From the NCBI RefSeq assembly GCF_024198255.1, contig NZ_JAJVKW010000006.1, positions 62,001-126,000 on the forward strand: a stretch of 64,000 bases of DNA. Reading direction: 5' to 3'. The translations under genes were made by a program, and so were the position numbers. Below the pieces are notes generated by a model. The model was given only the letters and a program-made list of their open reading frames with translations. It was not told the DNA's origin and searched no databases. Origin of the DNA: Myxococcus guangdongensis. Its GTDB lineage: Bacteria; Myxococcota; Myxococcia; Myxococcales; Myxococcaceae. Below are positions 1 to 64,000 of the stretch, in pieces; position 1 is the first letter of the stretch; every line of letters starts with the position of its first letter.

Positions 1-1
1 C

Positions 2-1240
2 CGCCTCGCAGAAGAGGCTCGGCTTCGTGCGGAGGAGGAGCGTCGAGCTGAAGAAGCGCGACTGGCCGAAGAGGCCCGTGTCGCGGAAGAGGCCCGCCTC
101 GCAGAAGAAGCTCGGCTTCGTGCGGAGGAGGAGCGTCGAGCTGAAGAGGCGCGACTGGTCGAAGAGGCCCGTGTCGCGGAAGAGGCGCGACTGGCGGAAG
201 AGGCCCGCCTCGCAGAAGAGGCTCGGCTTCGTGCGGAGGAGGAGCGTCGAGCTGAAGAGGCGCGACTGGCCGAAGAGGCGCACCTTGCGGAAGAGGCGCG
301 ACTGGCGGAAGAGGCTCGGCTTCGTGCGGAGGAGGAGCGTCGAGCTGAAGAGGCGCGACTGGCCGAAGAGGTGCGCCTTGCGGAAGAGGCGCGACTGGCC
401 GAAGAGGCCCGTGTCGCGGAAGAGGCCCGCCTCGCTGAAGAGGCGCGACTGTCCGAAGAGGCCCGCCTCGCAGAAGAGGCTCGGCTTCGTGCGGAGGAGG
501 AGCGTCGAGCTGAAGAGGCGCGACTGGCCGAAGAGGCCCGCCTCGCCGAAGAGGCGCGACTGGCGGAAGAGGCCCGCCTCGCAGAAGAAGCTCGGCTTCG
601 TGCGGAGGAGGAGCGTCGAGCTGAAGAGGCGCGACTGGTCGAAGAGGCGCGCCTTGCGGAAGAAGCCCGTGTCGCTGAAGAGGCCCGCCTCCGAGCAGAA
701 GATGAGCGTCGGGCTGAAGAGGTCCGCCTCGCGGAAGAAGCTCGGCTTGCTGAAGAGACGCGTCTTCGTGAAGAGGAAGAACGTCGGGCTGAGGAGACTC
801 GTCTCGTTGAGGAAGCGCGATTGGCTGAAGAGGCTCGCGCTACCGAAGCGGCTCGGCATGCGGAGGAGGCCCGAGTCGCCGAAGAGACTCGCCTCGCTGA
901 AGAGGCTCGTCTTCGTGCAGAGGCAGAGCGTCTCGCGGAAGAAGCCCGTCTCGCTGAAGAGTCCCGCGTCGCCGAAGAGACTCGCCTCGCTGAAGAGGCT
1001 CGTCTTCGTGCGGAGGAAGCCCGTCTCGCTGAAGAGGCCCGTCGTGCCGAAGAACTCCGACTCGAGGTCGAGCGTCGCAGGGCTGACGCGGTTCGCCGCG
1101 CGAAAGAGGCACGTCAGGCCGAACAGGCCCGCCTCGCGGAGGAACAGCACCAGGCCGAACAGGCCCGCCTCGCGGAGGAACAGCACCAGGCCGAACAGGC
1201 CCGTCTCGCGGAGACCCAGGCCCTTCAACTCCCAGCCCCC
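2..1240 (+). repeat. Coding Glu/Ala/Arg repeat with 15/18-base period and higher-order copies
   Basis: The DNA is built from 15- and 18-base modules encoding AEEAR and AEEARL variants. A marker string beginning ggcttcgtgcggagg recurs at 21, 114, 225, 318, 483 and 594, spaced 93, 111, 93, 165 and 111 bases, all multiples of three, so growth and shrinkage has kept the frame. Copies become more divergent after about 670. Such an array is expected to vary in length between strains and to be hard to assemble. Confidence 0.9.
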
Positions 1241-3139
1241 ACGGCCCCCACGCAGGAGGACATCGGCGAGCTGATGCTCGACGTCGGCGACATCATCCCC
1301 GCCGACGACGTCGAAGAAGCCCCGTCTCCCACCTCGTCACGCGCCTCCAACGTCCCGCCGCTCGCGGCATCCTCCCTCACCCTCCAGGGCGAGAGCCGCG
1401 AAGCCCTGCGCTCCGCCAGGGACCGCGCCCAGGCCGAACTCCTCCATGACATGGAGGAGGCCCTGCGCCGCTCGAAGTCGCAGCCGCTCGAGCCCTGGCT
1501 CGCGGAGGAGCCGGCCCGCTCCGTCGTCCCGCCCACCCGCACCAAGGACCGGGTCCCCGTCCAGGATGAGTCCTGGCGTGCGACGCAGACCTCCCTCACC
1601 TCGGAGCCGGAGCCCGAGGACCTCCCCCTGCTCGAGGCCGAACCCGAGCCCGAACTCTGGGCGGAAGCCGTCCCCGCCGCCGAGCCGCTCCCCACCCCTC
1701 CACCCCGCGCCGCCTCCGGTCCCCCTGTCCTCACCCCGGTCGAGCCCCCGGTCCTGATGCCGGACCTGGACACCCTCATCGAGGGCTCTCCCGAGAGTGA
1801 AGACGATGACAGCCTCTGGGCCTCCCGCCCGGCCCCCGTCGCCGCGCCGCCCCCCCTTCGCCTGGGCCCCACGCCCGCCAAGAACAAGCGGGCCAGCGAG
1901 GACGACCTGTGGCGCATCGTCTCCTTCGACAAGGACGAGGCCGCCGAGACCCTGACCGCCTCCTTCGAAGCCGCCCTCCAGCAGGTGGATGCCCACCTGG
2001 AGACGCTCGTCCGCTCGGATGTCAATCAGGCGAACGCCGGCGCGGACGAGCCCCCGGTCGAAGCCATCGTCGAAGCAACCATTGAAGCGGACTTCGAGAC
2101 CTTCCCCGGTGACAACACCGGCCCAACTGGCGAGACTGCGTGGTCCGAGCCGTCTGGAGACTTGGACGACTGGGACTTCGACGAGGACGACGTGGCGGCA
2201 GACCCCTCCAATCCCGACGAGGCCGCGAAACTCCGGCGCCAGCGCCTGCTTCGCCGTGCGATGGAGAACATGGGCGTGCTCGGGGGCCGCGGGGCGCCCA
2301 CCGCCCCCGTGGGCACCGCCCCCGTCACGGAGGCCGGCCCCGCGGCGGCGCCCGCCGCCCCCACCGAGCCCCCCAAGCCGGACGAGGCCCGACAGGCCCA
2401 GCTCATCGAGCAGCGCTACGCCGATGTGCAGGCCCGCAAGGACCACTTCTACGTCCTCGGCGTCCCCCAGGATGCCCCCAGGGACCAGGTGAAGGCCGCC
2501 TTCCTGAGCCTCGCCAAGGTCTTCCACCCGGACCGGCTCCCGCCGACGCTGCCGCACCTGGCGCAGAAGATAACGTCCGTCTTCGAGGCCATCCGCGAGG
2601 CCTACGAGGTCCTCTACGACGACGCCCGCCGCAAGGCCTACATCCAGACCCTCCAGGCCCAGCAGGCGCTGCCCAAGCCGCCGCCGCCGGCCTCGGGCGG
2701 GTCCACCGGGTCCGCGCGCCCCGCACCGGGACGTCCGGAGAGCAGCCCCGATGACCTCTACAAGATGGGCGAGGTCTACTTCCGCAAGCGCGACTTCACC
2801 ACCGCGTCGGAGCACTACGAGCGCGCCCACGCCCTGGACCCCAAGGCCACCTACCTGGCCGCGCGCGCCTGGGCCATCTACATGGACCCCGCCCGGAAGG
2901 CGGACATGGCCAAGGCCAAGCAGATGATGCTGGACGCGGTCAAGGCGGACCCGAACTGCGACCGCGCGCACTACCAGCTGGGCGTCATCGCCCGCGTCGA
3001 GGGCGACATGGACCGGGCCGAGCGCCACTTCCGCGAGGCGGTCCGCGCCAACTCCAAGCACCTGGAGGCCAACCAGGAGCTGCGGCTGATCGACATGCGC
3101 AAGAAGAACCCACCCAAGAAGGGCGGGTTCTTCCGCTGA
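2..3139 (+). CDS. J-domain and TPR protein with giant Glu/Ala/Arg-rich helix (5' end outside window)
   Basis: The reading frame is open from base 2, so the start lies upstream; 1,045 codons are visible. The first ~410 codons are almost pure hexad/pentad repeats (AEEARL, AEEARV, RAEEERR), a charged pattern typical of a long coiled coil or single alpha-helix. An acidic, Pro-rich linker follows (about 1240-2400). A J domain spans about 2435-2650 and carries the diagnostic HPD tripeptide at 2525-2533, which in DnaJ proteins stimulates Hsp70 ATPase. The C-terminus (about 2750-3085) has at least two TPR-like helical repeats and ends in a basic, Gly/Phe tail. By inference it is an Hsp70 co-chaperone or scaffold; the missing N-terminus could hold another domain. 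Long ORFs in the other frames of the repeat are artefacts of its periodicity. Domain calls are firm, the biological role is not known. Confidence 0.85.
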   Translation, partial: RLAEEARLRAEEERRAEEARLAEEARVAEEARLAEEARLRAEEERRAEEARLVEEARVAEEARLAEEARLAEEARLRAEEERRAEEARLAEEAHLAEEARLAEEARLRAEEERRAEEARLAEEVRLAEEARLAEEARVAEEARLAEEARLSEEARLAEEARLRAEEERRAEEARLAEEARLAEEARLAEEARLAEEARLRAEEERRAEEARLVEEARLAEEARVAEEARLRAEDERRAEEVRLAEEARLAEETRLREEEERRAEETRLVEEARLAEEARATEAARHAEEARVAEETRLAEEARLRAEAERLAEEARLAEESRVAEETRLAEEARLRAEEARLAEEARRAEELRLEVERRRADAVRRAKEARQAEQARLAEEQHQAEQARLAEEQHQAEQARLAETQALQLPAPTAPTQEDIGELMLDVGDIIPADDVEEAPSPTSSRASNVPPLAASSLTLQGESREALRSARDRAQAELLHDMEEALRRSKSQPLEPWLAEEPARSVVPPTRTKDRVPVQDESWRATQTSLTSEPEPEDLPLLEAEPEPELWAEAVPAAEPLPTPPPRAASGPPVLTPVEPPVLMPDLDTLIEGSPESEDDDSLWASRPAPVAAPPPLRLGPTPAKNKRASEDDLWRIVSFDKDEAAETLTASFEAALQQVDAHLETLVRSDVNQANAGADEPPVEAIVEATIEADFETFPGDNTGPTGETAWSEPSGDLDDWDFDEDDVAADPSNPDEAAKLRRQRLLRRAMENMGVLGGRGAPTAPVGTAPVTEAGPAAAPAAPTEPPKPDEARQAQLIEQRYADVQARKDHFYVLGVPQDAPRDQVKAAFLSLAKVFHPDRLPPTLPHLAQKITSVFEAIREAYEVLYDDARRKAYIQTLQAQQALPKPPPPASGGSTGSARPAPGRPESSPDDLYKMGEVYFRKRDFTTASEHYERAHALDPKATYLAARAWAIYMDPARKADMAKAKQMMLDAVKADPNCDRAHYQLGVIARVEGDMDRAERHFREAVRANSKHLEANQELRLIDMRKKNPPKKGGFFR

Positions 3140-3293
3140 TGCCGCCCTCGTAGCGCTTCACCCCGCGCCTGGGCGGCCGGGGGGCAGCCAGTCCCCCGGC
3201 GTTCCAACCCATTGACATGCCTGGAAAGCGGGCAGGATGCTCCCCGCGCCGGGCTCTTCCGCGAATCGTCCTCCGTGATGAAAGGCAAGTAAC

Positions 3294-6017
3294 GTGGCCA
3301 AGCAGCACCTGCTCCTGGTGGATGGGGACGCGAAGAGTCTCCGCGTGATGGAGGTCAGCCTGAAGAAGGCGGGCTTCTCCGTGACGACGGCCATCCACGG
3401 CAAGGACGCCATCGAGAAGGTGCAGATCAGCCCACCGGACCTGGTGCTCGCGGACACCAAGATGCCGGAGATGGACGGCTTCGAGCTGTGCAAGGCGCTC
3501 AAGTCCGACGAGCGCTTCAAGTTCATCCCGTTCGTCTTCCTGACGAGTCAGAAGTCGGTCGAGTTCAAGGTGCGCGGCCTGGAGCTGGGCGGCGACGACT
3601 ACCTGACCAAGCCGATCTACATCAAAGAGATCGTCACCCGCGTGAAGATGATCCTCCAGAAGGCGGAGAAGGAGAGGATCGAGAAGCGGGAGACGACGAA
3701 GGGTGGCTTCGGCGGCAGCCTCGCGGACATGGGCGTGGTGGACCTGGTCCAGACGTTCGAGATCGGCCGCAAGACGGGCGTCATCTCCATCCAGGGCGAG
3801 CGCACCGGCACCGTCTACTTCAAGGAAGGCCGCGTCATCGACGCGGAGCTGGGCCGGCTCAAGGGTGAGAACGCCTTCTACCGGCTGCTCAACACCTTCG
3901 AGGGACAGTTCGACGTCCAGTTCACCTCGCTGGACCGCCCCGAGCGCATCGAAATCTCCACGCAGGGCCTGCTGATGGAGGGCATGCGGCGCCTCGATGA
4001 ATGGGGCCGCATGCTCGAGCAGCTGCCGCCGCTGGAGACGGTGTTCGAGATCGACTACCACCAGCTCGCCGACCGCCTCTCGGAGATTCCCGACGAGGTG
4101 AACGGGCTGTTGCGCCTGTTCGACGGCAAGCGCGCGCTGAGCCGCGTGGTGGAGGACTCGGACTTCGAGGACCTGGCCGCGCTGGGCATCATCAGCAAGC
4201 TGTACTTCGAGGGCCTCATCCGGGAGCTGGGCAACGCGCCGCTGGAGCCGGTGCAGAGCAGCAAGCCCGGCATCGAGCAGTGGCTCAACGCGGCCCCGCC
4301 GCCCACGCCCATCGAGCCCGCGCCCGTGGCCCCCGTCGCGCCGCCGGAGCCCGTCGCCGCCGAGCCCGTGGCCCCTCCGCCGGAGCCCGCCGCGCGGGTG
4401 ATGCCGCCCAGCGTGCTCGCGCCGCCCGCGGGTGTCGAGGAGGAGCCCGTCACGGCTCCGCCCGAGGAGCCCGAGCCGGAGTCCGCCGCCCCCGTGCACG
4501 CGGTGCCCGCCAACGTCGTCGTGTTCCACGCGCGCCCCAAGCGCCCGCTGGGCATGGTGGACGAGACGGCGGACGCGGACGGTGAAGCGCCCACGCTGCC
4601 CCCCGCCGTCGCGGAGGGGTCGTCCTTCCTCGTGGAGCCGCCGCCGGCCCATCGCGCGACGGAGCACGCGCGGCGCAGCCTGCTGCTCGACTGGAACCGG
4701 GTGGACACCGAGGGCATCAGCGCGCCCACCACGTGGGGGCCGTCCTCCGTGTGGGCCTCGGGGCCACGAGGCTTCGCAGGGCAGGGTGGCTCCTCGCCGC
4801 AGCCCGCGTCCGCGCCTGTCTCCGAGCCGCCCGCGCCCGCGCGCGCGCCCATCTTCGGCGGCGCGGCGGTGGGGCCCAACCCGTTCCCGCCCGTGCCGCC
4901 GCCCGCGCCCGCGCCTCCGTCGTCCGAGGTGACGTTGGTGAGCGGCCGTGACGTGCCGGCCGTCGATGTCGACACCATCCCCGAGGTGGAAGAGGTCCCC
5001 GCCGCGCCGCCGCCGCAGCAGCTCGCCCTGCCTCCCTATCCGGGGCATGGCGCTCCCGAGCGTCCCTCCGCGGCCCCGGCGATTCCCGAGGAGCCGCTGA
5101 CGCCGGCCGCGCCGCCGCCCACGCTCATCACCCCCGCGACGCCGCAGCCCATCGTGGCGCCCACGCCCGTGGCGCCTCCGGTGATTGCGCAGACGCCGAA
5201 GCCCGCCACGCCGCCGCCGGCGAGCACGCCGACGCCGCCCGTGTCCCACGCGGAGGACGCGGCGGCCGTGCGTCCGCGTCGCACGGGCCTCTACGTGGGG
5301 GGCGCGCTGCTGCTCATCGGCGCCGTGGTGGCGGTGGTCGCCTTCGGTGGTGGGAACAAGCCTCCCGCGGAGACGCCGCCGAAGGTCGAGACGGTCCAGA
5401 CGCCCGAGCCCCAGAAGCCTCCCGACGTCGTCGCCCCGGTGCCTCCGGTGGCCGCGCCCGATTCGGGCGCCACCGCGGGGGTCCAGGCCCCGGTCGATGC
5501 GGGCGCGCCGGTGACGCCCGACGCGGGGAGCGCCGTCGTCGAGACGCCGCCAGCTCCGGTGGACTCAGGCACCGCCGTGGTCGAGGCGCCTCCATCCGGC
5601 GCGGACTCGGGCACCCCCGTCGCCCAGGCGGCCGTCGACCCGGAGGTCGAGTACGCGAACCTCATCAAGGCGGCGAAGAGCGCCACGGTGGGCAACCGCT
5701 TCAAGTCCGCGGCCGCGAGCTACCGCAAGGCGATGGGCCTCAAGCCCGACTCCACCGAGGCGAAGGCCGGGCTGGGCATCGCCCTGGTCAACGGCTTCGA
5801 GTCCGAGTCCGCCTTCCGCGAGGCCACCAAGCTGCTGGCGGACGTGGTCCGGGACGACGAGAAGAACGCCCGGGCCTGGCTGTCGCTCGGCATGGCGTAC
5901 CAGTCCATCGGCAAGAATTCCGAGGCGGGACGGGCCTACAACCAGTATTTGAAGCTGGAACCGTCGGGGGCCTCCGCCAACGAGGTCCGCGCCATGCTCA
6001 AGTCGCTCGGCAACTGA
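3294..6017 (+). CDS. Receiver-DUF4388 protein with TM segment and C-terminal TPR
   Basis: 907 residues from a GTG start. Residues 1-125 form a CheY-like receiver: phosphoacceptor Asp54 in [11 protein letters not shown] and conserved Lys106 in LTKPIY. A DUF4388 (PATAN-like) domain follows at about 140-225 ([19 protein letters not shown]), a module common in deltaproteobacterial regulators. After a region with many Glu/Leu residues comes a ~350-residue Pro/Ala linker, one hydrophobic segment ([20 protein letters not shown], coded near 5285-5345) and a second Pro-rich stretch. The last ~125 residues look like TPRs ([20 protein letters not shown]). If the hydrophobic segment spans the membrane, receiver and TPR lie on opposite sides. 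The gene stands alone with 154 bp upstream, which separates it from the J-domain gene. Output and partners are unknown. Confidence 0.85.
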
Positions 6018-6072
6018 GCGGGCGGCGGACCTCCTGGTCGCTCCCGCCCTGCTGGAAGTGAAGTGAGTCGCC

Positions 6073-7068
6073 TTGCTCGTCCTCGGCCTGGAAACCTCCT
6101 GTGATGAGACCGCCGCCGCCCTCGTGGAGGACGGCCGGCGCGTGCTCTCGGACGTCGTCTCCACCCAGGTGGACATCCACCGTCGCTGGGGCGGCGTGGT
6201 GCCGGAGCTCGCCTCGCGCAACCACATCGTCCAGGTGATGCCGGTGGTGCACGAGGCGCTCACGCGCGCCCAGAAGACGCTCGACGACGTGGACCTCATC
6301 GCCGTCACGTCCGGCCCGGGGCTCATCGGCGCGTTGTTGGTGGGGCTCCAGGTGGCCAAGGGGCTGAGCCTCGCCACCGGCAAGCCCTTCGTCGGCGCCA
6401 ACCACCTCGAGGGCCACCTGCTGGCCATCCGGCTCCTGGAGGACGCGCCGGAGCCGCCGTTCCTCGGGCTCGTCGTCTCCGGGGGGCACACCAGTCTCTA
6501 CGAGGTGAAGGACTTCGGGCACTACCGGCTGGTGGGCAGCACGCGCGACGACGCCGCGGGCGAGGCCTACGACAAGACGGCCCGCATCCTCGGGCTGCCG
6601 TACCCGGGCGGGCTGCCCATCGACCAGCTCGCGCAGAAGGGGAACCCGGAGGCCATCCGCTTCCCGCGCGCGCTGCCGGGCGACAACTTCGACGTCTCCT
6701 TCTCGGGCCTGAAGACGGCGGTGCTCCAGCACACGAAGAAGCACGGCGTGCCGGAAGGACAGGCGCTCGCGGATCTGTGCGCGTCCTTCCAGGAGGCGGT
6801 GGCGGACGTGCTGTCCAAGAAGCTGGTGGCCGCCGCGCGCCGGCTGGGCCACAAGCAGCTGGTGCTTTGCGGAGGCGTGGCCGCCAACTCGCGCCTCAGG
6901 GCCCTGTGTCAGCAGCGCGCCGAGGAGCGGGGGCTGCGCATGTTCCTGCCGCCGGTGCGATTGTGCACGGACAATGGCGCGATGATCGCCGTCGCGGGGT
7001 ATGAGGCGTGGCGCCGCGGCTTGCGCGGTGATTTCCGCCTGGCGGCCGACCCCGCCTGGCGCATGTAG
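6073..7068 (+). CDS. tsaD: tRNA N6-adenosine threonylcarbamoyltransferase TsaD
   Basis: 331 residues, usual family length. TsaD transfers the threonylcarbamoyl group from TC-AMP to A37 of ANN-decoding tRNAs, working with TsaB and TsaE. It starts LVLGLETSCDETAAAL, the family signature, and has the metal-binding HLEGH (His111, His115), the SGGHTSL nucleotide-binding turn and LCTDNGAM near the C-terminus. The start is a TTG; no upstream in-frame start fits, because the preceding in-frame GTG (6058) is followed two codons later by a stop. rsmA follows after 15 bases, probably in the same transcript. Formerly called gcp/ygjD. Confidence 0.97.
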   Translation: MLVLGLETSCDETAAALVEDGRRVLSDVVSTQVDIHRRWGGVVPELASRNHIVQVMPVVHEALTRAQKTLDDVDLIAVTSGPGLIGALLVGLQVAKGLSLATGKPFVGANHLEGHLLAIRLLEDAPEPPFLGLVVSGGHTSLYEVKDFGHYRLVGSTRDDAAGEAYDKTARILGLPYPGGLPIDQLAQKGNPEAIRFPRALPGDNFDVSFSGLKTAVLQHTKKHGVPEGQALADLCASFQEAVADVLSKKLVAAARRLGHKQLVLCGGVAANSRLRALCQQRAEERGLRMFLPPVRLCTDNGAMIAVAGYEAWRRGLRGDFRLAADPAWRM

Positions 7069-7083
7069 AAGAGGGACACCCGG

Positions 7084-7962
7084 GTGGAATCGCCGCGAGA
7101 CATCCTCAAGCGCCACGGCCTGCGCGCCAAGTACAGCTGGGGCCAGAACTTCCTCGGAGACGAGGACGCGCTCAGCACCATCGCCGACGCGCTGCACCTG
7201 CGCGAGGGCGAGCCCGTCGTCGAGCTGGGCCCGGGCCTGGGCCACCTCACGCGCTTCCTCGCCGCCACGGGCGCGAAGGTGACCGCCGTGGAGCGCGACC
7301 GGGACATGGTGACGGTGCTGGAGAAGGAGGCGATTCCCGGCGTGCGCGTGGTGGCCGGCAACGCCGCCACCGTGAACTTCGCCGAGGTGGCCGGCGCGCC
7401 CGACGTGGCTGTCGCGGGCAACCTGCCGTACCACCTCACCAGCTCCATCCTCTTCCAGGTGCTGGCGCAGCGCGCGCAGGTCTCTCGCGCCGTCTTCACC
7501 CTCCAGAAGGAGGTGGTGGAGCGCCTGGCCGCCGAGCCCGGCTCGCGCGACTACGGCCTGCTCACCGTGCTGCTCGGCCTGCACTTCGACGCGGAGAACG
7601 TGCTCACGCTGGAGGCGTGGCGCTTCCATCCGCCGCCGAAGGTGGACTCCGCGGTGCTGTCGCTCACGCGCCGCGCGTCGCCTCGCGCGCCCATCATCGA
7701 CGAGGCCCGCTTCACCCGCGTGGTGAAGGCCTCCTTCGCCCATCGTCGCAAGACGCTGCTCAACTCCCTCAAGTCCGACAAGACGCTGGCCACGCCCGAC
7801 GCGCTCCTCGCCGCGCTGCAGACGGCGGGCATTGATCCGCAGCGCCGCGCGGAGACGCTCGCGCCGGAGGAGTTCGCCGCCCTCGAGCGCGCGCTGGGTC
7901 CGGTGGCTCCGGGTGGCTCGCCGCCGCCGGTGGACCTCTCGGACGAAGGCGCGGACGAGTAG
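7084..7962 (+). CDS. rsmA: 16S rRNA (adenine1518/1519-N6) dimethyltransferase RsmA
   Basis: 292 residues from GTG. It dimethylates the two adjacent adenines in the helix 45 loop of 16S rRNA, late in 30S assembly. Visible marks are the N-terminal KYSWGQNFLGDEDAL, SAM-binding motif I (VVELGPGLGHLT), acidic motif II (VTAVERDRDM) and catalytic NLPYHLTSSI near residue 113. The C-terminal ~30 residues are a Pro/Gly/acidic tail beyond the family core. It sits 15 bases after tsaD, so both tRNA and rRNA modification genes share a unit. Also known as ksgA. Confidence 0.97.
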   Translation: MESPRDILKRHGLRAKYSWGQNFLGDEDALSTIADALHLREGEPVVELGPGLGHLTRFLAATGAKVTAVERDRDMVTVLEKEAIPGVRVVAGNAATVNFAEVAGAPDVAVAGNLPYHLTSSILFQVLAQRAQVSRAVFTLQKEVVERLAAEPGSRDYGLLTVLLGLHFDAENVLTLEAWRFHPPPKVDSAVLSLTRRASPRAPIIDEARFTRVVKASFAHRRKTLLNSLKSDKTLATPDALLAALQTAGIDPQRRAETLAPEEFAALERALGPVAPGGSPPPVDLSDEGADE

Positions 7963-7987
7963 GGCAGGGGCCCGCCGAGGGCCCTAC
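7959..7987. terminator. Hairpin shared by convergent genes
   Basis: GTAGGGC at 7959-7965 pairs with GCCCTAC at 7981-7987, with an extra GGGCCC inside the loop. The stem contains the stop codon of rsmA on one strand and that of the small minus-strand gene on the other. There is no U-run on either side, so this is a candidate bidirectional terminator or 3'-end stabiliser rather than a textbook intrinsic terminator. Confidence 0.45.
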
Positions 7988-8262
7988 CGGCCTCGCAACC
8001 CGAGGAGCTGACCCAGGCCGCCCTGCTGCTCGAGGAACGCCCGGAACTCGTCCTCGGGGATGCGCATGCGCGTCAGCACGTCGCGGAGGATGTCCTCCAC
8101 GGAGCCATCCTTGCGGCGCTTGAGCTCCAGCGCCGTCTTCAGCAGCACGACGCCATAGAGCGGATCCGCCTCCATGGGAGGTGGAGTCTCGGCCTTGGGC
8201 GTGGCGCTCGGGCGAGCCTCCTCGAGTCGCACCACTGTCTTCGCCCGCTGCCTCCCACTCAT
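7984..8262 (-). CDS. Small hypothetical protein
   Basis: 92 residues if translation starts at the ATG at 8262 (MSGRQRAKTVVRLEE); a GTG 24 bases upstream would add eight residues. It has a Pro-rich stretch (TPKAETPPPMEADP) and then a predicted helical region with many charged residues (LKTALELKRRKDGSVEDILRD) that ends in a Gly/Leu-rich tail. I see no signal peptide or known domain. A good promoter lies upstream, which supports a real gene. It is convergent with rsmA and its stop lies 22 bases from the rsmA stop. The function is not known. Confidence 0.6.
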   Translation of the reverse strand: MSGRQRAKTVVRLEEARPSATPKAETPPPMEADPLYGVVLLKTALELKRRKDGSVEDILRDVLTRMRIPEDEFRAFLEQQGGLGQLLGLRGR

Positions 8263-8304
8263 GACCGAAGGGCACCCCGCGCACACGCCATGGAATCGCG
8301 CGGC

Positions 8305-8334
8305 AACCTAGGGGGAGGCCACCCGTAGCGTCAA
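8305..8334 (-). promoter_or_regulatory. Sigma70-type promoter of the small minus-strand gene
   Basis: Read on the minus strand: TTGACG (8334-8329), an 18-base spacer, then TAGGTT (8310-8305). This would start transcription near 8298, about 35 bases before the ATG at 8262. A TAGGTT box also occurs upstream of the HtrA-type protease gene at about 41,665. Confidence 0.5.
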
Positions 8335-8501
8335 GCGAGCCCTGGGATTCCCGCCGCCGCCCCAGGCATGGAAAAATCGCCGGACCCCGGTGCCCAGGTT
8401 GTGTTATCCGCGCCCCCACGCGTGGCCCCGCGGACTGTTCTCCCCGGTGGAGAATCACTGGGGTCTCATCGCGCGTTTTCCGGGTCGGGAGGCCTCGGCG
8501 G

Positions 8502-9146
8502 ATGGACTACCGGTACATCGTGGTCGAGGGGCCCATTGGCGTCGGCAAGACGAGCCTCTCCAACATCCTCTCCGAACGGCTGAGCGCGCGGCGCGTGCTC
8601 GAAGTCGTGGAGGAGAACCCCTTCCTGTCCAGCTTCTACACGGACCGGCAGAAGTTCGGCTTCCAGACGCAGATCTTCTTCCTCCTGTCGCGCTTCCGGC
8701 AGCAGCAGGAGCTCTTCCAGCAGGACCTGTTCCGCTCCGTCACGGTCAGCGACTACCTGTTCGCCAAGGACCGCATCTTCGCCCACCTCAACCTGGACGC
8801 CCACGAGCTCGCCCTCTACGAGCGCGTCTTCGAGGCGCTCGGGCCTCGCGTCACCAAGCCCGACGTCGTCGTCTACCTCCAGGCCCGCCTCGACGTGCTG
8901 CTGCAACGCATCAAGAAGCGCGGCCGCGAGTTCGAGCGCAAGTTCGACTCCGGGTACCTGGAGGGCCTCGTCCACGCGTACAACAACTTCTTCTTCCACT
9001 ACACGGAGACGCCGCTCCTCGTGGTGGACACCTCGGACATTGATTTCGTGAATAACGAGGCGGACCGGGAAGACCTGTTGGCGGCCATCCGCAAGGCGAA
9101 GCCGGGGACGCAGCACTACGTGCCCAAGGCGTCGCGGCGTCCCTGA
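8502..9146 (+). CDS. Deoxynucleoside kinase (dAdo/dGuo kinase family)
   Basis: 214 residues. Members phosphorylate deoxynucleosides to dNMPs for salvage. The P-loop GPIGVGKTS is at residues 10-18, and EVVEENPFLSSFY holds the substrate-side acidic residues. DYLFAKDRIFA matches the DR(S/Y) region after the base-binding helix, and the lid KKRGREFERK carries the phosphate-contacting Arg residues. The length is normal for a stand-alone enzyme. Substrate preference cannot be read from the sequence. The gene lies just before the pantothenate genes with a 166-base gap that has a separate strong ribosome site for panB, so cotranscription is possible but not shown. Confidence 0.88.
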   Translation: MDYRYIVVEGPIGVGKTSLSNILSERLSARRVLEVVEENPFLSSFYTDRQKFGFQTQIFFLLSRFRQQQELFQQDLFRSVTVSDYLFAKDRIFAHLNLDAHELALYERVFEALGPRVTKPDVVVYLQARLDVLLQRIKKRGREFERKFDSGYLEGLVHAYNNFFFHYTETPLLVVDTSDIDFVNNEADREDLLAAIRKAKPGTQHYVPKASRRP

Positions 9147-9312
9147 AATCGGCCTCCCGGCGGGTCGCCCGCTTGTTGAGGCCCCACGGCCGGGGCGAGG
9201 GCGTTAGAGTGCGGGCGTCGGCTTCGAAGCCTCCGGCGATCCCTGACGGGACGGCGAGGGGCCCGGGGTCGGCACTTCGCCGTATCCACCCTCACCCAAC
9301 AGGAGGTGAACC

Positions 9313-10233
9313 GTGAAGGACAAGGTCACCATCCATTCGCTGAAGCGCCTGAAGCAGATCGGTCAGAAGATCTGCATGGTCACCGCGTACGACGCCACGT
9401 TCGCCCACATCCTCGACCAGTCGGGCGCGGACGTGCTGCTCATCGGTGATTCGCTGGGCATGGTCATCCAGGGCCATGACTCCACGCTGCCCGTGACGAT
9501 GGACCAGATGGTCTACCACTCGGCGGCGGTGGCTCGCGGAACGAAGCGCGCCCACGTCGTGGCCGACCTGCCGTTCATGAGCTACCAGGTGTCCATCCAG
9601 GAGGCGGTCCGCAACGCGGGCAGGCTCATCTCCGAGGGCGGTGCGGGCAGCGTGAAGCTGGAGGGTGGCGCCGAGTTCGCGGACACGGTGCGCGCCATCG
9701 TCCGCGCGAGCATCCCCGTCATGGGCCACCTGGGCCTGACGCCCCAGTCGGTGCACAAGATGGGTGGCTACGTCGTCCAGGGGCGCGACGAGGACCAGGC
9801 GCGGCAGCTCGTCGAGGACGCGCTCGCGCTGGAGGCCGCGGGGGCCTACGCGCTGGTGCTGGAGGGCGTGCCGCTGGAGCTGGCGCGCACGATTACGCAG
9901 AAGCTGAGCATCCCCGTCATCGGCATCGGCGCGGGTCGTCACTGCGACGGGCAGGTGCTGGTCTGCTACGACCTGCTGGGGATGAACCCGGACTTCAAGC
10001 CCAAGTTCGTCAAGCGCTACGCGGACCTGCACGGCTCCATCACCGGCGCCGCCAAGGTCTACTTCGACGAGGTCCGCCAGGGCGCGTTCCCGGACGACGA
10101 CCACTCGTTCAAGGCGGCCAAGACGCTGCGCGCCGTGGCGCCCGCCGCTCCCGTGCCTGGCCCCCGGGCCGAGGTGCCGGTGGCGGCCGAGGGTGAGGAG
10201 AAGATCGGCCCCGTCTACGGAATCCCGGTCTAG
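9313..10233 (+). CDS. panB: 3-methyl-2-oxobutanoate hydroxymethyltransferase PanB
   Basis: 306 residues from a GTG with an ideal ribosome site (AGGAGG at 9301-9306, six bases upstream). It makes ketopantoate from alpha-ketoisovalerate and 5,10-methylene-THF, the first committed step to pantothenate. Signatures: [19 protein letters not shown], the metal site [17 protein letters not shown], and [18 protein letters not shown] near residue 205. The core resembles family members of ~265 residues; the last ~35 residues are an Ala/Pro/Glu-rich extension. It is first in a tight panB-panC-smpB-sspB run. Confidence 0.97.
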
Positions 10234-10236
10234 CGC

Positions 10237-11091
10237 ATGGCGCCCGCCGTCCTGCGAACCGTGGAGGAAGTGAAGGCGTGGGCGGCGGGCCTTGCCCGTG
10301 AGGGGCGCCGGCTCGCGCTGGTGCCCACCATGGGCTACTTGCATGAAGGGCACCTCTCGCTCATCCGGGAGGGGCGCCGTCGTGCCGACGTGGTGGCCGT
10401 GTCCATCTTCGTCAACCCCACCCAGTTCGGGCCCCGCGAGGACCTCTCTCGCTACCCGCGCGACTTCGAGGGGGACCTGAGGAAGTGTGGCGAGGCGGGA
10501 GCGGACGTCGTCTTCGCGCCCACGCCCGAGGTCATGTACCCCCCGGGTTACCAGACGTACGTCGAGGTGACGGAGGTGAGCCAGGGGCTGTGTGGTGAGC
10601 GGCGCCCGGGACACTTCCGGGGCGTGGCCACCATCGTCACGCAGCTGCTCGCGCTCTTCCGTCCGGCCGTCGCGCTCTTCGGGGAGAAGGACTACCAGCA
10701 ACTGCAGGTCATCAAGGCCTTCAACCGGGACTTGCACCTGGGCGTGGACATCGTCGGAATGCCGACGGTCCGCGAGCCCGACGGGCTGGCGATGAGCAGC
10801 CGCAATGCCTACTTGTCCACCGAGGAGCGGCAGCGGGCGCTGGCCTTGTCGCGAGGAATGCGGGCGGCGCTCACCCTGCTGCAGGGAGGCACGCGGGATG
10901 CCGTGGCCCTGACAGGCGCTGTGCGGCACGAATTGGCCGCGGCGGGCCTGCGCGAGGATTACGTCGCGCTGGTGGATGCCGAGCGCCTGACGCCGCTGGA
11001 CGTGATAACGCCGGGGCGGGCCGCTCGTCTGCTCGTGGCGGCCTTCAGCGGCAACACACGCCTCATCGACAACATGGCACTGGGCGGTTAG
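10237..11091 (+). CDS. panC: Pantothenate synthetase PanC
   Basis: 284 residues, starting three bases after the panB stop. It ligates pantoate and beta-alanine using ATP, through a pantoyl-adenylate. The HIGH-like signature is PTMGYLHEGHLSLI near residues 30-43. SIFVNPTQFGPREDL and GEKDYQQLQ hold substrate residues, and MSSRNAYL is the KMSKS-like loop. It completes the two-step pantothenate branch with panB; panD is not in the window. Confidence 0.97.
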   Translation: MAPAVLRTVEEVKAWAAGLAREGRRLALVPTMGYLHEGHLSLIREGRRRADVVAVSIFVNPTQFGPREDLSRYPRDFEGDLRKCGEAGADVVFAPTPEVMYPPGYQTYVEVTEVSQGLCGERRPGHFRGVATIVTQLLALFRPAVALFGEKDYQQLQVIKAFNRDLHLGVDIVGMPTVREPDGLAMSSRNAYLSTEERQRALALSRGMRAALTLLQGGTRDAVALTGAVRHELAAAGLREDYVALVDAERLTPLDVITPGRAARLLVAAFSGNTRLIDNMALGG

Positions 11092-11107
11092 GAGACCCAC
11101 GACACGT

Positions 11108-11596
11108 ATGGCATCGGGTGGAAAGTCGAAGGGGCCGGCAGGCGGCGAACAGGTCAGGCTCATCGCCGAGAATCGGCGTGCGCGCTTCGACTACACCGTG
11201 GATGAGAAGGTGGAAGCCGGCCTGGAGCTGACGGGAAGCGAGGTGAAGTCGCTGCGTGACGGGGTGGCCAATCTCTCGGACGCGTATGCCCTGCCCAAGG
11301 GCAGCGAGCTGTTCCTGCTCAATGCCCACATCGGTTCCTACAAGTCCGCCAGCGTGTTCGACCATCTGCCCACGCGCGGCCGGAAGCTGCTGATGCACCG
11401 GGCGGAAATCGACCGGTGGACCACGAAGGTGCGGGAGCGTGGGTATTCCATCATCCCGCTGATGCTGTATTTCAAGAAGGGGCGCGCGAAGGTGGAGCTC
11501 GGGTTGTGTCGGGGCAAGACACACGAGGACCGGCGCCAGGACATCAAGGAGCGGGAGACGAAGCGGGAGATGGACCGGGTCGTGCGCCGACGCTGA
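11108..11596 (+). CDS. smpB: tmRNA-binding protein SmpB
   Basis: 162 residues. SmpB binds the tRNA-like part of tmRNA and carries it into stalled ribosomes; its C-terminal tail mimics codon-anticodon pairing in the mRNA channel. Visible marks: AENRRARFDYTVDEKVEAGL, LTGSEVKSLRDGVANLSDAY, and the basic C-terminus GKTHEDRRQDIKERETKRE. It starts 16 bases after panC and is followed 35 bases on by sspB. The partner RNA gene ssrA is at 49,460 in this window. Confidence 0.97.
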   Translation: MASGGKSKGPAGGEQVRLIAENRRARFDYTVDEKVEAGLELTGSEVKSLRDGVANLSDAYALPKGSELFLLNAHIGSYKSASVFDHLPTRGRKLLMHRAEIDRWTTKVRERGYSIIPLMLYFKKGRAKVELGLCRGKTHEDRRQDIKERETKREMDRVVRRR

Positions 11597-11631
11597 CGTG
11601 GCGCACCCGAATTTCTCACCGCCGTACACCG

Positions 11632-12159
11632 ATGGACGACAAGAAGGATTTGGACAAGAAGGAGCGGCTGCTCGCCTCGCTGGACCAGGGGATGGTGATG
11701 ATCCACCTGGACGCGCGCAGGCCCGGTGTGCTCGTTCCCGCTTCATTGCGAGGAGAGGCGCACCTGCGCCTCAACCTCTCGTATCGCTTCGACCCGCCGG
11801 ACCTCACGGTGGGCGAGTGGGGCGTACGCTGCACGCTGAGCTTCTCGGGGTCGCGGTTCAAGGTGGCGGTGCCGTGGTCGGCGCTGTTCGCCATCGCCAG
11901 CCACGTGACGAAGGAGTCGTGGATGTACATGGAGGACATGCCCCCGGAGCTGCTCCAGCAGCCGGTGGCCGCGCGTCCTCAGCCGCAGCCCGTGCCGCTG
12001 GCCACGGAGCGTCCGCGCACCTTCCTGCGCGAGGTGCCCGCCGAGCCGGTGGCCGAGGAGGCTCCGGTCGCGGCACCGCCGCCTCCGGAGGTGACTCCCG
12101 AGGGACCGAAGGACGACTCTCCGCCGCCGCGTCGGGGGCACCTGCGTCTGGTGAAGTGA
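11632..12159 (+). CDS. sspB: SspB-like ClpXP specificity-enhancing factor
   Basis: 175 residues from ATG 11632; longer upstream frame positions overlap smpB and are not needed. SspB tethers ssrA-tagged proteins to ClpX. The N-terminal ~100 residues fit the SspB fold: LASLDQGMVMIHLDARRPGV, a short strand with VGEWGVRCTLSFSG, and KVAVPWSALFAI. The rest is a Pro/Ala/Glu-rich flexible tail that ends GHLRLVK; in the family a tail of this kind ends in a short ClpX-binding motif, and LRLVK fits that role. Its place next to smpB supports the call. Confidence 0.85.
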   Translation: MDDKKDLDKKERLLASLDQGMVMIHLDARRPGVLVPASLRGEAHLRLNLSYRFDPPDLTVGEWGVRCTLSFSGSRFKVAVPWSALFAIASHVTKESWMYMEDMPPELLQQPVAARPQPQPVPLATERPRTFLREVPAEPVAEEAPVAAPPPPEVTPEGPKDDSPPPRRGHLRLVK

Positions 12160-12277
12160 CGACCGGAGGGGCCACGGTCCATGTGGCCTGCTTCGGGAGC
12201 GTCGGCTCGGGCTGCGCTGCTTCCCCTCGAACTACGGACTCCTCCGCGCGACTCGACAGTGGAGGACCACGCGTGCG

Positions 12278-12834
12278 GCTCGCTTCTTGCGCGTCGCCTC
12301 AATCCGCGCGAACTCGCCTCCGGGGAGGGGCCCCTGCTGCGAGCGGCCACCCCGTACGGCTCACCGCTGAGTGTCACGTCGAGCCGCCCGCCCCTGCGTC
12401 AGGGGACCGTGCCTTGCCGCGAGCGGCCACCCCGTGTGGCTCACCGCTGAGTGTCACCTCGAGCCGCCCACCCCTGCGTCAGAGGACCGTGCCTCGCCGC
12501 GAGCGGTCATCCCATGCGGCTCACCGCCGAGTGTCACGTCGAGCCGCCCCTCCGTCCGAGGACCGTGCCCTGCTGCGTCCGGCCACCCGGTGCGGCTCAC
12601 CGCCGAGTGTTTCTCCGAGCCGCTCGCCCCTGCGTCAGAGGACCGTGCCTCGCCGCGAGCGCCCACTTCCGTGCGACTCACCGCCGAGTGTCACCTCGAG
12701 CTGCCCGCCCCTGTGTCAGAGGACCGTGCCTTGCCTCAAGCGGTCATCCCATGCGGCTCACCGCTGCAGCGTCGCCTCGAGCCGAGCGGGCTCGCCTCCG
12801 GGGAAGGTGCCCTTCCACATGCGGTAGCCCTTGA
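12278..12834. repeat. ~80-bp tandem array derived from the 3' end of the kinase gene
   Basis: Seven degenerate units begin (ggctcaccg or close variant) at about 12278, 12358, 12438, 12518, 12594, 12675 and 12755, spaced 80, 80, 80, 76, 81 and 80 bases. The last unit contains the stop codon and final ~25 codons of the minus-strand kinase. The other six lie beyond its stop, and share with it blocks such as gcgtcgcctc and ctcgcctccgggga. Because 80 is not a multiple of three, the array cannot encode one protein repeat. It fills most of the 600-base gap between sspB and the kinase; 12160-12277 holds only a 6-bp hairpin (12170-12188). Confidence 0.85.
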
Positions 12835-14755
12835 GCCGCACCTGCACGGCGACGGGTCCTTCGGGGTAGAGGTTGTCGAGGGCCAGCGGCGTGGTGCCCA
12901 CCGACTTGTCGCCAATCAACACCGTCGCGCCCGAGGGCTCGCTCGTGAGCATGAGCACGGGCGGCGGCATGGGGCGGTCGACGCTGGCCATGAGGCGATG
13001 CGCGACGGTGGTGCGGTGAGGCCACAGCCACACGCTGCCGCCCACGGCGACAGCCACCCCCACCAGCAGCACGATGCGGCGTCCCCAGCGTCGAGGCGCC
13101 GCGGAGGCGGGAACCTCATCCCAGGTGCTCTCGGGACGCGGAGCCCGCTCCTCGAGCTCCAGCGAATCGCCTCGGACCTGCGTCACGCTCTGCGCGGAGG
13201 GACGGCGCGGCACGGCCTCGATGCTCTCCGCGAGCGACGCCGTGGCGGAGCCCGTACCGCTCGGAGCAGGTCCAGCACCGCGAGCATTCTTGGGGGACGA
13301 GGCCCCCTGGGGAGCGGATGCGCCGCCACCACGGAGCGCTCCCGCCGGAGTGTTTCCGGCGTCCGTGCGACCGCCGTCCATGGCGCCACGTGATGGCGGC
13401 ACGGCGTCATCCACGGACGAGGCTCCATCTTCCGAGGCGAGCAAGCCACCCTGCGGCGCGAAGGGGGACTCCACGGAGGTGTCGAAGGCCCCCGGAGTCG
13501 GCGGTGCGAGCCGCTCGGCGCAGACGGAGCAGGGCGCACGCGCCGCGGACAGGAGCGAGCCACACCGCACGCAGCGGTGCAGCAGCCGCCCACTCGAGCT
13601 CATCTCGATGCCCGCGAGCCCCGACGCCTCGTCCTCCTCCGCGTCCAGCGCTCCTGGAGCCTGCGAATCCCCATGTCCAGGCGGAGCCCCTGTCCCCGCC
13701 GATGCACCCCGGGCGAGTGCCTCCGCGAGGGGCCCCATGCGCGTCGGCGCCGAGTGCGCGGAAGGGTCGTTCGTCGCGGGGCGCAGGCTCGCGCTCGGGC
13801 GCGACGGTGACACACCGCTCTTCGACCCCGTGCCTCCAGCCTTCTCTCTCAGCGTGGGAGGCGGGGGCAGGGCCGCGAGGAACGCGGTGAGCCCCTGCGC
13901 GCTCGCCGGTTCACCGGTCTGCGAGAGCCACCTCGCGAGCACCTCACCCAGGGCCTCGGGCGTGGGGAAGCGGGCCTCGGGCGCGCGGGCGAGCATTCGC
14001 CGCACGATGTCCGCGAGAGAGGCGGGAATCTCGGCAGGCAGCGGCGGCACGTCGCGCGACACGATGGCCAGCGCGACGGAGCCACCCGACTCCGTCGTGG
14101 ACGAGAAGGGATGCGCGCCGGTGAGCAGCTCGTGGAGGACGAGCCCCAGGGAGAACTGGTCGCTCAGCGCGGTGGCGGGCTGTCCCTGGAGGACCTCGGG
14201 AGCGCTGTAGGCCTCCTTGCCCTTGAAGTGCCCGGGCGCGGTGAAGGACGCGCCGCTCAGTCGGGCGATGCCGAAGTCCGTCACCTTCACCTCACCCTCG
14301 CGGGACACGAGGATGTTGGACGGGGACACGTCCCGATGGGCCATGAGCAACGGCCGCCCCTCGTGGAGCTTGCGGTAGGCGTGGTGCAGCCCCGCGAGCA
14401 CGTGGAGCGCGATGTGCGCGGCCAGGTGCGGCGGGAAGCGGCGCCCCAGCTTCGAGGTCTGACGCAGCAGCACGCCCAAATCCCAACCGTCCACCAGCTC
14501 CATCACCAGGAAGAGCCCCGAGGCGCTCTCCGCCACGTCGAACACGGTGGCGATGTTCTGGTGTTGCAACAGCGTGGCGAGTCGGGCCTCGGCCAGGAAC
14601 ATCCGCGCGATGTCGGGCTCCTGGGCCAGGTGGGGGAGGATGCGCTTGATGGCGACGGTGCGCTCGAAGCCCTCGGCGCCCTTGGCCACGCCGAGGAAGA
14701 GCTCCGCCATGCCGCCGGTGGCCAGGGGACTGACGAGCCGATAGCGTTCGTTCAC
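12758..14755 (-). CDS. Ser/Thr protein kinase with zinc ribbon, TM and PEGA domain
   Basis: 665 residues from GTG 14755, chosen because GGAG lies nine bases upstream and NERYRLVSPLATGG is the usual kinase beginning; the frame further upstream only shadows the DUF971 gene. Kinase domain about 1-270: Gly loop, Lys37 (VAIKR), HRD at 140-142 with Asn147, DFG at 160-162, APE in YSAPEVLQG. The middle is disordered, Pro/Ser/Ala-rich, with a CxxC...CxxC ribbon (CVRCGSLL, CSVCAERL). One TM segment (RIVLLVGVAVAVGGSVWLW) precedes a C-terminal PEGA domain (LTSEPSGATVLIGDKSVG), likely periplasmic. This fits Hanks-type kinases that sense the envelope. The last codons are the source of the adjacent tandem repeats. 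Confidence 0.92.
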   Translation of the reverse strand: MNERYRLVSPLATGGMAELFLGVAKGAEGFERTVAIKRILPHLAQEPDIARMFLAEARLATLLQHQNIATVFDVAESASGLFLVMELVDGWDLGVLLRQTSKLGRRFPPHLAAHIALHVLAGLHHAYRKLHEGRPLLMAHRDVSPSNILVSREGEVKVTDFGIARLSGASFTAPGHFKGKEAYSAPEVLQGQPATALSDQFSLGLVLHELLTGAHPFSSTTESGGSVALAIVSRDVPPLPAEIPASLADIVRRMLARAPEARFPTPEALGEVLARWLSQTGEPASAQGLTAFLAALPPPPTLREKAGGTGSKSGVSPSRPSASLRPATNDPSAHSAPTRMGPLAEALARGASAGTGAPPGHGDSQAPGALDAEEDEASGLAGIEMSSSGRLLHRCVRCGSLLSAARAPCSVCAERLAPPTPGAFDTSVESPFAPQGGLLASEDGASSVDDAVPPSRGAMDGGRTDAGNTPAGALRGGGASAPQGASSPKNARGAGPAPSGTGSATASLAESIEAVPRRPSAQSVTQVRGDSLELEERAPRPESTWDEVPASAAPRRWGRRIVLLVGVAVAVGGSVWLWPHRTTVAHRLMASVDRPMPPPVLMLTSEPSGATVLIGDKSVGTTPLALDNLYPEGPVAVQVRLKGYRMWKGTFPGGEPARLEATLQR

Positions 14756-14787
14756 GAGGAGGCGCTCCGGGCTCGTGGGCCCTTCAT

Positions 14788-15126
14788 TCAGGAGATGGGC
14801 TGCGTGACTTCGCGCAGGAGCTTCCAGGGGTAGATGCCGGTGGTGTGACCGTCGCTGAAGGCGAAGGTCAGCGCGTAGTTGCCCACCTGCTGCAGCTGCT
14901 TCACGCGCAGGTCCGCGGGCACCTTCGTCTGGTCCAGCGTGCGTTGGTTCGTCCACTCGTCCACGCAGGCCGCGCACGGGCACTGCTGGCGCAGCAGCTG
15001 CGCGGTGGCGGCGCTCCGGGCACCGTCGTCCCACGTCAGCTCCAGGCGGGAGCCGTCCGGAGACAGGCGGGTGTCCGTCGCGGTGGCGGCGGGGGTCGAG
15101 GGCTTGATGCGGTCCCAGAAGCTCAA
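14788..15126 (-). CDS. DUF971 (GBBH-like N-terminal domain) protein
   Basis: 112 residues, a single domain that matches DUF971, the small domain found alone in bacteria and at the N-terminus of gamma-butyrobetaine hydroxylase-type enzymes. Marks: LTWDDGARSAATAQLLRQQC with CPCAACVDEWTNQRTL, then ALTFAFSDGHTTGIYPWKLL. The Cys cluster CPCAAC could bind metal; the domain's activity is not established. The kinase gene follows 32 bases on, so the two may be cotranscribed. Confidence 0.88.
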   Translation of the reverse strand: MSFWDRIKPSTPAATATDTRLSPDGSRLELTWDDGARSAATAQLLRQQCPCAACVDEWTNQRTLDQTKVPADLRVKQLQQVGNYALTFAFSDGHTTGIYPWKLLREVTQPIS

Positions 15127-15198
15127 CGTTGCACCTTTCAGAAGCTCAACAGCGGTGCGCCTTCCCTACCATCCTTCGGCCTTGGGGAGGCGTGGGAC

Positions 15199-16908
15199 TC
15201 ACGAGGCCAGCTTGACGGGCTGCCGGTGGCCCTCCAACCGCACGCCCTTCTTGGCCAGCACCTGTTTCAGTGCCGCCACCACCTGCGGGTCCAACTGCGC
15301 GCCCGTGAGGGTGTCGAGGATCTCCATCGCCTTCTCCAGCGGCATGGCCTTCTGGTAGGGGCGCGTCGACGTGCAGGCGTCGAAGGTGTCCGCGCACCCG
15401 ACGATGCGGGCGAGCAGGGGGATGTCCTCGCCCTTGAGCCGGTCCGGGTAGCCGGTGCCATCCCAGCGCTCGTGGTGGTGGCGCACGCACGCGCGCACCG
15501 CGCCCAGGAAGCTCACCGGGCCGATGATGGCGTCGCCGATGGCCGGGTGCTCGCGCATGATGGCCATCTCCTGGTCCGTCAGCTTCGTCTGCTTGCAGAG
15601 GATGGACTCGACGATGCCAATCTTGCCGATGTCGTGGAGGATGCCGCCGTACTGGAGCTGGCGCAGCTCGCGCTCGGTGAGGTTCAGCTCCCGGCCTATC
15701 TCCACCGCCACGTCGCCCACCCGCTGGCTGTGGCCGCGCGTGTACGCGTCCTTCGAGTCGATGGAGTTGGCCAGCGCGACGATGGTCTCCAGATAGCCCT
15801 TCTCCAGGCTCTCGTAGAGGCCGCGGTTCTCCATGTCGTACGCGAGCAGCTGCTTGCTCATGTAGTTGAACGTCTGGGCCAGCTCCCCGACTTCGTTCTT
15901 CTGGGTGATCTTCACCTCGACGCCGAACTTGCCGCGCGCCAGCTCCAGCGCGCCCTCGGTGAAGACCTTGAGCGGCCGGGTGAGGGTGCGCGAGAAGAGC
16001 GCCGCCAGCACCAGCGCCACGAGGATGGCCGCGCCCAGCCCGACGAGGATGCGGCGCTCCATCGTCTCCACCTGGCGATAGGCGTGCTCCACCGGCTGCT
16101 CGGAGACGATGGCCCAGCCCGTCTCGGGGAGCACGGTGTACGCGGCCACCACCGCGTCTCGTCCCTCTCCGAAGTTGCCCACGTGGAACAGCTCCGCGTC
16201 GGGCGTGGTGGCCAGCTGCCGCAGCAGGTGCGCCACGGGGCTTCGCTGCGAGACGTCTCCACCCAGCGCGCCCACGCCGCCTCCGCCGACGATGAGGTGC
16301 CCGAGGTGGTCCGTCAGGTACGCGAAGCCGGTGCTGCCCACGCGCTCCTGCTCCAGCATCTGCCTCAGGCCCGACAGCGACAGGTCCGCGGAGATGAAGC
16401 CCTTGACGGGCTGACTCAGCGCGAAGGCCAGCGTCACCACGGGCCCGGCTTGCTTCGGGGCCACCACGACGTCCGAATAGCGCGGCGTCTCCTTGATGCC
16501 CTCGAGCAGCGCCCGGCTCCGCTCCTCGTGCGAGGCGAGCGCGGTGGGGGACACGTCATCCGGCGAGAAGGCCTGCAGCCCCGGCAGCCGCTTGCCGTCC
16601 GGACCGAAGACGGTGATGGCCAGCACCTCGCGGCGCTGTGAGAGCACCGCTCCCAGGTGCGTCTGCTGTGCCTTGAGGGGCAGCGAGAAGAAGTCCGGCA
16701 CGCGCGCCAGGCCCAGCACCGCGTCGGTGGGCTCGCCCAGGAGGTTCTCGGCCTTGAGCCGCAGCTGCTTCACGCGCTCCTGCGCCAGCTCCTGGGCGTC
16801 GCGCACCAGCAGCTCACGCGTATGGGAGACGGAGAGCCAGCCCACCATGAGGGTCGGGACGATGCTGACCACCAGCATCAAGAGGAGCATGGCTTTGAAC
16901 AGGCGCAC
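15199..16908 (-). CDS. Membrane HD-GYP sensor (Cache-like, HAMP, HD-GYP)
   Basis: 569 residues from GTG 16908, preceded by a strong GGAGGAG site seven bases upstream; a longer frame overlaps the gene before it. Order: TM1 (LLLMLVVSIVPTLMVGWLSV), a ~250-residue extracytoplasmic sensor resembling a double Cache domain (LPETGWAIVSEQPVEHAYRQ), TM2 (LVGLGAAILVALVLAALF), HAMP, a short coiled coil and an HD-GYP domain. HDIGK starts at residue 425 and HHERWDGTGYP follows, so both metal ligands and the GYP signature are intact. Such domains hydrolyse cyclic di-GMP. It is last in a three-gene run after the FecR-like and LysM/Fn3 genes (19-base gap). Confidence 0.92.
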   Translation of the reverse strand: MRLFKAMLLLMLVVSIVPTLMVGWLSVSHTRELLVRDAQELAQERVKQLRLKAENLLGEPTDAVLGLARVPDFFSLPLKAQQTHLGAVLSQRREVLAITVFGPDGKRLPGLQAFSPDDVSPTALASHEERSRALLEGIKETPRYSDVVVAPKQAGPVVTLAFALSQPVKGFISADLSLSGLRQMLEQERVGSTGFAYLTDHLGHLIVGGGGVGALGGDVSQRSPVAHLLRQLATTPDAELFHVGNFGEGRDAVVAAYTVLPETGWAIVSEQPVEHAYRQVETMERRILVGLGAAILVALVLAALFSRTLTRPLKVFTEGALELARGKFGVEVKITQKNEVGELAQTFNYMSKQLLAYDMENRGLYESLEKGYLETIVALANSIDSKDAYTRGHSQRVGDVAVEIGRELNLTERELRQLQYGGILHDIGKIGIVESILCKQTKLTDQEMAIMREHPAIGDAIIGPVSFLGAVRACVRHHHERWDGTGYPDRLKGEDIPLLARIVGCADTFDACTSTRPYQKAMPLEKAMEILDTLTGAQLDPQVVAALKQVLAKKGVRLEGHRQPVKLAS

Positions 16909-16927
16909 GGCGCGACTCCTCCAGCAA

Positions 16928-17821
16928 CTACTCCCACGGCCCCGAACGGACCCTGACGGAGATGTTCTCGACCAGTTCGAACCGACGCGCCCCGGAGGGC
17001 TCCGAGCGGCCCGAGGCACTCACGGCTCTCACCGTCCACCGATACCGCCCCGCCGGCAGCCGCGGCAGCTTCAGCTCGGCCACGGTGGAGGACAGGGTGA
17101 GCACGTTGGCGCCCGGTGCCTCCCGCGAGACCTCGACCTCATAACGCTCGACGCCCGGCTGCGCCGCCCAGGAGAGCTTCACGGGCCCCAGGCCCACGCC
17201 CTTCGTGTCCGCCGGGTATTCGAGCCGCGCGCCCTCCGCGGGCTTCTCGGGCTGGGGCACGTTCGGTGGGGGGAGGGATGGAGGGCGGCCCTTCTCCACG
17301 AGCACCGTCTCCCCGGGCGCGACGGGCCGGGTGACGCCCTCGGCCTCCACTCGCACCGGCGGACCCCGGGTGACGCTGACGGTGGTGGTGCCCGCGTCGG
17401 GCTCCACCTGGACGCTGAAGGTGGAGGGCTGGGGCGCCTGGCCCTGCGTCACCAGCGTGCCCGCGGCGTTGGCGGCCTCGGAGGCCTGCGCGTAACGCGC
17501 GGTGCGGAAGTGCACTTCCGCCTCATTGAGCCGGGTCTCCGCTTCCGCCGGCCCTCCCGTGCCTCGGGCCTGGGCCACGAGCGTGCGCGCCGTCTCCAGC
17601 GCCTTGAGCGCCAGCGTCCGCTCCTGTCCCGGCAGCTTCAGCCGCGTGCCGGGGGAGACCGTATCCGAGGACAGGGCGTTGAGCGCGCGCAGCTCCGCGG
17701 TGGCGCTCGCGTCCCCCAGGGCGCGCTCGGCCACGTCGCGCAGCGACTCCTGGGGCCCCACCACGGTGGTGTCGGGAGGCGCGGCGCACAGCCACGCGAA
17801 CAGGAACAGGGTCGTCCTCAT
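16928..17821 (-). CDS. Secreted LysM/Fn3-like protein
   Basis: 297 residues with an N-terminal signal (RTTLFLFAWLCAAP). A LysM-like module follows at about 18-65 (ESLRDVAERALGD ... VSPGTRLKLP), then a helical stretch that resembles a TPR-like hairpin (ARTLVAQARGTGG ... RTARYAQASEAANAAG), a Pro-rich linker, and a C-terminal fibronectin type III-like domain (LSWAAQPGVERYEVEVSRE ... PAGRYRWTVRAV). It probably binds peptidoglycan and a partner in the periplasm. Its start overlaps the stop of the FecR-like gene by four bases, so the pair is translationally coupled. Confidence 0.8.
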   Translation of the reverse strand: MRTTLFLFAWLCAAPPDTTVVGPQESLRDVAERALGDASATAELRALNALSSDTVSPGTRLKLPGQERTLALKALETARTLVAQARGTGGPAEAETRLNEAEVHFRTARYAQASEAANAAGTLVTQGQAPQPSTFSVQVEPDAGTTTVSVTRGPPVRVEAEGVTRPVAPGETVLVEKGRPPSLPPPNVPQPEKPAEGARLEYPADTKGVGLGPVKLSWAAQPGVERYEVEVSREAPGANVLTLSSTVAELKLPRLPAGRYRWTVRAVSASGRSEPSGARRFELVENISVRVRSGPWE

Positions 17822-18306
17822 TGGAAGACAATCTCCCTTCCCGCCTGGATGGTGGCTCCGGGCGTGCCGACGATTATCGTCCCTCGAGCGGGATTCTCCA
17901 GCTCCGCGTCGATTCGCCCGCGCAGCACCGTCAGGTCCGTGCGCGAGCGCCCCGGCCTGGGCCGCGTCTCGGCGATGCCGATGAGCGAGTCACCGCCCAG
18001 GTGCACGGTGCTGGTGGTGGCCTTGCTGTCGCTGGCCGTGAAGACCAGGTCCGCGCCCGCGCCCGCCTCGGTGCGGACCTTGTCGTTCTCGAAGAGGGGC
18101 ACGCCGTCGCTGGCGGTGCTCCACTCGTCGGCGGTGGCGCGCTTGATTTGGACGTTGCCCTTCAGCCCCCGCAGGTGCGCGCGCGGCACGGGCGCCGGCG
18201 CTTGCGTCGCCGCGGGCATGGCGGGCGCATCCTCGGCGGTGCAGCCGAGCGGTGAAGCCGGGAGCGCGAGCACGAGCAGCATGGGAAGCCAGGGTCGACC
18301 ATTCAC
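17818..18306 (-). CDS. FecR-domain lipoprotein
   Basis: 162 residues. The N-terminus is a lipoprotein signal with lipobox LPASPLGC. The rest matches a FecR-like beta domain: HLRGLKGNVQIKRA, GVPLFENDKVRTEAGAGAD, then short strands ending VGTPGATIQAGREIVFQ. In this phylum FecR domains often occur with LysM or Fn3 partners in the envelope rather than with iron transport, and no TonB receptor or sigma factor is near. It is first of a coupled operon: FecR lipoprotein, LysM/Fn3 protein, HD-GYP sensor. The inference is an envelope complex that feeds the sensor. Confidence 0.8.
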   Translation of the reverse strand: MNGRPWLPMLLVLALPASPLGCTAEDAPAMPAATQAPAPVPRAHLRGLKGNVQIKRATADEWSTASDGVPLFENDKVRTEAGAGADLVFTASDSKATTSTVHLGGDSLIGIAETRPRPGRSRTDLTVLRGRIDAELENPARGTIIVGTPGATIQAGREIVFQ

Positions 18307-18318
18307 GAGAATCCCAGG

Positions 18319-19122
18319 CTAATCCAATCGGCGGTGTCGCAGGCAGGGCAGGTCGCGTCGGATTCGGTTCAGGAGCTCAGGGTCGACCGGCGCCACGGCC
18401 AGTCCCTCGCCCTCCGAGGCGCGCGCCGTCACCAGCCCCCACGGGTCCACCACCATGGCGTGGCCATACGTGAGCCGCTGCGCCGAGTGCCGGCCTCCCT
18501 GGGCGGGCGCCAGCACGTACGCCTGGTTCTCGATGGCCCGAGCCCGCAGCAGCACCTCCCAGTGGTCCTTCCCGGTCATCATCGTGAATGCCGCGGGGAC
18601 GGCCAGCAGCGTCGCCCCATCCTTCGACAGCCGCCGGTAGAGCTCCGGGAAGCGCAGGTCGTAGCAGATGGACATCCCCAGCCGACCCACCGGTGTATCC
18701 GCCGCCACCACATCCGTCCCGGGCGCGACCGCCGCGGACTCCTGGTAGGTCGCACCATCGCCTACCTCCACGTCGAACAGGTGCATCTTGCGGTAGACGC
18801 CCAGGCGCTCACCCTCGGGCCCGAACAGGACGCTGGTGTTGTAGAGCCGACCGCCGGGCGCCCCCGCCTCCAGGACGCTGCCGGACAGCAGCGTCACTTT
18901 CAGCTCCCGGGCCAACTGCGCCATCCGGGACAGGGTGGGGCCCTCCAGCGTCTCCGCGGCGCCCGCGCGCTCGGCCTCTGGCCCCATCCAGGAGAAGTTC
19001 TCTGGCAGGCCCACCAGCCGGGCGCCCAGCTCACTGGCCCGTCGGACGAGCCGGGTGGCGACTTCCAGGTTGTGGGCCTTGTCCGCGGTGGACACCATCT
19101 GGGCGGCGGCGATGAGGTGCAT
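18319..19122 (-). CDS. Nitrilase-superfamily amidohydrolase (Nit/omega-amidase type)
   Basis: 267 residues. The Cys-Glu-Lys triad is complete: Glu41 in GLPENFSW, Lys112 in YRKMHLFD, Cys153 in SICYDLRFPE. The short length and YDLRFPELYR point to the Nit1/Nit2 branch, which hydrolyses deaminated glutathione or alpha-ketoacid amides; the exact substrate cannot be told. A TATAAC box (minus strand, 19134-19129) lies only six bases before the ATG, which would give a leaderless mRNA. It is separated by 12 bases from the FecR gene start, so it may be the first gene of that transcript. Confidence 0.88.
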   Translation of the reverse strand: MHLIAAAQMVSTADKAHNLEVATRLVRRASELGARLVGLPENFSWMGPEAERAGAAETLEGPTLSRMAQLARELKVTLLSGSVLEAGAPGGRLYNTSVLFGPEGERLGVYRKMHLFDVEVGDGATYQESAAVAPGTDVVAADTPVGRLGMSICYDLRFPELYRRLSKDGATLLAVPAAFTMMTGKDHWEVLLRARAIENQAYVLAPAQGGRHSAQRLTYGHAMVVDPWGLVTARASEGEGLAVAPVDPELLNRIRRDLPCLRHRRLD

Positions 19123-19128
19123 GGGCCC

Positions 19129-19134
19129 GTTATA
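19129..19134 (-). promoter_or_regulatory. -10 box suggesting a leaderless nitrilase transcript
   Basis: The palindrome GTTATAAC places TATAAC on the minus strand, followed by six bases (gggccc) and the ATG at 19122. Transcription would start at or next to the A of the ATG. No convincing -35 is visible 17 bases upstream. Confidence 0.3.
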
Positions 19135-19220
19135 ACGCCCGTCCCGCGCATGGAACCCCTGGGAATTCCTGGTCCTGTTGGGCAGGTTTCAAGGGGCCCG
19201 AGAGGGAGCGTCCTTCCTTT

Positions 19221-19239
19221 ACACCCCTCTGGGGGGTGT
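19221..19239 (+). promoter_or_regulatory. Hairpin in the rimP-nusA-infB leader
   Basis: ACACCCC (19221-19227), a five-base loop and GGGGTGT (19233-19239) form a perfect 7-bp stem about 90 bases before rimP. It could be a leader structure of the operon or a stop for upstream transcription; there is no U-run. Nothing stronger stands out in the nitrilase-rimP gap. Confidence 0.3.
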
Positions 19240-19331
19240 GTTACGGACGCGCCCGACATTTTTCGATGTGCACCTCGAAAAGTGGGCCGCCGTGCCCGCT
19301 TTTCGCGTTTTTGGAGTCTGGTTTCCCGGTT

Positions 19332-19817
19332 ATGTCGGAGAAGAACCTCAAGCAGACGGTGGAGGAGCGGGCGAGCGCGGTGCTCGACCCCATCGTTGCG
19401 GGCGAGGGCCTGGAGCTCGTGGACCTGGAGTTCGTCCGGGAGCGCGAGGGGTGGGTGCTTCGGCTCTTCATCGACAAGCCAGGGGGCCGGGTGGGACTGG
19501 ACGAGTGCAGTCAGGTTTCCCGCGCGGTGGACCCGATGCTGGACGTGGAGGACTTCATCCCCCACGAGTACAGCCTCGAGGTCTCCAGCCCTGGTGTGGA
19601 CCGGCCGCTGAAGAAGCCGGCGCACTTCGAGCGGGTGGTCGGTCAGCGGGTGAAGGTGAAGACCTTCGGACCGTTGGGCGAGCCTCCGCGCAAGAACTTC
19701 GCCGGCACGCTGGCCGGGGTGGCGGGCGACGGCATCTCGGTGGAGGTGGAAGGCGCCGGAACCTTCCACATCCTCTTCAAGGACATCGCGAAGGCGAACC
19801 TGGAGTTCGAGTTCTAG
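19332..19817 (+). CDS. rimP: Ribosome maturation factor RimP
   Basis: 161 residues from ATG 19332; an earlier in-frame start at 19236 would add 32 residues without family similarity. RimP helps 30S assembly, in the S12 region. The family pattern is clear: VLDPIVAGEGLELVDLEFVRE, LRLFIDKPGGRVGLDEC, YSLEVSSPGVDRPLKKP and a C-terminal SH3-like barrel. It opens the conserved rimP-nusA-ylxR-infB order. Confidence 0.96.
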   Translation: MSEKNLKQTVEERASAVLDPIVAGEGLELVDLEFVREREGWVLRLFIDKPGGRVGLDECSQVSRAVDPMLDVEDFIPHEYSLEVSSPGVDRPLKKPAHFERVVGQRVKVKTFGPLGEPPRKNFAGTLAGVAGDGISVEVEGAGTFHILFKDIAKANLEFEF

Positions 19818-19877
19818 ACGTCGACATACAGGGCACCCTGCCGCGCGGGGGGCCCGTGGCCCATTCAGGAGAAGACC

Positions 19878-21578
19878 ATGCCCACGCAGCAAGCCAACCC
19901 GAGCGTCAACCTCAACCTCGTCCTGGACCAGGTCGCCAAGGACAAGGGCATCGACCGGGCTGTGCTGATTGCCACCCTCGAGGATGCGATGAAGACCGCG
20001 GCCAAGAAGCACTTTGGCCAGGACCGCAACCTCGAGGCCAAGTACGACCCCGAGAAGGGCGTGGTGGAGCTGTTCCAGGCCATCACCGTGGTGGAGGAGA
20101 TCACCGACCCCGTGCAGGCGGTGAACCAGATCACCCTCGGTGAGTCCCACAAGAAGGGCATGGAGGTGGAGCCCGGCGACGAGCTCGTCTTCCAGATCTT
20201 CTACCGGGACGAGGACGCCAACGAGGCCAAGGCCCAGGACGACCAGTACGGCGACATCCTGCGCCTGAAGACCTTCCGCCGCGGCTTCGGCCGCATCGCC
20301 GCGCAGACGGCCAAGCAGGTCATCCTGCAGCGCACCCGCGACGCCGAGCGCGAGAACGTCTTCAACGAGTACAAGGACCGCAAGAACGAGATCGTCACCG
20401 GCATCGCCCGCCGGTTCGAGCGCGGCAACATCATCGTGGACCTGGGCCGCGCCGAGGCCGTCCTGCCGGTGCGCGAGCAGGTCCCGCGTGAGACGTACCG
20501 CCCCGGCGACCGCGTCCAGGCCTACGTGCTGGACGTGCTGCGCGAGTCCAAGGGCCCGCAGATCGTCCTGTCCCGCGCGTCCGTGAACCTGCTCACCAAG
20601 CTGTTCGAGATGGAGGTGCCCGAAATCGCCGAGGGCATCGTCGTCATCGAGGCCGCCGCGCGCGAGCCGGGTGGCCGCGCCAAGATCGCCGTCTCCAGCC
20701 GGGACTCCGACGTGGACCCGGTGGGCGCGTGCGTGGGCATGAAGGGCAGCCGCGTGCAGGCGGTGGTGCAGGAGCTGCGCGGGGAGAAGATCGACATCGT
20801 CCCGTACGATGAGGATCCGGCGCGCTTCGTGTGCTCGGCCCTGGCCCCCGCGGAGGTCAGCCGCGTCATCATCGACGAGGCCAACCACGCCATGGAGCTC
20901 ATCGTCCCGGACGACCAGCTCAGCCTGGCCATCGGCCGTCGCGGCCAGAACGTGCGCCTGGCGGCCCAGCTGACGGGCTGGAAGCTGGACATCAACAGCG
21001 AGAGCCGCGTGCGGGAGATGCGCGAGTTCGCCAGCCGCTCGCTGGGCGCGCTGCCGGGCGTCAACGAGATGCTGGTGGAGACGCTCTACGCGCATGGCTT
21101 CCGCCAGGCCCGGGACGTGGCCGAGGCCAACGCGGAGATGCTGGCGCAGATCCCCGGCGTGGATCCCGCCCGCGTGCCCTCCATGCAGGAGGCCGCCCGG
21201 AAGCGGATGGTCGAAGACCAGGCGGAGCTGTCCCGCATGGATTATGAAAGGGAGCAGGCCCGCATCGCCGAGGCGCGCCGCCACCCCGACGAGCTGAACC
21301 AGTCCGAGCGGATGGCGCGCGTGCGCGGCGTTGGCGAGAAGACCATCGAGCAGCTGCAGTCGTCCGGCTACCGCACGGTGGAGGACATCGCCAACGAGAA
21401 GGACCTCGCGAAGCTGGGCGACGTCCCGGGTGTGGGCATCAAGAAGGCCCGCCAGCTCAAGAGCGCGGCGGAGAACTACCTGGTGGAGGAGGCCAAGCTG
21501 CGCGCGGAGCTGAACGCCGAGCGCGGTATTTCGGCGGCGACCCTGGACGGTGGCGCGGAAGCCACCAAGTCGCCGTAA
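19878..21578 (+). CDS. nusA: Transcription elongation/termination factor NusA
   Basis: 566 residues; AGGAG precedes the ATG. NusA binds RNA polymerase and nascent RNA, promotes pausing and termination and takes part in antitermination. Domains in order: N-terminal polymerase-binding domain (1-125), S1 (about 135-205, [21 protein letters not shown]), KH1 and KH2 ([38 protein letters not shown]) and a C-terminal extension with helix-hairpin-helix repeats ([33 protein letters not shown]) that resembles NusA acidic-repeat regions. It lies 60 bases after rimP in the same unit. Confidence 0.97.
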
Positions 21579-21598
21579 GCTAGAAGAGGAGAGGGGAC

Positions 21599-21877
21599 GT
21601 GGGGCGCCCGACTGGCCGCTCGGAGCCAGCAACAAGCGCGGAGTCAGGCCCGGTCCGGATGTGCGTCGGATGCGGGTCCAAGCGACCGCAAGCAGAGCTC
21701 ACCCGGTTCGTGGTAGGCCCCGGGGGCGCCATCGTGGTGGACAGGGAGCGGCGGCTGCCCGGACGGGGCGCCTACCTGTGCGGTGTCGGTTGCATGACGG
21801 CAGCGCTGAAGCGGAAGGCATTTGCAAGAGCCTTTCGCGGGAAGGCGGGGTTGTTAGACCCGTCGCAGCTCGGGTAG
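21599..21877 (+). CDS. ylxR: YlxR family (DUF448) RNA-binding protein
   Basis: 92 residues from GTG 21599, preceded by a GGAG site. The domain signature is MCVGCGSKRPQAELTRFV and RRLPGRGAYLC. This small basic protein lies between nusA and infB in most bacteria; in Bacillus it affects rnpB and other transcription, and the exact role here is not known. The place 20 bases after nusA fits the usual operon. Confidence 0.92.
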   Translation: MGRPTGRSEPATSAESGPVRMCVGCGSKRPQAELTRFVVGPGGAIVVDRERRLPGRGAYLCGVGCMTAALKRKAFARAFRGKAGLLDPSQLG

Positions 21878-22014
21878 GCAGAGCAGCCTGCGCCATGAGG
21901 GCGGAGGGGTGTTGGGGGGGAGTGGGTGTTAAGGACCACTCGCACACATTTTCGGGTTTGAGCTAGGGTGCTGCGCCCCGGAGTCGCCGGGTGCGGCAGG
22001 CCAACAAGGGCAAT

Positions 22015-25000
22015 ATGTCGAAGAAGCGCGTCCACGAAATCGCCAAGGAGCTCAAGGGCCACGGCATTGAGCTCGACAACAAGGAGGTCGTAAACGAGCT
22101 GTCCGCGCTCGGGTACGACGTCAAGAGCCATTCGTCCTCCCTCGATGACGACCAGGCGACCGCCGCCGTCCAGAAGATCCTGGACAAGCGCAAGCCGAAG
22201 CAGGCCGCGCCCCCCGTGACGGCGAAGGGGTTCGTGGTGCGCCGCAAGGTGGGCCCGCCCGCGGGTTCGCCCGGTGACGGGGGTTTCGAGTCCCAGTCGG
22301 CCGATGCCGGGTACGAAGGTGTGCCCGAGTCCGCGCCGCCCGAGGCTCCGCCCCAGGCCGCCACCCACACCATCGAAGCGGCTGCGCCGACCGTCGAGGA
22401 GCCCCCTCGCCACGTCGAGCCGCCCGCTCCCGTCGTCGAGTCGGCTCCCGCCCCCGTGGCGGAGACGGCTCCCGTCGCCGCCGCGCCCGTGACTCCGCCC
22501 GCCACCCCGGTGGCCGAGTCGCCCGCGCCCGTCGCACCCCCTGTCGCAGCCGAGGCCCCCAAGGCCCCGGTCGAGGCGCCTCGCGCGCCTGTCGCCCCTC
22601 CCGCTGCCGCCGCGCAGCCTCGTCCCCCTTCTCAGGAGAGTACCCACTTGCCCCAACCCCCTCCGCGCTCGCCGGTTCCGCCGACTGTCCGGACGCCTTC
22701 CTCCCCGTCTTCGTCCGCGACGGTCGTGTCCCGAGGCCCCGCGCCGGGCTATGGGCAGCGGAGCGGTCCTCCGGGCAATCGCCCGGGCGGCCCCGGTGGT
22801 CCGGGTGGACGTCCCGGTGGTCCGGGTGGTCCGGGTGGACGTCCCGGTGGTCCGGGCGGTCCGGGTGGACGTCCCGGTGGTCCGGGCGGTCCGGGTGGGC
22901 GTCCCGGTGGTCCGGGCGGTCGTCCCAGCTATCCGTCGTACCAGGGCCAGGGCGCGCGTCCCGGCCAGGGCCCGGTGCGTCCCAGCACGTCTCCGACGGC
23001 GCAGGCCTCGGCCGGCGGCACGGCGGCGCCCCAGGGTCCCACCATCATGGTGGGCGGTGTTCCCCACGCGCAGGTGACCCCGACGGGTGGCCAGGCGCGG
23101 CCCACGGCCACGCAGGCCGTCGTCATCTCGCGCCCGCTCATCCAGGTGCGGCGCGTGACGCCCACCGCGGGTCAGGCCAAGCAGTACCCCATGGCGCCGG
23201 GCCGCGCGGGCATCCCCGAGCGGCGTGAGTACAAGGTGGTCCCGGACCACCTCGGCCGTGGCCGCGAGCTGGTGGACGTCTCCAAGAACAAGGAGCGGGG
23301 CCAGCGCAAGCGCACCAGTGGCGATACGACCAGCGTGTCCAAGCAGGAACTGACGGACATGGTCTGGGGCCGCGTCACCATCCCCATCCGTGGCAAGAAG
23401 CGCAAGCCCACGAAGAAGGGCGCCAAGACGCAGATCACCCAGATGGCCGAGGAGAAGAAGGTCATCAAGCTGCAGGAGGGCATCTCCGTGTCCGACCTGG
23501 GCCAGCGCATGGGTGTGCGCACCGCGGAGATCATCAAGAAGCTGATGGGCCAGGGGAAGATGGCCACGGCGAACCAGATGGTGGACGCCGACACCGCGGA
23601 GATCCTCGCCACCGACTACGGGTGGAAGGTCGAGCGCGTGGGCTTCGAGGTGGAGGACTACCTGCCCGAGGTGGAGGCCCGTCCCGAGGACGAGCGTCCG
23701 CGCCCGCCGGTCGTCACCATCATGGGCCACGTCGACCACGGCAAGACGAGCCTCCTGGACGCCATCCGCAGCGCCAACGTGGCGTCGGGCGAGGCGGGCG
23801 GCATCACCCAGCACATCGGCGCGTACAGCATCACCACCGCGCGCGGTGACGTCACCTTCCTGGATACCCCGGGTCACGAGGCCTTCACGTCCATGCGCGC
23901 CCGCGGCGCCAACGTGACGGACATCGTGGTGCTGGTGGTGGCCGCCGACGACGGCGTGATGCCGCAGACGGTGGAGGCCATCAAGCACGCGAAGGCGGCC
24001 GAGGTGCCCATCGTCGTCGCCATCAACAAGATGGACGTGCCCGGCGCCAACCCGGACCGCGTGAAGAAAGACCTGGCCAACCACGAGCTCACCCCGGAAG
24101 AGTGGGGCGGCGACACCATCATGGTGCCCGTGTCGGCCAAGACGAAGCAGAACCTGGACCTGCTGCTGGAGAACCTGGCGCTGCAGGCCGAGGTCCTCGA
24201 GCTCACGTCCAACCCGAACCGTCCGTCGGTCGGCGCCATCATCGAGGCCAAGCTGGACCGCGGCCGTGGCCCGGTGGCCACGGTGCTGGTGCAGGAGGGC
24301 ACGCTCAAGCTGGGCGACGCCGTCGTCACCGGCTCGCACTACGGCCGTGTTCGCGCGATGAACAACAGCCGTGGCGAGCAGGTGAAGGAAGTCAAGCCGG
24401 GCTACTGCGCGGAGGTCATCGGCCTGTCCGGTGTCCCCAGCGCGGGCGACGCCATCAACGTGGTGGCGGACGAAAAGGCGGCCAAGCAGATCGCCGAGCA
24501 CCGCAACATGAAGGAGCGGCAGACCGAGCTGTCCAAGGTCAGCCGCGAGTCCCTGGAGCAGCTGTTCGCCAAGACGAAGGCGGGCGGTGGACCCAAGGAG
24601 CTGCGCGTCGTCATCAAGGCGGACGTGCAGGGCTCGGCGGAGGCCGTCAAGCAGGCCGTCCAGAAGCTGTCCACGCACAAGGTCAAGGTGGAGATCGTCC
24701 ACACGGGCGTGGGCGCCATCACCGAGGGCGACGTGATGCGGGCGGCCGCCTCCAAGGGCGTGGTGCTCGGCTTCAACGTGAACCCGGAGTCCGGCGCGGA
24801 GGCCGCGGCCAAGGCGCAGGAAGTCACCCTGCAGAGCTACTCCATCATCTACGAGCTCATCGATGGGGTGCGCTCGCAGATGGAGGGCCTGCTGGAGCCC
24901 ATCCGCACGGAGAAGAAGCTGGGCCGCGCGGAGGTCCGCAACACCTTCAACGTCCCCCGCCTGGGCACCATCGCCGGCGCGGCGGTGCTGGATGGTGTGA

Positions 25001-25209
25001 TGAAGCGTGGCGCCTTCGTTCGCCTCATGCGCGAGAACAAGCAGCTGTTCTCCGGCAAGATGGCGTCGCTGCGGCGCTTCAAGGACGACGTCAAGGAGGT
25101 CGCGCAGGGCTTCGAGTGCGGTATCGGCATCGAGAGCTTCAATGACCTCAAGGCCGGCGACATCATCGAGGCCTACGAGATCGAGGAGACCCGGCAGAGC
25201 CTCACCTAG
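22015..25209 (+). CDS. infB: Translation initiation factor IF-2
   Basis: 1,064 residues from ATG 22015, which gives the family start [15 protein letters not shown]; an in-frame GTG eight codons earlier is less likely. IF-2 places fMet-tRNA on the 30S subunit and promotes subunit joining with GTP hydrolysis. Order: IF2_N domain, a very long Pro/Ala linker with a Gly-Arg-Pro repeat, a second IF2_N domain ([20 protein letters not shown]), then the GTPase: GHVDHGKT at 571-578, DTPGHE, NKMD, SAKTK. Domains II, III and IV follow. The linker makes it longer than the ~890-residue E. coli protein, as in other myxobacteria. Confidence 0.98.
22781..22923 (+). repeat. Gly-Pro-Gly-Gly-Arg coding repeat in the IF-2 linker
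   Basis: Bases cgtcccggtggtccgggtgg and near copies recur five to six times here and encode [10 protein letters not shown]. The repeat keeps the frame and lies in the flexible linker before the GTPase, where length variation would be tolerated. Confidence 0.8.
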
Positions 25210-25320
25210 TCACAGCTCGACCGAGTCCTCTTCGCCTCCGGGAAGGCCCCACCTTCCCGGAGTGGTTTCGCCCGGGAGACCTCGCGGCTTCGCGCGGTCT
25301 CCCGAGGCCGGGGGATTGGC

Positions 25321-25938
25321 ATGTTCGTGGGTGTCGCACGTCTGACCCTCCAGATTCCGGAGAGCGGCTCGCTGAAGTCGAAGCGGCAGGTGCTCCGCCG
25401 GGTGATGGACCGGGTGAAGGCTCGCTTCAATGTGGCCATGGCGGAGGTGGAGGACCAAGACCTCTGGCAGAAGGCCACGCTCGCTCTCTCGGTGGTGGGC
25501 AATGAACGCCGCCATGTGGACGAGCAGCTCGAGAAGGTCATCCACTTCATCGAGGAGATGTACGTCGCCCCGCTGATGTCGCGGGAGACGGAGATACTCG
25601 CCTTCGGAGACCAGCTCTTCGCGGGAGGCCCTTCGCAGGCTTCCTCGCTCGGGGCGAAGTCCGCGCGGCAGGTGTTGGACGAGGAGGACGAGGCGCTGTC
25701 TCCGGAGGAGGCGGCGGCCGAGTCGGAGGCGGCGATTGCCCGCTTCCTCAGGGGTGAGCGGGCTTCGTTGGCGGAAGCCGAGGGGCTGGGAGATTGGGAG
25801 CGCCGTCATGACGGCGACAACGACGGTGGCCCCGGTACGGGCCGCCCGTCTCCGTCGGGCGGTGGACGGATGACGCTGGACGAGGCACGGGTTCGAGCCC
25901 GCGCCCTGCGCAACCCGCGAGACTGGGAGAAGAAATGA
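25321..25938 (+). CDS. DUF503 (YlxP-like) protein with C-terminal extension
   Basis: 205 residues. The N-terminal ~95 residues match DUF503/YlxP ([45 protein letters not shown]), a small fold often found between infB and rbfA in Gram-positives and others. The remaining ~110 residues are acidic, then Gly/Asp/Arg-rich, and end [10 protein letters not shown] cannot assign them. The stop overlaps the rbfA start by four bases. The role is unknown, though the place suggests ribosome biogenesis. Confidence 0.85.
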
Positions 25939-26294
25939 CGACGCATTCCCGACCTGAGCGAGTGGGGCAGGAAATCCAGGCGGCCCTCGGGGCCCTGCTC
26001 GCGAGGGGCGAGCTGAGGGACCCCCGCATCGGCTTCATCACGATTACCGGCGTGAAGGTCTCCCCGGACCTTCGCGTGGCCCGTGTCTTCTATTCGATGA
26101 TGGGCACGGCGGAGGAGCGCTCCGAGACGCAAAAGGGGCTGGAGGCGGCCAAGGGCTTCGTGCGCCGCGCCGTCACGGAGGCCGTGAACCTGCGGGTGTC
26201 GCCCGAGGTCTTCTTCTCCTTCGACGAGTCGGTCGGCGAGGGAGACAAGATCGACCGTCTGCTGCGCGAGGTCCGGAGCAAGGAAGGCTGGTAG
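25935..26294 (+). CDS. rbfA: Ribosome-binding factor A
   Basis: 119 residues with an ATGA overlap to the gene before. RbfA binds the 30S subunit near helix 1 of 16S rRNA and acts in its late maturation. The KH-like core shows as [38 protein letters not shown] with ARVFYSMMG after it. The length and operon position are usual. Confidence 0.95.
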
Positions 26295-26326
26295 TTCTGG
26301 CGCCAGCCCCACAATATTGAGCGGAC

Positions 26327-27199
26327 ATGGACGGCGTCCTCGTCATCGACAAGCCCACTGGCCCCACGTCCTTCGACGTGGTGCGACAGGTGCGCTCACT
26401 GCTCAAGCTGAAGAAGGTGGGCCACACGGGGACCTTGGACCCCATGGCCACCGGGGTGCTGCCCCTGTGTCTGGGGGAGGCCACCAAGGTCGCGGGCTTC
26501 ATCACCGAAGGCGACAAGGCCTACGACGCCACGGTGCGCCTGGGCGCGGAGACGGACACCCAGGACGCGGAAGGCCAGGTGACGGCCCGGGCGCCTGTGC
26601 CCTCGCTGACGCCCGCGCTGCTGGAGGCCGCGCTCGCGCGCTTCCGGGGGCCCTTCGAGCAGGTTCCGCCCATGTATTCGGCGGTGAAGGTGGCCGGCAA
26701 GCGGCTGTACGAGCTGGCCCGCGCGGGTGAAGAGGTGGAGCGCGCCGCCCGGCAGGTGACGGTGTACGAGCTGGTGCTGCGCGACTTCTCCGCGGACCGG
26801 CTCCACCTGTCCGTGCGTTGCTCCAAGGGCTTCTTCGTGCGCACCCTGGCTTTCGATCTGGGCCGCGCGCTGGGCTGCGGGGCGCACCTGGAAGCGCTGC
26901 GTCGCACCTCCAGCGGGCCCTTCACGCTGGCGCGGGCGCTGCCCCTGACGGACGTGGCGTCCCTGGCGAAGGAGGGCCTCCTGGCCCCCCGGCTGGTGTC
27001 GCTCTCCGACGCGCTGGTGGACATGCCCGAGGTGCGGGTGAACGCGGACGAGGCGCGCCGGGTCTCCCACGGCGTCCCGGTGGAGGTGCCCGCCTCGCTC
27101 AAGCCGGGGCGCGTGCGGGTGATGGGACCGGACGGCGCGCTGCTCGCCGTGGCCGAGGGCGTGGGGGGGCGGCTCCGCTACCTGCGGGTGCTCGTCTAG
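26327..27199 (+). CDS. truB: tRNA pseudouridine55 synthase TruB
   Basis: 290 residues. It isomerises U55 in the T-loop of tRNAs. Catalytic Asp38 lies in GHTGTLDPMATGVL; VLVIDKPTGPTSFDVV and KAYDATVRLGAETDTQD are also family marks. The C-terminal domain (VDMPEVRVNADEARRVSHG) matches the PUA-like part. It is the last gene before the separate rpsO promoter. Confidence 0.97.
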   Translation: MDGVLVIDKPTGPTSFDVVRQVRSLLKLKKVGHTGTLDPMATGVLPLCLGEATKVAGFITEGDKAYDATVRLGAETDTQDAEGQVTARAPVPSLTPALLEAALARFRGPFEQVPPMYSAVKVAGKRLYELARAGEEVERAARQVTVYELVLRDFSADRLHLSVRCSKGFFVRTLAFDLGRALGCGAHLEALRRTSSGPFTLARALPLTDVASLAKEGLLAPRLVSLSDALVDMPEVRVNADEARRVSHGVPVEVPASLKPGRVRVMGPDGALLAVAEGVGGRLRYLRVLV

Positions 27200-27271
27200 A
27201 CGTCCGTCGCCCTGGGTTGTGCGTCTTCTCACGCTCCCAGGGCCGGGGGGCGCACGGGCAGGCGTCCAAGG

Positions 27272-27300
27272 TTGACCCTGGGTAGGGTGAAGCTTATAAG
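27272..27300 (+). promoter_or_regulatory. Promoter of rpsO(-pnp)
   Basis: TTGACC (27272-27277), a 17-base spacer and TATAAG (27295-27300): the best sigma70-type promoter in the window. Transcription would start near 27307, giving a leader of ~100 bases before rpsO. It lies 73 bases after the truB stop, so ribosomal protein S15 and PNPase can be expressed apart from the upstream operon. Confidence 0.65.
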
Positions 27301-27409
27301 CCCCCCGCTCGTTAGAAGCATGAGCATGAGACCCGGTCTGTACCCCTCCGCGGACCTGGGTGACTCAAGTGGTATCCACGCCGGAGCGGGACAGAAGGAC
27401 GAGAATCAC

Positions 27410-27679
27410 ATGTCGCTGCATCAGGAGCGCAAGTCGGAGCTGGTGACGAAGTTCAGGACCCACGAGTCTGACACCGGGTCCCCCGAGGTGCAGGTGGCGC
27501 TGCTGTCCGAGCGCATCAACATGCTCACCGAGCACTTCAAGACGCACAAGAAGGACCACCACTCCCGCCGCGGTCTGCTGAAGCTGGTCGGTCAGCGTCG
27601 TCGGCTTCTGGACTACCTGAAGTCGAAGGACGTCACCCGCTACAAGAAGCTCATCGAGGGCCTCGGCATACGCAAGTAG
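27410..27679 (+). CDS. rpsO: 30S ribosomal protein S15
   Basis: 89 residues, exactly the family length, from ATG 27410 with AAGGA upstream. S15 binds helices 20-22 of 16S rRNA early in assembly and bridges to 23S rRNA. Marks: [31 protein letters not shown] (in part), [21 protein letters not shown]. In E. coli S15 represses its own translation by binding the leader; the ~100-base leader here could allow this, but no specific fold was found. Confidence 0.98.
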
Positions 27680-27696
27680 GCATCTCGGCAGCAAAC

Positions 27697-27721
27697 GGGG
27701 CGCTGGTTCAACCAGCGCCCC
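27697..27721 (+). terminator. Hairpin after rpsO
   Basis: GGGGCGCTGG, loop TTCAA, CCAGCGCCCC: a perfect 10-bp stem 17 bases after the rpsO stop. It is followed by CGCGCGTTTG, so the U-run is poor. It may attenuate transcription into pnp or act as a processing or stability element between rpsO and pnp. Confidence 0.6.
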
Positions 27722-27810
27722 GCGCGTTTGAGAAGGACGAAGCAGTTGAGTCGCGGTGGGTGGTGGCGGGCGAGGGAGTGGTGCCGTCGGAGGTTTTGGT
27801 TTCCGTTCGG

Positions 27811-27842
27811 ACCGGCTGACCTGGGGTGCGAGGTCGGCCGGT
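27811..27842 (+). promoter_or_regulatory. Long hairpin in the pnp leader
   Basis: ACCGGCTGACC (27811-27821) pairs with GGTCGGCCGGT (27832-27842), 11 bp with one G-U pair and a 10-base loop. The rpsO-pnp gap is 372 bases, long for this compact region. In E. coli the pnp leader folds into an RNase III-cut stem used for autocontrol by PNPase; this element is in the right place for the same logic, which is an inference. Confidence 0.4.
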
Positions 27843-28051
27843 GCGATCAGGGATCAAAAGTTCCGAGACATCCCTCCGGCGCTCCGCAAGCGCCCTTCCG
27901 CAGTACAGGCTGGCGGTTGCCTGTCATGTGCCTTTTCGGGCCTTGGCGACCGCTCATACACCCCGAGGGCCCTCCCGGGGTGCCTGGTCCATTGTGTCGG
28001 ACCGGGTGCGTGCGGTGGGGTCCTCGCCCGAAGAAATACCGAGGCAAGGAC

Positions 28052-30220
28052 ATGCTGAAGAAGAGCGTCAAGATTGGCGAGAGCGAGCTGAGCATCGAGA
28101 CGGGCCGTCTGGCCAAGCAGGCCGATGGCTCCGTGGTGGTCCGCTATGGCGACACCATGCTGCTCGTGACGGCGGTGAGCGCGCGGGAGAAGAAGGACAT
28201 CGACTTCCTGCCGCTGACGGTGGAGTACCAGGAGAAGCTGTACTCGGCGGGTCGCATCCCCGGCAGCTACTTCAAGCGCGAGGGCCGGCTGACGGAGAAG
28301 GAGACGCTGGCCAGCCGCATCGTGGACCGCTCCATGCGTCCGCTGTTCCCGGAAGGCTACGCGTACGAGACGCAGATCATCGCCAGCGTCATCTCCGCGG
28401 ACCCGGAGAACGAGGGGGACGTGCACGGCATCACCGGCGCCTCCGCGGCGCTGTGGGTGTCGGACATCCCGTTCGACGGCCCCCTCGCCGGCATCCGCGT
28501 GGGCCGCGTGGGCGGTCAGCTGGTGGCCAACCCCACCGCGAAGCAGCGTGAGCAGAGTGATTTGGACCTGGTCATGGCGGTCAGCCGCAAGGCCATCGTC
28601 ATGGTGGAGGGTGGCGCGGAGGAGGTCTCCGAGCCCGACATGGTCGCGGCGCTGGAGTTCGGCTTCCAGTCCGCCCAGCCCGCGCTGGACCTGCAGGACG
28701 AGCTGCGCCGCGCGCTGAACAAGCAGGTGCGCTCGTTCGACAAGCCGGCCTCCGTGGACGAGGGCCTGCGCGGCAAGGTGCGCGAGCTGGCGATGGACGG
28801 CATCAAGGCCGGCTACGCCATCAAGGAGAAGGGCGCGCGCTACGAGTCGCTCTCCAAGACGAAGAAGGAGACGCTCGCCAAGCTCAAGGAGCAGCTCGCG
28901 GAGGCCTACTCGCCGCTGGTGGAGAAGCACGCCAAGCAGGTGGTGGAAGACCTCAAGTACGAGCACATGCGCGAGATGACGGTCAACGGTGGCCGCATCG
29001 GCGACCGTGGCCACGACGTGGTCCGCACGATCACGTGTGAAGTGGGCGTGCTCCCGCGCACCCACGGCAGCGCGGTGTTCACCCGCGGCGAGACGCAGGC
29101 GCTCGTGGTGGCGACGCTGGGCACCAGCGAGGACGAGCAGCGCCTGGAGATGCTCGGAGGCATGTCCTTCAAGCGCTTCATGCTGCACTACAACTTCCCC
29201 CCGTTCAGCGTGAACGAGACCAAGCCGCTGCGCGGCCCGGGCCGCCGTGAAATCGGCCACGGCGCGCTGGCGGAGCGCGCGCTGCGCAACATGGTGCCCA
29301 AGAGCGAGTCGTTCCCGTACACGGTGCGCCTCGTCTCGGACATCCTCGAGTCCAACGGCTCCTCGTCCATGGCCTCGGTGTGCGGTGGCACGCTGGCGCT
29401 GATGGACGCGGGCGTCCCCATCAAGTCGCCGGTCGCCGGCATCGCCATGGGCCTGGTGAAGGAGGGCGAGAAGATCGCCATCCTGTCGGACATCCTCGGT
29501 GACGAGGACCACCTGGGCGACATGGACTTCAAGGTGTGCGGCACCACCAAGGGCATCACCTCCATCCAGATGGACATCAAGATCACCGGCCTCACCACGG
29601 AGATCATGAGCCGGGCGCTGGAGCAGGCGCGTCAGGGCCGCATCCACATCCTGGAGGAGATGCTCAAGACGCTGGCGCAGCCGCGCAAGGAGATCAGCCA
29701 GTACGCTCCTCGCATCACCACCATCCAGATTCGCCCCGAGTTCATCAAGAACGTCATCGGGCCGGGCGGCAAGGTCATCAAGGACATCATCGCGCGCACC
29801 GGCGCGGCGATTAACATCGAGGACTCCGGCCGGGTGGACATCGCCAGCGCGAACGGCGAGGCCGTGAAGGCCGCCATCGCGATGATCCAGGCGCTGACCC
29901 GCGAGGCGGAGATCGGGAAGATCTACACGGGCACGGTGCGGAAGATCGCCGAGTTCGGCGCCTTCGTGGAGCTGTTCCCGGGCACCGACGGCCTCATCCA
30001 CATCTCCGAGCTGTCCGACAAGCGCGTCAAGAGCGTCTCCGACGTGCTGAAGGAGGGCGACGAGGTGCTGGTGAAGGTGGTCAGCATCGACAAGACGGGC
30101 AAGATCCGCCTGTCGCGCAAGGAGGCGATGGCGGAGCGCGCGGCGGCCCAGCAGGGCGCGGCCGACGCGGTCGCCGCCCAGCCGTCTCCCGAGGCCACGC
30201 AGCCCAACGCCAAGGCGTGA
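28052..30220 (+). CDS. pnp: Polyribonucleotide nucleotidyltransferase (PNPase)
   Basis: 722 residues from ATG 28052 ([21 protein letters not shown]), with GAGG seven bases upstream; in-frame sequence further up has no family match. PNPase degrades RNA 3' to 5' by phosphorolysis as a trimer. Two RNase PH-like domains flank an all-helical linker; the second holds the catalytic core ([18 protein letters not shown]). A KH domain ([17 protein letters not shown]) and an S1 domain ([18 protein letters not shown]) follow, then a short Ala-rich tail. Confidence 0.98.
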
Positions 30221-30267
30221 TGCCCCTGGGCACCCGGGCCCGCTCGTAAGGCCTCCGGGCAGCCTCG

Positions 30268-30308
30268 CACCCCCTTCCGCCACTCGCGCGGGAGGGGGTG
30301 TTTTCGTT
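30268..30308 (+). terminator. Intrinsic terminator after pnp
   Basis: CACCCCCT at 30268 pairs with AGGGGGTG ending at 30300, with an inner CCGC/GCGG extension, and is followed at once by TTTTCGTTTC. It lies ~48 bases after the pnp stop and ends the translation/RNA block. Confidence 0.85.
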
Positions 30309-30344
30309 TCTGGGGAGACTGGCTTAGACCTGGACGGGGGGCGC

Positions 30345-31172
30345 GTGCGTTGGAGGTGCGAGCCCCGCTTCCTGGAGGCCTTGTTGCCACCCGCTCCACC
30401 GTCGAGCTCCACTGGATTCGTCACCGACGTCTCGCGCCTGTTGGGGGCCTTCCGGTGGGCGTTCATGCCGTTGGGGCTGCTCGCGCTCGTCGCGGTGGGC
30501 GTGCACGCGGCGGCGGACACGCTGGATGACCGACTGCTGTCGCTGGTGGACCGCGCGGACGCGGCCTTCGACGGGCTGGTGGGCCGCTCTGATTTGACGG
30601 CGCCCATGGTGGAGTGGGTGTCGCTGGAGCTGCGCACGGAGATTGCGCGCGCCCTGGCCCTGCTGTGGGAGCTGGCCGCGGACCTGTTGCTGGCGCTGCC
30701 CGCGCTGGGCTACCGCGAGGCGGCGGCCGCGAGGCCCGCGGAGGCGTGGCGCGTGGCGCTGGAGGGGACGCAGGCCCAGCCCTCGTGGCGCGCGTTGTTG
30801 CGGCGATGTCTGCGCCAGCCCACGCCCATGCGGTGGCTCAGGCCCTTGTCCACGGCGGCGGTGGTGGTGGCGGGCGCGTGCACGGTGGCGCGGCTCCTCC
30901 AGGGCACGGTGTACCTGTCCTGGCGCGAGCTGATGGGAGACCAGGTGGCGGATTGGGGCGCGCGGGGACTGGCGCTCGTGGTGCTGGTGGGAGTGCTGGC
31001 CACGCTGGGCTGGCGCGCGGTGCTGCGAAACCTCCAGCACGCGGACGAGGCCTGCGCGAACGTGTCCGGACGCAAGGCCTTCACCCGGGGCTTGCTGGGG
31101 TGCGCGGTGGTGGCGCCGCTGGCGGTGGCCGCCGTGCTGGACGCCTCTCCACTGCTGTCCTTCCTTCGCTAG
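30345..31172 (+). CDS. Integral membrane protein, unknown
   Basis: 275 residues from GTG 30345; the exact start is uncertain. Four to five hydrophobic segments are visible: [19 protein letters not shown], a helix near [51 protein letters not shown] and [16 protein letters not shown]. Between the first two lies a charged loop ([20 protein letters not shown]). I do not recognise the family. The M23 peptidase gene begins 9 bases after its stop, so the two are likely cotranscribed and may work together at the cell wall. Confidence 0.75.
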
Positions 31173-31181
31173 GGGCTCGCC

Positions 31182-32192
31182 ATGTTTCCGCGCCAGGCCC
31201 GAGGACTGCTGGACTTCGTGATGGCGGTGCTGTGCGTGTGGACGGCGTACCACCACACGCCCGCGGGCGCGCTGGTGCGCAAGGCCTCCGCGTGGGCCTT
31301 CTCCACGAAGAGCACCGCCCGCCCGCTGCTCGCGTACTACGACGGCGTCACGGGCACGTCGCTGGCGGCGCCAGTGCTCGCGCCCGAAATCTCCATCGTG
31401 CGCCCGCTGACGGATGCAGAGGCCCTGGCGTGGGGCACGCACCTCGCGCTGAAGGGGCTGGATGCGCGGGCACGCGAGCCCTCGGCGGCGCTGGCCCAGG
31501 AGCTGGGCATCCCGATGACGACGCTGTTGGACCCGGTCGAGGGTCCCCGCGCCGCGCGCAGGCTTCATGCGGCGCTGGCGGGTGACTTCCCCCGGGAGGA
31601 GGCGCGGCTCGCGGCCCTCTTCGTCGGACGCGTCCCCGCGCGCTATGCCGTGGAGCGCGTGGAGGCGGAGGGGAGCGCTCCGACGCTGGAGTCGCTGAGC
31701 CGCCAACTGCCTCCCGGCTTCGAGGGCGCGTCCGTCGGCGCGGCGCAGGCCTTGGCCCTGGCCACGACGTTCGGCCTGGGCTGGCCCGTGCACGAGAGCG
31801 CCCGGGTGACGAGTCCCTTTGGCGAGCGCAACCACCCGGTGCTGGGCACCCGGAAGATGCACACGGGCGTGGACCTGGGCGTGCCCGTCGGCACGGAGGT
31901 CTCGGCGGTGGCCGAGGCCGTGGTGCGGCGCGCGAGCGAGGACTCGGTGAATGGCCGCGTCCTCGTCCTGGACCACGGGCGCGGGGTGACGACGGCGTAC
32001 TGCCACAACTCGGAGCTGCTGGTGCGGGTGGGGGACAAGGTGACGCGGGGGCAGCTCATCGCCCGCTCTGGCAACACCGGGCGCTCCACCGGGCCTCATC
32101 TCCACTATCAGCTCGAGCTGGCCTCCCGTCCCGTGGACCCGCTCAAGTTCCGCGCGACGGTGCGCGCCATGTCCCAGGACACCGCGCCCTGA
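31182..32192 (+). CDS. M23 family (LytM) metallopeptidase
   Basis: 336 residues with one N-terminal hydrophobic segment ([19 protein letters not shown]). The C-terminal ~120 residues are an M23 domain with all zinc and catalytic marks: [23 protein letters not shown] (His and Asp ligands; the string is split here between PVLGTRK and MHTGVDLG), and GPHLHYQLE with the third ligand His. M23 enzymes cut peptide cross-links of peptidoglycan. The segment between is not assigned. It follows the unknown membrane protein by nine bases. Confidence 0.9.
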
Positions 32193-32313
32193 GCCCGCTG
32201 GGGACGCGCTTGCGGACCTGAAAGGCTCCCCAGGCCTGTCGTCCCTTCCCGGGACAACCCGTGACGTCGGCACGGGAACTGGAGACGGGGCAGGGGTGTG
32301 GTACATCCGCGCC

Positions 32314-32769
32314 ATGGTCTCGCCCTTGATTGTTCAGGTGCGCCGTGTGCGGGCGCACCCGGAGCCCTTGCCGCTTCCCCGCTATGAGACGGAGCTCGCC
32401 GCCGGGCTGGACCTGCGCGCCGACATCGACGGGGAGCGGGTGCTCGGGCCCCTGGAGCGGATGGCGGTCCCCACGGGGCTCGCGCTGGGGTTGCCCCCCG
32501 GTTACGAGGGGCAGGTGCGGCCCCGCTCCGGGCTGGCGCTGCGCCACGGGGTGACGCTGCTCAACGCGCCGGGGACGGTGGACGCGGACTACCGGGGGGA
32601 GGTGCAGGTCATCCTGGTCAACCTCTCCAACGAGCCCTTCACCCTGCGTCGGGGCGACCGGGTGGCCCAACTGGTGGTGGCGCCGGTGACCACCGTCAGT
32701 CTCTCGGAAGTCGAGGTCCTCGACGCGACGGCGCGGGGCGGAAATGGTTTCGGCTCCACCGGCCGGTAG
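32314..32769 (+). CDS. dut: dUTP diphosphatase
   Basis: 151 residues from ATG 32314. It hydrolyses dUTP to dUMP, keeping uracil out of DNA and feeding dTMP synthesis, as a trimer. The five motifs are present: AGLDLRAD (I), [11 protein letters not shown] (II), [14 protein letters not shown] (III), [11 protein letters not shown] (IV) and the C-terminal [11 protein letters not shown] (V), which closes over the active site. Confidence 0.97.
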
Positions 32770-32889
32770 GTCCTTCGTCGGAAGCCTCCGGCATCGTTCC
32801 TTGATGACAGGGGAGCGTGCAGAATATGAGGCCTGGACCGCGTCCCCGCCTGCGGTCCTCCCTCGACCGGCCCCTGGAGTCCGACTGCT

Positions 32890-35547
32890 TTGCTCTGCTA
32901 CCGCTGCGGCAGCCACGTCCCCGAGACGACCGACACCTGTCCCACCTGCGGGATGAAGTACGACGCGACCGCCCGCCAGGCGGCCGGCGCCGCTCGCAAG
33001 CGTGGGTTGGAAGGCGCCCCCTACAAGCCGGGGGACGTCCTCGCCGGCCGCTACGCCATCCAGGAGGTGGTGGGCTCCGGCCCCATGGGCTTCGTCTTCC
33101 GCGCGCAGGACCAGGAGATCGACGTCGAGGTCGCCCTGAAGACGGTGCACCCGCGCCTGGTCCAACAGCCCGAGGAGCGCACCCAGTTCTCGTTCTCCAT
33201 GCGGGTGGGCAAGAAGCTCAACCACCCGAACCTGCTGCGCGTCTACGAGGAGGGGCTCGACAACGAGCGGCCCTTCTTCACCATGCAGCTCTTGGAGGGC
33301 ATGACGCTGCGGCGGATGATGGAGCAGCGCGCCTCGCGTGGGCAGCTCTTCTCCCTCAAGGACGTGGAGCCGCTGCTCGCGCAGATGGCGGCGGCGCTCG
33401 ACGCGGCCCACCGCTTCGGGCCGCACTCCGACCTCAAGCCCGAGAACGTCATCGTCCTGCCGGACCTGCTGAAGGTGACGGACTACGGCCTGGGGCTCGC
33501 CGTGCCGCAGCTTCCCTTCGTCCAGGCGCAGAAGAGCCACCGCGCGGATGTCTACATCGCGCCGGAGTACGTGGCGGGCGGTGAGCTGGACACGCGCATG
33601 GACGTGTACTCGCTGGGCGTCATCATGGGCGAGATGCTCACCGGACTGGTGCCCACCGAGGGCGTGGTGCCGGGGCTGACGTCGCTGCACTCGGACCTGC
33701 CCACGTCGTTCGAGGCGCTCTACCGCCGCGCGCTGAACATCAACCCGCTGGCGCGGCCGAAGACGGCCGGAGAGCTGCACGCGGAGTTCGCCAGCATCCT
33801 CTCGCGCTCACCACCCGCCGTCGTCACGCGCGTGCGCGGGGTCCCTCCGCCCACCGGCTCCGCGCAGGCCGCGGCCATCCGCATGTCGGCCCGGCCTCCG
33901 CCGCCCGTGCCCACGGGCATGATGCCGGCGGCCACGGGCAGCGTGAGCCTCGCGCCCAGGGCCACGTCGCACGAGGAGGAGCCGCCTCCTCCGGACGCCA
34001 CCCAGCCGCTCGACGCCGCGACGCTGGCCGCCATCATCGGCGCCAATCCGACCGCGTCCCATCAGCACCTCACCGAGCAGGCGCTGCCGTTCATCACCGC
34101 GTCCGCGGCGAAGGCCGCCAGCGAGCCCGCGCGCGCCGAGCCTCCCGCCGGAGCTCGGGGCTCGCCGGAGTCCATCATCTTCGCGCGCTCCCCGGCCGCG
34201 GAGCCGGCTCCCGCCGCGGGTTCGCGGGGCTCGTCCGAGCCGGTCATCTTCGCGCGCTCGTCCGCCGCGGAGCCGGCCGCTCCGGCGGGTGCACGAGGCT
34301 CACCGGAGTCCATCGTCTTCGCGCGCTCCCCGGCCGCGGAGCCCTCGCAGCCGGGTCGTTCGGAGGCCTCGCAGTCGGGTCGCTCGGAGCCCGCCGCGCG
34401 TCCGCCGCCACGGGGCTCGGGGCAGGTGGCCTCGGCCCAACCCCGCGCATCGCAGCGGGGGCCATCGTCGGGGGAGGGGAGCGAGCCCGGGCCTTCCGAC
34501 TCGGGGCCCCGCTCCGCGCCCTCTGGCGCGGGCAGACCGCTGGCGCGCACGCTGGACGCGGCGCCGGCGGCGGTGGTGCCGAGCATCCGGACGGCCCGCA
34601 CGTTGGAGACCACGCCGGCGATGTCTGGCGCACGCACCGCGCCGCGCTCTTTGGATGGCTCACCGTCGATGTCCGGCGCGCGCACGATGGATTCGCCCGT
34701 CGTCTCGGGAGCGCGCATCGCGCCCACCCAGCGCGCCACCCGGCCCCGGAAGTCCGCGGCCGCGCGGCGTCGCTCGATGTTCCTGTGGATGGCGGTGCTG
34801 ATTGTCGGCGGGCTCGCGCTGGGCGGTGGAGGCGGGTTCCTGTTCCTGCGTTATTGGGAGGCACGACAGGCCGCGAAGGCGAAGTCGCCCGTCCCGACGA
34901 GTGACCCGGCCATGCGCGCTCAAGGCGCCGAGGCGGAGGCTCAACCTGTCGTCGCGCTCGCGGACAAGTGCCCGCCGGAGATGCGGTTGGTGAGCGGTGG
35001 GGCCTTGCGGCGCGGGCGGGCCAAGGACGACGAGCTGGCGAAGGTGGACGAGCCTCCCTTGGAGAGCGTCCAGCTCGCCTCCTTCTGCATCGACCAGTTC
35101 GAGCATCCGAACAAGCAAGGCGCGAGCCCCACGGTGAATGTCACCTGGGAGAAGGCCCAGTCGCTGTGTGAGGCCGCGAACAAGCGCCTGTGCCGCGAAG
35201 ACGAGTGGGAGAAAGCATGCAAGGGACCGGGCCACGCGCGCTTCCCGCACGGCAACGATTACGTTCCAGGCAAGTGCAACTCCAAGGTCAATCGAGCCGA
35301 GTCGGAGACGGCGCTCGCACCCTCCGGAACGTATCCGGGCTGTGTGTCGGGCTATGGGGTGATGGACCTCTCCGGCAACGCGGCCGAGTGGACCGAGGCC
35401 CGAATCGAGCACAAGGGGGCCGTCCAGCGGGGCGGCGCCTTCAGCGAGCACTACTCGGAGTCGCGTTGCAGCGCGCGCGCCTTCGGCCCCCCCGAGAAGG
35501 CCTCTCCTTCGGTGGGCTTCCGCTGCTGCGCGAGCACGCAGCCATGA
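32890..35547 (+). CDS. Atypical protein kinase fused to an FGE/sulfatase-modifying-like domain
   Basis: 885 residues from TTG 32890. Order: zinc ribbon (Cys3, Cys6, Cys17, Cys20), kinase domain at about 45-300, a long Pro/Ser/Ala region with three near-identical (S)PESIIFARSPAAEP units and SGARTxxRSLD units, a TM segment (SMFLWMAVLIVGGLALGGGG), and a C-terminal formylglycine-generating-enzyme-like domain (GVMDLSGNAAEWTEA, GGAFSEHYSE). The kinase has Lys in VALKTV, but HRD is HSD (179-181; LKPEN follows) and DFG is DYG (198-200). Catalytic Asp and Asn remain, so it may be active in an RD-independent way. By topology the FGE-like part is extracytoplasmic. The stop overlaps the next gene. Confidence 0.88.
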   Translation: MLCYRCGSHVPETTDTCPTCGMKYDATARQAAGAARKRGLEGAPYKPGDVLAGRYAIQEVVGSGPMGFVFRAQDQEIDVEVALKTVHPRLVQQPEERTQFSFSMRVGKKLNHPNLLRVYEEGLDNERPFFTMQLLEGMTLRRMMEQRASRGQLFSLKDVEPLLAQMAAALDAAHRFGPHSDLKPENVIVLPDLLKVTDYGLGLAVPQLPFVQAQKSHRADVYIAPEYVAGGELDTRMDVYSLGVIMGEMLTGLVPTEGVVPGLTSLHSDLPTSFEALYRRALNINPLARPKTAGELHAEFASILSRSPPAVVTRVRGVPPPTGSAQAAAIRMSARPPPPVPTGMMPAATGSVSLAPRATSHEEEPPPPDATQPLDAATLAAIIGANPTASHQHLTEQALPFITASAAKAASEPARAEPPAGARGSPESIIFARSPAAEPAPAAGSRGSSEPVIFARSSAAEPAAPAGARGSPESIVFARSPAAEPSQPGRSEASQSGRSEPAARPPPRGSGQVASAQPRASQRGPSSGEGSEPGPSDSGPRSAPSGAGRPLARTLDAAPAAVVPSIRTARTLETTPAMSGARTAPRSLDGSPSMSGARTMDSPVVSGARIAPTQRATRPRKSAAARRRSMFLWMAVLIVGGLALGGGGGFLFLRYWEARQAAKAKSPVPTSDPAMRAQGAEAEAQPVVALADKCPPEMRLVSGGALRRGRAKDDELAKVDEPPLESVQLASFCIDQFEHPNKQGASPTVNVTWEKAQSLCEAANKRLCREDEWEKACKGPGHARFPHGNDYVPGKCNSKVNRAESETALAPSGTYPGCVSGYGVMDLSGNAAEWTEARIEHKGAVQRGGAFSEHYSESRCSARAFGPPEKASPSVGFRCCASTQP

Positions 35548-36488
35548 GCCGCCTGGCCCTCGCGCTCCTGCTCTGCCTGGCGCCCTCGCTGGCCTGGGCC
35601 CAGAAGGGCAGCCGCCCACAGGTGGTGGCGGTGAAGTCCGCGAACCTGGCGCCCTACACCTCACTGCTCGCGGGCTTCTCCGCGGAGGCGCGCGCCGAGG
35701 TCCAGGAGATGACGCTCGACGAGAGCCCGGGCGCTGCCGCGCGCATCTTCAAGAAGCTGGCGGCGCAGAAGCCGGCGCTCATCCTGGCGCTGGGCCCGCT
35801 GGCCGCCAACGCCGCGCGCCGTTCGCTGGGCGAGGACGTGCCCGTCCTCTTCGCCATGGTGCCGTACTACGAGAAGTACGGCCTGGAGGGCCCCAACGTC
35901 ACTGGCATCTCGCTCACCAGCGACTTGGGGCCGGAGCTGGAGGGGCTGCTCGCGGTGGCACCCAAGGCGAAGCGCGTGGGCATGGTGCACGACCCGCGCT
36001 TCTCCGCGAGCACGGTGGCGCTGGCTCAAGCCGCGGCCGCCTCGCGCGGCCTGTCCATCCTCGCGCTGGAGGTGGACTCGCCGGGCAAGGTGGCCAAGGC
36101 GCTCGAGGGCGCCGCGGGTCGCGTCGACGCGATGCTGATGGTCGCCGACAAGACGGTGGGCAACGCGGCCGTGGTGCAGGAGCTCATCGCGTTCGCGCAC
36201 GCGAAGCGGCTGCCGCTCGTCGCGCTCACGCCCAGTCAGGTGAAGGAGGGCGCCACGCTGGCCTTGTCTCCCAGCCCGTTGACCATCGGCCTGCAGGCGG
36301 GGCGGCTGGCCAACCGCATCATCCACGAGAAGGTCGACCCGGGAGCGCTGGCGGTGGCGCAGCCCGAGGGGTTGGACCTGTCCGTCAACCTCAGCACCGC
36401 CAGGAAGTTGGGTCCGTCCTCCGAGTCCGTACTGGAGTTGCTCCGGTTCGCGGCGCGGAAGGACTTTGCCGTGAAGGTCTACGAGTGA
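35544..36488 (+). CDS. ABC transporter substrate-binding-like lipid/solute protein (PF04392 type)
   Basis: 314 residues from ATG 35544, overlapping the kinase stop as ATGA. The signal peptide is SRLALALLLCLAPSLAWAQ. The rest is a two-lobe periplasmic-binding fold of the type found in TrpX-like ABC systems: PALILALGPLAANAARRSL, VLFAMVPYYEKYGLEGPNVTG, VAPKAKRVGMVHDPRFSAS, and LPLVALTPSQVKEGA. No permease or ATPase gene is adjacent, so the protein may instead act as a sensor partner, for instance of the coupled kinase; this is an inference. purB overlaps its stop by four bases. Confidence 0.82.
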   Translation: MSRLALALLLCLAPSLAWAQKGSRPQVVAVKSANLAPYTSLLAGFSAEARAEVQEMTLDESPGAAARIFKKLAAQKPALILALGPLAANAARRSLGEDVPVLFAMVPYYEKYGLEGPNVTGISLTSDLGPELEGLLAVAPKAKRVGMVHDPRFSASTVALAQAAAASRGLSILALEVDSPGKVAKALEGAAGRVDAMLMVADKTVGNAAVVQELIAFAHAKRLPLVALTPSQVKEGATLALSPSPLTIGLQAGRLANRIIHEKVDPGALAVAQPEGLDLSVNLSTARKLGPSSESVLELLRFAARKDFAVKVYE

Positions 36489-37798
36489 TTCCGCGATACA
36501 GCCGACAGGAGATGTCCAACCTCTGGTCCGACGTGGCCCGCTACCGCCGCTGGCGGGACGTGGAGCTCGCCGCGCTGGAGGGGATGGTGGAGGCGGGGCT
36601 GGCCCCTCGCGAGGCGCTGGAGGACTGCGTCGCGCGCGCCGGGGACTTCACCCCCGAGGACGCCGCGCGCATCGAGGACATCGAGCGCACCACGAAGCAC
36701 GACGTCATCGCCTTCCTCACCTTCATGGAGGAGCGGGTGGGGCCCAGCGCGCGCTGGCTGCACCTGGGCATGACGTCCTCGGACGTGCTGGACACGGCGC
36801 TGGCGCTGACGCTGCGCGACGCGGTGGACCTCATCCTCCAGGATTTGGAGCGGGTGAGGGCCGCGGTGGAGAAGCGCGCCTTCGAGCACAAGCACACGCT
36901 GCAGATGGGCCGCAGCCACGGCATCCACGCGGAGCCAGTGACGTTCGGCCACAAGCTGGCCATCTGGTACGACGAGCTGGGCCGCGCGCGCACGCGCCTG
37001 TTGCACGCGCGTGAGAGCATCGCCGTGGGCAAGATCTCCGGCGCGGTGGGCACCTTCGCGCACCTGCCTCCAGCCGTGGAGGAGCGCGTCTGCGCGAAGC
37101 TGGGCCTGAAGCACGCCCCGGCCTCCAGCCAGGTGGTGCAGCGTGACAGGCACGCCGAGTTCTTCACGGCGCTGGCGCTGCTGGGCGCGAGCATCGAGAA
37201 GTTCGCGGTGGAGATCCGCCACCTGCAGCGCACCGAGGTGCGCGAGGCGGAGGAGCCCTTCACCGCCGGACAGAAGGGCTCCAGCGCGATGCCGCACAAG
37301 CGCAACCCCATCCTGTCGGAGAACCTCACGGGCCTGGCGCGCCTGCTTCGCGGCTACGCGGTGAGCGCCATGGAGGACGTGGCGCTGTGGCACGAGCGCG
37401 ACATCTCGCACTCGTCCGTGGAGCGCGTCATCGGCCCGGACGCCACCATCCTCGCGGACTTCATGCTGGTGCGCTTCGCGCGGCTGATGGAGGACCTGCG
37501 CGTCTACCCCGAGCAGATGAAGAAGAACCTGGAGCTGCTCGGCGGCGTGGTGAACTCGCAGCGGCTCTTGCTGGAGCTGGCGCGCAAGGGCATGGACCGG
37601 CAGGCCGCCTACGTCATCGTCCAGCGCAACGCGATGAAGCTCTACGAGCAGGGCGTGGACTTCCGGCAGGCGCTGCTCGCGGACGCGGACCTGCTGAAGA
37701 TGATGACGCCCGAGGAGATCAACGACTGCTTCTCCCCGGGCTATCACACGCGGCACATGGACGACATCTTCCGCCGCGTCTTCGGCCGGAGCGAGTAG
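36485..37798 (+). CDS. purB: Adenylosuccinate lyase
   Basis: 437 residues from GTG 36485, overlapping the gene before as GTGA. It removes fumarate from SAICAR and from adenylosuccinate, two steps of purine synthesis. Fumarase/aspartase-family marks: HLGMTSSDVLDTALAL, MGRSHGIHAEPVTFG with the catalytic His, and the signature GSSAMPHKRNPILSENL near 263-279. The length is typical of the Bacillus-type short form. purC, the enzyme that makes its substrate SAICAR, is convergent 27 bases downstream. Confidence 0.97.
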   Translation: MIPRYSRQEMSNLWSDVARYRRWRDVELAALEGMVEAGLAPREALEDCVARAGDFTPEDAARIEDIERTTKHDVIAFLTFMEERVGPSARWLHLGMTSSDVLDTALALTLRDAVDLILQDLERVRAAVEKRAFEHKHTLQMGRSHGIHAEPVTFGHKLAIWYDELGRARTRLLHARESIAVGKISGAVGTFAHLPPAVEERVCAKLGLKHAPASSQVVQRDRHAEFFTALALLGASIEKFAVEIRHLQRTEVREAEEPFTAGQKGSSAMPHKRNPILSENLTGLARLLRGYAVSAMEDVALWHERDISHSSVERVIGPDATILADFMLVRFARLMEDLRVYPEQMKKNLELLGGVVNSQRLLLELARKGMDRQAAYVIVQRNAMKLYEQGVDFRQALLADADLLKMMTPEEINDCFSPGYHTRHMDDIFRRVFGRSE

Positions 37799-37825
37799 GG
37801 CGCTCCGGGCCGCGCGCTGGAGGGG

Positions 37826-38785
37826 CTACTTCAGGTAGCCCTTCTGGCGCAGGTTCCGCTCGATTCGCTCGTGCACGTTGCCCGGCTCGAGCGTCAGCGA
37901 CGTGCCGGTGATCTGCTCGAAGGCCGCCACGTACTTGGTGGCCAGCTCCACGCGCACGTCATCGGGGATGGCCGGCGGCGTGCCCTGGCCGGAGAAGCCG
38001 CGCTCGCGGATGAGCCACTGGCGGATGTTCTCCTTGTCCAGCATGCGCTGGTCCTCGCCCTTGGCGAAGCGGGCCTCGTACTCGTCCGCCACCCAGTAGC
38101 GGCTGGAGTCCGGGGTGTGCATCTCGTCGATGACGTAGATGTCGTCGCCCACCTTGCCGAACTCGTACTTGGTATCGACGAGGATGAGGCCGCGCGTGCG
38201 CGCCCACTTCTGGCCCTCCTGGAACAGGCCGCGCGCCGCCTCGGTGATTCGCGCCCAGTCGCGGGGGCTGGCGAGTCCGCGCGCGAGAATCTCCTGCTCG
38301 GAGATGGGCTCGTCGTGCTGGCCGTACTCGGCCTTGGTGGACGGGGTGATGATGGGCGCGGGGAAGGCCTCGTCCTTGCGCAGGCCCGCGGGGAAGGGCA
38401 GGCCGTAGGCGGTGTGCGTGCCCTTCTCGTAGTCGCGCCACAGGCTGCCGGTGAGGTAGCCGCGAATCACCACCTCCACCGTGAAGGGCGTGCACGCGCG
38501 CGCCACGGTGACGTTGGCGTCCGGCACGTCCAGCACGTGGTTGGGGCAGATGTGCTTCGTGCGCTCGAACCAGAACGCCGCGAGCCGGTTGAGCACCTCG
38601 CCCTTGAAGGGGATGGTGGTGAGCACGTGGTCGAACGCGGAGAGCCGGTCCGTCGTCACCAGGACCAGGCTGTCGCCCTGCCGGTACGTGTCACGGACCT
38701 TGCCGCGGTAGTGCTGGCCGAGCGCCGACAGGTCCACCTGTCGGAGCGTGAGGGGAAGCTGAGCGTGAAGTGCGGAGGTATTCAA
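37826..38785 (-). CDS. purC: SAICAR synthetase
   Basis: 319 residues. It joins CAIR and aspartate with ATP to give SAICAR. Marks: YRGKVRDTYRQGDSLVLVTTDRLSAFD in the N-terminus (split: GKVRDTY, VTTDRLSAFD), RGYLTGSLWRDY, LILVDTKYEFGKV and VIDEMHTPDSSRYW. The length of ~300 residues places it with the longer, yeast-like bacterial form rather than the ~240-residue one. It converges with purB. Confidence 0.97.
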   Translation of the reverse strand: MNTSALHAQLPLTLRQVDLSALGQHYRGKVRDTYRQGDSLVLVTTDRLSAFDHVLTTIPFKGEVLNRLAAFWFERTKHICPNHVLDVPDANVTVARACTPFTVEVVIRGYLTGSLWRDYEKGTHTAYGLPFPAGLRKDEAFPAPIITPSTKAEYGQHDEPISEQEILARGLASPRDWARITEAARGLFQEGQKWARTRGLILVDTKYEFGKVGDDIYVIDEMHTPDSSRYWVADEYEARFAKGEDQRMLDKENIRQWLIRERGFSGQGTPPAIPDDVRVELATKYVAAFEQITGTSLTLEPGNVHERIERNLRQKGYLK

Positions 38786-38857
38786 AGGCGCCTCGCGGCC
38801 CGCCCCTCGGGAAGGTGAAGTCCAGCAGGGAGAGGGGGCTGCTTCGGGCGCGGGACT

Positions 38858-39448
38858 CTACTGGAGCGCGGCCGGCATGGAAGCAGGACCGTAGGCCGCC
38901 GCCAGGTAGAGGAAGGCCGGGTTGATGCGCAGGATGCCGTCCACGTAGGCGACCGCGTAGGGCGCTCCGGACGCGCGGTCCACCTGCACCGCACTCTCGG
39001 GCTGGATGCCCCAGTGCGCGAGCAGCGTGCGGGCCACCAGCTCCGCCGCCTCCCGCTCGGACAGCCCCTGCAGGCTCTCGCGCCGGTCTTCCGGCCAACG
39101 CTCGCCCGCCCGTGCATCCAGCACCAACTGCAGACCCTTGCCCGCGTCCGGCGCCTGGAACAGGTCCATGCGCGCGTCGAAGCCCGGAGCCGCGAGCAGC
39201 TCGCCGTCCTGGCTCATGGGGAAGAGCACCAGTGCCTGCGCCGCCTGCCCGGCCTCCAGGTCCGACTGCCGCGCCACCTCGCGGAACATCTCCAGCCGCG
39301 TGGCGGGGGACTCGAACTCCATGAACTCGGGCGGATGCGTCAGGGCCTGACGGACGCTCATCGTCGCGCGCGCGGGCGTGCCCGCACCGCCACAAGCGGT
39401 GAGGACCGAGACGAGCGAGAGGAGCAACCCAGGGAGCCAGCGACGCAT
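38858..39448 (-). CDS. Predicted lipoprotein, unknown
   Basis: 196 residues from ATG 39448, which gives a good signal and lipobox (LLLSLVSVLTAC). The upstream in-frame stretch lacks any signal and is not counted. The mature part is mixed alpha/beta (MEFESPATRLEMFREVARQ, GERWPEDRRESLQGLSERE, YAVAYVDGILRINPAFLYL). I do not recognise the family. It lies after purC on the same strand with a 72-base gap. Confidence 0.75.
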   Translation of the reverse strand: MRRWLPGLLLSLVSVLTACGGAGTPARATMSVRQALTHPPEFMEFESPATRLEMFREVARQSDLEAGQAAQALVLFPMSQDGELLAAPGFDARMDLFQAPDAGKGLQLVLDARAGERWPEDRRESLQGLSEREAAELVARTLLAHWGIQPESAVQVDRASGAPYAVAYVDGILRINPAFLYLAAAYGPASMPAALQ

Positions 39449-39967
39449 ACGGGCGGGAATATACCGATCTGCTTCAGGATCAACCAGCGAAACTCGGCGG
39501 CATGCGTCCACGGGAGCATCTCTCCGTTGTCGTGCTCCCAACGTGTCCGCCAGGGAATCTTCCCGCCTCGTTTTCGAGGACGGGTCGCCGTCGCCCCGCC
39601 CGCACCGCGGAGCAGGAGACCGTCCGACATGACGCGATGTGGGCGCTCGACGCTGGGGGCAGGGCGTCGTCGCTGGACGCACCTTGAGGACCGGGCGTGC
39701 GGCAGGCGGGGGCCGCGGAGCGCACCGTGGACGCGGCGTGCGGACACCTCACGACACGGGACTCATGGCGCGCGCGGACGTGGGTCTCGCGAGGAGCCCT
39801 GTCCGGCGGATGCCTCTTCGGATGGGGTGTGGAGTCGGGTGCGGCGGGCCCGGTGCGAGGCGGAGCGGAGGCTCACGTCCTTCCAGCACGACAAGGCCGC
39901 GGTGGCGCGGGGGACTGCTCCCTGCATGAGAGGGAGACACGCGCCCCCGGCGCCGGATGCGGACGAC
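39449..39967. other. 519-base gap without a supported gene
   Basis: Between the lipoprotein start and the end of the Cys-rich small gene. It should hold the lipoprotein promoter: the minus strand has TTGATC and TATATT near 39465-39490, but the spacer is only 14 bases. Several short frames cross the gap on both strands without ribosome sites or recognisable composition. I see no repeat or RNA gene. Confidence 0.5.
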
Positions 39968-40240
39968 TTACGCCGCGTCCTTCTTGAACGCCTCGCCGTG
40001 GTGCTTCTCGCACAGGCCGGCCTTGAACGTCTTGATGCGGCACTCCGGCTTGGAGCAGGTGCGGTAGCGCGAGTGGGGCAGGTCGCCCTGGCGCCACTGC
40101 TTGAAGTGGAAGAAGCAGTAGCTCTTGGCGCGGTAGGGGCGCTTGCAGCCCTCCACGGTGCACGCCTTCTTGCCGCCGCCCTTCGAGGTGCGGGGCCAGT
40201 GGGTGAGCTTCTTCTGGGTCGTCGGGGTGGCCTCGGCCAT
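39968..40240 (-). CDS. Small Cys/His-rich protein, likely zinc-binding
   Basis: 90 residues from ATG 40240, with AGGAG nine bases upstream. The protein has two similar Cys/His clusters: CTVEGCKRPYRAKSYCFFHF and CSKPECRIKTFKAGLCEKHH, each of the form C-x4-C-x(9-10)-C-x2-H. The N-terminus is basic (TTQKKLTHWPRTSKGGGKK). The double motif suggests a small zinc-finger, nucleic-acid- or protein-binding protein. The family is not known to me. Confidence 0.75.
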   Translation of the reverse strand: MAEATPTTQKKLTHWPRTSKGGGKKACTVEGCKRPYRAKSYCFFHFKQWRQGDLPHSRYRTCSKPECRIKTFKAGLCEKHHGEAFKKDAA

Positions 40241-40387
40241 TGTGGAACTCTCCTGCGAAACGATGCGAGAACCGCGGCGCCACACGGGGTGGACCAACCG
40301 CCGGGTACGAAAAAGGCGCACTGTCTAGCGCCCATGCCACCCGAACGCAAGGACACGCGGGAAGACCCGTGTGGGCTTGGGGCGGCC

Positions 40388-41626
40388 TCAGGGCGCCGGA
40401 GCGCCGTCTTCGGAACCCCAGCCGTCCGGCTCGACTTCCGGGGCGGCCGGAGGCTGCACCTTCTTCCGGGGCACGGGCGACAGCAGGTCGTCCAGCACGG
40501 ACTGGGCCCCAGCGGGCCGGCGCCCCTGTCGGTGGGCGGCCAGCGCGGTGGCGGGCTGCTCGGTCGGCATCTCCTCCAGCTTCACCTTGAGGGACAGCGG
40601 CTTGCCCAGCCGGTGGACGCGCAGCCGCACGTCGTGGCCCACGCCCCGGGCCGCCACCTGCCAGCGCAGCGTGTGCGCCCGCTTCACGCGGCGGGTGTCG
40701 AGCCCGATGATGACGTCCCCGCTGTGCAGACCCGCGCGCTCACCCGGGCCGCCCTCCACCACCTCGGTCACCACCACGCCGGGCCCCTGGCGGAGGTTGA
40801 ACTCCTCGGCCACCTCCGGCGAGAAGTCCTGCACGCTGATGCCCAGCCAGCCCCGGCGCACGCGCCCGTGGGCCTTGAGCTGGGGAATCACCGTCTTCGC
40901 GATGTCGATGGGGATGGCGAAGCCGATGCCCTGGCCCGCGACGTTCACCGCGTTGGCCACCGCCACCACGTCGCCGTGCAAATCCAGCACGGGCCCCCCT
41001 GAGTTGCCCGGGTTGATGGAGGCGTCCATCTGCATGTAGTCGAAGTCGCCGTCGCGCCCGTTGGGCGTCACGTCCGTGCGGCCCATGTAGCTGACCACGC
41101 CCACCGTCACCGAGTGGGACAGGCCGAACGGATTGCCGATGACGACAATCCAGTCCGCAGAGCGCACGTGGGACGCGGAGGCGAGCTTCAGCACCGGCAG
41201 CCGGCGCGGCGCCTCGATTTTCAAGAGCGCGCAGTCGGTGCGGTTGTCCTCGCCCACCACCCGGGCCGGGTACTCCTCCGCGTAGCCGCGCGGGTGCATC
41301 ACGGAGACCATCACCTCGGAGGCCCCCTCCACCACGTGCGCGCTGGTGAGGATGTAGCCGTCGGCGTGGATGATGAAGCCGGAGCCGATGCCCTTCTGGG
41401 GCTCCTCGCCCGCGGGCGTCTCGTCACTGAGCTGCCGCGTGGTGATGGAGACCACCGAGGGCATGGCCCGTCGGGCCACCTCGCTCAAGGTGGCTCGCTG
41501 GTTGTTCATCGAACGATTCTGGGCCTCGAGCCACAGCCGGCCGCGACCGGCGGCCTCTGCCGGTGTGGCCAGCGCGCACACGAGCGCGCCGAGAATCACG
41601 AATCTGTTGAAAGGAGCCCCGTTCAT
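40388..41626 (-). CDS. HtrA/DegP-type periplasmic serine protease with PDZ
   Basis: 412 residues with a signal peptide (FVILGALVCALATPAEAA). The trypsin-like triad is complete: His97 (TSAHVV), Asp131 (NRTDCALL), Ser209 (PGNSGGP). One PDZ domain follows at about 270-350 (RGWLGISVQDFSPEVAEEF, GLHSGDVIIGLDTRRV). The last ~50 residues are a Pro/Ala tail. One PDZ places it nearer to DegS/HhoB-like members than to DegP. A minus-strand TAGGTT box at about 41,665 with TTCCGC 17 bases upstream could be the promoter. Confidence 0.92.
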   Translation of the reverse strand: MNGAPFNRFVILGALVCALATPAEAAGRGRLWLEAQNRSMNNQRATLSEVARRAMPSVVSITTRQLSDETPAGEEPQKGIGSGFIIHADGYILTSAHVVEGASEVMVSVMHPRGYAEEYPARVVGEDNRTDCALLKIEAPRRLPVLKLASASHVRSADWIVVIGNPFGLSHSVTVGVVSYMGRTDVTPNGRDGDFDYMQMDASINPGNSGGPVLDLHGDVVAVANAVNVAGQGIGFAIPIDIAKTVIPQLKAHGRVRRGWLGISVQDFSPEVAEEFNLRQGPGVVVTEVVEGGPGERAGLHSGDVIIGLDTRRVKRAHTLRWQVAARGVGHDVRLRVHRLGKPLSLKVKLEEMPTEQPATALAAHRQGRRPAGAQSVLDDLLSPVPRKKVQPPAAPEVEPDGWGSEDGAPAP

Positions 41627-41712
41627 GCCCCACCTCCGCCCCGACGCCGCCCATCCACCGGGTGCAACCTAGGGAGGGGAGTCGTGTCGCGGAAGCGGGC
41701 CTGTCCGCCAGG

Positions 41713-42000
41713 CTACTTCTTCTGGGCGATGATTCGGTTGACCGCCGCGCGGTCCTCCGCGCTGATGCGCTCGCGCGGGGCCGCATCCGTCGAGCGCGAG
41801 ACAGCGCCCTTGGCGTCCTCGTACGCGTCCTCCAGCCCTTCCTTCATCCGATCCACGGTGTCGGGCTTCACGGCGCGCTTCCAGCTCCGCTCCATGTGCT
41901 GCAGCGGCGTCCTGCCGTCCACCTGCCCCGTCGACAGGAAGATGCCGAGCCCCACCGCGCAAGCCGTCCAGACGATGAACTTCAAAGCTCCCATGCTCAC
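41713..42000 (-). CDS. Small membrane-anchored protein, unknown
   Basis: 95 residues. One N-terminal hydrophobic segment (LKFIVWTACAVGLGIFLS) is followed by a charged, helical soluble part (MERSWKRAVKPDTVDRMKEG) and a basic end (RAAVNRIIAQKK). The membrane segment followed by helix suggests a small envelope protein. It lies upstream of the HtrA-type gene with an 86-base gap on the same strand; a link is only a guess. Confidence 0.65.
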   Translation of the reverse strand: MSMGALKFIVWTACAVGLGIFLSTGQVDGRTPLQHMERSWKRAVKPDTVDRMKEGLEDAYEDAKGAVSRSTDAAPRERISAEDRAAVNRIIAQKK

Positions 42001-42095
42001 AGCCTCCCACGTCGTCTTACATGAGGCGGTGACGCATGGCCAGTTTCCGACCGGGTGTGTGTCATCCGCGCTGACAGGGGGGCGGACGGCACTTA

Positions 42096-43172
42096 ATGTC
42101 CGCGGGCTTGCAGCCCGAAGAACTCTTCCAGGCCGCCCGGACGCGTGCGGCGCAGATGGACGTGGGACGTGGAGACGCGGTGGTGGAGCGTATCCGGGCG
42201 TCCGCGTCGGCGTTGTTCACCCGCATCCCCGAGCCCCCGGTGTACCGGCGGGCCGAGGACCCTTCGCGCAAGGCCGCCCAGGCGTTGTTGCCGGAGATGG
42301 AGAAGGTGTTGGCGGAGGCGCTCGCCGCGGGGCGTGAGCCCTCGATGGCGCCCGCGCTCGAGAAGATGGTGGCCGCGCTGCTCGCGCATGCCGAGGCCCT
42401 GTGTCACACGGCGGGCGGACGGCTGGAGGCGGCGGAGGTTGCGTGGCGACGCGCGCAGGAGCTGGAGCGCGCGGCGCATCCGACGCGGCACCTGGTGACG
42501 TCACCGCCACGGCCTCCGCCGGTGTTCGACAAGACGTCGGGAGGCTCGCGGTACGACCCCCGGCCCGCGCCGCAGGCGAGCGTGAAGCTGGTGTGCCCCA
42601 ACACCGGGTGCAAGCGGGTGGGGGACTACGCCTTCCTGACGAACCACGCGTACAACCGCTTCGTGTGTCCGGTGTGCGGCACGCCGTTCCTCGCGTACTT
42701 CGGGGAGCTGCGCGGGTTGGAGGTGGAGGTCCGTCGCAGCTCGAAGCGCTACTTCTTCACGGTGGACGAGGTGGGCTCCGCCAACTCGTCGCGCATCGAG
42801 TTCGAGGAGGCGAGCGGACAGGAGTTCCCGGCGGCGCGGCGCGACCTGCTCGGCTTCCTGTACACGGAGGCGCGGGAGCTGAAGGTGGTGGTGAACCTCA
42901 CCAACCAGCGGCTCATGTGGGTGAGTCCCGCGTCCTCGTGTTTCGTGGCGACGGTGGCGTTCGGCGAGGGCGCGCCGGAGCTGGTGGCGTTCCGGGCGTA
43001 CCGGGACGATGTGCTCAGGAAGAGTGTGCTCGGGCGCGGGTTCATCCGTGGCTACTATCGCTTCGGCCCGGACGTGGCGCGGTGGGTGTCACGCAGGCCG
43101 GTGGCTCGGAGCGGGGTGCGCTGGATGTTGAGGCAGGTGCATGACCGCCTGACCAGGAGTGGATTTTCGTGA
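42096..43172 (+). CDS. CFI-box C-terminal protein with zinc ribbon
   Basis: 358 residues. The N-terminal ~150 residues are helical with Ala/Arg/Glu content. A zinc ribbon follows (CPNTGC ... CPVCG, Cys spaced 4 and 2). The C-terminal part has the CFI-box signature (SCFVATVAFGEGAPELVAFR and AYRDDVLRKSVLGRGFIRGY), a domain of unknown function that occurs at the C-terminus of many bacterial proteins. There is no signal peptide. The TlpA-type gene overlaps its stop by four bases (GTGA), so the pair is coupled. The function is not known. Confidence 0.8.
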   Translation: MSAGLQPEELFQAARTRAAQMDVGRGDAVVERIRASASALFTRIPEPPVYRRAEDPSRKAAQALLPEMEKVLAEALAAGREPSMAPALEKMVAALLAHAEALCHTAGGRLEAAEVAWRRAQELERAAHPTRHLVTSPPRPPPVFDKTSGGSRYDPRPAPQASVKLVCPNTGCKRVGDYAFLTNHAYNRFVCPVCGTPFLAYFGELRGLEVEVRRSSKRYFFTVDEVGSANSSRIEFEEASGQEFPAARRDLLGFLYTEARELKVVVNLTNQRLMWVSPASSCFVATVAFGEGAPELVAFRAYRDDVLRKSVLGRGFIRGYYRFGPDVARWVSRRPVARSGVRWMLRQVHDRLTRSGFS

Positions 43173-43744
43173 CGCAGCAAGGAATCGGCGCGCCGCCGCC
43201 CGCGAAGCCGACGGGCGTGGGGACGAAGGTGTTCATGGCCCTGCTCGCGGGACTGGGGCTTGCGGGGGTGGTGTACCTGGGCGTGCTGGAGGCGCGCCGC
43301 TCGCAGCTCGTGCCGGATGGCGCGGCGGCGCCCTCGTTCGAGATGAAGCGCCACGAGGGTGGCGTGTTGAAGTTGGAGGAGCTGCGGGGCCAGGTGGTGA
43401 TGCTGGACTTCTGGGCGACGTGGTGTCCGCCGTGTCGCGAGGAGATGCCGGCGCTGGTGAAGCTGGCGAAGGAGTACGAGTCGCAGGGGCTCGTCTTCCT
43501 GGCGGCGAGTCGTGACGACGGGGACATGGCGCCGAAGCTGGTGGACAGCTTCATCCGCAAGCACCTGCCGGACCTGAAGCCCTACGTCGTCTACGCGGAC
43601 GACGACATGGCGCGGGCGTTCGAGGTGAACGCGCTGCCGACGCTCTACTTCCTGGATCGCGAGGGCAAGGTGACGGACGCGCAGCGTGGCGCCCTGTCCG
43701 AGGACGCCCTGCGCAGGCGCATCGAGCGGGCGCTCAAGCAGTAG
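43169..43744 (+). CDS. TlpA-type membrane-anchored thioredoxin
   Basis: 191 residues from GTG 43169. An N-terminal TM anchor (VFMALLAGLGLAGVVYLGVL) precedes a thioredoxin-fold domain with the redox site WCPPC (Cys86, Cys89) and the cis-Pro loop NALPTLYFLD. Such proteins reduce disulfides in the periplasm, for example in cytochrome c maturation. Here no ccm genes are near; the coupled partner is the CFI-box protein, whose conserved Cys residues could be a target, which is an inference. Confidence 0.9.
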   Translation: MTQQGIGAPPPAKPTGVGTKVFMALLAGLGLAGVVYLGVLEARRSQLVPDGAAAPSFEMKRHEGGVLKLEELRGQVVMLDFWATWCPPCREEMPALVKLAKEYESQGLVFLAASRDDGDMAPKLVDSFIRKHLPDLKPYVVYADDDMARAFEVNALPTLYFLDREGKVTDAQRGALSEDALRRRIERALKQ

Positions 43745-43800
43745 CGCGGGGCAGGGCGCGGCGTCCCGTTCGGGCGCCTGCGCGGATGCAGCGAGGGCTC

Positions 43801-43993
43801 GGCGCCTAGCGTGAAGCCGCTCTCTCGGTTGGACCGAGCGGATGCGCTGGCAGGAACTCGGCGCTCGGTGTGCGGCTTCTCGGGCGGATGCATCCAGAGG
43901 CGCGGCGCTCAGCGTGAAGCCGCTCTCCCGGATGGACCGAGCGGATGCGCTGGCAGGAACTCGGCGCTCGGTGTGAGGCTCCTCGAGCGGATG
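43801..43993. repeat. Direct 103-bp duplication
   Basis: Two copies of ~90 matched bases, at 43801-43890 and 43904-43993, offset by 103 bases and differing at about ten positions. Both carry gtgaagccgctctc (43811, 43914) and ggatgcgctggcaggaactc. They fill most of the 371-base gap between the TlpA-type and OmpA-type genes (43745-44115), which are convergent; nothing else is visible there apart from GC-rich sequence. Confidence 0.85.
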
Positions 43994-44115
43994 TGCGATC
44001 AGGACCGCGGTGCGGCGCCCGGGACGAATGCGCCTGCGCTGATCCATTGACCGCCCCTCGAACACGCGGCGCACAGCGAGACGGTGAGGTCTCGCGGCGC
44101 CGCGTGTGAGGCGGC

Positions 44116-46179
44116 TTACTTCCCTGGAGTCGTCGCTGGCTTCGGGGCGGCTTCCGGCACCTTCGTCGCCGGAGCCGTCTTCGAAGCATCCACGGGAGCC
44201 TTCGTCGCTGGCTGAGCCGTAGCAGGCGCACTCTTCGCCGCGCCTTCAGGAGCCTTCGTCGCCGGAGTCGTGGCGGGCGCACTCTTCGCCGCGCCTTCAG
44301 GAGCCTTCGTCGCCGGCGGAGTCGCGGGCGCGCTCTTCGCGCCACCCTCGGGAGGCTTCATCGCCGGAGCCTCCTTGCCCGCCGGAGGCTGCTGTCCCGC
44401 GGGGACGACGGTCTCCCGGCCCTCGGTCTCCACCTCGGAGCGGATGAGGCGGAAGTCGACGCGGCGGTTCTTCGCGCGGCCCAGCGCGGTGTCGTTCGTC
44501 GAGATGGGCCGGTCGAACCCGAAGCCCTCCGAGCTCAAGCGCTTGCGGTCGATGCCCTTGCCCACCAGGTACTCGAGCACCGAGCGCGCACGCTTGTCGG
44601 ACAGGTTCATGTTCAGCTGCCGCGAGCCCCGGTTGTCCGTGTGCCCTTCGATGAGCACCGGTCCGAGGGTGGGGTTCTTGCGCAGCACCGTGGCCACCTC
44701 GTCCAGCAGCGGATACGAGCGCTTCTGGATGACCGCTGAACCCGTCTCGAAGAGCACGTTGCCCTTGATGCGGATGCGGTCCGATTCGACGAACACGTAC
44801 GGCGGCGAGTCGAACGGGCAGCCGTTGTTCTCCGGTGGGCCGAACATGTCGGGGCAGTCGTCCTCGTTGTCGGGCACCTCGTCGCCGTCGGTGTCCGGGC
44901 AGCCGTCGTAGTCCTTCGGGCCGGGCTTGTCCGGGCACTTGTCGAACTGGTCGGTGATTCCGTCGCCGTCGGTGTCCACCTCGGGGCAGCCCTTGAGCTC
45001 CTTCGTCCCCTTCACGTTGGGGCAGGCGTCCTCGCCGTCCACGATGCCGTCGTCGTCGTTGTCCGGGTCCGGGCAGCCATCGCTGTCCATGAACCCGTCC
45101 TTGTCCTCGGGCTCGTTGGGGCAGCGGTCCCGGTTGTCCGGCACGTTGTCGCCGTCCGAGTCCACGAAGCTCTCGTCGTAGCGCAGCCCGAACATCACGC
45201 GCAGCGCCTCGCGGCCGTAGCCCGTGGTGAGGTTGATGCCTCGGCCCACGTTCAGCTCCAGCCCCCAGTTGCCCCAGACCTTCGTGCGGGCGCCCACGAG
45301 CACCTCCCACGGCGTCTTGAGCGTGTCGGACTGGTCGAAGTTGAAGGGGCGCACCAGCGGCGTGGCGATGTGCATCTCGGCCGTGGCCTGCACGTCCGTG
45401 AAGCGGCCCATGTTGGGCAGCTCCGCGATGACACCACCGCCGAGCGTCAGCTCGTCATCCACGAGCAGGTTGAGATACTGGGCCTCCTTGCGAATCCGCA
45501 CGCCCGCGTTGCCGACGACGCGCAGGGGGATGGGCAGCACCTCGATGCGCTGCTCCACCGCCAGGCGCGGCGCGAAGAGGAAGCCCCGCTCACCCGTGAA
45601 GCTGTCCGCGGAGCCCGTGGGCGCTCGGACCTCCGCGACGAGCGACAGGCCCACCGGGAACTTCTCGCGGTCCAACAGGTGCACGCGAGGCACCACGCGG
45701 ATGTCGCCGAGCGTGGTGCGGCTGACGCCCGCGGCGCCGGGGAAGTTCGGCGCGTTCAGCGCGTCTCGCAACAGCTTGAAGTTGTCGCCCTGCAACAGCG
45801 TGACGGGCAGGTCGACGCCAATCTCCAGTCGCTCGTGGAGCTGGTAGGCGAACAGCAGGTGCGCGTCGAGCCGGTACGGCAACAGGTCGCCGAGCTTCTC
45901 GTCACCGAGCTTCAGGGCCAGGATGCGCCAGTTGAAGTCGAACAGCAGCGCGCCGCGGAAGCTGCCCACGGGCTCTCCGCTGTAGGTGCCCTCGAGCGCG
46001 ATGCCGCTGTTCTGCGCGGTGGTCGGCTTGTTGGGCACGGCGTCGAAGCCGCGCGTGAAGGGGTCGGTTTGAGCGTGGGCCGCTACCGAGGCCAGAACGA
46101 GGCCGAGCAGGGCGAGTCGGGCGACGGAGCTGCGCAGGGGCCGCCACCAGGAGAGAGAGCCGGAGCTGGTGCCTCGCAT
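44116..46179 (-). CDS. OmpA-family outer membrane protein with TSP3 repeats
   Basis: 687 residues. The signal is ARLALLGLVLASVAAHAQ. Residues ~40-330 are strand-rich with alternating aromatic ends, as in an outer-membrane barrel (FNFDQSDTLKTPWEVLVGA, MFGLRYDESF). Next come thrombospondin type-3 calcium-binding repeats (DSDGDNVPDNRDRCP, DTDGDGITDQFDKCP, DTDGDEVPDNEDDCP). An OmpA peptidoglycan-binding domain follows (VLIEGHTDNRGS, NLSDKRARSVLEYL, RAKNRRVDF). The last ~95 residues are a low-complexity tail with four KAPEGAAKSAPAT-type units. The protein should anchor the outer membrane to the wall. Confidence 0.92.
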   Translation of the reverse strand: MRGTSSGSLSWWRPLRSSVARLALLGLVLASVAAHAQTDPFTRGFDAVPNKPTTAQNSGIALEGTYSGEPVGSFRGALLFDFNWRILALKLGDEKLGDLLPYRLDAHLLFAYQLHERLEIGVDLPVTLLQGDNFKLLRDALNAPNFPGAAGVSRTTLGDIRVVPRVHLLDREKFPVGLSLVAEVRAPTGSADSFTGERGFLFAPRLAVEQRIEVLPIPLRVVGNAGVRIRKEAQYLNLLVDDELTLGGGVIAELPNMGRFTDVQATAEMHIATPLVRPFNFDQSDTLKTPWEVLVGARTKVWGNWGLELNVGRGINLTTGYGREALRVMFGLRYDESFVDSDGDNVPDNRDRCPNEPEDKDGFMDSDGCPDPDNDDDGIVDGEDACPNVKGTKELKGCPEVDTDGDGITDQFDKCPDKPGPKDYDGCPDTDGDEVPDNEDDCPDMFGPPENNGCPFDSPPYVFVESDRIRIKGNVLFETGSAVIQKRSYPLLDEVATVLRKNPTLGPVLIEGHTDNRGSRQLNMNLSDKRARSVLEYLVGKGIDRKRLSSEGFGFDRPISTNDTALGRAKNRRVDFRLIRSEVETEGRETVVPAGQQPPAGKEAPAMKPPEGGAKSAPATPPATKAPEGAAKSAPATTPATKAPEGAAKSAPATAQPATKAPVDASKTAPATKVPEAAPKPATTPGK

Positions 46180-46255
46180 GATGGCAGCTCATACCATCGG
46201 CTCCCGAGGGGCGGAAAGAAATGACCCACCCCTCGGGCCGAAATACAGCCTCGCG

Positions 46256-47872
46256 CTACTTCTCCATGAATGACTGCGCGGGAATGATGGTGACGGCGTC
46301 TGCTCGAACGGGGAGCTTGAAGGGGACGATGGCCTTGTCCACTTCCAGAAGCTCCGGAGTCTTGTCGGACGCGTAGGTGATGGGAGACGGCGGGCTGGTG
46401 CGCAGGGCGTTGGCGAGCCCCTCCGCGTCCTGCGTGACGAACGCGAAGGACAGCGCGCTGGGATGCAGCCGACGGCGCAGCACCTCCTGCACGGACTGGG
46501 GCGTCATCTTCGTGAGCGCCTGGCGGTACTGGTCCAGGTAGTTCGGCGTCCCGTAGAAGAGCGAGTCGATGGCGTAGCCGAGCCTGCGCGGGTCCGTCTG
46601 CTCCCACAGGCGTGAGTAGCCTTGGAGGAAGCCGCGCATCAGGTCGAAGCGCTCCTGGGGAATCGGCTCGTTGACCAGCTGCTCCAGGTAGAAGACCGCG
46701 CCGCGCGTGGCGAACATGCCGTTGGCGGGCTCCACCGGGCGGATCCACACGGTGAGGTCCTGCTGCGTGCGCGCGATGTTGGTGCGGTTGTACGTGGTGC
46801 CCGGGTCCTCGATGAAGTGCTCGGCATACGCGTAGTCGCCGTAGTTGAGGCCGCGCTTCTCGCGCAGCTCGGTGAAGAGCAGTCCGATGGACTGACGGTG
46901 CTCACCCAGGTGTGAGAGCGCGAAGGCGAGCGGGAAGAAGTCCGCGTCGCCGCGGCGCACAGGGTTGACGTAGCCCATGCTGACCGCGGTGGAGAGCGTC
47001 TGCTTCTGGATGATGACGGTGCGCCCGGCGGTGGATGCCACGGTGGGCAGCGTCACGCGCGGCGCGCCCGAGGCGGGCAGTCCACCCAAGCGCGACAGGA
47101 GCGAGTCCTTGAGTCCATCGTCCACCGCGCCGGCCAGTCCGACGACGAGCCGGTCCTGGGTGAAGACGCGCTGGGCGTGGGCCTTCACGTCGTCGAGGGT
47201 GATCGCCTTGAGGCCCTGGACGGTGCCGCCGGTGTAGTGGGCGTAGGGGTGTCCTTCGTAGATGAGCGCGTCGAGGGCGACCTTGCCGAGCCCCTCGTCA
47301 TTGGCGCTGCGCAGGCCGTTCTCCACGTCGCTGATGGCGTTGGCGCGCAGGCGCTCGAGCTCCGCCGGGTCCAGGCGCGGCGCGAGCAGCACGTCCGTGA
47401 AGAGCTCCAGGTAGCGCGGCAGGAAGTCCTTGTGGACGCGGCCGGAGAAGGTGGTGAACTCCTTGTCCGTGGCGACCTCCAGCTCGGCGGCCATGGGGAA
47501 GAGCGTCTCGAGCAGCTGCGCGGAGGTGAGCTTCTGCGTGCCACCCTCGGCCATCAGCGTGGCGGTGAGCGCGGTGAGGCCCTCCTTGCCCTTCGGGTCG
47601 TCGATGGAGCCCGAGTGGAACACGAGCCGGAACGTGACGATGGGCGTGTCCGGGCGCGCGAGGACGACCAGCTCCAGCGGCTTGGGCTGCTTGAGCGGAA
47701 CGGCGGGGACCTCGGTGGGCGGCGTGCTCGCCTTCTGAATGGGAGCCTCGGGCGCGGGGGCCTCGGTGGTGGGCGGAGGGGCCTCCGTCGTGGGCGCGGG
47801 CTTGGGCGTGGAGGCGCAGCCGACGAGGGACGCGAGGGCGACGAGGGACAACAGGCGAGGAGTCTTCATCAC
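46256..47872 (-). CDS. M16 family peptidase, non-catalytic partner (lipoprotein)
   Basis: 538 residues with a lipobox (LVALASLVGC) and a Pro-rich N-terminal linker. Four-domain M16B fold, but the zinc motif HxxEH is lost: the place reads KEGLTALTATLMAEGG. Conserved parts remain in the second half (NRTNIARTQQDLTVWIRPVE, RFDLMRGFLQGYSRLWEQTD). In two-part M16 systems one subunit keeps zinc and the other helps bind substrate. It starts four bases before the stop of the active-site partner, so the two are coupled. Confidence 0.88.
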   Translation of the reverse strand: MMKTPRLLSLVALASLVGCASTPKPAPTTEAPPPTTEAPAPEAPIQKASTPPTEVPAVPLKQPKPLELVVLARPDTPIVTFRLVFHSGSIDDPKGKEGLTALTATLMAEGGTQKLTSAQLLETLFPMAAELEVATDKEFTTFSGRVHKDFLPRYLELFTDVLLAPRLDPAELERLRANAISDVENGLRSANDEGLGKVALDALIYEGHPYAHYTGGTVQGLKAITLDDVKAHAQRVFTQDRLVVGLAGAVDDGLKDSLLSRLGGLPASGAPRVTLPTVASTAGRTVIIQKQTLSTAVSMGYVNPVRRGDADFFPLAFALSHLGEHRQSIGLLFTELREKRGLNYGDYAYAEHFIEDPGTTYNRTNIARTQQDLTVWIRPVEPANGMFATRGAVFYLEQLVNEPIPQERFDLMRGFLQGYSRLWEQTDPRRLGYAIDSLFYGTPNYLDQYRQALTKMTPQSVQEVLRRRLHPSALSFAFVTQDAEGLANALRTSPPSPITYASDKTPELLEVDKAIVPFKLPVRADAVTIIPAQSFMEK

Positions 47873-49230
47873 TTCGTCCCTCCGGCGTCGGAGACCTTGG
47901 GCGTGAGGCTGAGCAGGGTGAGGTTGGTGGCCTTGAGGTGGCGCTTGGCGAACTCGGAGAGCTGCGCGGGCGTCACCTTGGCCAGGTTGCCGAGCTGGCG
48001 CTGGAGGCCGTCGGGCGTGCCGAGGATGCCGGCGTACCAGCCCAGCTGGATGCCCACGTCGCGCGGCGTCTGGAGCGCCATGAGCGCGCCGTAGCGGGCG
48101 TTGTCCTGGATGGCCTTGACGCGCGCGGCGTCGACCTTGCCGGCGGCGAGCCGGCTGACCTCCTGGAGCAGGGCGAGGCGCACGCGGTCGCGGTCCTTCT
48201 CGTTCTTGAGCGTGGCGGTGAGCGAGAACAGGTGCGGATCCCGGTGCTCGACGTAGTCACTGCCGATGGCCTCGACGAGCTGCTTGTCGAGGACGAGCTG
48301 CTTGTAGGCGGGGCTGGTGGGGCCGACGAGGTAGGCGACGAGCACCGTCTGGAGCGCGGAGTCGGAGGTGTTGGCGGAGGCCGCGGGCGTGTGCCACGCG
48401 AGCACCATGCGCGGCTGGGTGGGCTGGGGCCAGTCGACGTGGGCGGTGCGCGGCTGGTTCTGGGGCGGCTCCTTGGGGACCTGGATGGAGGCCGTCTTGC
48501 GGTCCCACGGGCCGTAGTGCTCGCGCACGAGCTTCATGACCTGGGCATCGTCGAAGTCGCCGACGATGAAGAGCATGGTGTTGTCGGGGGTGTACCAGCG
48601 CTCGAAGAAGTCGCGGCTGTACTGGTAGGCCTCCGGCATGGCCTTGATGTCGTCGTAGAAGCCGAGCGTGGTGTGGCGGTACGTGTGCTTCGTGAAGGCG
48701 GCGGCGTTGAGGGCCTCCTCCATCTTGAGGTACGGGGCGGCGGCGTTCTTGTGGTACTCGCCGAGCACGGCGAGGGCCTCGGTGCGGAAGGACGGCTCGG
48801 AGTACTCGAGGTTTCGGAAGCGGTCCGCCTCGATGTCGATGAGGAAGGGCAGGCCGGCGCTGGGGCCGTACGAGTAGTAGAGGGTGATGTCGTCGGTGGT
48901 GAAGGCGTTGTCGTCGAAGCCGAAGGTGCCGAGGATGCGCTCGCGCTCGCCTTCGGGGTGACGCTTCGTCCCCTTGAACATCATGTGCTCGAAGAAGTGG
49001 GCGAAGCCGGTCTTGCCGGCCTCCACTTCGTTGCGCGAGCCGACGCGGACGACGGTGACGTACGAGACGATTCCCTGGGACGGGTAGGGCACGCGCACGA
49101 CGGTGAGGCCGTTGGCGAGCTTCTCCGTCTGGAGGGTGTAGGGGAACGCCTGGGAGGCGGCCTGGGGCTGCGCCAGCGCGGGGAGCGCGGTGCCCAGGAG
49201 CAGGAGGAGTAGGGGTAGGAGTCGTCTCAT
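47869..49230 (-). CDS. M16 family zinc peptidase, catalytic subunit
   Basis: 453 residues with a signal (LLPLLLLLLGTALPALAQ). The inverted zinc motif HFFEH is at 78-82 with the third ligand Glu downstream (EVALAVLGEYHKN-like region, here TEALAVLGEYHKNAA). KGTKRHPEGERERILG and DNTMLFIVGDFDDAQV are family patterns. It acts in the periplasm or on the cell surface as the catalytic half of a pair with the next gene. It is the last gene before ssrA, and the two are divergent. Confidence 0.92.
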   Translation of the reverse strand: MRRLLPLLLLLLGTALPALAQPQAASQAFPYTLQTEKLANGLTVVRVPYPSQGIVSYVTVVRVGSRNEVEAGKTGFAHFFEHMMFKGTKRHPEGERERILGTFGFDDNAFTTDDITLYYSYGPSAGLPFLIDIEADRFRNLEYSEPSFRTEALAVLGEYHKNAAAPYLKMEEALNAAAFTKHTYRHTTLGFYDDIKAMPEAYQYSRDFFERWYTPDNTMLFIVGDFDDAQVMKLVREHYGPWDRKTASIQVPKEPPQNQPRTAHVDWPQPTQPRMVLAWHTPAASANTSDSALQTVLVAYLVGPTSPAYKQLVLDKQLVEAIGSDYVEHRDPHLFSLTATLKNEKDRDRVRLALLQEVSRLAAGKVDAARVKAIQDNARYGALMALQTPRDVGIQLGWYAGILGTPDGLQRQLGNLAKVTPAQLSEFAKRHLKATNLTLLSLTPKVSDAGGTK

Positions 49231-49378
49231 GCGGTGTCCTCGAGGGCTCGGGCAGGGCGGGTAGGGCGCTGGCCGAGCGAGGGGGCGACCCTACGCGGGT
49301 GAGGCGGGAGGGGAAGCGACTTCGAGGGTGAGTGTCCGCCTGCGTGCGGGAACGTGGGCTGGTGGACGCTCAGGAGGA

Positions 49379-49406
49379 TTGACGAGGGCGCTTCAGCGGT
49401 TAATGT
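49379..49406 (+). promoter_or_regulatory. Possible ssrA promoter
   Basis: TTGACG (49379-49384), a 16-base spacer and TAATGT (49401-49406). Transcription would begin near 49413, about 47 bases before the mature tmRNA; a precursor leader is normal since RNase P cuts the 5' end. The -10 match is only fair. Confidence 0.45.
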
Positions 49407-49459
49407 GGAGAAGACGCGGTCGACGTGGTGACCGCCAGTGGAGCAAGCAGTCAACTACC

Positions 49460-49822
49460 GGGGGCGACCTGGTTTCGACGGGGGCAAGGAAGTTCGAGAC
49501 GCGTGCCGAGCTTGTCAGGTAGCTCGTAAATCCAACCCGGCAAAGACACAAAAGCCAACGACAACGTTGAGCTCGCGCTGGCTGCCTAAAAACAGCTCTT
49601 AGTGCGCGGTCCCCCAACTCTCGGCCCGTGGGGTTGGGATCGACCGTCATAATGCGGGCTGGCTGCCGAGGGTGCCTGGACCCGAGGTGGCGAGACCTAT
49701 CCAGGACCGGCTCTAGGAATCCCGTCCGTGGGAGTCTTGGGGACGTAGCAAATCGCGGACTACGCACGTAGGGTCGAAGAGCGGAAGGCTTTCGGACGCG
49801 GGTTCGATTCCCGCCGCCTCCA
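49460..49822 (+). ncRNA. ssrA: Transfer-messenger RNA (tmRNA)
   Basis: About 363 bases. The acceptor stem GGGGGCG (49460-49466) pairs with CGCCTCC (49815-49821), with one G-U, and the discriminator A is at 49822; the T-loop GGTTCGATTCC (49801) matches a tRNA-like end. The tag frame starts at a GCC resume codon and reads ANDNVELALAA then TAA, ending LALAA as expected for ClpXP recognition. The following bases are CTG, so the CCA is not encoded and must be added. SmpB and SspB are coded at 11.1-12.2 kb. The 3' end is the classic integration site for islands, and an integrase remnant lies next to it. Confidence 0.97.
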
Positions 49823-49831
49823 CTGAGTGAG

Positions 49832-49866
49832 AAGCCCAGCAGCCGAGAGGTTGCTGGGCTTTTTGT
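49832..49866 (+). terminator. Intrinsic terminator after ssrA
   Basis: AAGCCCAGCA and TGCTGGGCTT form a 10-bp stem around a short loop, followed by TTTTGTTT. It ends the tmRNA transcript and lies just outside the mature 3' end. Confidence 0.85.
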
Positions 49867-49945
49867 TTGGCCGCTTGGTTCCCCTGTGCCCTCGGTGACC
49901 ATCCGGCGTCTCGGGTCGGTGCTGCGTGGAACTGGGCACGGGTCG

Positions 49946-50100
49946 GTCGAACTGCTGCACCGCGCGCTCCGTCGCCTCCGACGACAGGTGGGCGTACCCG
50001 ATGATCATCTCGACGGTCTCGTGACCCATCAACTCCTGGATGACCTTGGGCGGAACATTCTGCATAGGAAAGATGCTGGGAGAAGCAGTTGCTCGAGTAG
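49946..50100 (-). pseudogene. Remnant of a tyrosine recombinase (phage integrase) C-terminus
   Basis: On the minus strand, codons at 50059-49946 read PPKVIQELMGHETVEM followed by IIGYAHLSSEATERAVQQFD, the end of an integrase with the active-site region LMGH and the nucleophile Tyr in YAHLS. Just upstream, the expected SHL...MQNV block is split between two frames (FSQHL in one, MQNVPP in the other) at about 50065-50070, a one-base shift. The N-terminal and Arg-containing parts are missing, replaced by the DUF4238 gene. The frame downstream runs on through the tmRNA, as is usual for int genes ending at attL. Confidence 0.85.
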
Positions 50101-50128
50101 GTAGCACTTGTCCTTGCCGAAGACATCC

Positions 50129-50983
50129 ATGCTCAACAATGACGATCATATCCCCAAAAGGCATCACTTTGTCGCGCAGATGCACGCCGACCGATTCACC
50201 GACGGTAAGGGTAAGCTCTGGGCCTTTAACAAGCAGAGAGGAGTGCTTTTTCACGCGCCGCCCAAGGCAGTATTTGTCGAGACACACCTCTACACGATCG
50301 AGGCCTCCGACGGCGTGAAGGACACCAGCCTGGAGTCAGACTTCTCCAAATTGGAGAGTGGTGCCAATAGCATTATTGAGGAGTTGGTGGCTGGTGCAAG
50401 GTCTGGACACGAGCCGCAACTGACGGCCCAGCAACGCACAATCTGGGATGCCTATTTTTATCTTCAGTGGAAGCGAGTGCCGGACGTTCACGCCAAGCTC
50501 GGCTCCCTCACTCAAGCGGATGCCCTACTGGATGAGATCTTCGCACAGATACGAGCACGGAGGCCCGATGCCACAGCGGAGATCGACAAGCTCAATACTC
50601 CCGAAGGGCGCAAGCGCCTGATCCAGGGCGGTAAGGTTCAAGCCATCCGTCGCACCCCAGGCGATGTGCTTGGGATTCTGGCCGCGCGCGGACTAGCGTT
50701 GCTGCACATCACCGCACCTGGCGAGAGTTTCGCCATCGGTAGTCTTCCGATCGTGCGCAAGCCGGGAAATCTCCGCGAGGCCGACTCTGAGGCTTGGCTT
50801 CCTGTATCGTCGGACGTAGCCGTCGGCCCTGGCTTTGAACCCAATACTATAAAAATCATCGAGCTTACCAACCAAGAAGATATCTGGCGGATGAACAAGG
50901 CTACGGCTGGTCAAAGCACGACCTACGCAGCTGGGTCCAAGGTTCTCATGGAGAAGTTAATCGCCGCCCTACCGCAGCCATGA
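50129..50983 (+). CDS. DUF4238 family protein
   Basis: 284 residues from ATG 50129; a TTG at 50108 would add seven. The N-terminus fits DUF4238: HIPKRHHFVAQMHADRFTD, GKLWAFNKQRGVLF, PPKAVFVETHLYT, and helical parts after it (SDFSKLESGANSIIEELVAG). The domain has no known activity; members often lie among mobile or defence genes. There is no signal peptide or membrane segment. The base composition is lower in GC than the core genes (for example actataaaaatcatc near 50,845), a sign of transfer. It points toward the DISARM genes but is 305 bases away, so it may be a passenger or an accessory. Confidence 0.75.
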   Translation: MLNNDDHIPKRHHFVAQMHADRFTDGKGKLWAFNKQRGVLFHAPPKAVFVETHLYTIEASDGVKDTSLESDFSKLESGANSIIEELVAGARSGHEPQLTAQQRTIWDAYFYLQWKRVPDVHAKLGSLTQADALLDEIFAQIRARRPDATAEIDKLNTPEGRKRLIQGGKVQAIRRTPGDVLGILAARGLALLHITAPGESFAIGSLPIVRKPGNLREADSEAWLPVSSDVAVGPGFEPNTIKIIELTNQEDIWRMNKATAGQSTTYAAGSKVLMEKLIAALPQP

Positions 50984-51288
50984 CCGTATCCTCTGGGTTT
51001 CTCGCTCTCCGACATCGAACGCCCTTCCATCACATCGAGGGTGTCTACGGAGGCGAGGGACTCTCACCCAATTCAGTCGCGGCATCCGCTCCTTCTTCGC
51101 TTCCACCTTCGCCGCTGACTACGAAGGTCTCTGTGCTGCGTGGATAGACGTATCGGCGCCCTCAGCCTATTTGGCGGGGGTGACGCCGTTACAGCCCACC
51201 GAGGAGTGAAACTCTACCACCTGGGGGTGATGACTCTACCACCTGGGGGTGATGGCTGGCTACACGCCCGTCGCGGCATGTATCTCCC
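50984..51288. other. Gap upstream of drmD
   Basis: 305 bases without a supported gene. The only clear structure is the 22-base tandem repeat near its end. The first ~200 bases have no ribosome site or recognisable protein similarity and may be remains of a lost element. Confidence 0.5.
51211..51254. repeat. Two perfect 22-base tandem repeats before drmD
   Basis: ACTCTACCACCTGGGGGTGA plus TG, at 51211-51232 and again at 51233-51254, without a mismatch. Each unit has a short inverted core, CACC-TGGG-GGTG. The repeat ends 34 bases before the presumed drmD start. It could be a pair of operators, or the end of a lost insertion element, as IS21-type elements end in several direct repeats. Confidence 0.85.
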
Positions 51289-54200
51289 GTGCCAATCGCT
51301 CCCATGCCGTGCGCGGGTGATATCGCGCAGGTCCGACACCGTCAGTATCTGGTCAACGAGGTCATTGCTCCTTCGGGGGTCCGGGAACAACACACCCTCG
51401 TTCGTCTCACGTGTCTTGATGATGACGCACAGGGACGTCCCCTGTCTGTCTTGTGGGAACGTGAACTCGCTGCTCGGGTCATTCGACCCCATCAGGGTGG
51501 ACTGGGACCTCCTGCGCGTTTCGACGAGCCGCGTCACTTCGCCGCGTATCTGCATGCGCTCAAATGGAGCTCCGTCACCGCCACTGACGCCCGGCTCTTC
51601 CAGGCGCCGTTCCGCGCGGGCATCCATTTGATGAATCACCAGCTCACGCCTCTCAAAAAGGCGCTCGAGCTGCCTCGGGTGAATCTCTTCATCGCCGATG
51701 ACGTGGGGCTCGGAAAGACCATCGAGGCGGGGCTGGTGTTGCAGGAACTCATCCTCCGCCAGCGCGTGGATCGTGTGCTCATCGTCTGCCCGGCGTCGGT
51801 GACGCTCCAGTGGCGCGATGAGATGGAGAAGCGATTCGGTCTGCGCTTCGAAATCTTCAACAGCGAGTTCGTCTCCCGTCGCCGTCAGGAACGTGGCTTC
51901 CAGGTCCCCGTCTGGGCCACGCACTCCCGCTTCATCGTGTCGTACCAGACCCTGCGGCGCAGCGAGTACTTCGAGCCGCTGAAGACCCTCCTGGATGAGA
52001 AGGGGCACCACAAGTCCTTGCTGGTGCTCGACGAGGCGCACGTCGTCGCGCCCGCCTCGGCCAGCCGGTATGCCATCGACACGGAGACCACTCGCAGCAT
52101 CCGCTCACTGGCGGAGCGCTTCGAGCACCGGCTCTTCCTCTCAGCCACTCCTCACAACGGCCACTCCAACAGCTTCTCCGCATTGCTGGAGATGTTGGAC
52201 CCACAGCGCTTCACGCGGGGCACCCGCGTCCGAGAATCACAGCTGGCTCCCGTCATGGTGCGCCGGCTCAAAGGGGACCTCCGCGCCCTCGGCAGCTCAC
52301 AGCGCTACCCCGAACGACACGTGGTGGGTGTGCGGCTGACACATGACTCGGGACGCTGGCACGCCGAGTGGCTCGCCCCGGATGGAAAGACCGTCGAGCA
52401 TCGTATCGATCTGGGCGAAGCCTCAGCACCGGAGCTGGAACTGTCCCAGAAGCTCGCGCGCTACACGGAGCTCATGGCGCCCGGCACGAAGCAGGGACGC
52501 TTGGTCTTCATCAACCTCCAGAAACGCCTCCTCTCCAGCATCGAGGCGTTCCACCGCACACTCTCCATCCACGCGGCGGCCTTCGGCTCGGGGATGCGGG
52601 TTCCCGACGATGGAGTGCTCACCGGCGACACGGCTCCTGATTCCGAGGAGCACGGCGAGACGGACGACGCACTCGAGCTGTCGCTCGCGGAGACCATCCG
52701 CGAGCACAGTCAGCCTCTGTCCGCCAACGCCCAGGCGCGCAAGCTCCTGGAGGACATGCTCCAGCTGAGCGCCCAGCACCGCTCGGCCCGGGACGCGAAG
52801 CTTCGGGCCCTGCTCCACTGGATTCGCGAGCACCAATGCCCGCTCACCCGAGACGCTGCGTGGAAGCCTCGCCGGGTCATCCTCTTCACCGAGTATGGAG
52901 ACACGCTCCGCTACCTCAAGGAGCAGCTCACCGCCGCCTTCGAGGGGACCCAACGGGGGGATGAGCGCATCCTCACGCTGACGGGTGGCATCGATGATGC
53001 GAAGCGCGCGGAGGTGCAGGCCGCCTTCAATGGTTCGATGGATGAGTTCCCCGTGCGGGTCCTCCTCGCGACCGACGCAGCGCGCGAAGGCATCAATCTG
53101 CAAGGCCAGTGCGCGGACCTCTTCCACATCGACGTCCCATGGAATCCATCCCGCATGGAGCAGCGCAACGGCCGCATCGACCGTGCCTTGCAACCTTCGC
53201 CCATCGTGCGCTGTGGCTACTTCGTCTATGGTCAGCGCGCCGAAGACTCGGTGCTCGACTCCCTGGCTCGCAAGGTCGAGACGATCACTCGCGAGCTGGG
53301 CAGCCTGGGCTGCGTGCTGATGGACCAGATGCACGATGCCCTCGCCTCCGGCATCACGAAGGGCACGCTGGAGCGCGTCTCCCGCGCCGCGACCTCGACT
53401 CGCACGGATGTGACGAAACGGGAGCTGGAGTCCCAGCGCACGCTTCAATCCCTGCGCAAGGAGCTGGATGCGATTGGAGAGCTCCGCGATCGCAGCGGCA
53501 AGGTGATGGACTTCAATCCCGTCCTGCTGCGCGATGCGCTGGACGTGGGGTTCGAGCTGGCCGGCGCGGGCCGGTTGGAGCGGGAGGCCATCACGGAAGA
53601 GGGCCGGACACTGGAGGCCTGGAAGGTCCCTGCGCTTCCCGCTTCCTGGAACACGACCCTGGATTCCATTCGTCCGCGCCGGGCGCACGACGAGGCTCCC
53701 TGGGAGTGGCGCAAGCGCCCCCTGTCTCCCGTCGTCTTCGAGGCGCCTCCGGGCGTCTCCAGCAAGCTCGTCCACCTTCACCTGTCCCATCCGCTCGTCC
53801 AGCGAGTGCTCCAGCGGTTCCTGGCGCAGGGGTTCTCCGCGAACGACCTGAGCCGGGTCACGGTGGTCCAGACCCAACGCGACGCAGTGGCTCGTGTCAT
53901 CGTCTTCGGCCGGTTGTCGCTCTTCGGCGAGGGCGCTGCGCGGCTCCATGACGAGGTGGTCTCTGTCTCAGCGAGGTGGCTGGACGGCGGCGGCCGCGGA
54001 CACCTGAAGCCCTTCGCGGATGAGGCGGACCGCAAGGTCATCGACCAACTGGAGACCACGCTGGCGGAAGCGCCCGCGCTCTCCGCGATACCGAAGGCCG
54101 TCCAGAAACGCCTGCTGGCCAGCGCCGAGTCCGACTTCTCGAAGCTCTGGCCCGCCATCGAGGAGCAGGCCTCGGTGCGAGAGCAGGGGGCTCGCAAGAA

Positions 54201-54483
54201 GCTGGCGGCGCGGGGGGCGTCCGAAGCCAAGGCGCTGACTCTGATTCTCCAGACGCAGCAGGAGACCATCCAGGAGGCCCTGAGCGCGCAGCTCGAGCTC
54301 TCCCTCGACGCCCAGGCCGAGAAGGACCAATGGAGGAGGGACAAGGTTCATCTCGAACAGCGATTGACGGCGCTCGGAAGGGAACTCGTCGAACAACCTG
54401 AATCATTGAAGGCCACCTATGCCGTGAGGGTCGCCCGGCTGGTGCCAGTGGGCATGGTCTACCTGTGGCCGGGGGCGCGCTGA
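51289..54483 (+). CDS. drmD: DrmD: SNF2-like helicase of class 1 DISARM
   Basis: 1,064 residues from GTG 51289; ATG 51304 is an alternative, and neither has a clear ribosome site. The family beginning is present (VRHRQYLVNEVI, TLVRLTCLDDDAQG, LSVLWERELAARVI). The helicase motifs are intact: DDVGLGKTIEAG at 137-148 (Walker A), DEAH at 248-251, SATPHNGH from 285, and in the second lobe ATDAAREGINLQ and QRNGRIDRALQ (motif VI, ~625). A large C-terminal region with helices follows. In class 1 DISARM this SNF2-type ATPase is the hallmark with the methylase. It overlaps the next gene by one base at TGATG. Confidence 0.92.
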   Translation: MPIAPMPCAGDIAQVRHRQYLVNEVIAPSGVREQHTLVRLTCLDDDAQGRPLSVLWERELAARVIRPHQGGLGPPARFDEPRHFAAYLHALKWSSVTATDARLFQAPFRAGIHLMNHQLTPLKKALELPRVNLFIADDVGLGKTIEAGLVLQELILRQRVDRVLIVCPASVTLQWRDEMEKRFGLRFEIFNSEFVSRRRQERGFQVPVWATHSRFIVSYQTLRRSEYFEPLKTLLDEKGHHKSLLVLDEAHVVAPASASRYAIDTETTRSIRSLAERFEHRLFLSATPHNGHSNSFSALLEMLDPQRFTRGTRVRESQLAPVMVRRLKGDLRALGSSQRYPERHVVGVRLTHDSGRWHAEWLAPDGKTVEHRIDLGEASAPELELSQKLARYTELMAPGTKQGRLVFINLQKRLLSSIEAFHRTLSIHAAAFGSGMRVPDDGVLTGDTAPDSEEHGETDDALELSLAETIREHSQPLSANAQARKLLEDMLQLSAQHRSARDAKLRALLHWIREHQCPLTRDAAWKPRRVILFTEYGDTLRYLKEQLTAAFEGTQRGDERILTLTGGIDDAKRAEVQAAFNGSMDEFPVRVLLATDAAREGINLQGQCADLFHIDVPWNPSRMEQRNGRIDRALQPSPIVRCGYFVYGQRAEDSVLDSLARKVETITRELGSLGCVLMDQMHDALASGITKGTLERVSRAATSTRTDVTKRELESQRTLQSLRKELDAIGELRDRSGKVMDFNPVLLRDALDVGFELAGAGRLEREAITEEGRTLEAWKVPALPASWNTTLDSIRPRRAHDEAPWEWRKRPLSPVVFEAPPGVSSKLVHLHLSHPLVQRVLQRFLAQGFSANDLSRVTVVQTQRDAVARVIVFGRLSLFGEGAARLHDEVVSVSARWLDGGGRGHLKPFADEADRKVIDQLETTLAEAPALSAIPKAVQKRLLASAESDFSKLWPAIEEQASVREQGARKKLAARGASEAKALTLILQTQQETIQEALSAQLELSLDAQAEKDQWRRDKVHLEQRLTALGRELVEQPESLKATYAVRVARLVPVGMVYLWPGAR

Positions 54484-57400
54484 TGAACGGCCAGAGTCTT
54501 GGCGGGGACGTCGAGCGTCGCTATCACCAGACCTGGATGGGGATGGCGCAGCCCATCGAAGGACTGGTGGTCTCCATCCCGGTCCTCGAGGACGCGCAGT
54601 GCATGCAGCGCCTGCCGGTGTCCGCGCAGTCGCGGTTCGTCCTGCTGGCGGGCCGGGAGTCACCTCGCGTGACGGATGTCCCGCGCTTCCTCCAGGAGGT
54701 GCTGGGCTACACCGAGGAGGATTTCACCACGAGGTTTCCGGAGGACCTCCAGCTCGATATCGCCGAGGGGCAACAGACCCTCAATCCCACGCGGGGGCTG
54801 TTGCGGCGAGGGCCCCCTCCCGCGAAGCCGGAAGGGTTACCGGATGACTCCACGCCCATCAGCCGCGCTGCGGAAGGCTTCGCGCTCCTGACCTGGGAGC
54901 TGCCGGCCGGGTTGGATCTGGACAAGAAGGAAGACACCACGGGCACGTGGTTCTACGAGCCCACCGCCAAGTTCGATCGCCTGCTGCGCGCGGCCCGTGT
55001 CCCCATCGGTCTGCTGTTCAACGGGGACTCCGTGCGCCTCGTCTATGCGCCCCACGGAGAGACGTCAGGGCACATCACCTTCCGGTTCAAGGACCTCGTC
55101 ACCGCCAGTGGCCGTCCGCTGTTCGACGCGATGGTGATGCTCCTGCACGCGCGTCGCTTCTTCGGCGTGCTGCCCGAGCATCAGCTTCCCGCGCTCCTGG
55201 AGCAGTCACGCGGCCGGCAGGCGGATGTCACCGACGACCTGGCCGACCAGGTTCTGGAAGCGCTTGGCATCCTCCTCACGGGCTTCGAGACGGCCGCAGA
55301 ACGGGATGGCTCCCGGGCCCTGGACGAGGCGCTCTCTCGAGGGGAGGAACATGTCTACGGCGGGCTCCTCTCCACGCTCTTGCGGCTCGTGTTCATCCTC
55401 TACGCGGAGGACCGGGGCCTGCTCCCCGTGGACCAGGAGCCCTATCGCGATGATCTGTCGGTGAAGGCGCTTCACGCCCAACTCGTCGAGGACTCCAGCC
55501 AATATCCCGATTCGATGAACCGGCGGTTCGGTGCGTGGCCACGATTGCTGGCGCTCTTCCGGTGCATCTACCTGGGGGCCTCGCACGACAAGCTGCGAAT
55601 GCCGGCACGGCGTGGACAACTCTTCGACCCAGACACGTTCCCCTTCCTGGGAGGCACGGGCTCCGCCGAGGCGGGCACGGATGCTCGGGTGCCTCCCATT
55701 GATGACGAGACGGTGCTCCAGGTACTGGAGCGGCTCGTCTTCCTCAAGGGACAGCGACTGAGCTTCAAGTCGCTCGACGTGGAGCAGATCGGCTCCGTGT
55801 ACGAGGGCCTGATGGGCTTCCACGTGAAGCGCCTGAGTGGTGCTGGAGTCTGCCTCAGGCCTTCGAAGGTGTGGGTCTCCGTGGACGAGGTGCTGGCCCA
55901 GCCCGCGAAGCGGCGTGCTGCATGGCTGGAAGAGGAGGCGGGCCTCGACGCGAAGGCGGTGAAAGCCCTGTCGAAGGCGTTGGAGCATGCCTCCACGCAG
56001 CAGATGGTCCTGGCCGCGCTGGAGTCGTACCGCGCGAAGGGGACCGAGACACGGCGAGCATCCCAGCTGGTACTCCAGCCTGGCGCCGGGCGGCGACGGA
56101 CCAGCAGCCACTACACGCCTCGAAGTCTGTCAGCGCCCATCGTCCGCCGGGCTCTGGAGCCTCTGCTCAAGACGATGGGGTCGCAGCCGTCTTCCGAGAG
56201 ACTCCTCAACCTGAAGATCTGTGACCCGGCCATGGGGTCTGGTGCGTTCCTGGTGGAGTCCTGCCGCTTTCTCGCAGACCAGGTTGTTGCCGCCTGGACA
56301 CGTGAGGGCGTGCTGAAGCGAGACAAGCACGAGGACGAGGTAATGCGGGCACGCCGGCTGGTGGCCCAGCGATGCCTGTACGGCGTGGACAAGAATCCCT
56401 GGGCCGTGCAGCTCGCGAAGCTGTCGCTGTGGCTCGTGACTTTGGCGAAGACAGAGCCGTTCACCTTCTTGGACCATGCGCTCAAGTGCGGGGATTCGCT
56501 GGTTGGGCTCGACCTGGAGCAGCTTCGAGCGTTCCACTGGGACCCGAGCAGCAAGAAACAGTCGGAGCTACCCTGGGCGTTCATCTCGAAGGCGCTGAAC
56601 AGCTCGCTGGAGAAGCGCGAGAAGATCCTCCAGCTCGCGCTCGACCTGGAAGGGCCGGAACGCAAGCCGCTGCAGTTAGACCTGGAGCCGGGCAGGGTGA
56701 AGGAGGGGCTTCTCCGGGATGCGGACGCGGCGTTGGAGGACATCAAGCACATCGCCAATGCGTGCGTCGGGGCGTTCTTCGCGCATGGCTCGGACAAGGA
56801 GCGGGAGAAAGAGCGAGTCCGCCGGTTGGACCTGATTGGGGCGTGGCTGTCCAAGTCGAAGAACGAGGTGCCGCCTCCCATGCCGCCGGACATCGTGGCG
56901 TTCTCCGCGCCGTCATGGACATTCCACTGGCCGCTGGAGTTCCCGGAGGTGTTCCACGGGAGCCGGCCGGATCCGCTCGACAACGAGCAGCCCAACAAGG
57001 CTGCCTGGATCGATGGGTTCGTGGGGAACCCGCCGTTCGCGGGAAAGAACACCATCATCGAGACGGTCGGAGAGAACTACCTTCCTTGGCTCCAGGCGGT
57101 TCATGCGGGAGCGCACGGCAACGCGGATCTCTCCGCGCACTTTTTCCGCCGTGCGTTCCATCTGCTGGGTGACCACGGCAGCTTCGGATTCATCGCCACC
57201 AACACCATCGCGCAGGGGGACACGAGAGCCACGGGACTGAAGTACCTGGTGGATCACGGCGGCCACCTCTACGACGCCGTGCGCTCCATGAAGTGGCCCG
57301 TCTCTGGAGCGAACGTCTCGGTGTCCGTCGTGCACCTGGCGAAGGGGCACGTCTCCGTGAATTTGGAGCCGCGCCTCGAGCGGCTACCCGTGAAACACCT

Positions 57401-58397
57401 CAACTCTCGACTGAGAGGAAAGCCCGAGCGAGCAGATCCCGTGGCACTCACCACCAACACGGGGAAGAGCTTCCAGGGATGCACCGTCCTTGGAATGGGG
57501 TTCGTGCTCAGCCCCGAGCAGCGAGCAGCGCTCGTCGCGAAGTCACCCAGGAACGTGGAGCGCATCTTTCGCTATGTGGGCGGAGAAGAAATCAATTCCG
57601 ACCCCAAGCCGAGCCTTGAAAGGTATGTCATCAACTTCGGGCAGATGGCACTACAGGAGGCGGAGCGCTGGCCGGAACTCCTTCGCATCGCACGGGAGTT
57701 GGTGAAGCCTGAGCGAGATAAAACAAAGGACAGAGGAGCGAGGCAGTTCTGGTGGCAATTCAGCCGATCGCGTCCCGAACTCCAGGAAGCACTTCGTAAG
57801 TCGGAGCGCTGCCTTGCAATCAGCATTGTCTCCAAGCACCTCGTGTTTGACTGGCGGCCAACGGGCGTCGTTTTTTCAAATACAGCTGCTGTCTTCGTCC
57901 TGAGTCATGATTGCTGGCTCACATTGCTGCAGTCACGGGTGCATGAGGTCTGGGCACAGTTGCTGTCATCCTCCATGCGCAACGATCTTCGTTATGCACC
58001 TAGTGACTGCTTCGAAACCTTCCCCTTCCCGGACTCCGCAAGCACCTCGGCGCTCAATGCGATAGGTGAACGGCTCCACTCCGAGCGCAGCCAGTACATG
58101 CAGGCCAACAACATAGGCCTGACGACGACATACAACCGGCTCACGGACAAGTCCGTCACCGACACAGCGACGCAGCGCCTGCGGGACCTGCACGTGGCCG
58201 TGGACCAAGCTGTACTGGATGCCTACGGCTGGGAGGACATCCAGGTCCCTCCGTACTGCGGCGCCACTCCCAGACAGCTCGAAGCCTTCGAGGATGAAGT
58301 TCTCGACCGCCTCTTCGACCTGAACGAACGCCGTGCCTACGAGGAAGCCCACCCCACCGTCCGCCGTGCCACGAAGTCCCGCGTCCAGACCGCCTGA
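54483..58397 (+). CDS. drmMI: DrmMI: N6-adenine methyltransferase of class 1 DISARM
   Basis: 1,304 residues from ATG 54483, which overlaps the drmD stop (TGATG); a GTG six codons earlier is possible. It is an Eco57I/PglX-like methylase: SAM motif DPAMGSGAFLVES at ~581 and catalytic NPPF at 849-852 (GNPPFAGKN), with a YHQ-rich N-terminal domain and a target-recognition-like C-terminal region (YNRLTD). In DISARM the methylase marks host DNA so that it is spared. It lies between drmD and drmA, the class 1 order. The length matches PglX/DrmMI proteins (about 1,200-1,300). Confidence 0.92.
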   Translation: MNGQSLGGDVERRYHQTWMGMAQPIEGLVVSIPVLEDAQCMQRLPVSAQSRFVLLAGRESPRVTDVPRFLQEVLGYTEEDFTTRFPEDLQLDIAEGQQTLNPTRGLLRRGPPPAKPEGLPDDSTPISRAAEGFALLTWELPAGLDLDKKEDTTGTWFYEPTAKFDRLLRAARVPIGLLFNGDSVRLVYAPHGETSGHITFRFKDLVTASGRPLFDAMVMLLHARRFFGVLPEHQLPALLEQSRGRQADVTDDLADQVLEALGILLTGFETAAERDGSRALDEALSRGEEHVYGGLLSTLLRLVFILYAEDRGLLPVDQEPYRDDLSVKALHAQLVEDSSQYPDSMNRRFGAWPRLLALFRCIYLGASHDKLRMPARRGQLFDPDTFPFLGGTGSAEAGTDARVPPIDDETVLQVLERLVFLKGQRLSFKSLDVEQIGSVYEGLMGFHVKRLSGAGVCLRPSKVWVSVDEVLAQPAKRRAAWLEEEAGLDAKAVKALSKALEHASTQQMVLAALESYRAKGTETRRASQLVLQPGAGRRRTSSHYTPRSLSAPIVRRALEPLLKTMGSQPSSERLLNLKICDPAMGSGAFLVESCRFLADQVVAAWTREGVLKRDKHEDEVMRARRLVAQRCLYGVDKNPWAVQLAKLSLWLVTLAKTEPFTFLDHALKCGDSLVGLDLEQLRAFHWDPSSKKQSELPWAFISKALNSSLEKREKILQLALDLEGPERKPLQLDLEPGRVKEGLLRDADAALEDIKHIANACVGAFFAHGSDKEREKERVRRLDLIGAWLSKSKNEVPPPMPPDIVAFSAPSWTFHWPLEFPEVFHGSRPDPLDNEQPNKAAWIDGFVGNPPFAGKNTIIETVGENYLPWLQAVHAGAHGNADLSAHFFRRAFHLLGDHGSFGFIATNTIAQGDTRATGLKYLVDHGGHLYDAVRSMKWPVSGANVSVSVVHLAKGHVSVNLEPRLERLPVKHLNSRLRGKPERADPVALTTNTGKSFQGCTVLGMGFVLSPEQRAALVAKSPRNVERIFRYVGGEEINSDPKPSLERYVINFGQMALQEAERWPELLRIARELVKPERDKTKDRGARQFWWQFSRSRPELQEALRKSERCLAISIVSKHLVFDWRPTGVVFSNTAAVFVLSHDCWLTLLQSRVHEVWAQLLSSSMRNDLRYAPSDCFETFPFPDSASTSALNAIGERLHSERSQYMQANNIGLTTTYNRLTDKSVTDTATQRLRDLHVAVDQAVLDAYGWEDIQVPPYCGATPRQLEAFEDEVLDRLFDLNERRAYEEAHPTVRRATKSRVQTA

Positions 58398-58405
58398 GCC
58401 CTCAC

Positions 58406-61400
58406 ATGAATGCCACTGACACGGGAGCGGTCCGCTCCCACCTCATCGATGCGCTCGAAGCGGACCTCGTGGGTCCGTTCCACAAGCCTCCGGGTGCTCC
58501 TGTCTCGGACGCCACGGAAGTGCTCCGCACACCACCGTCCCGCTGGTATCTGACTGGCTTCCTTGTCCCGCTCGACCAGGGTGTTATCGATGATGACCCC
58601 GACGATGAGGAAGACGACCTGGCCGCAGGCAATGACGAGGACGACGAGGAATCCTCCCGCCCTGACCCGACCGCCAAGAAGGTCCGCCGCCTGCCCGCGT
58701 CCATGGGCCTGTCCGTCTTCGTCCCCGCGGGCACTTCCCAGCTCACGGCCCATGTCTGCTGGGCGGACTACCAGCGCCTCGACGCAGAGGAGCGCAAGCA
58801 CTGGCGTCGTACCTTCCATCAGCGCACCGTCACTCTGCACCTGGACGACGCGGCGCTGCGGGAAGGTCTGTACCTCCAGGACAGCGGTGGCCTGCGCCTG
58901 GAAGGCCACGTGGAGAAGACTCGCGAAGGCGAGCTCGCGGTCGCCATCTTCCTCGTCAACGCTCGCCCTCCCACCAGCACCTCCGCCGACAGGGACGAGG
59001 CCTACGTCTTCCAAACCCACCTCGCCCTGGAATGCGCGCAGGGCTTCGTCAGCCGACAGGACTCCAGCGACGCCAGGAGCGAGGACGAGGACGACCTCGT
59101 CAACGACCTCCAGTTCCGCGACCGCCAGCGGTGGGCCGTGGGCCATGGCATCTCCGTTCGCGTCCCCGTCGCCTCCGTCCCCGTCACCCGCGTCGAAACA
59201 GACTGGCTGCCACGCGTCGAGGTGCTCCCCGTCGAAGCGCGGCAGATTGACGAAGTCACGGTGGGCATGGAGCAGCTCGCCGCGTTCACGACACCTTCGG
59301 AGGCCGTAGCGGCCCTGCTCCCCCTGGTCCGGGCCTACCGTGAATGGGTGACCACCCAGGCCACGGTCGCTGTCGGGAGCGAACGCCGCGAGGAGACTCG
59401 AGATGAGCTCATTCGCAGGGCTCGACGCGCGGCGGATCGCATCGAGGACGGCATCCAAATCCTGGCCCGGGAACCTCTCGCCTTCGACGCCTTCCGCTGG
59501 ATGAACAGCGTCATGGCTCAGTCGGAACGCAAGGTCCGACAGGACGAGGCTCCCAAATGGCGGCTCTTCCAGCTCGCCTTCATCCTGCTCAACCTCCCCT
59601 CCGTCGAGCACGAAGGCCACGCGGACCGTGAGCTCGTGGAGCTCATCTTCTTCCCCACCGGCGGCGGGAAGACGCAGGCCTACCTGGGCCTCATTGCCTT
59701 CACCTTGCTCCTGCGTCGCCTCCGAGGGCAATCCCACCTCCACGGCGGCCTGGGCGTGGCCGTGCTGCTTCGCTACACGCTGCGGCTGCTCACACTCGAC
59801 CAGCTCGGTCGCGCCGCGACCCTCATCTGCGCGCTCGAAGTGCTCCGCCAGCAGGAGCCCAAACGTCTGGGCATCGTGCGCTTCTCCATCGGACTGTGGG
59901 TCGGTCGCTCCGCGACCGCCAACACGCTGGAGCAGGCCTCCACTCAAATCACCGAGTACAAGAACGACAACAGCGCCCGCGCCCAATCGCCGTTCCCGCT
60001 CGCCACCTGCCCCTGGTGCGCCACGCCGTTCGAACGGGAGTGCTTCATCCTCCGACCCTCCAAGTCCAGACCCGAGGGGGTGCTCGTCGGCTGCGCCAAC
60101 ATCGCGTGCGCCTTCAACCTGGGCCGCAACCCAGAAGGGCTCCCCGTCCTCTTCGTCGACGAGCAGATCTACCGCGAGCTGCCGTGCTTCCTCGTCGCCA
60201 CCGTGGACAAGTTCGCCATGCTGCCGTGGCGTGGCGAGACGGGGCTGCTCTTCGGCCGAGTCCTCGGTCGCACCGGCAAGCGCTTCGTCGGTCCGTGCAA
60301 CGACGCCGCGGACGTGAAGGCGGCGCTCGTGATGCTCCCGAAGGGGCTGCCTCCCCCAGAGCTCATCGTGCAGGACGAACTGCACCTCATCTCCGGCCCG
60401 CTGGGCTCCATGGTGGGCCTCTACGAAGGCGCCGTCCTGACACTCGCGCCCCGAGCGAAGCTGGTGGCCTCCACCGCCACCGTCCGCCGCTCCCGACAAC
60501 AGGTGAGTCGCCTCTATGGACGGGACGTCGCGCTCTTCCCTCCGCCCGGCGTGGATGCCTCCGAGACGTTCTTCGCCTCCGTGGGCAAGAAGGGCGCGCG
60601 CCAATACGTCGGCGTGGCGGCACCCGGGCGGCCCATGAAGGCCCTCCTGCTGCGCGTCTATGTCAGCCTGCTCGCCGCCGCCGCGCGCGGCGAACAACTC
60701 CACGGCGCCGTGAGCGCGGACCCGTACCTGACGCTCGTCGGCTACTTCAACAGCCTGCGAGAACTGGGCGGCATGCGCCGACTGGTCGAGGACGAGGTGC
60801 GCCGACTGGTGATGGACCGCGTCCGCCGTCGTCCCGAGGACTTCAGCAAGGACGCCGAGCATCCCTGGTACCGGGGCAGGACCATCCGCGGCGAGCCCAT
60901 CGAGTTGACCAGCCGGGAGAAGACCGCCGACATCAAGGTCTCGAAGAACCGCCTGGAGCTCACGCACGGCCAGCCCCAGAGCATCGATGTCGTGCTCGCC
61001 AGCAACATGATCTCCGTCGGCGTGGACATCGACCGGTTGGGCCTCATGGTCGTGGCGGGACAGCCCAAGACGACCAGCGAGTACATCCAGGCGTCCAGCC
61101 GCGTGGGCCGAAAGATGAACAAGCCCGGCCTCGTGGTGACGTGTCTCAACGCGGCCAAGCCTCGAGACCGCAGCCACTACGAGCGCTTCGGGACGTACCA
61201 CGAGTCGTTCTATCGCTTCGTCGAAGCCACCTCGGTGACTCCCTTCTCCGCACCGGCGCTCGACCGGGGGCTCGCGGGCGTGGTGGTGGCCCTGGGCCGG
61301 CTGCTGGACACCGCCATGACCGCGCCCCTGGAGTGGAAGTCCTTGCAGGCGCACCGGGACGCGCTGGAGCAGGCGCTCGAGATCCTGGCGAAGCGCGCGG

Positions 61401-61744
61401 GCCGAGGACTGCCCACGGAGGAGGCGGAGCGCGCCAGCGACATCGTGATGCAGCGCGCACGCGGCCTGCTCGACTCGTGGCACAACATCATCGAGCAGGC
61501 GAAGAAGGACGCCGCCGAGCGCGCGTACTCGCCCTACGACCCGGCGGGGAAGGGGCTCAAGCCCCTGCTGCGCGGCTTCCTGGACCGCACCGACAACCTC
61601 ACCCAGGACGAGCTCAAGTTCGAGGCGCCCACGTCCATGCGCGACGTGGAGTCCTCGGTGCACCTGTGGATTTCACGTCAACCCCTGGGCGGCTACCGCG
61701 CCCCGAAGGCCGCGACGGAGGAGGTGGCGAATGACGAACCGTAG
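58406..61744 (+). CDS. drmA: DrmA: DISARM helicase
   Basis: 1,112 residues, starting eight bases after the drmMI stop. Superfamily 2 motifs: PTGGGKT at 417-423, DELH at 657-660 (QDELHLISGPLGSM), STATVRRSRQQ, SNMISVGVDIDRLGLM, and QASSRVGR at ~894-901. An inserted zinc-ribbon-like segment lies between motifs I and II (CPWCATPF, GCANIACAF). DrmA is part of the DISARM core with DrmB; the published complex binds DNA and is autoinhibited by an internal loop. Its stop overlaps drmB by 14 bases, so the two are coupled. Confidence 0.93.
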   Translation: MNATDTGAVRSHLIDALEADLVGPFHKPPGAPVSDATEVLRTPPSRWYLTGFLVPLDQGVIDDDPDDEEDDLAAGNDEDDEESSRPDPTAKKVRRLPASMGLSVFVPAGTSQLTAHVCWADYQRLDAEERKHWRRTFHQRTVTLHLDDAALREGLYLQDSGGLRLEGHVEKTREGELAVAIFLVNARPPTSTSADRDEAYVFQTHLALECAQGFVSRQDSSDARSEDEDDLVNDLQFRDRQRWAVGHGISVRVPVASVPVTRVETDWLPRVEVLPVEARQIDEVTVGMEQLAAFTTPSEAVAALLPLVRAYREWVTTQATVAVGSERREETRDELIRRARRAADRIEDGIQILAREPLAFDAFRWMNSVMAQSERKVRQDEAPKWRLFQLAFILLNLPSVEHEGHADRELVELIFFPTGGGKTQAYLGLIAFTLLLRRLRGQSHLHGGLGVAVLLRYTLRLLTLDQLGRAATLICALEVLRQQEPKRLGIVRFSIGLWVGRSATANTLEQASTQITEYKNDNSARAQSPFPLATCPWCATPFERECFILRPSKSRPEGVLVGCANIACAFNLGRNPEGLPVLFVDEQIYRELPCFLVATVDKFAMLPWRGETGLLFGRVLGRTGKRFVGPCNDAADVKAALVMLPKGLPPPELIVQDELHLISGPLGSMVGLYEGAVLTLAPRAKLVASTATVRRSRQQVSRLYGRDVALFPPPGVDASETFFASVGKKGARQYVGVAAPGRPMKALLLRVYVSLLAAAARGEQLHGAVSADPYLTLVGYFNSLRELGGMRRLVEDEVRRLVMDRVRRRPEDFSKDAEHPWYRGRTIRGEPIELTSREKTADIKVSKNRLELTHGQPQSIDVVLASNMISVGVDIDRLGLMVVAGQPKTTSEYIQASSRVGRKMNKPGLVVTCLNAAKPRDRSHYERFGTYHESFYRFVEATSVTPFSAPALDRGLAGVVVALGRLLDTAMTAPLEWKSLQAHRDALEQALEILAKRAGRGLPTEEAERASDIVMQRARGLLDSWHNIIEQAKKDAAERAYSPYDPAGKGLKPLLRGFLDRTDNLTQDELKFEAPTSMRDVESSVHLWISRQPLGGYRAPKAATEEVANDEP

Positions 61745-63578
61745 GAAGTGGACCCGGGCCCGCTCGACGCGGCCTCCGGATGGGCGCGTGCGCCAGAGCC
61801 AGGTGGTCTCCACCTTCGGTCCGGGCAGCATGCTGGACCTGCTGAACGATGCAGTCTTGGTGGGCGGCCTGGACTTCTGGCGGCTCAAGGGGCAGGGCGA
61901 GGTGGTCAACGAACCACGGCTCCTGGAGATCGTCGAACCGCTGTACCACCGCAACAAGTGGCCGCTCAGCAAGGAGGCTCCCTTCCGCAAGCCCCCGGCT
62001 GGCGACGAGCGAGAGCCGACGGAGTCCTGCGGCATCCAGGTGTATGAGTTCCCGCGCTGGTTCGTCTGCCAGAACCCCCACTGCCGCACGCTGGTTCGGG
62101 CCAACAGCCTGGAGCGCGTGAACCAGGAGTACCGCCACCGCTGCGCGGGTGTGGACGCGAAGCCCGAGCGCTGCGTTCCGGTGCGCTTCGTCACGGCCTG
62201 TCCTCGGGGACACCTGTCGGACATCGACTGGACCTGGTGGATGCACGAGCGCAAGCCTTGCGACGCCCCTCAGCTCAAGCTCGAGGAGGGGGTGAGTGGT
62301 GATTTCAGTGACATCGAGGTCGCGTGCTCGACGTGCGGCAAGCGCAGGCGCCTCATCGACATGACCCACAAGGAGCAGCAGGACCGCTGCGACGGGGAGC
62401 GGCCCTGGCTGGGATTGGAGGCGCGGGAGCGCTGCGACGAGAAGCAGCGACTGCTGGTCCGCACCGCCAGCAACGGCTACTTCGCGCAGACCACCAGCGC
62501 CATCACCATCCCTGAGCCGGAGTCGCTCCGGCGCAAGGTGCAGTCCGCGTGGAGCATCCTCCAGTCCGCCACCGCGGAGACGCTGCCGGCCTTCCGGACC
62601 ATCCCCCAGGTTCAGGCGGCGCTGGGCTCCGCCTCCAACGGGGAGGTGCTGGCGGCCATCACCGCGGAGCGCGAGCACATGCCCGAAGCCGTCCCGGAGA
62701 TTCGCACCGCGGAGTGGCTCCAGTTCCTCGCGCAGCCTCAAGAGAAGCCTGGCGAGATGCCCAGGGATCGCACCGAGGTCTTCTGGGCCCGGCGCATCGC
62801 TCGGCCCCAGGGACTGCCCCCGCTGGTCGAACGCGTGGTGCTGGCGCGGCGGCTGCGGGAGGTCCAGGCCCAGGTCGGCTTCACGCGGCTGGAGCCCCTC
62901 TCGAAGGACCTCCAGGGCCGCTACGACCTGGACGTGGCGCTCGCGCCGATGTCGCTCCACCGGGACTGGGTCCCCGTCACGGAGATGCAGGGCGAGGGCA
63001 TGCTGCTGGTGCTCGACGAGCAGCAGGTGCATGCCTGGGAGATGTCCGAGCCCGTGCTGCGGCGCGAAGAGGTGCTCCGGGCAGGATATGAGCGCTGGAA
63101 GCAGGGCTCCGGTTCGAAGCTCCCGTTCCCGGGCGTGCGGCTCTACCTGCTCCATTCGCTGGCGCACCTGTTGATGACCCAGGTGGCGCTGGAGTGTGGC
63201 TATCCCGCGAGCTCCATCCGCGAGCGGCTCTACTGCGCGCCGCACAGCGACGCCGTCCCCATGGCGGGCATCTTGTTGATGACGGGCACCACGGGCGCGG
63301 AAGGCACGCTGGGCGGTCTGGTGGAGGAGGGGAGGCGGCTGGGGCAGCACCTCGCCCGGGCGCTGGAGGATGCACGCTTGTGCTCCAACGACCCTGTCTG
63401 CGCGCATCACGAACCCACGGGCCGTGATGACCGCGACCTGGAGGGCGCCGCGTGCCACGGGTGCCTCTTCCTCCCCGAGTGCTCCTGCGAGCGTTTCAAT
63501 CAGTATCTCGACCGCGCGCTCGTCGTGCCCACGCTGGGCCACGAGGACGTTGCCTTCCTGAAAGCGTCGTGGACCTGA
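61731..63578 (+). CDS. drmB: DrmB: DUF1998 protein of DISARM
   Basis: 615 residues. The N-terminus has RQSQVVSTFGPGSMLDLLND, the DrmB beginning. A Cys-rich part (CQNPHCRTLV, CSTCGKRRRL) precedes the C-terminal DUF1998 domain with HSLAHLLMTQVALECGYPAS, MTGTTGAEGTLGGL and the zinc-binding end CSNDPVC ... CHGCLFLPECSCERF. DrmB works with DrmA as the core complex on DNA. The gene overlaps drmA by 14 bases. It is the last supported gene in the window; the drmC gene that usually follows is not seen. Confidence 0.93.
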   Translation: MTNRRKWTRARSTRPPDGRVRQSQVVSTFGPGSMLDLLNDAVLVGGLDFWRLKGQGEVVNEPRLLEIVEPLYHRNKWPLSKEAPFRKPPAGDEREPTESCGIQVYEFPRWFVCQNPHCRTLVRANSLERVNQEYRHRCAGVDAKPERCVPVRFVTACPRGHLSDIDWTWWMHERKPCDAPQLKLEEGVSGDFSDIEVACSTCGKRRRLIDMTHKEQQDRCDGERPWLGLEARERCDEKQRLLVRTASNGYFAQTTSAITIPEPESLRRKVQSAWSILQSATAETLPAFRTIPQVQAALGSASNGEVLAAITAEREHMPEAVPEIRTAEWLQFLAQPQEKPGEMPRDRTEVFWARRIARPQGLPPLVERVVLARRLREVQAQVGFTRLEPLSKDLQGRYDLDVALAPMSLHRDWVPVTEMQGEGMLLVLDEQQVHAWEMSEPVLRREEVLRAGYERWKQGSGSKLPFPGVRLYLLHSLAHLLMTQVALECGYPASSIRERLYCAPHSDAVPMAGILLMTGTTGAEGTLGGLVEEGRRLGQHLARALEDARLCSNDPVCAHHEPTGRDDRDLEGAACHGCLFLPECSCERFNQYLDRALVVPTLGHEDVAFLKASWT

Positions 63579-63969
63579 GCAGCGTGGCGACGTTGGACCT
63601 GTCAACGGCCACGACAGTGCGGCCACGGAGACTGGGTTCAGCCTGAGCTTTCTAGTGTGGCCTTGGCGTCACTAGGTGTGTCTGTCCGTGGGGACGACGG
63701 ACTTTGCATGCGCCTCCACGCGTGCCCATCCCTTCAGTGTGAGCGCAGGATCTTCGCTCACCGTGGTGGCCCGGAGGTCTGTCAGTCTTTTCACGCGAGT
63801 GGGACAACCTTCGGTCCACCCATTGTGCCAAACCACACTTGTTGGAAATCGGACTTGCGGCTAAGACGGCTCAGGGCCTGGTCGGGGAGCTGGTTCGAGC
63901 GCGCGTCAGGGGGAAATCAGCAACCCGTCTCCTCGCGGCCCTCCATTTCGCGCGCAAAGGAAATCCTTC
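63579..63969. other. 391 bases downstream of drmB without a supported gene
   Basis: A hairpin CTAGTG (63652-63657) and CACTAG (63670-63675) lies ~75 bases after the drmB stop, without a U-run. A 62-codon frame at 63676-63864 has no ribosome site or protein-like composition and is not called. No phospholipase-D HxK motif (drmC) is readable in any frame. A weak TTGTTG-17-TAAGAC at 63839-63867 may serve the gene that begins at 63970. Confidence 0.5.
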
Positions 63970-64000
63970 ATGTATCGTTGTATGCAAGCCGTGTTCGCCA
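63970..64000 (+). CDS. 5' end of a gene that leaves the window
   Basis: ATG 63970 reads MYRCMQAVFA up to the window edge, with AAAGGA at 63956-63961, eight bases upstream. Ten codons are too few to identify it. It could be the next island gene or the host gene after the right junction. Confidence 0.35.
   Translation, partial: MYRCMQAVFA

What the first reader, a model, noticed from the sequence alone, without database searches (positions are those of the whole stretch)
49823..64000. Class 1 DISARM in an island at the tmRNA gene
Seen: drmD, drmMI, drmA, drmB in the class 1 order with overlapping or nearly touching junctions (1-base overlap, 8-base gap, 14-base overlap), all key motifs intact, directly after ssrA with an integrase remnant. 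Known: DISARM blocks phages through a DrmAB complex and a host-marking methylase. Inference: the set arrived by integration into ssrA and is now fixed, since the integrase is dead.
Basis: partly seen in the sequence, partly recalled or inferred. Interest (0 to 1): 0.75.

Follow-up and report, generated by a model that had tools for sequence, protein, structure and literature searches.

The report
Phage-defence operon with swappable DNA-tagging specificity
This is a real class 1 DISARM phage-defence operon beside the tmRNA gene of a Myxococcus; its last gene has been cut off, and across the genus the part of its DNA-tagging enzyme that should read the target sequence is reshuffled piece by piece, which makes the question of how DISARM tells own DNA from foreign DNA testable.

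Summary
Four adjacent genes at 51289-63578 score best as DISARM DrmD, DrmMI, DrmA (short form) and DrmB, 1.47 kb after ssrA, behind an integrase remnant. Three things change the picture. (1) drmC, the usual fifth class 1 gene, is truncated here: 10 of 14 genus members with this operon keep an intact 228-codon drmC; 4 (this one included) break at codons 11, 12, 14 and 50. (2) The operon travels. Its divergence between 13 species is unrelated to that of the ssrA flank (Mantel r 0.11), and at two non-ssrA sites it follows a copy of the ssrA 3' end. (3) The target-recognition domain of DrmMI is a mosaic: synonymous diversity rises from about 0.2 to 0.4-0.6 only over codons 961-1193, recombination is detected only there, and 13 species show 11 combinations of three blocks. 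Polymorphic residues align with MmeI's base-reading residues 773, 774, 806 and 808; 806/808 form two covarying charge-swapped pairs. I infer that DISARM specificity is reassorted by recombination while DrmD, DrmA and DrmB stay nearly constant, so motif reading probably resides in DrmMI. Methylation motifs and phage defence were not measured.

The parts
49460..49823 (+). ssrA (tmRNA) gene; its last 26 bases (49798-49823) are the repeated attachment core
   Evidence: one copy only in own genome at up to 3 mismatches
49934..50077 (-). C-terminal remnant of a tyrosine integrase of the ssrA-integrating kind
   Evidence: 26 of 48 residues identical to the 407-aa integrase beside ssrA in G018; Pfam Phage_integrase 19.5 bits (cut-off 27.1) on the remnant, 114.6 bits on the intact relative
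50108..50983 (+). DUF4238 gene between ssrA and DISARM; role unknown
   Evidence: PF14022 74.2 bits; no PADLOC or NCBIfam hit
51289..54483 (+). drmD, SNF2-like helicase
54465..58397 (+). drmMI, MmeI-like adenine methyltransferase (ATG start at 54483 also possible)
   Evidence: PADLOC DrmMI 1253 bits; Pfam MmeI_Mtase and MmeI_TRD; MmeI 5hr4 E=1.1e-22 with a profile
57345..58079 (+). hypervariable, recombining target-recognition domain of drmMI (codons 961-1205, counted from the GTG at 54465)
57879..57884 (+). codons 1139-1140, aligned with MmeI base-reading residues 773 and 774
   Evidence: gapless alignment; polymorphism
57978..57986 (+). codons 1172-1174 (R-N-D here), aligned with MmeI 806-808
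58406..61744 (+). drmA, short form (DrmAS), YprA-like helicase, with an acidic linker at residues 61-82, roughly in the place of the Serratia trigger loop
   Evidence: NF038325 1107.5 bits; 7s9v E=4.6e-167, local alignment from residue 87 to 7s9v 225
61731..63578 (+). drmB, MrfA-type Zn-binding (DUF1998) protein
   Evidence: NF038324 545.2 bits; 7s9v_B E=2.2e-93
63569..63601 (+). truncated start of drmC (about 11 codons; the frame runs 25 codons and ends)

Best explanation
A class 1 DISARM operon (drmD-drmMI-drmA-drmB) that came to the ssrA attachment site on an integrative element and later lost its last gene, drmC. Shown: the four genes are DISARM by profile; drmC is truncated here and, at other points, in three other genomes; the operon moves as a unit between Myxococcus species; the DrmMI target-recognition domain is MmeI-like and is reassorted by recombination in segments. 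Inferred from published work: DrmMI marks host DNA by methylating adenine in a short motif; DrmAB loads on unmethylated DNA with a 5' overhang and blocks or hands over the invader, DrmD supplying a second motor; another PLD nuclease, or none, replaces DrmC. Inferred here: each segment of the recognition domain sets part of the motif (the 806/808 pair E-R against R-D would give C or G next to the methylated adenine), so segment exchange gives each species its own mark. Because DrmD, DrmA and DrmB stay nearly constant while the recognition domain changes, either DrmMI itself is the motif reader or the effector reads no motif.
For: Profiles; relatives of solved structure by sequence, Serratia DrmAB. 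drmC: intact 228-codon frame in 10 of 14 genus operons and truncated at four different points in 4; the one intact copy tested scores 133 bits against a cut-off of 133 for DISARM_DrmC_I; no hit over cut-off in the own genome. Movement: flank distances 0.013-0.200, drmD+A+B distances 0.029-0.073, Mantel r 0.11, p 0.22, 13 genomes, 70 of 78 pairs less diverged in DISARM than in the flank (the flank is one 0.9-kb stretch upstream of ssrA); operon genes correlate with each other (r 0.68-0.84) but hardly with the flank (at most 0.22). Recognition domain: pS 0.41-0.61 in codons 961-1193 against 0.10-0.24 in the windows before it; clustering of incompatible sites only there (0 of 500 shuffles as low; p 0.18-0.88 elsewhere); 11 A/B/C combinations in 13 genomes (block borders and clustering thresholds were my choice); the domain correlates weakly with its own operon (r 0.16-0.29). 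Base-reading residues: gapless alignment with MmeI and RND/EDR covariation, 9 and 9 of 18; in MmeI E806-R808 specifies C:G and K806-D808 G:C (passages of PMC4833311, and PMC4081073). drmC-less copies show no excess of private nonsynonymous changes.
Against: No methylome or phage assay exists for these strains here. R-D is not K-D: the C-to-G reading of that pair is by analogy. The AlphaFold model of the DrmMI C-terminal half is poor (pLDDT 65.6), and although Foldseek ranks MmeI first (E 3.3e-12) the TM-score is only 0.27-0.28, so the residue mapping rests on sequence. Of the four base-reading sites, 774 ranks 4th of 179 in entropy, but 773, 806 and 808 rank only 40th, 45th and 47th; the joint enrichment is modest (p 0.017). 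The recombination test cannot tell 'no recombination' from 'saturated' in the other genes. The domain does correlate weakly with drmD and with the rest of drmMI (p 0.018 and 0.009). The drmC losses may be recent, so the constraint comparison has little power; and three of the four breaks lie within four codons of each other, so one early truncation followed by different replacements is not excluded for these. A type IIG profile matches DrmMI at 569.6 bits.
Confidence: 0.75

Rival explanations
1. An ordinary class 1 DISARM operon whose methyltransferase simply evolves fast in its recognition domain by point mutation under relaxed constraint, with no exchange.
For: pN is also raised there (0.24-0.29 in the most variable windows); specificity domains are usually the least conserved part of methyltransferases (general knowledge).
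Against: Relaxed constraint does not double or triple synonymous diversity. Multi-nucleotide allele classes occur in many combinations (B with C 6 of 6, A with B 9 of 12) and incompatibilities cluster spatially only there. A 4-residue insertion allele is shared with a Corallococcus whose DrmMI is only 76% identical overall.
Confidence: 0.1
2. The operon is inherited vertically in Myxococcus and has only been lost often; ssrA adjacency is ancestral.
For: Present in 14 of 27 genus genomes, 10 of these within about 85 kb downstream of ssrA on the same contig.
Against: Distances decoupled from the flank (Mantel r 0.11). The nearest relative G005 differs by 0.022 in the flank but 0.059 in DISARM, and G013 by 0.197 in the flank but 0.070 in DISARM. 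Position relative to ssrA varies from about 1 kb to 85 kb, and other copies sit on other contigs (G003, G011) or 8.6 Mb away (G015).
Confidence: 0.05
3. A decaying, non-functional DISARM: loss of drmC is the first step of pseudogenisation.
For: drmC and the integrase are truncated; the right side has been replaced by DNA unrelated to that behind drmB in the relatives compared.
Against: Four long frames are intact. Private nonsynonymous/synonymous codon ratios in the three drmC-less copies are not higher than in the ten drmC-bearing ones (drmD 0.32 against 0.44, drmA 0.46 against 0.47, drmB 0.24 against 0.40, drmMI outside the domain 0.50 against 0.61). DrmC is described as dispensable and often missing (passages of PMC9142583).
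Confidence: 0.15

Closest known systems
DISARM of Serratia sp. SCBI (DrmAB structures 7s9v/7s9w, PMC9142583)
   Same: DrmA and DrmB homologous along most of their length; an adenine methyltransferase belongs to the operon.
   Different: DrmA here is the short form: the local alignment starts at residue 87 against 225, so it has 138 residues less before that point, where an EVE-like domain and the trigger loop are described for class 1 (passages of PMC12458937); that the EVE-like domain is missing is inferred from length. drmC is truncated. Serratia also has a cytosine methyltransferase; I did not test for one here.
MmeI family (type IIL restriction-modification; 5hr4)
   Same: DrmMI shares the methyltransferase core and the target-recognition domain and varies at aligned residues that read bases 3, 4 and 6.
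   Different: DrmMI has no match over cut-off to the MmeI N-terminal domain (MmeI_N 23.0 bits, cut-off 27); effectors are separate genes.
BREX, PglX/BrxX as site reader (PMC11842806)
   Same: One methyltransferase with a recognition domain is needed for both mark and defence, and changing that domain changes specificity (passages). The proposed logic is the same.
   Different: BREX profiles score far below DISARM profiles here.
Specificity switching by domain movement in Helicobacter methyltransferases (PMC3983042) and hsdS loci (PMC7394358)
   Same: Recombination reassorts parts of specificity domains (search listing and abstract start only).
   Different: There in classical R-M systems; here between species in DISARM.

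Membership tests
DISARM, any class | drmA helicase and drmB (DUF1998/MZB) adjacent | tested here: met
   NF038325 1107.5 and NF038324 545.2 bits, both over cut-off
DISARM class 1 | drmD SNF2-like helicase in the operon | tested here: met
   NF038317 1070.9 bits, cut-off 610
DISARM class 1 | drmMI adenine methyltransferase in the operon | tested here: met
   PADLOC DrmMI 1253 bits; NPPF and DPAMGSG present; NCBIfam listed no DISARM model for it
DISARM class 1 | drmC PLD nuclease at the end of the operon (typical, described as dispensable) | tested here: not met
   Only about 11 codons remain; no genome hit over the NF038319 cut-off
DISARM | Protects against phage | not testable with these tools
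   needs an assay
DISARM | Host DNA is methylated by DrmMI | not testable with these tools
   needs long-read methylation calls
BREX | PglX/BrxHI profiles score best | tested here: not met
   PglX 31.4 bits against DrmMI 1253; BrxHI 209.6 against DrmD 1029.9
Genomic island at ssrA | Breakpoint at ssrA in relatives | tested here: met
   Collinearity ends at 49822-50053 in all 25 relatives read, of 26
Genomic island at ssrA | Direct repeat (attR) at the far end | tested here: not met
   One copy of the 26-base core in the own genome at up to 3 mismatches; far end not located

The most novel reading that the evidence does not exclude
Myxobacterial DISARM is a specificity-shuffling defence system. 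Exchangeable sub-segments of one DrmMI recognition domain each set a base of the host mark, DrmMI is the only motif reader (as BrxX is in BREX), and DrmD, DrmA and DrmB are motif-blind engines that work with any mark, so species of one genus carry mutually foreign marks over a common engine.
Probability: 0.35. Interest if true: 0.72.

Novelty: new variant of a known kind. Interest (0 to 1): 0.5.

Why it matters
What reads the methylation mark in DISARM is unsettled: the structural work proposes discrimination by DNA structure together with some sensitivity of DrmAB to methylation (passages and one section of PMC9142583). A genus in which nearly identical DrmD, DrmA and DrmB come with at least 11 recognition-domain combinations in 13 genomes is a ready natural experiment. 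If an effector protein read the motif, it should change with the recognition domain; it hardly does. The same set gives four natural drmC truncations against ten intact operons, a test of drmC dispensability outside the laboratory. It also links DISARM to the well-worked MmeI recognition code, so that motifs become predictable.

Tried and rejected
Far end of the island: no second ssrA 3'-end core in the own genome at up to 3 mismatches. A 4-kb downstream probe gave repetitive matches in all 27 genomes. A flank shared by G009 and G025 looked like a right border, but the same sequence lies on other contigs or far from ssrA in other genomes, so I do not use it as the empty site. A palindromic operator before drmD was suspected; alignment of 16 upstream regions showed no consistent one. 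Origin of the DNA that replaced drmC: of 26 relatives only G008 matches the 399 bases after it, and only bases 112-399. Plasmid carriage: tblastn of DrmMI in the plasmid collection gave 427 records, none at 60% identity or more, best listed 41.8%, so no close plasmid copy is held. Structure: the DrmMI C-terminal model is poor, and its MmeI match has TM 0.27-0.28; not used as proof. A second DISARM set was looked for in the own genome: the other MZB hit (C7, 842-aa frame) has no DrmA partner by the DrmAS profile.

Rows dropped: G021 has only part of drmMI (its recognition domain is 37-49% identical) and is left out of the 13-genome statistics. In one search, seven of the 25 DrmA sequences given were left out (one had a stop; six as a precaution). 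Two of the 18 DrmMI rows (Corallococcus CA053C, PMG_225) contain one stop each in the stretch that I cut; not examined further. One search returned 80 of 96 relatives. Its 44 more distant DrmA loci (L170-L213) gave no hit with the Myxococcus drmC query and were not examined for their own drmC.
Full report
WHAT IS THERE. The window is G000:C6:62001-126000 of an 11.2-Mb genome. The genus is Myxococcus: contigs of five genus members match in length named records (M. vastator, M. eversor, M. xanthus AM003, M. qinghaiensis, and one filed as 'Comamonas sp. KCTC 72670', which I take to be misnamed). ssrA ends at 49823. PADLOC places all four in DISARM, far above BREX; NCBIfam does so for drmD, drmA and drmB, over the curated cut-offs, and lists no DISARM model for drmMI. 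The nearest competitor is a type IIG restriction-methyltransferase profile on drmMI, 569.6 bits against 1253. DrmA and DrmB match the Serratia DrmAB structure at E=4.6e-167 and 2.2e-93. DrmA is the short form; the local alignment begins at residue 87 against Serratia 225, and an acidic linker (residues 61-82), present by eye in the other 17 rows of the alignment, sits roughly where the Serratia trigger loop (residues 176-232) lies. That it works as a trigger loop is inference.

DRMC IS TRUNCATED. A DISARM_DrmC_I search of the own genome found 18 partial matches and none over the cut-off. After drmB, a GTG frame overlapping the drmB stop begins like drmC and runs into unrelated DNA after about 11 codons. 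In the 14 genus genomes with this operon, 10 carry an intact 228-codon frame there and 4 (G000, G005, G016, G021) break after about 11, 12, 14 and 50 codons with different DNA behind each. G021 comes from a fragmented assembly (8.3-kb contig). The one intact copy that I tested scores 133 bits at a cut-off of 133 and has a PLD active-site motif. Among the 36 loci L134-L169, 32 give a drmC match; of the other four, three are on short contigs that end there (L146, L152, L166) and one (L164, a Nostoc MAG) gives none. Five of the 36 are genomes of the genus set, and L134 is the G021 truncation. So a five-gene operon is ancestral. I read the breaks as separate losses; since three lie within four codons of each other, one early truncation with later replacements is not excluded for these. 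The three measurable drmC-less copies do not show relaxed constraint in drmD, drmA, drmB or the rest of drmMI, though recent loss would give the same result. This agrees with DrmC being described as dispensable and often missing (passages of PMC9142583). The own genome's other PLD-like proteins could serve instead, as that paper proposes.

THE OPERON TRAVELS. DrmAS over the cut-off occurs in 15 of 27 genus genomes. Fourteen (own included) have this operon, DrmA 93.5-96.0% identical to the window; the fifteenth (G022) is a different DISARM at 37%. In 10 of these 14 it lies downstream of ssrA on the same contig, at about 1 to 85 kb. In G015 (8.6 Mb from ssrA) and G011 (another contig) it lies 226 and 366 bp behind a copy of the ssrA 3' end (0 and 2 mismatches). 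G003 has no such copy within the stretch read, and G021's contig is too short. Further copies of the core are scattered through the genus: 17 of 27 genomes gave more than one match, the most being 13 with ssrA counted (at most 22 candidates scored a genome). Twenty such places were read; their left flanks are of several kinds, some shared between genomes, and about a third continue with ssrA-terminator-like sequence, as expected for att sites of integrative elements. The stretch collinear with ssrA ends at 49822-50053 in all 25 relatives read (of G021 no full ssrA was found), and frames of 404-418 residues with integrase motifs adjoin ssrA in G011, G012, G014, G018, G019 and G024 (only that of G018 was tested in Pfam). 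For 13 genomes, distances in drmD+drmA+drmB (0.029-0.073) are unrelated to distances in a 0.9-kb flank upstream of ssrA (0.013-0.200; Mantel r 0.11, p 0.22); in 70 of 78 pairs DISARM is the less diverged, in 8 it is not. The genes of the operon correlate with each other at r 0.68-0.84, so it moves as a block. No plasmid record holds a close copy (best listed DrmMI identity 41.8%).

THE RECOGNITION DOMAIN IS SHUFFLED. DrmMI carries MmeI_Mtase and MmeI_TRD domains. In 13 genomes, mean pS is 0.10-0.24 per 40-codon window over codons 1-960, 0.41-0.61 over 961-1193, and 0.29, 0.18 and 0.17 after that; drmD, drmA and drmB have 0.170, 0.158 and 0.133, and drmC (10 genomes) 0.095. Raised synonymous diversity bounded inside one domain means old alleles brought in by recombination rather than loss of constraint. 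Three blocks (A, four classes; B, three; C, two; borders and thresholds mine) occur in 11 distinct combinations in 13 genomes; A-B 9 of 12 and B-C 6 of 6 possible pairs are seen. A PHI-type test of my own (window 100 bases, 500 shuffles) finds clustering in codons 960-1205 (0 of 500) but not in drmD (0.88), drmA (0.51), drmB (0.70) or drmMI 1-955 (0.18). The fraction of incompatible site pairs is high everywhere (0.40-0.46), so recombination outside the domain is not excluded. The domain correlates with its own operon at only r 0.16-0.29, of which two values are significant (drmD p 0.018, rest of drmMI p 0.009). Block alleles cross genus borders: Citreicoccus and Corallococcus carry similar block types, in part in further combinations (by eye).

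WHICH RESIDUES VARY. Two alignments (single sequence; profile of 21 sequences, E=1.1e-22) place codons 1139 and 1140 on MmeI 773 and 774 and 1171-1176 on MmeI 805-810 without gaps. In MmeI, 773 (with 751) reads base pair 3, 774 and 810 read pair 4, and 806 and 808 read pair 6; E-R gives C:G and K-D gives G:C (passages of PMC4833311 and PMC4081073). Across 18 DrmMI sequences, 806-807-808 are R-N-D in 9 and E-D-R in 9, with no mixed form; 773 is N, H, E or D; 774 is T, S, G, Q or A; 810 is always R. The four sites together are more variable than random sets of four in the domain (p 0.017), not overwhelmingly so. The published Serratia DISARM motif ACAC(mA)G (passage) has the MmeI layout of a base after the methylated adenine; whether its enzyme has K/R-x-D could not be tested. 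The structure prediction did not help: pLDDT 65.6, and MmeI as best Foldseek hit but with TM 0.27-0.28.

READING. DrmMI marks host DNA at a motif set by its recognition domain; DrmAB and DrmD act on unmarked DNA. When the recognition domain changes, mark and reading must change together or the cell attacks itself. Since DrmD, DrmA and DrmB barely follow the domain, the simplest account is that the same domain does both, as BrxX does in BREX (passages of PMC11842806), or that the effector reads DNA structure only, as proposed for Serratia (section read). Both are testable by domain swaps.

NOVELTY. Searches of the paper library with 'drmMI' (24 papers hold it, 23 listed, many unrelated), 'DISARM' with 'MmeI' (6 papers, all listed), DISARM with target recognition domain, methyltransferase and recombination (294 papers, 15 listed), and DISARM with myxobacterial terms (901 papers, 15 listed) showed, by title and abstract start of the rows listed, nothing on recognition-domain exchange in DISARM. 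I read passages of PMC9142583, PMC12458937, PMC4081073, PMC4833311, PMC7365801, PMC9716671 and PMC11842806, and one section of PMC9142583. Ofir et al. 2018 is not held; what I say of class definitions beyond those passages is recalled.

Noticed in passing
window 49798-49823; L114-L133: The 25-26 base 3' end of ssrA recurs at scattered sites (17 of 27 genus genomes gave more than one match), some of them megabases from ssrA, about a third of those read followed by ssrA-terminator-like sequence: secondary or relocated att sites of ssrA-integrating elements.
   Followed up: partly
G021 (L103 3-965; L134): In M. vastator the DrmMI recognition domain is only 37-49% identical to the others while DrmA and DrmB are 95-98% identical to the window: an apparent whole-domain replacement.
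   Followed up: partly
window 50108-50983: A DUF4238 gene in a stretch of lower G+C (0.56-0.60) lies between the integrase remnant and DISARM; unknown function, possibly another defence or island gene.
   Followed up: no
L110, L111, L112, L113: G024, G016, G012 and G026 hold distant DrmA/DrmB pairs (DrmA 33-36%) below the DrmAS cut-off, in G016 as a second DISARM-like set.
   Followed up: no
window 63970 to L004:3498: After the drmC break come a protein with a GDSL-lipase match below cut-off and a second protein that shares its internal repeat ('RIGxxKTNGEAYVKEG').
   Followed up: partly
window 51211-51254: Two tandem 22-base repeats just upstream of drmD; no consistent operator across relatives.
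   Followed up: partly
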